Part shown: in pieces, positions 1 through 33,692 of the stretch | Layout of the letters: every line of letters begins with the position of its first letter | Position numbering within the stretch: the first letter of the stretch is position 1 | Assembly (NCBI GenBank): GCA_014874475.1 | Contig: JADBJJ010000013.1 | Span: forward strand, 16,349 to 50,040 | Direction of reading: 5' to 3' | DNA from: Chloroflexota bacterium | Lineage (GTDB): Bacteria; Chloroflexota; Anaerolineae; B4-G1; DUEL01 | DNA: 33,692 nucleotides | Program-made: the position numbers and the translations under genes | The notes under the pieces: generated by a model | Told to the model about the DNA's origin: nothing | What the model saw: the letters and a program-made list of their open reading frames with translations, nothing else | Database searches by the model: none

Positions 1-238
1 CACTCCGACGCCGACAGGTACGGTTCCGGTAATCCCGACACCCACGGAGAGCCCGATGCCGACGGAGAGTCCGACGCCGACGGCGAGCCCGACGCCGACG
101 GCGAGCCCGACGCCCACAGTGAGCCCGGCACCGACGGAGACGCCGACGGAGGTCCCGCCCTCTCCGACGCCGCCTATGCCCAACTCATCTCCCACAGCGG
201 AGCCCACCGTCTCGCTACTTTGTCACCGCTGTACATAA
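1..238 (+). CDS. C-terminal end of a Pro-Thr-rich secreted or surface protein (partial)
   Basis: The reading frame is open from base 2 to the TAA at 236-238, so the gene begins left of the window. About 78 residues are visible, almost all Pro, Thr, Ser, Glu and Ala in repeats of the type SPTPTA, ending in SLLCHRCT. Such low-complexity linkers usually join or extend extracellular domains; the same style recurs in the SH3 protein at 1121 and the sortase at 3507. No globular domain, membrane helix or LPxTG-type sorting signal lies in the visible part. The last residues lose the Pro-Thr pattern, so the natural tail may be different or frameshifted. Function unknown. Confidence 0.6.
49..138 (+). 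repeat. Five tandem 18-bp units encoding a Pro-Thr-Ser repeat
   Basis: Units begin at 49, 67, 85, 103 and 121, each starting GAGYCCGRYRCC and differing at a few positions. The 18-bp period keeps the frame and encodes six-residue blocks of the (E/A/V)SPxPT type. This is a minisatellite inside the Pro-Thr linker and could vary in copy number between strains by slippage. Confidence 0.75.
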
Positions 239-262
239 ACTACCAGTCCACAGGAGGCAGAG

Positions 263-1093
263 ATGGTCCATAAAGACGGGACATTTTCCGGCTACGGCGG
301 ATTGTCCTTGTATTACCAGTGCTGGCGACCCGAAGGGGAGCCCCGGGCCGTGCTGGTCATCGTCCACGGCTTCGGCGAGCACAGCGGCCGCTATATGAGC
401 GTGGTCAACCACCTGGTGCCCAAAGGGTACGCCGTCTACGCGCTGGACCATCGGGGGCACGGTCGCTCCCCCGGACCGCGCGGCCATATCAACGCCTGGG
501 AGGAGTTCCGCGAGGACGTGCGGGCCTTTGTCCGCCAGGTTGCCGAGGCGGAGGCGGGACTCCCCCTCTTTCTGATGGGGCACAGTATGGGCGGCCTTAT
601 TGTCCTGGAGTACGCGCTGCATTACCCGGAGGGACTGAAAGGGGTCATCGCCTCCGGCCCCGCCCTGGCCCAGGTCGGTATTTCGCCGATCCTGATGACG
701 CTGGCGCGCGTCCTTTCTCGCATCTGGCCGCGATTCGCCATGAATACCGGACTGGATGCGACATCCATTTCCCGGGACCCCGAGGTGGTGGCAGCGTATC
801 GAGCCGACCCGCTGGTCCACAGCATCGGGACGGCCCGTTTGGGGACGGAGATGGGCCGGGCGATGCTATGGACCCACGAACACGCGCGGGAGTGGCGGTT
901 GCCCCTGCTCATTCTCCACGGTGGCGCCGACCGTCTGGTGCCGCCGGAAGGCAGCCGCCGCTTCTTTGAGAATGTGCCCATTGCGGATAAGGAGCGCATA
1001 GAATACGAGGGCGGATATCACGAGCCCCACAACGACACCCACCGGGCCCAGGTCCTGGCTGACCTGGAGCGCTGGCTGGAACGTCATCTGTAA
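263..1093 (+). CDS. Alpha/beta hydrolase, monoacylglycerol lipase-like (serine aminopeptidase S33 type)
   Basis: 276 residues, a usual size for this family of cytosolic esterases and monoacylglycerol lipases. The HGFGEHSGRY block (35-44) resembles the oxyanion region of monoglyceride lipases. The nucleophile elbow GHSMGG gives Ser108, and Asp223 in GGADRLVPP and His253 in GGYHE complete the triad. DHRGHGRS (62-69) is another family hallmark. There is no signal peptide. The start is supported by AGGAGG at 251-256. It follows the Pro-Thr-rich gene by 24 bp and precedes the SH3 gene by 27 bp, so the three may be co-transcribed. The substrate cannot be told from sequence: a monoacylglycerol, a lysophospholipid or another ester. 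Confidence 0.88.
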   Translation: MVHKDGTFSGYGGLSLYYQCWRPEGEPRAVLVIVHGFGEHSGRYMSVVNHLVPKGYAVYALDHRGHGRSPGPRGHINAWEEFREDVRAFVRQVAEAEAGLPLFLMGHSMGGLIVLEYALHYPEGLKGVIASGPALAQVGISPILMTLARVLSRIWPRFAMNTGLDATSISRDPEVVAAYRADPLVHSIGTARLGTEMGRAMLWTHEHAREWRLPLLILHGGADRLVPPEGSRRFFENVPIADKERIEYEGGYHEPHNDTHRAQVLADLERWLERHL

Positions 1094-1120
1094 TTCCTGC
1101 ATCCTGCGTCTTGCGTTCTT

Positions 1121-1603
1121 ATGGTCAGACGGCAAACCCCTCGTCCCTCCATTCCGATATACGTCTGGGTGCTGGCGCTGTTGGTGCTGGCGCTGGCAGC
1201 CATCGCTTGTGGGTTGTGGGCCCTCTATTTCTGGCGTCTCCAGGGGCCGCCAGGAGGCCTCAGCCCCACCCCCATCATTTGGACCGCTACCCCTATGCCC
1301 ACTCTACCCCCCTCTCCCACGCCGACGGAGACGCCTGTTCCCACTCCTACGGCATCGCCGGAGATTGCTATTGGCCGGTACGTGCGGGTGAGCGGGACGG
1401 GGGGCGCAGGGGTGAGCCTGCGGCAGGACCCGGACGTCAACAGCCCGCGCCTGGCCATCGGGCAGGAAGGGGAGGTCTTCATCGTGGTGAACGGCCCCCG
1501 GACGGTTGGCGGTTACACCTGGTGGCAGGTGCGGGACCCCACTAACGAGGCCCGGCAGGGATGGGCTGTCGCCAATTATCTTCAACCCGTAGAAAGACCA
1601 TAG
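1121..1603 (+). CDS. Membrane-anchored protein with Pro-Thr linker and bacterial SH3-like domain
   Basis: 160 residues in three parts. A short basic N-terminus and one membrane helix (about 13-37) act as an uncleaved anchor. A Pro-Thr linker covers about 48-80. A bacterial SH3 fold covers about 84-156, with the usual VSLRQDP, GEVFIVVNGP, WWQVRD and GWAVANYL strands. Such domains bind peptidoglycan peptides or other wall ligands, so this is probably a cell-surface protein facing outward. Cys30 lies inside the hydrophobic stretch, but there is no clear lipobox. No good ribosome site precedes the ATG at 1121. Its neighbours fit an envelope cluster. Precise role unknown. Confidence 0.75.
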   Translation: MVRRQTPRPSIPIYVWVLALLVLALAAIACGLWALYFWRLQGPPGGLSPTPIIWTATPMPTLPPSPTPTETPVPTPTASPEIAIGRYVRVSGTGGAGVSLRQDPDVNSPRLAIGQEGEVFIVVNGPRTVGGYTWWQVRDPTNEARQGWAVANYLQPVERP

Positions 1604-1655
1604 GCTGCAGGGGGAGGGCTGCCTCTGCTTCATTCCGAACAACTGTAGGAGCACT

Positions 1656-2408
1656 ATGGCCATCGTTCTGCTGTTGGGCATCCTGATCGGCGCAGTGGTC
1701 AATCGTTTGGGGAGCGACCTGCCAGCCCGGCGCCGCCCCCGTCTTCCCGAATGCCCGTATTGCGGGCGCCGTCGCCCTTGGTACCAGTGGGTATCTTTGC
1801 CCGCGTTCCTGATCCATCGCCAGCACTGTCCGTCCTGCGATGCTCTCATCTCCATCCGCCACCCACTGGTAGAACTGGGGCTGGCCTTTCTCTTCGGCTT
1901 TCTGTACCTGCGCTACGGGCTGACATCTCAATTCGTCTTCTTCGCCCTCTACACCGCCATCTTTATGCTCATCGCCGTTACCGACATAGAGCGGCGGCTG
2001 ATCCTGAACGTGGTCACTATCCCCGCTATGGCGCTGGCCATCGTGGGGTCATTCTTCACCGGCCACATTGGTTGGAAAAGCGCTCTAGTGGGCGGCGCGG
2101 TCGCTTATGTCATCCTGATGGCTATCGTCCTTCTGGGCAACTGGCTGGTGGGGCCAGGGGCTATGGGCGGCGGAGACGTCAAGTTGGCCGCTTTCATCGG
2201 CCTGGTGACGGGCTTCCCGATGGTCATCGTGGCGCTGCTGCTGGCGATTCTGAGCGGTGGAGTGGTCAGCCTCTTCCTGCTCCTGGCTCGCCTGCGGTCA
2301 CTCAGGGACCCGATTCCCTATGGCCCATTCCTGATCGCTGGCGGCTGGGCGACGATGATCTGGGGGATGGAAATTGTCCACTGGTTCTTCCGAGGAGGTG
2401 CAGGATGA
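1656..2408 (+). CDS. Prepilin peptidase (type IV leader peptidase family, A24)
   Basis: 250 residues, the family's usual length. The membrane aspartyl protease cleaves and often N-methylates type IV prepilin-like leader peptides. The N-terminal cytosolic loop carries two zinc-binding pairs, CPYC (33-36) and CPSC (58-61), typical of bifunctional PilD enzymes. The two catalytic aspartates are Asp110 in VTDIERRLI and Asp174 in GGGDVKLA. Six to eight hydrophobic helices follow the loop. The start has AGGAG about six bases upstream. The stop overlaps the start of the reductase gene by four bases (ATGA). No pilin, PilB or PilC gene is in the window, so its substrates are encoded elsewhere. Confidence 0.93.
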   Translation: MAIVLLLGILIGAVVNRLGSDLPARRRPRLPECPYCGRRRPWYQWVSLPAFLIHRQHCPSCDALISIRHPLVELGLAFLFGFLYLRYGLTSQFVFFALYTAIFMLIAVTDIERRLILNVVTIPAMALAIVGSFFTGHIGWKSALVGGAVAYVILMAIVLLGNWLVGPGAMGGGDVKLAAFIGLVTGFPMVIVALLLAILSGGVVSLFLLLARLRSLRDPIPYGPFLIAGGWATMIWGMEIVHWFFRGGAG

Positions 2409-3490
2409 GGATCGTCGTCCTGGGCGGTTGCGGCGATATGGGAAGTCATGTCGTTCGCGACCTGATCAACTTCTCCGACGCCGAGGTGGTCATTGCCGAC
2501 TACCGGCTGGAGCGGGCGCAGCAGATGGCCACCGAACTGGGGGACCGCGCCCGGGCCGTCTTCGTGGACGCCGAAGACGCCGACATGCTGGTCCGGGTGC
2601 TGGAGGGCGCGGATGCCGCTGTGGGGTGCATTGGCCCCTTCTACTACTTTGCTCCCAAACTGGTCCGGGCGGCTATCCGGGCCCGCGTCCCCTATGTGGA
2701 TATCTGTGACGACTGGGGGCCAATAGACGAGGTGTGGAGCATAGCCCCCCAGGCAGAAGAGGCAGGCGTCACAGTCATCAATGGTCTGGGGTGGACGCCG
2801 GGGATCACCAATCTGATGGCGAAGAAGGGGGCCGCCCAACTGGATGAGGTAGACGAAATCCGCATCTATTGGGGCGGCGGCGCGGCGGATTCGGAGGGAC
2901 TGGCCGTCGTGATGCACGTCTTCTATGCCATTACCGGAGAGGTACCCACCTTCCGCGATGGACAACGGGTGATGGTCCCGGCGGGCAGCGAAAAGGAATG
3001 GGTGGACTTTCCGGCTCCGCTGGGTCGGGTGGAAGTGTATCACTGCGGGCATCCGGAACCGCTGACCATTCCCCGAACCATCCCGGCCCGCAAGGTTTTT
3101 CTGAAGGGCGGATTGACCCCGCGCTGGAACAACTCCCTCGGTGCCTTTCTGGTCCGACTGGGCCTGAGCCGAAGCCATCGCTCCATCGTCCGCGTGGCCC
3201 GGCTGATTCACCGCGTGGAGGGGATCATCGGCGCGGGGGGTGTCTCGTTCTCCGGCGCCCGGGTGGACGTGTTAGGCCGGAAGGGCGGGGAGGCCCGGAA
3301 AGTCCGCTACGCCACAGTGGACAAGATGGGCCGTCTGACTGGCATCCCGGCCGCAGTGGGGGCGGTTATGCTGGCCCGGCGGGAGGTGCACAAACCCGGC
3401 ATCTTCGCCCCGGAGGAATTGCTGGAGCCGGATCCGGTTTTCGCCCAACTGGAACAACGGGGCATCCGGATCCAGGAATGGCACGAATGA
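2405..3490 (+). CDS. Saccharopine dehydrogenase-like NAD(P)-binding oxidoreductase
   Basis: 361 residues counted from the ATG at 2405, which overlaps the prepilin peptidase stop and has GGAGGTG just before it. The frame stays open far upstream, but that part only mirrors the peptidase gene. The N-terminus IVVLGGCGDMGSHVVRDL is a Rossmann dinucleotide-binding loop of the saccharopine-dehydrogenase NADP family; IADYRLERAQQMA follows as the second strand. The second half (about 130-340) fits the family's C-terminal domain. Homologues include carboxynorspermidine and lysine-pathway reductases and many of unknown substrate. Nothing nearby identifies the substrate, so only the redox fold is assigned. 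Confidence 0.8.
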   Translation: MRIVVLGGCGDMGSHVVRDLINFSDAEVVIADYRLERAQQMATELGDRARAVFVDAEDADMLVRVLEGADAAVGCIGPFYYFAPKLVRAAIRARVPYVDICDDWGPIDEVWSIAPQAEEAGVTVINGLGWTPGITNLMAKKGAAQLDEVDEIRIYWGGGAADSEGLAVVMHVFYAITGEVPTFRDGQRVMVPAGSEKEWVDFPAPLGRVEVYHCGHPEPLTIPRTIPARKVFLKGGLTPRWNNSLGAFLVRLGLSRSHRSIVRVARLIHRVEGIIGAGGVSFSGARVDVLGRKGGEARKVRYATVDKMGRLTGIPAAVGAVMLARREVHKPGIFAPEELLEPDPVFAQLEQRGIRIQEWHE

Positions 3491-3506
3491 GGCAAGTGGG
3501 ACACGA

Positions 3507-4475
3507 ATGATGCGAGATCGTCGGTCTGTAGATGAACTTTCCATAGAGGAACTGGAGGAGATTCTCCGCATCCGCAAGGCGCAGGCGCGGCTGGAGCGGT
3601 TACGAAAGGCGAGAGGTCCCCTGGTTCCCCGGGACCCGCTGGCCCCGGAGCGACCGGAGGCGGAGGTGGAACTTCCGCCCCTTCCGGATGAGCATCGTCT
3701 CTACGCCGATGAGGGTGCCAGCGCGGGATTTCGGGCCCGCCCGGTGGATGAGGAATCACCGCGCCGCCGCCGTTCCCCAAGACCCATCCGCTGGGCCTGG
3801 GTGCGGGATCAGGCCCTTCTGATTCTGGAAATTCTGGCCCTGGTGGGCCTGATCGCTGTGCTGATTAGCACGCTGGACACGCTTCAGGATTTGAACCGTC
3901 AGGCCCGGGCGATTCAGGCGGAGCAGGTGCCCACGCCCACACCCACCCCCCTGATTCGGGTCGTTATGCTACCGGGCGGCCACAGCCCTCCGGATGCCCA
4001 GGGGTACTCAGAGCCCGCGCCGGTCCCGGCCCATCTGCGTCATCTGGTGAGCGCCATCACACCGCTTCCTGCGCCGACGCCTGGGCCGGAGCAGGCCATC
4101 CGCATCCGCATTCCCTCCATCGGGGTGGACGCGCCGGTGGTGGAAGGGGACGACTGGGAGAGTCTGAAGCGGGGCGCCGGCCATCATATCGGCTCAGCCA
4201 ACCCGGGGGAGCGGGGGAACTGTATCATCTCCGCTCATAATGATATCTACGGGGAAATCTTCCGCGACCTGCCCAAAGTCCAGTTAGGGGACATAGTGGA
4301 GGTTTACACCGCCAGCCAGGTCTACCGGTATCGGGTGACCCAGACCCGCATCGTGGAGCCGACGGATGTCAGTGTGATGTACCCGACCAGCAGCCCGGTG
4401 CTCACTCTCATCTCCTGCTACCCCTACGGGGTAAACACTCATCGGATTGTGGTGATTGCCGAATTGGAGCCGTAG
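3507..4475 (+). CDS. Sortase with long cytoplasmic N-terminus
   Basis: 322 residues. Residues 1-97 are charged and probably cytosolic, with a helical Glu/Arg-rich start (9-37) and an RRRR cluster at 86-89 before one membrane helix (about 101-123). A Pro-Thr linker (141-148) leads to the sortase domain (about 197-320). Catalytic residues are His244 in SAHNDIYG, Cys304 in TLISCYPYGVNTHR and Arg313. Sortases are cysteine transpeptidases that attach surface proteins to the wall or to each other. The PYGVNTHR motif resembles class C (pilin) sortases, but there is no C-terminal membrane helix, so class D/E architecture fits better. The start codon is the first of two ATGs; the ribosome site is weak. 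Confidence 0.9.
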   Translation: MMRDRRSVDELSIEELEEILRIRKAQARLERLRKARGPLVPRDPLAPERPEAEVELPPLPDEHRLYADEGASAGFRARPVDEESPRRRRSPRPIRWAWVRDQALLILEILALVGLIAVLISTLDTLQDLNRQARAIQAEQVPTPTPTPLIRVVMLPGGHSPPDAQGYSEPAPVPAHLRHLVSAITPLPAPTPGPEQAIRIRIPSIGVDAPVVEGDDWESLKRGAGHHIGSANPGERGNCIISAHNDIYGEIFRDLPKVQLGDIVEVYTASQVYRYRVTQTRIVEPTDVSVMYPTSSPVLTLISCYPYGVNTHRIVVIAELEP

Positions 4476-4484
4476 AGGTATAAT
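4456..4484 (+). promoter_or_regulatory. Sigma70-type promoter for the small membrane protein gene
   Basis: TTGCCG (4456-4461) and a perfect TATAAT (4479-4484) are 17 bp apart. It lies at the very end of the sortase gene, with the start codon of the next gene about 40 bp downstream. Confidence 0.6.
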
Positions 4485-4524
4485 ACCGGGCGATTCATTC
4501 CAGCGGAGGAGTTGAGGAGGTTCT

Positions 4525-4773
4525 ATGGGGAAGAAGTCCCGTCGTCGGCGGGGAGCACGCCCCCGCCTTTCTGCGGCCCAACTGGTCCAGCCGGAGGAGC
4601 AGGCGGCCACACCGACTACCACTGCAGTCTCTTCGGCCCCGAAGGTCTCCGCGCGCGTCCTGCGGGACCTCCGGGAGGAGTACCCCTACGTGGTGGCCGA
4701 TCTGAAGCGGATTGCCATCATTGCGGCGGCCATGCTGGTGCTGATGCTCGGGCTGGCATTTCTGTTGGTCTAA
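4525..4773 (+). CDS. Small basic protein with a C-terminal membrane helix
   Basis: 82 residues. A strongly basic start (KKSRRRRGARPR, 3-14) is followed by an Ala/Thr-rich stretch, a charged segment ending in LKR (60-62), and one membrane helix at about 63-81 that reaches the C-terminus. The layout is that of a tail-anchored protein with its N-terminal part in the cytosol. A strong ribosome site, GAGGAGG, lies just before the ATG, and the gene has its own promoter. I recognise no family. Small proteins of this type are common in Chloroflexota genomes, but the function is not known to me. Confidence 0.65.
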   Translation: MGKKSRRRRGARPRLSAAQLVQPEEQAATPTTTAVSSAPKVSARVLRDLREEYPYVVADLKRIAIIAAAMLVLMLGLAFLLV

Positions 4774-5092
4774 TACCACATACTACAACCGTAGATAGCC
4801 ATTCCGGCCTCTCCGGTAACTCGCCAGCAGGTGCTTTTCCCATACCAAGATTCCGCATGGGCAGCCGGATGACCGGCTGGGATTGGGTCTTGTTCCACCA
4901 CAGACAGAGTGCAGTTGTAGTACTAAGAGCCCAGAGGTCAAACTTCAAGTACTGAGCCCAGGGCTCTCACCCTTTCACACCAGAAACGGGGAGGAAACAC
5001 ACGCTACACCGTTTCGCCGATCGGGTATGCGTCCGTCGGGAAACGGGCAAATCGCTACAGCCATCGCTGTCGCAGCGAAGGGCATCTAGTGA
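4774..5092. other. Non-coding stretch rich in inverted repeats
   Basis: No credible gene lies between two convergent genes. Four perfect inverted repeats are visible: TACTACAAC/GTTGTAGTA (4781-4789 and 4914-4922), CAGCCGG/CCGGCTG with a four-base loop (4862-4879), AGAGCCC/GGGCTCT (4926-4932 and 4961-4967, with the near-palindrome GAGCCCAGGGCTC inside), and CCGTTTC/GAAACGG (5009-5015 and 5040-5046, extended by CCGA/TCGG). A further GAAACGG at 4983-4989 could pair with the same CCGTTTC, giving two exclusive stems. None is followed by a T-run. It may be a structured RNA, a MITE-like remnant (first pair as ends) or a terminator region. Confidence 0.45.
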
Positions 5093-5341
5093 TTACCATT
5101 TCTCTTCGTCTTCTTCCAGGTCCTCGTCAAAAAGGTCCTCTTCTTCCCACTCTTCCTCTTCCTCCCACTCTAATTCTTCTTCTTCTTCCAGATCCTCGTA
5201 GTCAAAGACGTATTCCAGTTCCAGGGGATTTAGGCTGACGACTTCCAGAAGGGCCCCGCATTCCTCGCAGTACAGGCGATCGTAGAGAGCGACATCCGGG
5301 GAGACAGGAAGAATGGTGTTGCATTCTGGACAGCGTGCCAT
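5093..5341 (-). CDS. LysW-like zinc-ribbon carrier protein with long acidic tail
   Basis: 82 residues from the ATG at 5341, chosen because AAAGGAGG lies five bases upstream and because a promoter overlaps the farther in-frame start at 5446. Residues 3-43 follow the amino-group carrier LysW: CPEC (4-7), CEEC (25-28), then GALLEVVSLNPLELE. LysW carries alpha-aminoadipate or glutamate on its C-terminal glutamate during lysine or arginine synthesis. Here the last 36 residues are nearly all Glu, Asp, Trp and Leu and end in EDEEKW, with no EDWGE end. No lysX, lysZ or argX gene is in the window, so a carrier role is inferred from the fold only; an acidic zinc-ribbon adaptor is the alternative. Confidence 0.75.
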   Translation of the reverse strand: MARCPECNTILPVSPDVALYDRLYCEECGALLEVVSLNPLELEYVFDYEDLEEEEELEWEEEEEWEEEDLFDEDLEEDEEKW

Positions 5342-5373
5342 TTTTCCTCCTTTGAAAGTGGCCTGAATATGAA

Positions 5374-5390
5374 CCTGCCCATCGGGCAGG
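5374..5390 (-). promoter_or_regulatory. Hairpin in the leader of the LysW-like gene
   Basis: CCTGCCC and GGGCAGG pair perfectly around a three-base loop, within the about 70-base leader between the predicted transcript start (about 5411) and the ribosome site. No U-run follows it, so it is not a terminator; it may stabilise the message or serve regulation. Confidence 0.45.
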
Positions 5391-5417
5391 CCGTAGCCCT
5401 TGACTCTGGTCGGTTTT

Positions 5418-5446
5418 ATTATGCCATTTTCTTTTTTCTTCGTCAA
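5418..5446 (-). promoter_or_regulatory. Sigma70-type promoter for the LysW-like gene
   Basis: Read on the minus strand: TTGACG (5446-5441), a 17-base spacer that is nearly all purine, then CATAAT (5423-5418). Each hexamer matches consensus at five of six positions. Confidence 0.7.
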
Positions 5447-5483
5447 GTGGTCCGGAACGATGGCGGCGGAGGAACGCGAAGGG

Positions 5484-5512
5484 TTGACTTTTCAGGCCAG
5501 CGGAGGTAAAAT
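5484..5512 (+). promoter_or_regulatory. Sigma70-type promoter for the FmdB-type gene
   Basis: TTGACT (5484-5489) and TAAAAT (5507-5512) are 17 bp apart. Transcription would begin near 5519, giving a very short leader of about 12 bases. It is 37 bp from the promoter of the divergent LysW-like gene. Confidence 0.7.
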
Positions 5513-5530
5513 TCCACCACGAGGTGGAAG

Positions 5531-5761
5531 ATGCCGCTGTACGAGTATATTTGCCAGCAATGTCAGCACCGTTTTGACGCGCTGCGGCCGATGTCCAGCG
5601 CTGATGCTCCCATCGCCTGTCCGCACTGCGGCAGTATGGAGACCCGGCGGGCGATTTCACTTTTTGCGGCTATCGGCAGCGAAGGGGTCATTACTGGCGG
5701 GGGCTCCTCCTGTACCTCCTGCTCAGCGACTTCTTGCGCTGGTTGCAGTTCCCGCCGTTAG
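5531..5761 (+). CDS. FmdB-type zinc-ribbon protein
   Basis: 76 residues. MPLYEYICQQCQHRFD with CPHC at 30-33 is the classic FmdB/CxxC-CxxC regulatory zinc ribbon. This family of small cytosolic proteins was first noted beside formamidase and amidase genes; its function is mostly unproven. The C-terminal part (about 58-74) is Gly-Ser-Cys rich with five more cysteines (SCTSC, SCAGC), as in many members. GAGGTGG precedes the ATG, but it can pair with CCACC at 5514-5518, partly hiding the ribosome site. The gene stands alone between its own promoter and terminator. Confidence 0.85.
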   Translation: MPLYEYICQQCQHRFDALRPMSSADAPIACPHCGSMETRRAISLFAAIGSEGVITGGGSSCTSCSATSCAGCSSRR

Positions 5762-5776
5762 GTTTGTCAGCCGCCG

Positions 5777-5824
5777 AAAAGGGCCGGCAACGCGTAAAAA
5801 GCCGTCGTACCGCCGGCCTTTTTT
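5777..5824. terminator. Bidirectional intrinsic terminator
   Basis: GGCCGGC (5782-5788) and GCCGGCC (5812-5818) form the stem, followed by TTTTTT (5819-5824) on the plus strand and preceded by AAAA (5777-5780), which gives a four-base T-run on the minus strand. It lies between the converging ends of the FmdB-type gene and tsaC and can serve both. Confidence 0.75.
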
Positions 5825-5879
5825 CGGGACTGGCGCAAGGGATGGGTTCCCCCTCCCATCGGGAAAGTGCGCCATTCTG

Positions 5880-6521
5880 TTACCGTGAACCCTCCCGACG
5901 GATCAACCCCAGAACCCTCCGGATATTTACCTCAGAAATGGGGCCCTCCCGCACAACCACAGGCGGCCATCGGGTACAATCCACCACCGTGGAGGCGGCT
6001 CCGATGGATGCCCAGCCACCGTCAATCACCAGGTCTACTTTAGAATCCAGTTGAGCCAGCACTTCCTGAGCGTTCCGGGCAACCGGATGGCCTGGGAGAT
6101 TGGCGCTGGTGACCGCCAGCGCTCCCCCGGCGGCCTGGATGAGTGTCCGGGCCAGCGGCAGGGCGGGCACGCGAATGCCGACCCGGGGACCTTCCCCGAT
6201 TTCCGGCGATACGGCCTCGGTGCGAGGAAGCATCAGGGTCACCGGGCCGGGCCAGAAGTGTTGGGCCAGCGGCTGGACGATTTCCGGCAGTGTGGCGAAG
6301 CGAGGAAGTTCTTCGGGACTGGAAAGGAGCAAAGCGATGAATGCCCCATCGTCCCGGCCTTTGATCCGCCGTATACGGCGCAGGGCTTCGGTGGAATCGG
6401 GAAAAGCGGAGAGGCCATAGACGGTTTCGGTAGGGAGTACGACTAATCCCCCAGCCCGCCACACGGCCAGAGCCTGTTTCACAACATCGGGCTCTTCCGC
6501 CCGAATGACCCGGGTTTTCAC
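5880..6521 (-). CDS. tsaC: L-threonylcarbamoyladenylate synthase (TsaC/Sua5/YrdC family)
   Basis: 213 residues. The enzyme makes threonylcarbamoyl-AMP from threonine, bicarbonate and ATP, the first step of the t6A modification at position 37 of tRNAs that read ANN codons. Family motifs are all present: PTETVYGLSA (30-39), KGR (54-56), FWPGPVT (89-95), RVGIRVP and TSANLPG (138-144). The length is that of the short TsaC form, without the extra Sua5 domain. Translation starts at a GTG that overlaps the prmC stop by four bases, with GGAGG upstream, so the two are translationally coupled. It is the last gene of the operon starting near 11290. Confidence 0.93.
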   Translation of the reverse strand: MKTRVIRAEEPDVVKQALAVWRAGGLVVLPTETVYGLSAFPDSTEALRRIRRIKGRDDGAFIALLLSSPEELPRFATLPEIVQPLAQHFWPGPVTLMLPRTEAVSPEIGEGPRVGIRVPALPLARTLIQAAGGALAVTSANLPGHPVARNAQEVLAQLDSKVDLVIDGGWASIGAASTVVDCTRWPPVVVREGPISEVNIRRVLGLIRREGSR

Positions 6522-7435
6522 AGAATGACCTCCAGTATCCGGTCCCGGCCCGCCAGGTCGGGGAGAATCCGGATATATGCCATCGGGAACGCCCTTCGGG
6601 CCAGGGCGGCGGCATTGGGGCCCTGGTCGGCGCCAATTTCCACCAGAAGGACTCCGCCCGGACCCAGCAATCGGGCTGCATCCGCCAGCAGTCGCCGGAT
6701 CACCCTCAGCCCTCCCGGCCCGCCATCCAGCGCCAGCCGGGGTTCATGCTCCCGCACCGAGGCTGGCAGGGATGACCATTCCTCCTCGGCCACGTAGGGC
6801 GGGTTGCTGACCACCAGGTCCACCGGGCCCCTCAGCGGGGATGCCAGGTCGGCTTGCAGGAAGTGGATGCGGTCCGCCACGCTATGACGGCGGGCATTCA
6901 TCGCCGCCACGCACAGAGCGGCCCGGGAAAGGTCGGTCGCATAGATGCGGGCGCGAGGCAACCGGACCGCCAGGGCAACCGCTACACACCCGCTCCCAGT
7001 TCCCACATCCACCACTGTTCGGGGAGCCTTTTCCAGTGCCCGCTCCACCAGGACCTCCGTCTCCGGGCGGGGAATGAGGACCTCCGGCGTGACCACGAAC
7101 TCCAGCCCGAAGAACTCCATCTTTCTGGTCAAGTAGGGGAGGGGAACACCAGCCCTCCGGCGAGCCAGCAGGTTCTCGTAGCGGGCTCGCTCTTCAGCAG
7201 TGAGGGGCCGTTCCGGGTGGGCCAGGAGCACCGTCCGGGTGAGCCCGGTCACATGGGCCAGCAGCACCTCTGCCTCTAGCCGGGCCGTCTCGGTGACGGG
7301 GACCAGCAGGGCGGCTCCTTCCAGGAGCGCGTCGCCAACGGTCTCCTCGTTTCCGCCGTTGGTGATGGAGTGCCCGGACAAATTACAGTTGATTGGAGAA
7401 CGCGGATGGACACGGATGGACACGGATAGGGCCAT
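6518..7435 (-). CDS. prmC: Peptide chain release factor N5-glutamine methyltransferase (PrmC/HemK)
   Basis: 305 residues from the ATG at 7435. PrmC methylates the glutamine of the GGQ motif in release factors using S-adenosylmethionine. The SAM-binding loop DVGTGSG is at 143-149, the catalytic NPPY at 211-214, and the helical N-terminal release-factor-binding domain precedes them. The first 17 or so residues come from a degenerate DNA repeat (7398-7430) and do not look like PrmC, whose homology begins near ETVGDALLEG. A TTG at 7381 is an alternative start; neither has a clear ribosome site. It follows the TPR gene by 27 bp and overlaps tsaC, forming a translation-fidelity pair often found together. 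Confidence 0.92.
   Translation of the reverse strand: MALSVSIRVHPRSPINCNLSGHSITNGGNEETVGDALLEGAALLVPVTETARLEAEVLLAHVTGLTRTVLLAHPERPLTAEERARYENLLARRRAGVPLPYLTRKMEFFGLEFVVTPEVLIPRPETEVLVERALEKAPRTVVDVGTGSGCVAVALAVRLPRARIYATDLSRAALCVAAMNARRHSVADRIHFLQADLASPLRGPVDLVVSNPPYVAEEEWSSLPASVREHEPRLALDGGPGGLRVIRRLLADAARLLGPGGVLLVEIGADQGPNAAALARRAFPMAYIRILPDLAGRDRILEVIL
7398..7430. repeat. Copy of a dispersed GGATGGACACGGAT-type repeat
   Basis: GCGGATGGACACGGATGG is followed by GACACGGATAG. Related stretches occur at 22499-22518 and, inverted, at 26903-26969. Here it forms the first codons of the long prmC reading frame, which is a reason to doubt that start. Similar degenerate repeats between genes are familiar from Chloroflexota and other phyla. 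Confidence 0.6.
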
Positions 7436-7462
7436 ATTGTGTCTGTGAAATTAATGAACGGG

Positions 7463-8392
7463 TCAGATTAAAAGGGCTATCGGGCGATAGTTTTGCTGCC
7501 TTGCGCCACCGATGATTCGGAGGCCTTGCTCTGTGGCGACGACCCTCCCATCCGGATGTCGGATGAACTGGGTTATACCTTGGCTATCTAACGCGATGTA
7601 GAATTGATCGCCCGGCAGGGGATCGCCAGGGTGGGTGAGAACGTAATCTCCGACCTTCCCAGAAGGCAGCTGGATTTGCGGCCGCAGTTGCAACGGGATG
7701 GGAAAGACGCAACAATCAGCCGTAAGGACCAGCCAGTTTCGCAGAGGAACCACCTGCAAGGTTTTTCCATTTAGAATCAAAGCAACATCGCGGGAGTGCT
7801 CCCCCCACAGTGTGGCCGTGGCCCCGTCGGCAAAGATGATAGGGAGAAAAAGGGTCAGGCTCCTCTGGTAAGGGTCGGATCTGCCCAGTCTTTCTATCAG
7901 ATGTTGAATCCATTTTGCCAACTGATCGCATTGGTTAACCCGTTCTCTCCGATTATGCTCTACCCAGTACCGGCGGGCTTTGTCCAGCAACTCCTGGGCC
8001 GCATAATATTCGTTGAGGGCTCCCATATCGCCGCTCAGATGGCGGACCAGACCGAGATTGAAGGTGGCGATGGCTTCGTTATGGCGCTGGTCGGGGGCGG
8101 GCTGCTGCCGGAATATCTCGCGGGCTTTGCGGGCCAAGTAATGGGCTTGCTGGAGGCGGTTCGTTTCCCAGTAGATGTTGCTCAGGCAGAGGGCCGCCAT
8201 CCCCTCGCCGATGGGATGGTGTCCCTGGCGAGCCACATTCAGGGCTTCTTCCAGAAGCCGTTCCGCGGCTTCCAGATTCCCCGCTTTCAGGAGGTCCAAT
8301 GCCCGAATCACTATTTGTACGCTGGGGATGTCCTGGCTACTCTCTGTATAAAGGGCGCTGATCGGGATCGCCCATAGAATTAGGTTCGCCAT
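7463..8392 (-). CDS. TPR-repeat protein of unknown function
   Basis: 309 residues. Residues about 22-160 form helical tetratricopeptide-type repeats: AGNLEAAERLLEEALNVA, then EGMAALCLSNIYWETNRL, then NEAIATFNLGLVRHLSGD. Such repeats bind partner proteins. The C-terminal half (about 175-309) is beta-rich with no domain I can name. The N-terminus MANLILWAIPISALY is hydrophobic, so it might be a short anchor or signal. The start has GAGGGGG upstream. It lies 19 bp after the second SPFH gene and 27 bp before prmC, so it is part of the SPFH operon and may be a partner of those membrane proteins. Confidence 0.75.
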   Translation of the reverse strand: MANLILWAIPISALYTESSQDIPSVQIVIRALDLLKAGNLEAAERLLEEALNVARQGHHPIGEGMAALCLSNIYWETNRLQQAHYLARKAREIFRQQPAPDQRHNEAIATFNLGLVRHLSGDMGALNEYYAAQELLDKARRYWVEHNRRERVNQCDQLAKWIQHLIERLGRSDPYQRSLTLFLPIIFADGATATLWGEHSRDVALILNGKTLQVVPLRNWLVLTADCCVFPIPLQLRPQIQLPSGKVGDYVLTHPGDPLPGDQFYIALDSQGITQFIRHPDGRVVATEQGLRIIGGARQQNYRPIALLI

Positions 8393-8411
8393 CTTGCCCC
8401 CCTCGCATGGA

Positions 8412-9698
8412 TTATTTCGTCAGCATCCGCTCTTCGCTCAGAAGTTGCTGGAGCCGGTGAAGGGTGCGAACAGCCTCCGGCGGCAGGAAGGCGCGGGTGA
8501 AGGGGTCGTAGGACATCAGGCGCAGGCTCTCGGCCAGGCGGGTCGCCAGCAGGTACGGGCGGAGTTCGGCATCACTGACTGCGACGGATTGGAGTTCCCG
8601 AATCAGGGTGATGAGCATCTCCGCCTGGGCTCGGGCGCGAACCGCCTCCATCCGCAGCAGTTCCGCCTCCCCTTCCACCCGGGTTGCCGCTGCCTGGCTC
8701 TCCCACTCAGCCCGCCAGGCCTCTATCCACTGGGTGGGAATTTGTTCGTCCTCCACCTTGATCTCCCCCAGTTGGACGCTCAGGATGCGCACTCCGACCT
8801 TCGGCGCCTCCTGCTGCAACTGTTCCTCCAGGCGGCGCCGGATGACCTCTCGGGGATGTTCAATCTCATCCCCCGTGGGGCCCAGCAGCCAATCCAGGTA
8901 GTACTCTGCCAGGATGTTGCGCAGAATCCCCTCGGTGAAACCGACCACCACCCGTCCCCGCCAGTCCATTGGAGGGCCCTTGAAATCCGGATCTCGTATC
9001 CAGCGGGCTGTGGCGGCCTTAAAGACCGCCTCGGCAGTGAATGGATAGGGCTCATTCTCTGTCGGTGGTTTCGGCGCTCCACCATCGGGCCGGTCGTCTA
9101 TTTTGAAGTGGATGTCGGCCTCACAGGTGACGGGGATGCCGTCCCGGGTCATCCCTTTGACCGGGAATGTCCACTGCTGGGGCCGGAGGTCTATGATTTC
9201 CCAGATCTTCTCAAACGGTTCCAGATAGGGGTAATTCCTCGGTCTGGGGAGATGGGCGCTCAGGATCCGCTCCAGCCGTCCGCACCGCTCCGTGATGACG
9301 GCCGAATCGTTGTAGATGACCAGATACCCTGGGCCGCCCACGCGGTGCAGGACAGAATTTTCTCCGGCAGCCAGTTTGCCCTCTTTAACCAGCAGGTACG
9401 GCCCGAATTTCCAGACCCCGAAGAGCAAGCGGTAGATGAGCGACCCGGCCTCTTCAAGGGTGCGGATCTTGTAGAGATTTTTGACGAAAGACGCCGCGAT
9501 CCGGACCGCCACCGCGATGGCGACAAGGCATGGGATGGCGTAGAGGACGCTCAAGATGGCAAAGGGAACAGCGCCGGAAGGCCTGCCTCTCTGGGCGATC
9601 AGGGCCAGCAGCATACCTGCCAGGGTTACCAGGGTGATGATCGGGACAGCAACGAGGAGCACTCGCTTCAGGTGTCGAAGAACCCACTTGAAGATCAT
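8412..9698 (-). CDS. Membrane SPFH/band-7 domain protein (second paralogue)
   Basis: 428 residues. Two membrane helices (about 11-35 and 43-68) are followed by an SPFH (stomatin/prohibitin/flotillin) domain at about 120-330 and a helical, Ala/Glu-rich tail (about 333-390) suited to oligomer formation. Within the domain, DLRPQ (170-174) and TRDGIPV (184-190) match the first paralogue closely. SPFH proteins build ring-shaped or caged membrane scaffolds that organise microdomains and often hold proteases or transporters. GGAGG precedes the ATG, which overlaps the stop of the first paralogue by four bases. No NfeD or FtsH gene, frequent partners of such proteins, is nearby. Role unproven. Confidence 0.78.
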   Translation of the reverse strand: MIFKWVLRHLKRVLLVAVPIITLVTLAGMLLALIAQRGRPSGAVPFAILSVLYAIPCLVAIAVAVRIAASFVKNLYKIRTLEEAGSLIYRLLFGVWKFGPYLLVKEGKLAAGENSVLHRVGGPGYLVIYNDSAVITERCGRLERILSAHLPRPRNYPYLEPFEKIWEIIDLRPQQWTFPVKGMTRDGIPVTCEADIHFKIDDRPDGGAPKPPTENEPYPFTAEAVFKAATARWIRDPDFKGPPMDWRGRVVVGFTEGILRNILAEYYLDWLLGPTGDEIEHPREVIRRRLEEQLQQEAPKVGVRILSVQLGEIKVEDEQIPTQWIEAWRAEWESQAAATRVEGEAELLRMEAVRARAQAEMLITLIRELQSVAVSDAELRPYLLATRLAESLRLMSYDPFTRAFLPPEAVRTLHRLQQLLSEERMLTK

Positions 9699-11191
9699 GT
9701 TGATGCCTCCTTCCCTCCGACCTCCATTCCCAGACGGCGCAGGTCTTCTGGCGTTTCACGGGGAAGATAGCGCCGCATCAGAGGTTGCTGGGTCATCTCC
9801 TCCAGGACCTTCAAGAACTGATCCACAATTCTCTGCGGTGTGACCGGCGTATCGGGGCGGTCCAGTTCCGCCAGTTGCTCCCCCAGCGCCAGGATCAGGT
9901 GGGCCTGGGCTTCGGCGCGGGCCTGCTCTATGTGCCAGAGCCGTTCCCGCTGACCTTTGGCCTGCTGGACCAGAATCCGGCGCACCCATTCCGCCCGCCA
10001 GTTGTGCACGCGCTCCTTCAGGACTTCTTCTCTGACGGGCAACAAGTTGCTGATCCCCCCGCCAATCAACTGGATGCCACAGGGTTCCAGTTCCCTCCGC
10101 AGGCGGTCCCGGAACTCCCGGGCGATACGAACCCGGGGCGGCTCCTCGCCCGGGTCGTAGTGGTAGAGGTCATCAAAGTCATAACGGGCCAGGATGTCCT
10201 GGAGGATACGGGTACCATACAGTCGGGGGAGTTCGTCCCAGGTATGCTGCGGGTGGTCAGGCCCTTCGGCGACAGCCATCATCTGAGCGTGGACCGCCCG
10301 GAAGGCGGCGCTCCTACGGTAAGGGAACGGTTCCCCCAGGCGCGGCTGCTGGTCCCCCCGGTCAATCTGAAAGGGGGTGAAGGCCAGCACCTTGACCTGG
10401 ATGCCGTCCCGGGTCAGGCCCTGGACGGTGAACGCGCGCAGTTGAGGACGCAGGTCCAGGGTCCGCATCGGGCGGTCGGCGAAATCGGTAAAGGAAAGCC
10501 CTGGCCCCTGGACCCCCTTGAATTGGAGCCCGTTGGAGACAGCCACCGCATGGTCGCAGTCGGTGATGATGACCCCATTCCCAAAGGAGAGAGCTGTCAG
10601 CAGGTCTCCCTTTATCCGCTCCTCAATCTTGTCTTCCTCCCGAGGTTCATCGGTTACAACCCAGCACGGATAATTTTGCTCTGCGAGGATATCCAGCAGA
10701 ATTTTGAAGACCTGGTTGTGCTCCTTCAAACGTCGGCGGAGGCGCTCCAGCCGGGGTAGGGAGAGATCCTGGGGTGGAAAGGGAAGCAGAAAGCCCCCTA
10801 ACAGAAAGAGGCCCAGCAGGAGTGTTGCTCCGAACAGAACCACTTCCGCCATCACCAGCATCCACTTCAGTGGGGAGGGAAGCGGTACAATCGCGAGCAT
10901 CCATACCAGCCATAGAATGAACGGCAGCGAGAGGCCGAACATCGCAATAACTTGGCGGCTCTGGAGCCCTATGAATATCAGGAAGAAAAGGACGAAGTTG
11001 ATGAACAGAAGGGCCAGGCCCAGACTTGCAGGCCAAAACGTGAGAGCGGAGGGAAAAAGAAGCCAGAGGAGATACAGAAGGCCCACTGGAGCGAGCAGGA
11101 GTGAGGGCAGGTAGAACAAATAGATTGCTGTCAATGTACCTGCTTGGTCAAAAAGGCCTTCATCCGGGAGGAGGGGTTTCTTTTCCGCCAT
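9695..11191 (-). CDS. Membrane SPFH/band-7 domain protein (first paralogue)
   Basis: 498 residues from the ATG at 11191, chosen because GGAG lies five bases upstream; an in-frame ATG at 11218 has no ribosome site. Four membrane helices lie at about 22-46, 52-76, 80-103 and 109-137, more than in ordinary stomatins. A basic helix follows (145-160), then an SPFH domain at about 203-400 with DLRPQ (246-250) and GLTRDGI (258-264), and a helical tail. It is the first gene of a five-gene operon and overlaps the second SPFH gene, so the two proteins are probably made in similar amounts and may co-assemble. Function unknown beyond membrane scaffolding inferred from the fold. Confidence 0.76.
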   Translation of the reverse strand: MAEKKPLLPDEGLFDQAGTLTAIYLFYLPSLLLAPVGLLYLLWLLFPSALTFWPASLGLALLFINFVLFFLIFIGLQSRQVIAMFGLSLPFILWLVWMLAIVPLPSPLKWMLVMAEVVLFGATLLLGLFLLGGFLLPFPPQDLSLPRLERLRRRLKEHNQVFKILLDILAEQNYPCWVVTDEPREEDKIEERIKGDLLTALSFGNGVIITDCDHAVAVSNGLQFKGVQGPGLSFTDFADRPMRTLDLRPQLRAFTVQGLTRDGIQVKVLAFTPFQIDRGDQQPRLGEPFPYRRSAAFRAVHAQMMAVAEGPDHPQHTWDELPRLYGTRILQDILARYDFDDLYHYDPGEEPPRVRIAREFRDRLRRELEPCGIQLIGGGISNLLPVREEVLKERVHNWRAEWVRRILVQQAKGQRERLWHIEQARAEAQAHLILALGEQLAELDRPDTPVTPQRIVDQFLKVLEEMTQQPLMRRYLPRETPEDLRRLGMEVGGKEAST

Positions 11192-11293
11192 AATACTCCG
11201 ATCCTGTGGATAGTGCATGGTATAAAGAGCGTTGACACGACCGGCCGGGTTTTCTACCGATCACCGGCGTGTTGCCTGTCCCCAGCGATATTA

Positions 11294-11322
11294 ATGATAC
11301 TTCAATAAAGAGATTTCGTCAA
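11294..11322 (-). promoter_or_regulatory. Sigma70-type promoter of the SPFH-TPR-prmC-tsaC operon
   Basis: On the minus strand, TTGACG (11322-11317) and TATCAT (11299-11294) are separated by 17 bases. Transcription would begin near 11287, leaving a leader of about 96 bases before the first SPFH gene. Confidence 0.68.
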
Positions 11323-11339
11323 GACGGGCCGTCAATCTG

Positions 11340-12347
11340 CTAGTTTTCTACAGGCAAATTGGAGGCACGCTCCGGTCCGACCATATCCCTCTCCGTCAGC
11401 ACAGACAGGAGATACGCAGTATCCACCCGGCGGGTCCGCTGGACGGTGCGCCGTTTGCGGAGCATCCGGGGGATGCCCAGCAGGCCCGCCAGCATTCCCC
11501 GCAGCCGGGCCCGCGCTGCTGCCCCGCGCCAGGCCCGCAGCGCCTCCACCGCCAGACGGATTTGCGCCCGCAGAATGGCCCACCAGTACCGCCGCCAGAG
11601 GTCGCCAGGATAGTCTTTCACCAACAGATAGATAAAATTCCGCCCGTCGTAGAAACTGGCAGTGACCCCACCCCCGGTGGCGCTCAGTTTGTGGTAGACG
11701 ACAGCGCGCGGCGCATAGACGCACCGCCACCCGGCCAGTTGCGCCCGCCATGCCAGGTCCACGTCCTCGCAGGAGTAAAAGAAGTCCTCATCCAACAGGC
11801 CGATCTCATCCAGCATCTCCCGCCGGTAGGCCGCGCTCCCTCCGCATGCGCTGAAGACGTATTCTTCCCGGTCGTACTGTCCCACGTCGGTCTCCCAGAC
11901 GCCCCGGTTGCCAGGCCGACCATCCACCCGGTAGTAGTCTCCGGCGGTGTGGAGGACATCCCGGCGATCAAAGAGGCGCATTTTGGAGGCGATCAGGCCG
12001 GCTTCCGGATGCCGCTGGAAGGCTGCCACCACCTCCTCCAGCCAGTGGGGGTCGGCCTCGGTGTCGTTGTTCAGGAGAACGATGAACTCGCCGCGCGCGG
12101 CCCGGATGCCTGCATTGCAGGCCCCAGCAAACCCCCGGTTCTCCCCCAGGGCCAGCACCCGCACTTCGGGATAGTCCCGTGCCAGGAGGGCCAGCGAGCC
12201 ATCCGTTGACCCGTTATCCGCGACGATGACCTCAAAATCCCGGAAGGTCTGGCGACGGAGGCTATCTAAGCAGGTTGGCAGATGGGCTGCACCGTTCCAG
12301 TTGGGAATGACGACGGTGACCATCGGTAGCCGCTCGTTGGGACCCAT
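11340..12347 (-). CDS. Glycosyltransferase family 2
   Basis: About 335 residues from the ATG at 12347; the ATG at 12323 (MVTVVIP) is equally possible, and the frame is open further upstream. The fold is an inverting GT-A transferase: VTVVIPNWNG near the start, VIVADNGSTDGS, then LLNNDTEADP as the metal-site region and CEDVDLAWR as the base-bearing motif. The sequence style is that of rhamnosyltransferase-like GT2 enzymes that build surface polysaccharides. The basic C-terminal region may rest on the membrane. The gene overlaps the end of the GT4 gene by about 60 to 85 bp, which suggests coupling. Donor and acceptor unknown. Confidence 0.88.
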   Translation of the reverse strand: MGPNERLPMVTVVIPNWNGAAHLPTCLDSLRRQTFRDFEVIVADNGSTDGSLALLARDYPEVRVLALGENRGFAGACNAGIRAARGEFIVLLNNDTEADPHWLEEVVAAFQRHPEAGLIASKMRLFDRRDVLHTAGDYYRVDGRPGNRGVWETDVGQYDREEYVFSACGGSAAYRREMLDEIGLLDEDFFYSCEDVDLAWRAQLAGWRCVYAPRAVVYHKLSATGGGVTASFYDGRNFIYLLVKDYPGDLWRRYWWAILRAQIRLAVEALRAWRGAAARARLRGMLAGLLGIPRMLRKRRTVQRTRRVDTAYLLSVLTERDMVGPERASNLPVEN

Positions 12348-13587
12348 TCGTCGTTGGTGGGACAAGCGACCGGTACAATTCCTCAATCCGGTCGGCGATG
12401 CGGGGCCAGGCGAACCCTTCAGCCCAGCAAGCCGCCCGCTGCCCCATTCGCCGCCGGAGTCCTTCATTCGTCAGCAGGTGGATGATTTTTGCCGCCAGCG
12501 CCTCCGCATCCCGCGCCGGCACCCGATACCCCGTCTGCCCGTGGCGGACCAGGTAGGCCAGACCCCCCACATCCGAGGCAATGACGGGGGTCCCACAGGC
12601 CATTGCCTCCAGCGCTACCATTCCGAAACTCTCATAATCGCTGGGCATCACGAGCATCTCGGCGGCAGAGTAGTAATACGGAAGCAGGTCCTGATCCTGG
12701 GCGCCCAGGAAGGTTACCACGTCCCCGATCCCCAGTTCCTCCCGCAATTCCTGCAACCGGATCATCTCGTCGTTATCTTCCACGCTGTACGGGTTGCCAC
12801 CGATGATGGGGACGCACATCCTGCAGACCAATTCGGGGTGGCGCCGGGCGATTCGTGCAATGGCCTGGAGCAACGTCTCTATTCCTTTCAGGGGTTCTAT
12901 TCGGCCCACAAAGAGGATGCTCCGACAGGTCGGGTCCAGCGCTAACCGTTCTTTGGCCTGCGCGGCAGGAATGGGATGGAACCGCTCCAGGTCCACCCCC
13001 GGCGGGATTATCTGGATACGGGTCGGGTCGGCTCCGTACAGACGGAGCAGTTGTTCCTCCTCCACCCGAGTCGCTGCGACAATGCAGTCGGCGAAACGGA
13101 CGATCTCTGTCTCCACCTCTATCCGCAGGGGGGGCTCCCGTTCCTGGGGCGTACGGGCGATGGCGTTTTTCATATGGCCCAGGGTGTGGAACATGTGGAC
13201 GATAGGTGCGCCCCAGGCCTCCCGTAACGCCCGGGCGACCCAACCGGAAAGCCAATAGTGGCTGTGGATGACGTCGTAGCGGATACCATCCGCCTCCGCT
13301 TGGGCCAGCACTCCCGCCACGAACTCCGGCAGGTGGTCGTAGACCCGGTGTTTGGGGTATGGCTGTTCCGGACCGGCGGGGATATGGATGACCCGCGCAC
13401 CGTGCCCCAGTGCGGTGTTAATGCGGGGGACGGCGGGGTCCTGGGAGCGGGTGTACACGTCCACCTGATGCCCTCGCCGGGCCAGTTCTCGGGTCAGGTC
13501 CCGGACGTAGACGTTCATCCCCCCGGTCTCTTTACCCCCGAGGGTCGCCAGCGGACAGGTGTGGACGCTGATTTGAGCGATGCGCAT
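12262..13587 (-). CDS. Glycosyltransferase family 4, MshA-like
   Basis: 441 residues from the ATG at 13587. The start MRIAQISVHTCPLATLGGKE with GGMNVYV (22-28) is typical of the MshA and sucrose-phosphate-synthase branch of retaining GT-B enzymes. The C-terminal donor domain has FVGRIEPLKG (about 226-235) and the EX7E motif Glu319/Glu327. MshA makes the first mycothiol intermediate in Actinobacteria, but Chloroflexota homologues are usually not known to do so, and no mycothiol gene is nearby; a glycolipid or polysaccharide role is more likely. The last 35 or so residues (SQRAATDGHRRH onward) are translated from the region shared with GT2 and may be a natural tail or a late stop. Confidence 0.87.
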   Translation of the reverse strand: MRIAQISVHTCPLATLGGKETGGMNVYVRDLTRELARRGHQVDVYTRSQDPAVPRINTALGHGARVIHIPAGPEQPYPKHRVYDHLPEFVAGVLAQAEADGIRYDVIHSHYWLSGWVARALREAWGAPIVHMFHTLGHMKNAIARTPQEREPPLRIEVETEIVRFADCIVAATRVEEEQLLRLYGADPTRIQIIPPGVDLERFHPIPAAQAKERLALDPTCRSILFVGRIEPLKGIETLLQAIARIARRHPELVCRMCVPIIGGNPYSVEDNDEMIRLQELREELGIGDVVTFLGAQDQDLLPYYYSAAEMLVMPSDYESFGMVALEAMACGTPVIASDVGGLAYLVRHGQTGYRVPARDAEALAAKIIHLLTNEGLRRRMGQRAACWAEGFAWPRIADRIEELYRSLVPPTTNGSQRAATDGHRRHSQLERCSPSANLLR

Positions 13588-13643
13588 AGAAGGATTTACC
13601 CCAGAGATGCGACAAACCTCGCGGCTGCGTGTCTTGATGGTTT

Positions 13644-14798
13644 CTATCCAATCACTCCGGCGGAACGCCAGCGGGTAATGGTATCGGGGTTGTACCCCAG
13701 TTCGCTCAGGATGTCGGCGGTGTGCTCCCCCAGGGCAGGGGCGGAGCGAAGTTCGGGGGCCGGGGTGGCGGAGAAGGTCAGCGGGGGGAGCAGACCCGCC
13801 CCGCCCGTCGGCGGGATCATCCCCAGCGCCTGCACAGGGGGCGAATCCAGCGCCTCCCCCAGGGTGTAGACGGGTTCGCAGCAGGCGTCCATTCCGGCCA
13901 TAACCTCCGCCCACTCCTTCCGGGTGCGGGTGCGGAAGAATGCGCGCATCTCCTCCCAGGTCGGATTGCCGGGGAGGGCGGGCGCAAACTGCTGGCCCAG
14001 CCAGTCCTCCCGCCCCGCCACGCGACAGAACGCGGCCCAGAACTCCGGCTCCAGGGCCGAGAGGGTCACGAACCCGCCGTCGGCGGTCTCGTAAATGTTG
14101 TAGCAGACCACCCCGCCGGTCAGGGTGCTGGCGCCCCGGGCCATCGGCTGCCCGCCCTGCAGGTGGGAGACCGCAATGGGGAGCAAAGAGAGCGCCCCGC
14201 CCAGGAGCGACGCATCCACCCGTTGCCCCCGGCCTGTCCGCTCCCGGTCCAGGAGCGCCAGCAGGATACCCACCGCCGCCCAGAGCGCGCCCGCCAGGTC
14301 TGCTACCGGCGCGCCGGGGATGACCGGCGGCCCCGCGCGCAGCCCGGTCAGGTCCAGAAGCCCCGCCAGCCCGATGTAGTTCAGGTCATGCCCGGCCCGC
14401 TCCCGGTAGGGGCCCTGGGGCCCGTAACCGCTGAGCGCGCAGTAGACCAGCCGGGGGTTCTCTTCTGCGAGACGGTCGTATCCCAGGCCCAACCGCTCCA
14501 TCACCCCGGGCCGGAAACTCTCCAGGAGCACGTCGGCGGTTCTCACCAGGCGCAGAAAGATGGCGCGGCCCTCTTCGGCCTTGAGGTTCAGCGCCAAACT
14601 CTTCTTGCCTCGGTTGACGGCGTGGAAAAGGACGCTCTGGCCGTCCGGAGCGAGCGGAGGGACGTAGCGGGTCCAATCTCCACCGCCCGGCGGCTCCACC
14701 CGGATGACCTCTGCCCCGAAATCCGCCAGGATCAGGGAACAATAGGGGCCGGGCAGCAGGCGGGAAAGGTCCAGGACGCGAAACGGCAAAAGCGGCAT
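13644..14798 (-). CDS. Class III CoA transferase / alpha-methylacyl-CoA racemase-like (CaiB/BaiF family)
   Basis: 384 residues, the normal family size. The start LRVLDLSRLLPGPYC-type block (here VLDLSRLLPGPYCS, 8-21) with GAEVIRVEPP is diagnostic. Catalytic candidates are His137 and Asp138 in GHDLNY and Asp167 in PVADLAG. The GHDxNY motif favours the alpha-methylacyl-CoA racemase branch; Asp167 sits where CoA transferases form their acyl anhydride. GRGQRVDASL (189-198) is also typical. AAGGAG lies before the ATG. It follows hisC by 41 bp. The substrate is unknown; branched acyl-CoA epimerisation or carboxylate CoA transfer are both possible. Confidence 0.88.
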   Translation of the reverse strand: MPLLPFRVLDLSRLLPGPYCSLILADFGAEVIRVEPPGGGDWTRYVPPLAPDGQSVLFHAVNRGKKSLALNLKAEEGRAIFLRLVRTADVLLESFRPGVMERLGLGYDRLAEENPRLVYCALSGYGPQGPYRERAGHDLNYIGLAGLLDLTGLRAGPPVIPGAPVADLAGALWAAVGILLALLDRERTGRGQRVDASLLGGALSLLPIAVSHLQGGQPMARGASTLTGGVVCYNIYETADGGFVTLSALEPEFWAAFCRVAGREDWLGQQFAPALPGNPTWEEMRAFFRTRTRKEWAEVMAGMDACCEPVYTLGEALDSPPVQALGMIPPTGGAGLLPPLTFSATPAPELRSAPALGEHTADILSELGYNPDTITRWRSAGVIG

Positions 14799-14839
14799 GG
14801 ATGCTCCTTGTGCCCTTGCATCTTTGCGGGAGAATCTCT

Positions 14840-15934
14840 TCAGGCGAGCACTTCCTCCAGCGCGGCCAGCAGGCGGGTATTCTGGGCGGGAGTCCCGATG
14901 GTGATGCGCAGGAACTCCGGCAGGCCGTAGATGTCGCAGGGACGGACGATGATGCCGCGCTCCAGGAGACGCTGGGCCACCTCCCCAGCCCGGGGCCCTA
15001 CCCGGACCAGGACGAAATTGGTGTGGCTGGGGATGCAGGAGAGCCCCATCCGCTGGACTCCCCGGCAGATGAACTGCCGCCCGTTGATGGTGGCGGCAAT
15101 GGTCGCCTCCATAAACCCGTCGTCCTCCAGCGCGGCGACGCCCGCTGCCTGGGCCAGTCGGTTGACGGCGAAAGGTTCCTTCACCTTCAGGAGCGGCGCC
15201 AGGACTTCCGGGACGGCCACAGCGTAGCCCAGGCGCACCCCTGCCAGACCGTAGATTTTGGAGAAGGTGCGAATCGTCATCACGTTTTGCCGCCCTTCCC
15301 GGACGTATGCCAGAGTGTCCGGAAAGTCGTCGGCGTGGACGAACTCGTAGTAGGCTTCATCAAAGACGACCAGGACGTGGTCAGGGACGCGCGCCATAAA
15401 GGCCGAGACCTCGTCGGCGGTCACAATGGTGCCGGTGGGGTTATTGGGGTTGCAGACGAAGATGATTTTGGTCCGGTCGGTGATGGCGGCGGCCATCCCT
15501 GCCAGGTCCAGCCGGTAGTCCCGCAGGGGGACTGGTATCAGGCGGGCGCGCATGACGTGGGTGTAAATTTCGTAGAGGGGGAAGGAGGGCTGACCGACAA
15601 CGACCTCATCCCCATCGTCCAGATAGGCCAGACAGGTCTGGACAATGACGCCATCGGCGCCGTTGCCCACTGTCACCTGGTCTGGCCGGACGCCCAGGTG
15701 GCGGGCCAGAGCATGGCGCAGTTCATAACTATCGCCGTCGGGGTAGAGGTGGAGGCGGGGAACCTCCTCCGCCAGGGCCCGCATAGCCCGAGGGGAGGGT
15801 CCCAGGGGGTTCTCGTTGGAAGCCAGTTTGATGATGTCCGTCAGACCATATTCCCGTTGTACTTCCTCAATGGGTTTGCCCGGCACATAGGGACGGATAT
15901 CGGCCAGACCTCGTTGTGGCTGGACAGGGCTCAT
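14840..15934 (-). CDS. hisC: Histidinol-phosphate aminotransferase
   Basis: 364 residues. It is a PLP-dependent class I/II aminotransferase that swaps the amino group between histidinol phosphate and glutamate in histidine synthesis. Motifs: ASNENPLGPSP (38-48), CNPNNPTGT (161-169), FDEAYYEF (191-198), TFSKIYGLAG with the PLP lysine Lys226, and RLGY (234-237). AAAGGAG lies before the ATG. No other his gene is in the window, so the assignment to histidine synthesis rests on family likeness; related enzymes act on aromatic amino acids. It sits between the metal transporter and the CoA transferase genes. Confidence 0.88.
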   Translation of the reverse strand: MSPVQPQRGLADIRPYVPGKPIEEVQREYGLTDIIKLASNENPLGPSPRAMRALAEEVPRLHLYPDGDSYELRHALARHLGVRPDQVTVGNGADGVIVQTCLAYLDDGDEVVVGQPSFPLYEIYTHVMRARLIPVPLRDYRLDLAGMAAAITDRTKIIFVCNPNNPTGTIVTADEVSAFMARVPDHVLVVFDEAYYEFVHADDFPDTLAYVREGRQNVMTIRTFSKIYGLAGVRLGYAVAVPEVLAPLLKVKEPFAVNRLAQAAGVAALEDDGFMEATIAATINGRQFICRGVQRMGLSCIPSHTNFVLVRVGPRAGEVAQRLLERGIIVRPCDIYGLPEFLRITIGTPAQNTRLLAALEEVLA

Positions 15935-15986
15935 CGGTCTCCTTTCCAGGGGTTAAAAAGCGGGTAGTGATTTGAGCAATCCGGGC

Positions 15987-16817
15987 TTATGGCATCCCCC
16001 GGCGAGGCTTGCCGGCTCGTCGGGATAGGAGGAGCGATAGCAGGAACATCGCAGTGCAGACCAGTACCATTGCCGGGCCGGAAGGGAGGTTCAGGTAATA
16101 CGAACCGTAAAGGCCGGCCACTGCGGATAGGATGCCAAAGAACGCGGCCAGGCCCATCATCGGCCCGACGCGCCGTACCAGCAGGTAGGCTGCGGCTGGC
16201 GGGGTGACCAGCATCGCCACCACCAGCGCGACCCCCACTACCTGGAGGGCGGCCACCACGGTGATGGCCAGCATAAACAGCAGGAGGTAGCGGAGGAGCG
16301 TGGTGGGCAACTGCAGGACCGTCGCCAGCACCGGATCAAACGTTATCAGCACGAACTCCTTGTGGAGGGCCACCGTCAGCAACAACACCCCGCCGCTCAG
16401 AATGGCCGTTATAACCAGGTCGGTCGGGGAGACGCCCAGAACGTTGCCGAACAGGAAATGGGTGAGGTCCACGGTGTAGGTGCGCACCATACTGAGCAGG
16501 ACGATACCCAGGGCGAAGGCGCCGGAGAAGACGATGCCGATAGCGGTATCTTCCCGGATTCGGCTCTGAAGATAGCCGATGGCGGCGGCAGCCAGAAGTC
16601 CAGCGGCCAGGGCGCCGATGCTGAGGGGCCATTGGACCAGGTAGGCCACTGCCACGCCGGGCAGGATGGCGTGAGCCAGCGCGTCGCCGAAGAACGCCAT
16701 CCCCCTCAGTACTACGTAGGTTCCCAGCACTGCGCAGATTGCCCCGACCAGCATGGCCGCCAGGAGCCCCCGGATCATGAACGGATATGTCAGCGGCTCC
16801 AGCAACCATCCCATCAT
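15987..16817 (-). CDS. Metal ABC transporter permease (ZnuB/MntB family)
   Basis: 276 residues with about eight hydrophobic helices. GDALAHAILPG (about 44-54) and the later TAIGIVFSGAFALG are family hallmarks of zinc, manganese and iron(II) permeases (ABC-3 type). The ATG overlaps the ATPase stop by four bases, with GGAGG before it. The partner ATPase is immediately upstream, but no substrate-binding lipoprotein is in the cluster. The metal cannot be decided from sequence alone. Confidence 0.92.
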   Translation of the reverse strand: MMGWLLEPLTYPFMIRGLLAAMLVGAICAVLGTYVVLRGMAFFGDALAHAILPGVAVAYLVQWPLSIGALAAGLLAAAAIGYLQSRIREDTAIGIVFSGAFALGIVLLSMVRTYTVDLTHFLFGNVLGVSPTDLVITAILSGGVLLLTVALHKEFVLITFDPVLATVLQLPTTLLRYLLLFMLAITVVAALQVVGVALVVAMLVTPPAAAYLLVRRVGPMMGLAAFFGILSAVAGLYGSYYLNLPSGPAMVLVCTAMFLLSLLLSRRAGKPRRGMP

Positions 16818-17602
16818 CTCCGTCCTCCCGAACAGTGTCCATCGCCCAGGATCAGCGTTCCCTTCTCATGCTCCCAGAGGGTCAGTTGTCCGCCGTACAC
16901 CCGCTGGAGGGCGTCTGGGCAGAGGATCTCCGCAGGGGGGCCGTAGGCAACCAGGTCGCCGTTGAGCAGCAGTACCCGGTCCGACCACTTTGCGGCCATC
17001 TGGAGGTCATGGGTAGCCAGCAAGATGGTGACCTGGCGTTCCCGGACGCGGTCCATCAGTTGCAGGATGGCCTCCTCGCTGGCAGCGTCCACTCCCGTGA
17101 AGGGCTCATCCAACAGCAGCAGCGGGGCTTCCTGGGCCAGTGCGCGGGCAATGAAGGCGCGCTGGGCCTGCCCACCGGATAGTTCTCCCAGCGGACGGTT
17201 GGCCAGTTCTGTCAGTCCGACCTGTTCCAGTGCCCAGCGCACGGCTTCTCTGTCCCGGCGGGATGGTCGCCGCAGCCATCCGATGTGACGGACCCGCCCC
17301 ATCATCACCACGTCGCTCACCGTAACCGGGAAGGTGAGGTCCACCTCCTCCCGCTGGGGGACATAGCCAACGGAGACCGGTTCCCGCCGGGGGTCGCAGC
17401 CGAGGACTTCCACCCGCCCGGACTGCAAGGGGAGCAGGCCGACAATGACCTTGAAGAGGGTGGACTTGCCAGCGCCATTAGGCCCGACAACAGCCACCCG
17501 TTCGCCGCCCAGAACGGTGAAGGTCACGTTGCGAAGGGCCACCCGTCCATTATAGGCGGCGGTGACGTTTTCCACTTTCAGCACTTCACAGCGTCCGGCC
17601 AT
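16814..17602 (-). CDS. Metal ABC transporter ATP-binding protein (ZnuC/MntA-like)
   Basis: 262 residues from the ATG at 17602. A TTG at 17632 is in frame, but it lies only about four bases from the predicted transcript start, and AGGGGAC precedes the ATG. Walker A is GPNGAGKST (40-48 from this start), followed by the YVPQREEVD Q-loop, the signature LSGGQAQR, Walker B LLLLDEP and the switch histidine in ATHDL. It energises the permease at 15987. The first gene of a transcript that probably continues through hisC, the CoA transferase and the glycosyltransferases. Confidence 0.93.
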   Translation of the reverse strand: MAGRCEVLKVENVTAAYNGRVALRNVTFTVLGGERVAVVGPNGAGKSTLFKVIVGLLPLQSGRVEVLGCDPRREPVSVGYVPQREEVDLTFPVTVSDVVMMGRVRHIGWLRRPSRRDREAVRWALEQVGLTELANRPLGELSGGQAQRAFIARALAQEAPLLLLDEPFTGVDAASEEAILQLMDRVRERQVTILLATHDLQMAAKWSDRVLLLNGDLVAYGPPAEILCPDALQRVYGGQLTLWEHEKGTLILGDGHCSGGRR

Positions 17603-17642
17603 GTTGTCCCCTGCCTGGTGAACTGATCCCAACCGCTATGCC

Positions 17643-17671
17643 ATTATAACGCAGGGGTGGGAAGATGCAAA
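17643..17671 (-). promoter_or_regulatory. Sigma70-type promoter of the metal ABC transporter genes
   Basis: On the minus strand TTTGCA (17671-17666) and a perfect TATAAT (17648-17643) are 17 bases apart. It lies just after the hemW stop codon. No clear Zur or MntR operator was seen around it. Confidence 0.6.
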
Positions 17672-17675
17672 CCAC

Positions 17676-18806
17676 TCATATGAATTCACGAAACACCCAG
17701 TTCCCCAGCAACCGCCCGCGCGGGGTCAGGCGCGCCGTCTGGCCATCCCATTCCATGAGTCCCTGCCCGGCCAGGCGGGAGAGTTCCGCGCCAAAGACCT
17801 CCGCCAACCCGGTGCCAAAGCGGGCCCGGAAGCGGGCATCACTTACCCCTGCCACCAACCGCAATCCCATCATCATCGTCTCCCCCATCTCCAGCCGTAG
17901 CGGTATCTCTTCTATCTCCTCTGTTACGGACTGGCCCGCCGCCAGCCGGCGGATGTACTCCTCCGGATGCCGGACGTTCGTCCACCGCCGCCCTCCCCAC
18001 CAGGACGACGCCCCCGCCCCCAGCCCCAGGTACGGCTCGTTGTACCAGTAGGTCAGGTTGTGGCGACAGAAGTGACGCTCAGAGCGGGCCCAGTTGGAGA
18101 GTTCGTAATGGACGTACCCCGCCTGTGCCAGCCACGCCTCGGCCCATTCGTACATCTCCGCCGCCGTGTCGTCGTCGGGCGGGGGGACTTCCCCTCGCGC
18201 CACCCGTTCCTGAAGGGGCGTCCCTTCCTCCAGCGTCAGCGCATAGAGGGAGAGGTGGTCGGGGTCCAGCGAGCGCGCCGCCTCCAGCGTCTCCTGCCAG
18301 CGGGAGAGGGTCTGCCCCGGCAGGCCATAAATGAGGTCCAGGTTGACGTTATCCAGCCCCACCGCCCGCGCCGCTTCCACTGCCACCACCGCCTCCTCCC
18401 AGGTGTGCCGACGCCCCAGCAGGCGCAGTTCGTCCTGGTGGACGGACTGGACTCCCAGACTGAGCCGGTTGACCCCCAATCCTCGCGCTACCTGCAGATA
18501 TGCATAGTCCACCATACCAGGGTTGGCCTCCAGAGTGATCTCCGCATCCGGGGAGAGGGGGAAATGTTCCCTCAGGCATTGCAGGATTCGGGCCAGGATG
18601 TCCGGGGGGAGTGTGGGGGGCGTCCCGCCGCCAAAGTAGATGGTACAGGCCGGTACGGACGGAGCGGCCCGGATTTCGGCGCAGAGCGCCTCCCCGTAGG
18701 TTGGGATGAGGGGCTCCAACCCGGCGTAGGTGTTGAACGCGCAGTAGGTGCAGCGGCTCCGGCAGAAGGGGATGTGAATATAGAGGGCAACTGGCCCGGT
18801 TCTCAT
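17676..18806 (-). CDS. hemW: Radical SAM heme chaperone HemW-like (coproporphyrinogen III oxidase family)
   Basis: 376 residues. The CX3CX2C iron-sulfur motif is at Cys15, Cys19 and Cys22 in HIPFCRSRCTYCAF. FGGGTP and the later HNLTYWYNEPYLGLGAGA (RHNLTYW onward) are typical of HemW rather than of true HemN. HemW binds heme and delivers it to proteins such as respiratory enzymes; it is often misnamed coproporphyrinogen oxidase. No heme-synthesis gene is nearby. The gene follows the EamA transporter by 6 bp, so it belongs to the upstream transcript; GGAGAG lies about ten bases before the ATG. Confidence 0.88.
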   Translation of the reverse strand: MRTGPVALYIHIPFCRSRCTYCAFNTYAGLEPLIPTYGEALCAEIRAAPSVPACTIYFGGGTPPTLPPDILARILQCLREHFPLSPDAEITLEANPGMVDYAYLQVARGLGVNRLSLGVQSVHQDELRLLGRRHTWEEAVVAVEAARAVGLDNVNLDLIYGLPGQTLSRWQETLEAARSLDPDHLSLYALTLEEGTPLQERVARGEVPPPDDDTAAEMYEWAEAWLAQAGYVHYELSNWARSERHFCRHNLTYWYNEPYLGLGAGASSWWGGRRWTNVRHPEEYIRRLAAGQSVTEEIEEIPLRLEMGETMMMGLRLVAGVSDARFRARFGTGLAEVFGAELSRLAGQGLMEWDGQTARLTPRGRLLGNWVFREFI

Positions 18807-18812
18807 CCGGTT

Positions 18813-19685
18813 TCACGCTCTCCGCTGAAGCAGGACGACCGCCGCCAGGACCAGGGCAGCGCCGATGATTTGCGGCCATTCCATCCATTCCCCCCAGACG
18901 GCCCAGCCCAGGGCGGCGGCGATGACCGGCTCCAGGGTGGCAATGATGCTGGCGTTACTCGCTGGCACCTGACGGAGCCCCAGGTTAAAAGTCAGCCCAC
19001 CCCCCAGCGTGGGCACCAGCCCCAGCATCACCAGCCAGAAGAGGGTGGATGGGTGGGTCAGGGCGCGCGCGAGGGCAAAGGGCGATTGGAGCGGCAGGAG
19101 AAAGAGGGCACCGATCCCCAGCGCCCAGGCCAGGGTAGCCCAGGCAGTGTGGCGCCGCTGAGCAACTTTGCTAAAGATGGTGTATGCCCCGTAGGTCAGT
19201 CCGGCTCCCAGCCCCGCCAGGATGCCCGGTCCGTTCAGCCGCATCCCCGTCGGGTCGTAGGCCCGACCCACCAGCGCACAGCCGATAAACGCCAGGAACA
19301 GCGCCCCGCCCCGCCAGAGGGTCCACCGTTCGCCCAGAAAGAGCAGGCTGTAGAGGGAGACCCAGATAGGGGCAGTGTACATCAGTACCGCTGCTACCCC
19401 CATTCCGGCCCAGTCAATCGCGTGGATGTAGATGATGTAGAACACCGCCACGCCGACCGATCCGAAGGCCAGAAAGAAGAGGACGTCGCGCCCGCTCAAC
19501 CGCAGGGAGGGCCGGTCTCGCCAGAGGAGGACGAGAAAGAGGGCCAGGGCTGCAATCCCCGCGCGGAAGAAGACAATCGTCAGCAGGGGGAGGCCGGAGG
19601 CTGCCAGCCCCTTATAAAAGAGGCCCAGCGTGGCCCAGAGCGTCGCCGCCACCAGCACCAGACCGTAGCCGCCGATAAGCCTCAC
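18813..19685 (-). CDS. EamA/DMT-family transporter
   Basis: 290 residues with about ten membrane helices in two homologous halves, as in the drug/metabolite transporter superfamily (EamA, RhaT-like). The second half has the conserved ASNASIIATLEPVIAAALGW-type end of helix block. Members export amino acids, cysteine metabolites or other small compounds. A GTG start overlaps the stop of the ornithine-cyclodeaminase-like gene by four bases. That coupling, and the Lrp-type regulator at the head of the cluster, suggest an amino acid or keto acid as substrate, but this is inference. Confidence 0.87.
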   Translation of the reverse strand: MRLIGGYGLVLVAATLWATLGLFYKGLAASGLPLLTIVFFRAGIAALALFLVLLWRDRPSLRLSGRDVLFFLAFGSVGVAVFYIIYIHAIDWAGMGVAAVLMYTAPIWVSLYSLLFLGERWTLWRGGALFLAFIGCALVGRAYDPTGMRLNGPGILAGLGAGLTYGAYTIFSKVAQRRHTAWATLAWALGIGALFLLPLQSPFALARALTHPSTLFWLVMLGLVPTLGGGLTFNLGLRQVPASNASIIATLEPVIAAALGWAVWGEWMEWPQIIGAALVLAAVVLLQRRA

Positions 19686-20665
19686 AGCGCGACCTCAACT
19701 CCCAGATTCTGCCGACGGGCCGCCTCCAGGACAGCCGCCGCTGCCGCCACATCCTGTACGGCCACCCCCACCGATTTGAAGAGGGTCACTTCTTCTGGGG
19801 ACATCCGCCCCGGCTTGAGGCCAGCGGCAATCTCCCCCAGTTCGGCCCAGATGTGCGCTTCGGTCATTCGGCCTTCGCGGATGGGGATGAGCAGGTCGCC
19901 GGCCTCCGCCAAACTGGCGGTGCGGTGGTCAATGACCACGCGCGCCCGCAGGACTGTCTCCGTGGGGACCTCTCGCATCTGAGGGGTATAGGCGCCGATG
20001 GCGTTGATGTGGGTGCCGGGCAGGATGTCGGCGTCGTCAAAGACGGGGGTGGAGGAGGTGGTGGCGGTGCAGACCACATCCGCCTGCCGGACCGCCTCGG
20101 CAGGGCTGGCGGCGACGTGAACGGGTATCCCTAACTGTCCGCCCATCTCCCGGGCGTATGCCTGTGCCCGCTGCGGGTCGGAGTCGTAGACCCAGGCCTC
20201 CCGGATGGGTCGAACCGCGCAAACGGCCTCCAGTTGCGTCTTTCCCTGCACTCCGGCCCCAAAGACAGCCGCGATGGCAGCATCCGGGCGGGCCAGCAGG
20301 TCGGTGGCAGCGCCGGAGGCGGCCCCCGTCCGCAGTGCCGTCAGCGACGCGCCTTCTATGGCCGCCACCGGCGCACCGGTCCCGGCGTCTATGACCACCA
20401 CCAGGGCATGGATGAGAGGCAGGCCCCGGGCCGGGTTGTCGTTGAAGACGGACACTATTTTGACCGCCATCTGGTCGTCGGCCGCAAGATAGGCGGGCAT
20501 AAAGAGGGTGAGGCCGTTGTGCCGGGGGACGTGAACCGGCACCCGCAGCGGCACTTCGGCCTGTCCAGTGGAGAGTTGGGCGAAGGCCCGCTTCATGGCC
20601 TCTACGGCCTTCCGCATCGGCAACGCTTGCCGCACATCGTGAGCGGAAAGGATGAGGATGCGCAT
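19682..20665 (-). CDS. Ornithine cyclodeaminase / mu-crystallin family protein
   Basis: 327 residues, usual size. The family comprises NAD(P)-dependent enzymes such as ornithine cyclodeaminase, alanine dehydrogenase (archaeal type) and ketimine reductase. The nucleotide-binding loop FGAGVQG is at 135-141; KIVSVFNDNPARGLP (69-83) and LRTGAASG (111-118) are substrate-pocket motifs. VCTATTSSTPVF matches the family as well. GGAGG lies before the ATG. The true reaction cannot be fixed by motif; an imine or keto-acid step of amino acid metabolism is likely. It is coupled to an exporter and downstream of an Lrp-type regulator. Confidence 0.9.
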   Translation of the reverse strand: MRILILSAHDVRQALPMRKAVEAMKRAFAQLSTGQAEVPLRVPVHVPRHNGLTLFMPAYLAADDQMAVKIVSVFNDNPARGLPLIHALVVVIDAGTGAPVAAIEGASLTALRTGAASGAATDLLARPDAAIAAVFGAGVQGKTQLEAVCAVRPIREAWVYDSDPQRAQAYAREMGGQLGIPVHVAASPAEAVRQADVVCTATTSSTPVFDDADILPGTHINAIGAYTPQMREVPTETVLRARVVIDHRTASLAEAGDLLIPIREGRMTEAHIWAELGEIAAGLKPGRMSPEEVTLFKSVGVAVQDVAAAAAVLEAARRQNLGVEVAL

Positions 20666-20697
20666 TGTGCCTCCGGAGGTGAAAAGTGAAAACGGGA

Positions 20698-21951
20698 TTA
20701 GTCTATAAGGGAGACGGGGCGGCCCAGGGCGCGGGCCAGGTCGTCTGGCTGCATCTCGTCCAGTGATTGGCCCTCCGGACCGCGAAACATCACGGCAGGC
20801 AGGACGAGGGTCTCCTGCAGCGGGCGCTCCCGCAGATGGGCGACTATATCCTGGCTAGTCAGGAGGCCCGCCACGGTCACCGTCTCGCCGAAAAAGCGGT
20901 TGGGGACAGGGACGACCTGGACCCGGATGCCCGTACGGGCGACGAAATTCGCCGCTAGGCCCTCTAACATCGGCGCCATCAATTCCCCCGTCACCCAGGT
21001 CTGGCCTGGGCCTCCGAGGGCGGATAACGTCCGCTCCACGCTCCGCCACCGGTCCAGCAACGACCGCACCAGCCCGACTCCGTTCTCCCGCAGGTCCAGG
21101 CCATCGTAAGCCGCGCGCGGGGGGACGGCCTCCCCCAGCCGGAGAATCCACTCGTCGCTCAGATAGGCGAAGCGCACGCCCAGCCGGCGCCGCAGCCGCC
21201 GCTGCCAGGCCGTCACCTGTTCCCAGACCCGGCGCATCTCCTGGAAGGTGTAGGGTCGGCACCCGCCCCGGTGATGCTTTGTCAGCCCCACCGGGATCAC
21301 GCTGACGGAGCGGACGGAGGGGTAGAGGTCCGCCAGGTCACCGATGGAGCGGTCCAGGTAGAGGCCGTCGTTCAGACCGGGCACCAGAACCAGTTGGGTG
21401 TGAACCTCAATGCCCATCCGGGCCAGGCGGCGCAGATCGTCCATAATGTCGGCGGCTCGGGGGTTGCCCAGTATTCGCCGCCGGAGATCGGGGTCCGTCG
21501 CGTGGACGGAGACGTAGAGGGGGCTCAGGTGTTGTTCCCCGATGCGGGCCCAGTCCTCTTCCATCAGATTGGTCAGGGTGATGTAACTGCCAAAAAGGAA
21601 GGAGTAGCGGTAGTCGTCGTCTTTGATGTAGAGGGACGGACGCAATCCCCGAGGCATCTGGGTGACGAAGCAGAATTCGCAGCGGTTGTTGCAGCGACGG
21701 ATGTCGGTATCAAAGACGGGGTGGGTGAAATCCAGGCCCAGCGGTTCGTCGTACCGGCGGCGCGCCTGAAGGGTTTGCTCTTCTCCCTCCCGACGGACGC
21801 GCAGGGCCAGCCGTTCTTCTGCCCCGTAGAACTGGACGTCTATCAGGTCGCGCAGGGGATGGCCGTTGATCTCCAGCAGTTCATCGCCGGGACGCAGGCC
21901 CAACCGTGCGGCCAGGCTGTTGGGTTGGACGGCAGAGATGACGCCAGGCAT
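20698..21951 (-). CDS. PDZ - radical SAM - DUF512 protein
   Basis: 417 residues. Residues about 1-60 form a PDZ-like domain (AARLGLRPGDELLEING). Cys87, Cys91 and Cys94 in CNNRCEFCF give the CX3CX2C cluster of a radical SAM-type domain, and the second half carries DUF512. This matches the family described in cyanobacteria as a putative FeS oxidoreductase and present in Firmicutes and Chloroflexota. The reaction is unknown to me. It lies 11 bp after the Lrp-type regulator and 32 bp before the ornithine-cyclodeaminase-like gene. The ribosome site is weak. Confidence 0.85.
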   Translation of the reverse strand: MPGVISAVQPNSLAARLGLRPGDELLEINGHPLRDLIDVQFYGAEERLALRVRREGEEQTLQARRRYDEPLGLDFTHPVFDTDIRRCNNRCEFCFVTQMPRGLRPSLYIKDDDYRYSFLFGSYITLTNLMEEDWARIGEQHLSPLYVSVHATDPDLRRRILGNPRAADIMDDLRRLARMGIEVHTQLVLVPGLNDGLYLDRSIGDLADLYPSVRSVSVIPVGLTKHHRGGCRPYTFQEMRRVWEQVTAWQRRLRRRLGVRFAYLSDEWILRLGEAVPPRAAYDGLDLRENGVGLVRSLLDRWRSVERTLSALGGPGQTWVTGELMAPMLEGLAANFVARTGIRVQVVPVPNRFFGETVTVAGLLTSQDIVAHLRERPLQETLVLPAVMFRGPEGQSLDEMQPDDLARALGRPVSLID

Positions 21952-21962
21952 AGGTGGGATGG

Positions 21963-22433
21963 TTATTCCGACTCCGGCAACGGTGACCAGCGGTAACTCA
22001 GTTTGTAACTGCGGGCAATCATCAGCGTCTGGACGGAGTGGACGCCAGGAATCTGGTGAATCTGATGGAGGAGGAAATGGGTCAGGTGGCTCAGGTCGCG
22101 ACAGAAGACTTCCATCACCAGGTCAAATGTCCCCAGAGTCATGACCAGATAACTGACTTCGGGGAGTTCGGCGATCTGGCGGGCTACCTCGTCCACTTGC
22201 CTGGGGTCAGCGGTGACGCCGATGATGGCTGGGGCTTGGAAGCCCAGCGCGTAAGGGTCCACAATCCCCACGGTGCGGATTACCCCCGCCTCCACCAGGG
22301 CGCGGTAGCGAAGGCGGACCGTCGTCTCGGAGACGCCCGCCTGGCGGGCGATGTGGGTGAAGGGGGTCCGCCCGTCCTGCTGGAGGGTTTGAAGAATCAG
22401 GCGGTCCAGGTCGTCCATTTGGGCTTGCATCAT
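21963..22433 (-). CDS. Lrp/AsnC-family transcriptional regulator
   Basis: 156 residues from the first of two ATGs (22433), with AAGGAG six bases upstream; the frame is open further but that part crosses a repeat. A helix-turn-helix (about 8-50, IARQAGVSETTVRLRYRALVEAG style) is followed by an RAM effector domain (about 68-145) with GTFDLVMEVF (101-110). Such regulators sense amino acids and form dimers to octamers or larger. As the first gene of the transcript it probably controls its own operon, which contains amino-acid-related genes. No operator could be assigned with confidence. Confidence 0.92.
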   Translation of the reverse strand: MMQAQMDDLDRLILQTLQQDGRTPFTHIARQAGVSETTVRLRYRALVEAGVIRTVGIVDPYALGFQAPAIIGVTADPRQVDEVARQIAELPEVSYLVMTLGTFDLVMEVFCRDLSHLTHFLLHQIHQIPGVHSVQTLMIARSYKLSYRWSPLPESE

Positions 22434-22452
22434 GGCTCCTTCCTCGCTGATT

Positions 22453-22480
22453 ATGATACCCCAACTTGTCTGGTTTGCAA
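22453..22480 (-). promoter_or_regulatory. Likely promoter of the lrp-like operon
   Basis: On the minus strand TTGCAA (22480-22475) and TATCAT (22458-22453) are 16 bases apart, about 20 bases before the start codon. The -35 element is weaker than in the other promoters of the window. Confidence 0.45.
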
Positions 22481-22498
22481 AGGCACAGACTTCACAGG

Positions 22499-22518
22499 AC
22501 ACGGATGGACGCGGATTT
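22499..22518. repeat. Second copy of the dispersed GGATGGAC repeat, in a 300-bp non-coding gap
   Basis: ACACGGATGGACGCGGATTT matches the repeat at 7398-7430. The gap 22434-22733 also holds a pyrimidine-rich stretch (about 22546-22566, CCCCTGCTCCCTCTCCCCCC) like the one inside dnaE, and the near-inverted stretch GGAGGGGGG at 22581-22589. A weak TATATT at 22645-22650 could serve ogt. I see no gene or RNA in the gap. Confidence 0.5.
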
Positions 22519-22733
22519 TTTCCCTCCCAGCACATTGGCCCCACTCCCCTGCTCCCTCTCCCCCCAGGGCTGTGCCGTGCAGGGAGGGGGGCGATAGGGG
22601 CCCCATCCTGGGCCAGCACAAATTCGGCGATGAGCCAACAGCGTTATATTTTCAGCAACCCTCAGGAGGGAGACTACCCAAATTTGCGGAAAGGAGTAAA
22701 ATCCCGTGAGGGCATTCTCTGGAAAGGAGCACG

Positions 22734-23237
22734 ATGAGCCTGTATTATGCGACAACCGATTCCCCTTTCGGCCCGCTGGTTTTGATCGCCACACCTGCAG
22801 GCCTGTGCCGGATAGGGTTACCTGGCGAGAGTCGGGCTTTGCTGGAGGCCTGGGTGGCCCGCTGGATCGGACCGGAGACCCCGGAGGAGAATCCCGCGGC
22901 GCTGGCTGTGGCGGTTACCCAACTGCGGGAGTACTTCTCCCGCATCCGGCGGGAGTTTGACCTACCGCTGGACCTGCGGGGCACTCCTTTTCAACGCCGG
23001 GTGTGGGAGGAAATGCGGCGGGTTCTCTACGGTCAGACTGTGACGTACGGCGAACTGGCCCGCCGGGTCGGCCGGCCCGAGGCCGCGCGGGCGGTGGGCC
23101 AGGCAGTGGGGGCTAACCCGATCCCCATCATTGTCCCATGCCATCGGGTGGTGGGCGCTGATGGTTCTCTGGTGGGCTACGGGGGCGGGCTGGAGGTCAA
23201 ATCAGCCCTGCTTCGGCTGGAGGGGGTGGCGTTATAA
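22734..23237 (+). CDS. ogt: Methylated-DNA--protein-cysteine methyltransferase
   Basis: 167 residues. The suicide enzyme removes O6-methyl groups from guanine onto its own cysteine. The active site IIVPCHRVVG places Cys136; FQRRVW (86-91), the helix-turn-helix region TYGELARRVG (104-113) and GYGGG (148-152) are family features. AAAGGAG lies before the ATG. It converges on dnaE with a six-base overlap of the two ends. No Ada-type regulatory domain is present, so it is the constitutive Ogt type. Confidence 0.93.
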   Translation: MSLYYATTDSPFGPLVLIATPAGLCRIGLPGESRALLEAWVARWIGPETPEENPAALAVAVTQLREYFSRIRREFDLPLDLRGTPFQRRVWEEMRRVLYGQTVTYGELARRVGRPEAARAVGQAVGANPIPIIVPCHRVVGADGSLVGYGGGLEVKSALLRLEGVAL

Positions 23238-26200
23238 AACCTGGACCGCCCCTGGTCCCAGAAGGTCTGCCAGTTTCTCCCCCAGTTCGTCGCAGTACCG
23301 GGTGGAGTGGTTGGGGAATTCCAGGACGACATCGCCGTTGGCCCCGCCGACCAGCCGGAAGGCGAACCGGTCCTCGCCGGGGTAGGCCGTCAGCAGTTCG
23401 TGGACGGTGGAGAGGAGGCGGAAATCCTGCTCCATATCGCCGCTGCGCCGGATGGTGACCTGAATCGTCCGGCTGGGCATACTGGCAGCCTGTGCCGCCT
23501 CCGGCATACTCGCTTCCGTCCGGATGCCAGCCTGGTATTCGTATCCGGGTGATTCCCTCAGCGTTACTATCCCGTTGGGCCGGGGGCGGGCAACCTCCTC
23601 GGGCCGCTTGACCCACTGGCAGATGAGGCTGGGCGGCTCGCGGCGGGCGTCCACTTTGCCGCAGACCACCACTAACGCCTCTGGCTGCCACTTCTCCCGG
23701 CTCTCCGCCCAGACGCGCGGGAAGACGATCACATCGCAGGCTCCGTAGAGGTCCTCCAGGGTGACGAAGGCCATCTCCTTGCCGTCCTTCGTCGTGTGCC
23801 GCCGGATGCGCCGGACGATTCCGGCGACGGTGACGACAGACTCATGCGGCTCCTCGTTCAACTGCCCGGCGTAGGCATTGATGACGTCCGCCAGGTCGCG
23901 CGCCGCGCGGGTCAGCGGATGTTCGGAGAGGTAGACTCCCATCAGGTCCTTCTCCCACTCCAGCATTTCCCGCAGGGGCACTTCCGGAATTGGTGGCAGG
24001 CCGACAAAGAGCCCCTCGTCGTCTCCCAACTGGACGCCGGTGGTCTCACCGAAGAGGCTGAGTTGCCCCGTATCCCGCGCGGTGTGGGTTCGGGCGCTGA
24101 GGTCCATCATCCGGTCTATTGCGGCCAGCAGGCGGGCCCGGGGGCCAAATTCGTCCAGCGCCCCGGCCCGGATCAGACTCTCCAGTGCCCGCCGGTTGAC
24201 CAGCCGCAGGTCCACCCGACGGCAGAAGTCAGCCAGCGAGGCGAAGGGGCGGTCGCCCCGCGCAGCAAGAATGGCCCCGACGGGGCCATCGCCCACGTTT
24301 TTGACCGCGCCCAGACCGAAGCGGATCGCATTTCCCTCTATGGTGAATTCCAGGTCGGAGCGGTTGATGCTGGGCGGCAGGACCTCTATGCCCATCCGGC
24401 GGCACTCGTTAACCAGGATGCCGACTTTCTCGGTGTTGTGCCGCTCCACTGTCAACAGGGCGGTCATATATTCCAGCGGGTAGTGGGCCTTCAGGTACGC
24501 TGTCTGGCAGGTGACCATCGCGTAGCCGGCGGCGTGAGCCCGGTTGAACCCGTAGCGGGCGAAGAATTCAATATCGTCAAAAATCCCCTCGGCGACCTCC
24601 CGGGCGATCCCGCGTGCCTCACACCCATGGACGAACTGGGTCCGGTGGGCCAGTAGCGCATCTTTCTTCTTTTTGCCCACCGCCTTGCGGATGGTATCCG
24701 CATCGCCCGGCTCATATCCGGCCAGGTCGGTGGCGATGCGGATGATTTGTTCCTGATAGACGATGATCCCGTAGGTCTCGTCCAGGATAGGGGCGAGGGC
24801 CGGATGGCGGTACTCTACCTTTTCCGCGCCGTGCATCCGTCGGATGTAGACGGGGATGTATTCCATTGGGCCGGGGCGGTAGAGGGCCAGCGCGGCGACG
24901 ATATGGTCGTAGCGGGTGGGGCGCATCTCTGTCAGCACCCGCCGGAAGCCTGCGCCTTCCACCTGAAACACCCCCATCACGTTGCCACTGGAGAGCAGCC
25001 GGTAGATGGCCGGGTCGTCCAGCGGGATGGAGTCCAGGTCCAGCGAAACCCCGTGCCGCTGGCGGATGAGGTCGCAGGCGCGGCGCATGATGGTGAGGGT
25101 GCTCAGCCCCAGGAAGTCCACCTTCAATAGGCCGATGGCTTCCAGATCCTCCATCGGCCACTGAGTGACGGCGCTGAGGACTATCTCACCGGCCTCTTCT
25201 AACTCCTCTCCGTTTTCCCGCTCCTCTGCTCCTTTGCTCTTCCGCCCCTCGGCTCCTCGGCCTCTCTGCTCCTCTGCCCCTCCGCTCCCCTGCTCTTTCG
25301 TTGGGCGATGAAGGGGGCAGTAGGTCACCAGCGGAGCGTCGGCAATCACCACACCGGCGGCGTGGGTGGAGGCATGCCGGGCCACGCCTTCCAGTTGCAT
25401 CGCCGTATCCAGCAGTTGGCGGACGTAAGGGGTCGTTCGGTACAATTCCGCCAGTTCCGGCACACTCTCCAGCGCCTCGGCGATGGACGTGGGCTTGCCG
25501 GGGATGCTGGGAATCATCTTGGCGATTCGGTCCACCTCGGAGAGGGGGATATCCATCACGCGGCCCACGTCCCGCACCGCCGCGCGGGCCCCCATCGTCC
25601 CGAAGGTGATGATCTGGGCGACGTTCTCCTGCCCGTATTTCTGGAGGGCATACTCAATCATCTCCGCCCGCCGGTCATCGGGGAAGTCCAGATCGATATC
25701 GGGCATAGTGACCCGGCCCGGGTTGAGGAATCGCTCAAAGATGAGGTTGTTGCTCAGGGGGTCTACCCGGGTAATCTCCAGGCAGTAGGCGACAATGGAG
25801 CCACCGGCGGAACCGCGCGCGTTGTACCAGATATCCCGTTCCCGTGCCGCCCGGCACAGGTCCCAGACGATAAGGAAGTAGGTATCAAACCCCATCTGGT
25901 GGATGATGGCCAGTTCGTGCTCCAGCCGTCGGCGGATCTCGGGGCTATCGGCCCGGTCTCCGTAGCGGCGGCGGAGGCCCGCTTCGCAGAGGAGGCGCAG
26001 GTACGATTGGGGAGTGTGCCCCTCGGGGACGGGGAACACGGGCAGGTGGGGACGGCCGAATTCCAGTTCCACCTGGCACATCTCGGCGATGCGCAGGGTG
26101 TTGGTCAGCGCCTCCGGGACCTCGGCGAAGAGCGCGGCCATCTCCTCGGCGGTGCGCATGTAGTAGGTGTCCCCCTCATAGCGCATGCGGCTGGGGTCTT

Positions 26201-26888
26201 TGAGGGACTTACCGGTGCCGATGGCCAGCAGGGTATCGTGGACGGGGGCCTGCTCGCGGGTGAGGTAATGGACGTCGTTGGTCGCCACCAGGGGCAGGGA
26301 GAACTCGCAGGCGAATTCCAGCAGGTGGCGGTTGACCCGATGGAGGTCGGGCAGGTCGTGGTCCTGCAGTTCCAGATAGAAGCGACCGGGGAAACGTTCG
26401 CGGTACCAGGAGATGACGGCCCGCGCCTCTTCCATCCGTCTGTCTATGATGAGGCGCGGGATTTCGGAAGACTTGCAGCCAGAGAAGACGATAATCCCTT
26501 CGCCGTACTGCTCCAGGGTCTCTTTATCAATGCGGGGCTTATAGTAGTACCCCTCCAGCATGGCAATGGTGGCCAGGCGGAGAAGGTTCTGATAGCCGGT
26601 CTGGTTCTGGGCCAACAGGAGGAGGTGGTAGGGCTTGCGGTCTTCGGCGGCGTCGCGGTCGCGCAGGCGGCGCGGGGCGAGATACGCCTCCAGGCCGATG
26701 ATGGGCTTGATGCCGGCTTCCTGCGCGGCCTGGTAAAACTCCACGACGCCGTAGAGGGCGCCGTGGTCGGTGATGGCCAGCGCGGGCATGCCCAACTCTG
26801 CGGCCCGCTGGGTCAACGCCTTTGGCGTGCACAGGCCGTCCAGCAGGGAATAGTGAGTATGAACGTGAAGATGAACCAATTCTGGCAT
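23232..26888 (-). CDS. dnaE: DNA polymerase III alpha subunit
   Basis: 1218 residues from the ATG at 26888, where family likeness begins; a GTG at 26918 would add repeat-derived residues. The replicative polymerase subunit has an N-terminal PHP domain with HLHVHTHYS (6-14) and TDHG (40-43), and metal ligands that look intact, including NDVHY (204-208). Catalytic aspartates are Asp397 and Asp399 in MPDIDLDF and Asp591 in KVDFLGL. A helix-hairpin-helix region and an OB fold (VVTVAGIVRRIR region) follow. Residues about 531-573 are a low-complexity Glu/Gly/Arg insertion from a purine-rich DNA repeat. The ATG has no ribosome site close by. Confidence 0.95.
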   Translation of the reverse strand: MPELVHLHVHTHYSLLDGLCTPKALTQRAAELGMPALAITDHGALYGVVEFYQAAQEAGIKPIIGLEAYLAPRRLRDRDAAEDRKPYHLLLLAQNQTGYQNLLRLATIAMLEGYYYKPRIDKETLEQYGEGIIVFSGCKSSEIPRLIIDRRMEEARAVISWYRERFPGRFYLELQDHDLPDLHRVNRHLLEFACEFSLPLVATNDVHYLTREQAPVHDTLLAIGTGKSLKDPSRMRYEGDTYYMRTAEEMAALFAEVPEALTNTLRIAEMCQVELEFGRPHLPVFPVPEGHTPQSYLRLLCEAGLRRRYGDRADSPEIRRRLEHELAIIHQMGFDTYFLIVWDLCRAARERDIWYNARGSAGGSIVAYCLEITRVDPLSNNLIFERFLNPGRVTMPDIDLDFPDDRRAEMIEYALQKYGQENVAQIITFGTMGARAAVRDVGRVMDIPLSEVDRIAKMIPSIPGKPTSIAEALESVPELAELYRTTPYVRQLLDTAMQLEGVARHASTHAAGVVIADAPLVTYCPLHRPTKEQGSGGAEEQRGRGAEGRKSKGAEERENGEELEEAGEIVLSAVTQWPMEDLEAIGLLKVDFLGLSTLTIMRRACDLIRQRHGVSLDLDSIPLDDPAIYRLLSSGNVMGVFQVEGAGFRRVLTEMRPTRYDHIVAALALYRPGPMEYIPVYIRRMHGAEKVEYRHPALAPILDETYGIIVYQEQIIRIATDLAGYEPGDADTIRKAVGKKKKDALLAHRTQFVHGCEARGIAREVAEGIFDDIEFFARYGFNRAHAAGYAMVTCQTAYLKAHYPLEYMTALLTVERHNTEKVGILVNECRRMGIEVLPPSINRSDLEFTIEGNAIRFGLGAVKNVGDGPVGAILAARGDRPFASLADFCRRVDLRLVNRRALESLIRAGALDEFGPRARLLAAIDRMMDLSARTHTARDTGQLSLFGETTGVQLGDDEGLFVGLPPIPEVPLREMLEWEKDLMGVYLSEHPLTRAARDLADVINAYAGQLNEEPHESVVTVAGIVRRIRRHTTKDGKEMAFVTLEDLYGACDVIVFPRVWAESREKWQPEALVVVCGKVDARREPPSLICQWVKRPEEVARPRPNGIVTLRESPGYEYQAGIRTEASMPEAAQAASMPSRTIQVTIRRSGDMEQDFRLLSTVHELLTAYPGEDRFAFRLVGGANGDVVLEFPNHSTRYCDELGEKLADLLGPGAVQVL
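25192..25300 (-). repeat. Purine-rich imperfect short repeat inside dnaE
   Basis: On the coding strand the stretch is made of variants of GAGGAGCAGAG and GGGGAGCGGAG, about 8-9 bp per unit, and contains few pyrimidines. It stays in frame and encodes KEQGSGGAEEQRGRG and similar. The style resembles short tandem repeats known between genes in cyanobacteria and Chloroflexota, but here it lies in a core gene. Confidence 0.7.
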
Positions 26889-26902
26889 GACACTTTGGAT
26901 CC

Positions 26903-26969
26903 GGACGCGGATGAACACGGGCGGGCATGGATTGAAAACACCTCCTATCTTCCGCGTTTATCCGCGTCC
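26903..26969. repeat. Inverted copies of the dispersed repeat between the symporter gene and dnaE
   Basis: GGACGCGGAT (26903-26912) and ATCCGCGTCC (26960-26969) are a perfect 10-bp inverted pair 47 bp apart, filling the gap between the two genes. On the minus strand a strong AGGAGGTG (about 26946-26939) lies inside, ten bases before an ATG at 26928 that is out of frame with dnaE. The element therefore seems to separate dnaE from its ribosome site. Confidence 0.55.
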
Positions 26970-26971
26970 CA

Positions 26972-28372
26972 TTACAGCCGCGCGTGTTTCTCGGCGTGGA
27001 GGTGCAGGACGCGCTTCTGTACTTCCTCCAGATAGCGGCCCTTGAGGGGGAACCAGTGCAGGATGACTGCGCCAATGATAAGCGCCACACCCGGTATCAA
27101 TCCGATGAGCGCCTTGATTCCGAAGAGCGCGCTGGCGGGCTGGTCCAGATAAATCTGGCCGCCGTACGCTTCCCGGGGGACGAAGCCCGTCATCTCCAGG
27201 GTGAACGGGATGAGGGCCAGCGCGACCGACTGGGCGGGCTTCGTCAGTAGTGCATTGACGCCGAAAAACGCGCCCTCCCGCCGGACCCCAGAGCGGAGTT
27301 CATCCTCGTCTGCCACCTGGGCAAAGAGGACGTTGGTCAGCGTCTGCGGGCCTGCCAGCCCAAATCCCGCCACCGCCAGGCAGACTGGGATGAGCGGGTT
27401 CGGCACCACGGCGATGAGGACCAGCGCGATCCCGGCCACCAGAAGCAACCTTTGCTGTGCCCCGACGACGCCGAACCGTTGGCGGATCAGGGAAGTCATC
27501 GGGACGCCGATGAAAAGGGGGATAAAGACCGCCGCCAGAAGCAGAATCGCATTCATCCGAAGCACGTAGTCGGCCAGATAGAAGAGCATCCCCACCACCA
27601 GCGACTGCATCAGGATGGACATAAAGTTCTGGCTGACCAGGAGCAGGAAGGACTTGCTGGTGAACGTATAGCGGATGGCATCCTTCAGGGGCAGGGGCTG
27701 GTCCACCTGATAGAACTCCGGGCGCTCCTTCACCTTGAGCGTCGTGGCAATCACCAGCAGCGCGCTGATCGCGCCGACCACCCCCATAGAGACCTGCAGG
27801 GGTAGGAAGGACGGAGAGGTCCCCGCCTTGGGACGGAATATCTCCGGGATGATGAATCCCAGGAGGAAGCCGAGCAGGCCAAAGAGCGACGCGGAGATTT
27901 GCAGGTGGTTCCGCTCGGCATCCGACTCGCTCACTTCCGGCAGGAGCGCCGAATAGACCAGGCCGATGATGGTGTAGCAGGTATCGTAGAGGAGCATAGT
28001 GACCAGCATCCACCAGAAGAGGGCCAACTGACCAGTCTGGGCGGGGGCCAGCCACACCAGGATGAACGTCAGGCCCAGGAAGGGGGCGGTGTAGCGCATG
28101 TAGGGGATGCGCCGTCCCTGACGGGAGCGGGTGCTGTCGGTGATGTAGCCGAAGAGCGGGTCGTTCAGTGCGTTCCATATTGCGTAGATAAGGGACGCGA
28201 TGCCAATCCAGCGGGCCTGCAGGCCCAGGTAGTCCTGGTAGAAGATGGGGAGCAGGGCCCCGTAGGTGCCGGCGACCAGAGAGGTCCCCAGCGCGGCCAG
28301 CCCCCAGATAAATTTATAAGTAGTGCTCAGACGGACCGGTGCGATGGCTTCGGGAGCAGCGGAAGCGTGCAT
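26972..28372 (-). CDS. GPH-family (MelB-like) cation:glycoside symporter, MFS fold
   Basis: 466 residues from the ATG at 28372, which has AGGAGG at ideal spacing; the frame is open to 28549, but that crosses the promoter. About twelve membrane helices. NDPLFGYITDSTRSR with RRIPYM (about 68-92) is the signature loop of the glycoside-pentoside-hexuronide family, and RREGAFFGVN matches a later family block. These import sugars with sodium or protons. The start lacks a signal peptide, as expected. The substrate is not known; no sugar-catabolic gene is adjacent. The gene lies upstream of dnaE on the same strand. Confidence 0.88.
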   Translation of the reverse strand: MHASAAPEAIAPVRLSTTYKFIWGLAALGTSLVAGTYGALLPIFYQDYLGLQARWIGIASLIYAIWNALNDPLFGYITDSTRSRQGRRIPYMRYTAPFLGLTFILVWLAPAQTGQLALFWWMLVTMLLYDTCYTIIGLVYSALLPEVSESDAERNHLQISASLFGLLGFLLGFIIPEIFRPKAGTSPSFLPLQVSMGVVGAISALLVIATTLKVKERPEFYQVDQPLPLKDAIRYTFTSKSFLLLVSQNFMSILMQSLVVGMLFYLADYVLRMNAILLLAAVFIPLFIGVPMTSLIRQRFGVVGAQQRLLLVAGIALVLIAVVPNPLIPVCLAVAGFGLAGPQTLTNVLFAQVADEDELRSGVRREGAFFGVNALLTKPAQSVALALIPFTLEMTGFVPREAYGGQIYLDQPASALFGIKALIGLIPGVALIIGAVILHWFPLKGRYLEEVQKRVLHLHAEKHARL

Positions 28373-28438
28373 AGGTGCCTCCTGAACAGAGAGCGGACGG
28401 GTACGGATGGCGTCGTCGGAGCAAGACAGTCTGGCGTG

Positions 28439-28467
28439 ATTATAGCACTGGAGAGGACAAAAGGCAA
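28439..28467 (-). promoter_or_regulatory. Sigma70-type promoter of the GPH symporter gene
   Basis: On the minus strand TTGCCT (28467-28462) and a perfect TATAAT (28444-28439) are 17 bases apart, about 70 bases before the start codon. Confidence 0.68.
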
Positions 28468-28597
28468 TTCGGGTGTGCACCCATTTCGGCGGGAATGGCC
28501 TCTGGATAGTTTCCCCATAGAGGGTTGCTAAATCTTCGCCGCCGCGCAAGAAGGCCGGGTTCCGTTTCCTGGATAAGGGCGGGCATACCCGGGCCGG

Positions 28598-28625
28598 TTG
28601 ACTATCGTCTAAATTGTGGTATGCT
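28598..28625 (+). promoter_or_regulatory. Promoter of the divergent MFS gene
   Basis: TTGACT (28598-28603) and TATGCT (28620-28625) are 16 bp apart. Transcription would begin near 28632, so the TTG at 28614 cannot be a start codon and the ATG at 28632 would be leaderless; the ATG at 28668 is preferred. Confidence 0.5.
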
Positions 28626-28667
28626 CAACAGATGTGCCATCTATTTCTTGTGGAAAAACACACCTGT

Positions 28668-29975
28668 ATGAGCGCACATCTGGAGACCCAAAAGACAAAT
28701 TATGCTCATCAGAGCGGCTTGCCGCCCCACTTCCGTCACAATTTTACCGTCCTGTTGATAGACTACGTCTTCTTCGGGGTGGCTTACTCGTTTCTGAACC
28801 CGAACACCGTCCTGCCGGCCTTCGCCCGTACGCTGATGGCGTCGGAGCCGCTGGTCGGCATGGTCAGCACGATTATGGCGGCGGGATGGCTGTTGCCCCA
28901 ACTGTTCGCGGCGGCGGTGATTGGGCAGAAGCCCCGCAAGAAGCCGTATCTCATCTGGGCGATTTGCATCGGTCGGCCGATTTACTTCCTGCTGGCGCTG
29001 GTCATCTGGTCTGGCCTGACTCGCTATCCCGAATGGATGCTGGTCGTCTTTCTGGCCGGTATGGGGTTTTTCAACGTCCTGGACGGCATCGCCTCGGTGG
29101 CCTGGTTTGACCTGATGGGAGCCGCCATCCCTCCGACCCGAAGAGGGCGGCTGGTCGGAGCGGCCCAACTTCTGGGAGGACTCCTCGGTATCGGGGTGGG
29201 CGCACTGGTGGGCGCTATCCTCTCCAGTCCGATGCTACCGTATCCCCGAAATTATGCGGTGCTCTTTGCTCTCGGCGGGTTGGCACTGATGCCGTCCGCC
29301 GTTGCCCTGATGCTGCTTCGGGAGCCAGAGAGGAAGGTGTCCACTTCTACAACTACCTCACTCAGTTTACGTAGCCAGTTGCGGGAGGCCTGGGGAGGAT
29401 GGCCGGATTTCCGGCGCCTGGTCTTTGGCCGCTGGCTGATCGGACTGTTCGGTCTGGCTCTTCCCTTTTACATCCTGCATGCGACGGAAGTGATGAAATT
29501 GCCCGATGCAGTCGTGGGCTGGTTTGTCTCCGCCCAGATGGTGGGAGGCATCGTTGCCAGTGTCGGGTTGGGCTGGCTGAGCGAGCGCTGGGGTCCCCGG
29601 GCCGCCATTTGGGCCGGGGCCACTGCCACATTCATCAGTCCGTTGCTGGCGCTGCTCATTCACCTGACCGGGAGTCGCTGGCTCACCCAGACTTATCCTT
29701 TGGTCTACTTCTGCTACGGCATCACCAACAACACCTGGATGATGGGGATGTTCAACTATCTGCTGGAGATTGCGCCGGAGGACCGTCGCCCCCTCTTCGT
29801 GGGCCTTTATAATACTCTGGGTGGAGTACTGGTGCCGGTCTCTTTTCTGGGCGGAGTGCTTTTGCGGTTCACCTCTTATCCGGTACTGTTCGCTGTGACC
29901 GCGCTGGGAGTGGCAGGTGGGCTGTGGATCAGTCTGCGGCTGAGGGATACCCGGAGATGGAGAGGCCGCGGATGA
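28668..29975 (+). CDS. MFS transporter, substrate unknown
   Basis: 435 residues from the ATG at 28668; the ATG at 28632 would add 12 residues. About twelve membrane helices with a basic loop (GQKPRKKPYL, about 89-98) between early helices, the position of the usual MFS loop motif, and a hydrophilic central loop (about 222-245, rich in Ser and Thr). It does not resemble the neighbouring GPH symporter in its signature loops. A general major facilitator exporter or importer is all that can be said. It is followed at 10 bp by the TVP38-type gene and then obg. Confidence 0.8.
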   Translation: MSAHLETQKTNYAHQSGLPPHFRHNFTVLLIDYVFFGVAYSFLNPNTVLPAFARTLMASEPLVGMVSTIMAAGWLLPQLFAAAVIGQKPRKKPYLIWAICIGRPIYFLLALVIWSGLTRYPEWMLVVFLAGMGFFNVLDGIASVAWFDLMGAAIPPTRRGRLVGAAQLLGGLLGIGVGALVGAILSSPMLPYPRNYAVLFALGGLALMPSAVALMLLREPERKVSTSTTTSLSLRSQLREAWGGWPDFRRLVFGRWLIGLFGLALPFYILHATEVMKLPDAVVGWFVSAQMVGGIVASVGLGWLSERWGPRAAIWAGATATFISPLLALLIHLTGSRWLTQTYPLVYFCYGITNNTWMMGMFNYLLEIAPEDRRPLFVGLYNTLGGVLVPVSFLGGVLLRFTSYPVLFAVTALGVAGGLWISLRLRDTRRWRGRG

Positions 29976-32021
<2,046 letters not shown>

Positions 32022-32030
32022 GGGGACGCG

Positions 32031-32078
32031 AACGTGCCAGGCACTTCTAAGAGTGCCCGGCACGTTCCCGCTTTTTTT
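32031..32078 (+). terminator. Intrinsic terminator after obg
   Basis: AACGTGCC-A-GGCACT (32031-32045) pairs with AGTGCC-C-GGCACGTT (32052-32066): a 14-bp stem with one mismatch and a six-base loop. CCCGC and then seven T residues (32072-32078) follow. Confidence 0.88.
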
Positions 32079-32110
32079 AGGAGCGTGTTTTCCCAGGGAT
32101 GGAGGTGAAC

Positions 32111-32926
32111 ATGCCTGCGATAGACCTCTCAGACATTCTGTGCCTCCACTATGAGGAGGTGAATCCCACCGGCGCGCCGCCGGTTCTCCTGCTGCACGGG
32201 CTGGGTTCCGCCGGCGAGGACTGGATCATGCAGTTCGGTCCCCTCTCCCGGGCGGGGTATCGGGCGCTGGCTCCGGACATGCGGGGGTTCGGCCGCTCCA
32301 GTGCCCCACCCGAAGTGACTATCCAGGCGATGGCGGCGGATATGGCGCTCTTCCTGGAGCGGATGGACGCTGTGCCGGCCCATGTCGTGGGCATCTCTAT
32401 GGGGGGGACGGTGGCTCAACAACTGGCACTGGACCACCCTGAAATGGTGCGCCGTCTGGTGCTGGTGAACACATTTGCCCGCCTGCGTCCGCAAGGACTG
32501 AGCGGCTGGCTCTACTTCCTGGCGCGGACGATCCTGAGCACCTTGGTCGGCCCGGAGCGGCAGGCCGAAATGGTAGCCCGGCGACTCTTCCCCCGCCCCG
32601 ACCAGCAACTTCTGCGGGAGAACATTCGCCGGCGCATCAATCAGACCAATCCCTGCTCTTACCGATCGGCTATGCGCTCCCTGATGCGCTTTGATACGAC
32701 GGGCCGTCTGAGCGAACTGCGCATGCCTGTCCTGGTGGTGACGGGCGCAGAAGACACCACTGTGCCGCCGTCGGTCCAGTCTGCCCTGGCGCGAGGGATT
32801 CCCGGCGCCCGGCATATCGTTGTAGCGGGGAGCGGTCACGGCGTCATCGCCGACAACCCCAATGAATTCAACCGCATCTTGCTGGAATTCCTGGCGGAGG
32901 AGAGAGGTGGTGGTAACTCTCTATAG
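32111..32926 (+). CDS. Alpha/beta hydrolase
   Basis: 271 residues from the ATG at 32111, chosen because GGAGGTG lies three bases upstream; an ATG at 32099 has none. Oxyanion region LLLHGLGSAGEDW (26-38), nucleophile elbow VGISMGG with Ser96, acid Asp215 in TGAEDTTVPP, and His243 in GSGHG. The fold is that of esterases, lactonases and related enzymes; the substrate is unknown. The last six codons, GGT GGT GGT AAC TCT CTA plus the TAG, coincide with what looks like the end of an IS1-like element, so the tail may not be original. It stands alone after the obg terminator. Confidence 0.88.
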   Translation: MPAIDLSDILCLHYEEVNPTGAPPVLLLHGLGSAGEDWIMQFGPLSRAGYRALAPDMRGFGRSSAPPEVTIQAMAADMALFLERMDAVPAHVVGISMGGTVAQQLALDHPEMVRRLVLVNTFARLRPQGLSGWLYFLARTILSTLVGPERQAEMVARRLFPRPDQQLLRENIRRRINQTNPCSYRSAMRSLMRFDTTGRLSELRMPVLVVTGAEDTTVPPSVQSALARGIPGARHIVVAGSGHGVIADNPNEFNRILLEFLAEERGGGNSL

Positions 32927-33546
32927 TAGTGACAATAGCTGAAGGTGTTGGTCTCGAACAAGCACACGATCACCGCCGCATCCCACGTCTGACTCTCTTT
33001 GGCGAAAGCATGAGTCTTGCGTGTCCAGCAGTTCAACCTGAGGCGCCGCTTCGTCCTCCGAACCGCCGAAGGATCAGGCTACCCCGAAGCGAGTAGGCCG
33101 ATCCCGGCTCAGACATCCCCACCGCGGGCCCACCCCCTTCTGCGGGCCTTGCCCATCTCCATCTGCTGGACGCTTTTTTTAACAAATGACCAAAACGCAT
33201 CCACTTCCGCCTCGGTCAGGTGGAGCTCGCGCACCAAGGCATCGGTGATCTGGTTGGCATACACACCGACCAGACGCAGCCAACGCCCAATGGTCTCGTA
33301 TTTATGGCCGGTGAGTTCCTCTGCAGCGCTCAGGCTGCCTTGATGCATCACCACCAACAATGTCCGGGCCACCTCGGCGGGCGTGGAGCGCAGCCGATAC
33401 ATCGGTGTGCCGAAGGTGGGGCCGAAGGAGCGCTTGCATACCCGGCAAACCCAGCGCGGGCGTCCGTCTTTGCTGCCGTTCTTCACCACACGGGTGGCCC
33501 CACAGCGAGGGCAAGGGGGATTATCTGGAGAAGGCTTGCGTGCCAT
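32906..33546 (-). pseudogene. Degenerate IS1-like transposase
   Basis: From the ATG at 33546 a zinc ribbon (CPRCG and CRVCK) and helix-turn-helix of InsA type lead into VDAFWSFVKK, the start of the DDE domain with its first aspartate. The frame then ends quickly. Reading one base back at the A7 run (33180-33174) restores likeness (RWGCLSRDRPTRF onward) until a TGA at 33076 where a tryptophan would be expected. A third frame from about 33036 to 32930 resembles the transposase C-terminus (RKTHAFAKE, then TWDAAVIVCLFE). About 65 or more residues with the other catalytic acids are missing. The left end near 32906 is GGTGGTGGTAAC. Confidence 0.65.
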
Positions 33547-33571
33547 CTTTCTCATCTCCCATCCCCACTGT

Positions 33572-33692
33572 ACCACTGGTCGCCGCTGACCATCCGCCAC
33601 TCCCGAACCCGCCGGAGCGCATCGTGCCAGCCAGGTCCCCCACAAATAGCGCCAGCCGGTACACCGGCATCTTCCACAGCCAATCCCGCTTC
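33572..33692 (-). pseudogene. Fragment of a frameshifted four-helix-bundle (S23-type) gene
   Basis: At the right edge, one minus-strand frame reads RDWLWKMPVYRLALFVGDLA and, after a one-base shift, the next continues WHDALRRVREWRMVSGDQWY. Joined, they match the start of four-helix-bundle (S23/IVP-type) proteins, which continue with a segment of the DQLYRA kind. The likeness stops at about 33572, near the proposed end of the IS1-like element. The rest of the gene is not seen. The assignment comes from remembered family pattern and rests on about 40 residues. Confidence 0.45.

Follow-up and report, generated by a model that had tools for sequence, protein, structure and literature searches.

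LysW is a carrier that protects amino groups, and the locus described here raises the question of what a protein with the LysW fold may be doing when a long acidic tail stands in place of the EDWGE end. The gene lies in a stretch of 33,692 nucleotides from a Chloroflexota bacterium, referred to below as the window. The first-pass annotation described a product of 82 residues with CPEC and CEEC pairs, the segment GALLEVVSLNPLELE and the end EDEEKW. The translated frame (MARCPECNTILPVSPDVALYDRLYCEECGALLEVVSLNPLELEYVFDYEDLEEEEELEWEEEEEWEEEDLFDEDLEEDEEKW, 82 aa) agrees with this description and places the gene on the minus strand, which had not been given (Table 1). Orthologues are present in 7/7 genomes of the genus, and dN/dS within the genus ranges from 0 to 0.11 over codons 1–50 in the pairs for which it could be computed. 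Together with Pfam and PDB matches far above chance, these observations indicate that the gene is real. The globular part of its product is under strong purifying selection.

Table 1. Features of the gene and its leader in the window
Feature	Position	Strand	Basis
Promoter TTGACG-17-CATAAT, with TG ahead of the -10	5418..5446	minus	sequence; genus alignment
Ribosome-binding site AAAGGAGGAAAA, immediately before the ATG	5342..5353	minus	genus alignment
CDS of 82 aa: LysW fold plus acidic tail	5093..5341	minus	stop codon 5093-5095; orthologues; dN/dS
LysW-type zinc-binding globular domain, residues 1-45 (C4, C7, C25, C28)	5207..5341	minus	Pfam PF21344; AF2; PDB
Acidic tail, residues 46-82, 70% D/E, Trp end, predicted disordered	5096..5206	minus	translation; AF2; composition

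The likeness to LysW extends beyond the two CxxC knuckles to the whole of the globular domain, and for this reason the two proteins are considered homologous. Residues 2–43 match PF21344 (Zn_ribbon_LysW globular domain) with 40.7 bits and an E-value of 1.8e-10, above the gathering cut-off of 27, and the sequence of LysW in the PDB is matched at E 3.5e-6. The four zinc-binding cysteines of LysW are unchanged in 12/12 aligned sequences. AlphaFold2, run with 12 aligned sequences, gives a pLDDT of ~85 for residues 1–40 and ~50 for the tail. When the predicted model was compared with known structures, the top five matches were all LysW chains (Z 6.8–7.6), the next unrelated row being at 3.9. The protein shares with LysW/ArgW (TIGR01206; PDB 3wwl, 5k2m and 3vpb) the Cys4 zinc-bound globular domain, an LEVV-x-L-x-PL-x-LE segment and an acidic character. 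However, it has neither EDWGE nor a C-terminal Glu, is ~28 residues longer, ends in Trp and does not stand beside LysX. It also falls under the cut-off of the NCBIfam lysW equivalog, scoring 21.1 bits against 53.2.

A normal LysW is encoded elsewhere in the same genome. The first-pass annotation had proposed a search for LysX/ArgX, LysZ and LysY and for a second, normal LysW, and this search located a carrier cluster on contig C21. Its LysW has 54 residues and an EDWGE end and scores 76.2 bits for the NCBIfam equivalog; the genes after it encode two LysX-type ligases, an ArgC/LysY reductase, a [LysW]-aminoadipate kinase, a [LysW]-lysine hydrolase, ArgG and ArgH. Both of the ligases contain GSWGR, which has been reported as the motif recognising EDWGE (PMC10433800). 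In the haloarchaeal carrier, the change of Glu54 to Ala abolishes function and causes arginine auxotrophy (PMC10433800). The window protein is not the genome's LysW. As had been remarked at the outset, its gene is not in a lysine or arginine cluster: no carrier genes of either kind were recognised by eye among the listed open reading frames of the window, and no LysX/ArgX, LysZ, LysY or ligase adjoins the gene in the window or in the orthologous loci read.

The gene is flanked on one side by a sortase and a small membrane protein, an arrangement of which the sortase side is common to most of the genus loci compared, and on the other by an FmdB-type zinc ribbon. The good promoter claimed for it stands, being kept as TTGAC-17-ATAAT in 5 of the 6 genus relatives aligned and present in an altered form in the sixth (L013). 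The ribosome site AAGGAGGAAA is invariant in 7/7 genus members while the remaining leader drifts. Ahead of the promoter, also on the minus strand, there is a terminator-like hairpin (TTCCACCTCGTGGTGGAA followed by TTTT) at window positions 5512–5529. No known RNA element was found around the gene in Rfam, to an E-value of 0.1.

Relatives were sought in 296 genomes of the class with an alignment of the orthologues, and the fetched loci were then read. The sequences not cut by a contig end consist of 42 LysW proteins with EDWGE and 76 others, a few of the latter being alternative starts of one gene. In a tree resting on 48 columns, in which many forks are open, 18 rows that include the window protein (the window clade) fall on one side of a branch with support 99/96, apart from the EDWGE group with the genome's own LysW. 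A relative from Terriglobia (L018) falls outside this clade, at the end of a long branch, and no window-type relatives were found in 250 other genomes of the phylum at E 1e-11. A viral origin was also considered and rejected, there being no relative among viral contigs. In one family (f2) the window-clade gene is divergent from a PIN-TRAM gene.

The tail of the window protein comprises 37 residues with ~26 carboxylates and a charge of about −25 at pH 7. It recurs in close copies from related bacteria, which indicates that it is genuine and maintained by selection. Comparison of the tail across homologues, which had been suggested as a check, indicates that length and sequence drift within the clade (total length 69–96 aa) and that no Glu holds a fixed position near the end. 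The last residue is Trp in 11/11 of the closest sequences and in 15/18 complete clade members (the window protein, L008–L017, L037, L038, L040 and L046, but not L039, L042 and L045), and is Glu in 0/18; L041, which is cut by a contig end, was left out of this count. A Trp closes 19 of the 59 listed tails that are at least 50% acidic, against 4.2 expected from tail composition, and a hydrophobic residue closes 33 of them, against 14 expected. This contrast is inflated by kinship among the sequences and is taken as support rather than as a probability; the alternative starts of L102 and L106, all Glu-ended, are counted repeatedly in it.

A second group of tailed proteins in the Anaerolineae has the LysW globular domain and an acidic Trp-bearing tail in common with the window protein. 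However, it forms a separate branch (34 rows, support 94/91) with variable ends, and many of its members are linked to a regulator. An OmpR-type response regulator is directly upstream in ~20 loci, and in ~10 loci the gene is followed by lysine 2,3-aminomutase (KamA) and then by one or two D-Ala-D-Ala-ligase-like ATP-grasp genes. The row of OmpR-type regulator, tailed LysW-like protein, KamA and ATP-grasp is seen at L148:1609–5992 and also in L139, L140, L149, L153, L154, L165, L179 and L180. It is possible that this row represents an undescribed amino-acid pathway. In L179 the row is followed by an elongation factor P-like gene (L179:524–1090) whose loop reads KPGRG, with an Arg at the place of the modified Lys of E. 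coli EF-P. The window gene has the sortase and the FmdB-type zinc ribbon instead of a regulator upstream and KamA downstream. A KamA/ATP-grasp operon in the window protein's own genome was considered and rejected, as KamA stands alone on contig C32, with no ATP-grasp or regulator match in the stretches fetched from that genome.

This second group bears on whether the window protein could still carry amino groups, attached at another site: a Glu of the tail would then be charged by an unrecognised ATP-grasp ligase. The LysW fold and the Glu-rich tail are compatible with such a role, as is the operon in which the sister group stands with an aminomutase and two ATP-grasp enzymes. However, the window clade has no conserved C-terminal Glu and varies widely in length, no ligase adjoins its genes in the loci read, and the genome's own KamA is without ATP-grasp partners, all of which makes this an unlikely function.

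The distribution of LysX bears on a further explanation. LysX was found in 209/296 class genomes of the same draw. According to a hand tally, 53 of the genomes tested carry a tailed LysW-like protein; 18 of these gave no LysX match at E 1e-40, and in 5 others the only LysX matches fall under the cut-off. Four of the 18 have window-clade members: G125 (100% complete), G184 (90%), G233 (81%) and G223 (80%), although for G233 and G223 missing sequence could explain the absence of LysX. In G125 and G184 neither an EDWGE LysW nor a detectable LysX was found. Of the clade members in these four LysX-less genomes, L039, L042 and L045 are without the Trp end and that of G223 has it, while all members with a complete end and a LysX in the genome are Trp-ended. 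This correlation is inseparable from relatedness, and the tip might relate to LysX-bearing genomes. Such a pattern would suit a mimic that stays uncharged itself and, through its hold on LysX or other enzymes that bind LysW, regulates the carrier pathway, particularly as the LysW docking domain is shared and the acidic Trp-bearing tail resembles EDWGE. However, the gene persists in G125 and G184 and is far from the carrier cluster, and a role as a mimic appears doubtful.

It is quite improbable that the protein serves as a zinc or metal buffer. The Cys4 zinc ribbon and the abundant carboxylates of the tail could serve such a purpose, but the conserved C-terminal Trp is not needed for buffering and no metal-uptake or efflux neighbours were seen in the loci read. 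Least credible is a relaxed, functionless duplicate with a tail lengthened by GAA/GAG slippage: the tail varies in length and is rich in these codons, but the low dN/dS of the globular part, the conserved promoter and ribosome site and a terminal Trp that is retained while the tail drifts all argue against it.

The reading that we favour, with some reserve, is that the window protein is a LysW paralogue that has kept the zinc-bound globular domain and probably acts as a non-carrier adaptor, its Trp-ended tail docking on a partner. This is suggested by the failure to reach the LysW equivalog cut-off while passing that of the Pfam globular domain, and by the absence of the attachment Glu and of a ligase neighbour together with the undetected LysX in some of the genomes that carry the gene. 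The same evidence separates the two options left by the first-pass annotation: an acidic adaptor is the best fit and is predicted here, while a carrier that attaches its cargo at another end is not supported. The paralogue has lost its attachment residue, and would have stopped carrying and been reused for binding. The protein is presumably well expressed, and its flexible tail, with the tip Trp and free carboxylate, may dock in a basic pocket of the partner that accepts aromatic residues, with the globular domain providing a second contact face. SSB-type acidic C-terminal tips offer an analogy, since there too a disordered, acidic tail closes with an aromatic residue and could be a docking peptide; the window protein, however, is without the SSB fold. 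Direct mimicry of an SSB tip was rejected, as the genome's own SSBs end EEFPF and EEIPF rather than EEW. The adaptor reading is weakened by the tailed paralogous clade beside KamA and ATP-grasp genes, which looks like amino-acid chemistry, and by the missing Trp end in three of the four members from LysX-less genomes.

Further architectures occur among the relatives. At L143:4978–5793 (minus strand) a LysW-like domain and an acidic stretch precede a complete GreA in one fused protein (PF21344, PF03449 and PF01272); in L081, from another genome of that family, a contig end cuts through a similar domain. The GreA proteins of the window protein's own genome, inspected by eye, are without the LysW domain. 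In L102 and L106 a LysW-like domain, whose acidic end is short, is fused to a rubredoxin-like CxxC segment, while L065, L056 and L118 each show a tandem pair of LysW-like genes in the same genome. A partner of the adaptor in the transcription or RNA machinery can be put forward as a guess only; the GreA fusion and the response-regulator neighbours hint weakly at a partner in gene expression, and both are found in relatives rather than in the window clade.

No account of acidic-tailed LysW-like proteins of this kind turned up in the literature searched on LysW. It may be proposed, very tentatively, that the Anaerolineae contain a whole family of LysW-fold non-carriers that serve gene expression as acidic adaptors and that, in the window clade, are recognised by their C-terminal Trp. 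The conservation of a paralogue that has no attachment residue, also where the charging enzyme is undetected, suggests a second use of the LysW fold. An annotation based only on the zinc domain can give such proteins the name LysW, and a carrier pathway would then be predicted wrongly.
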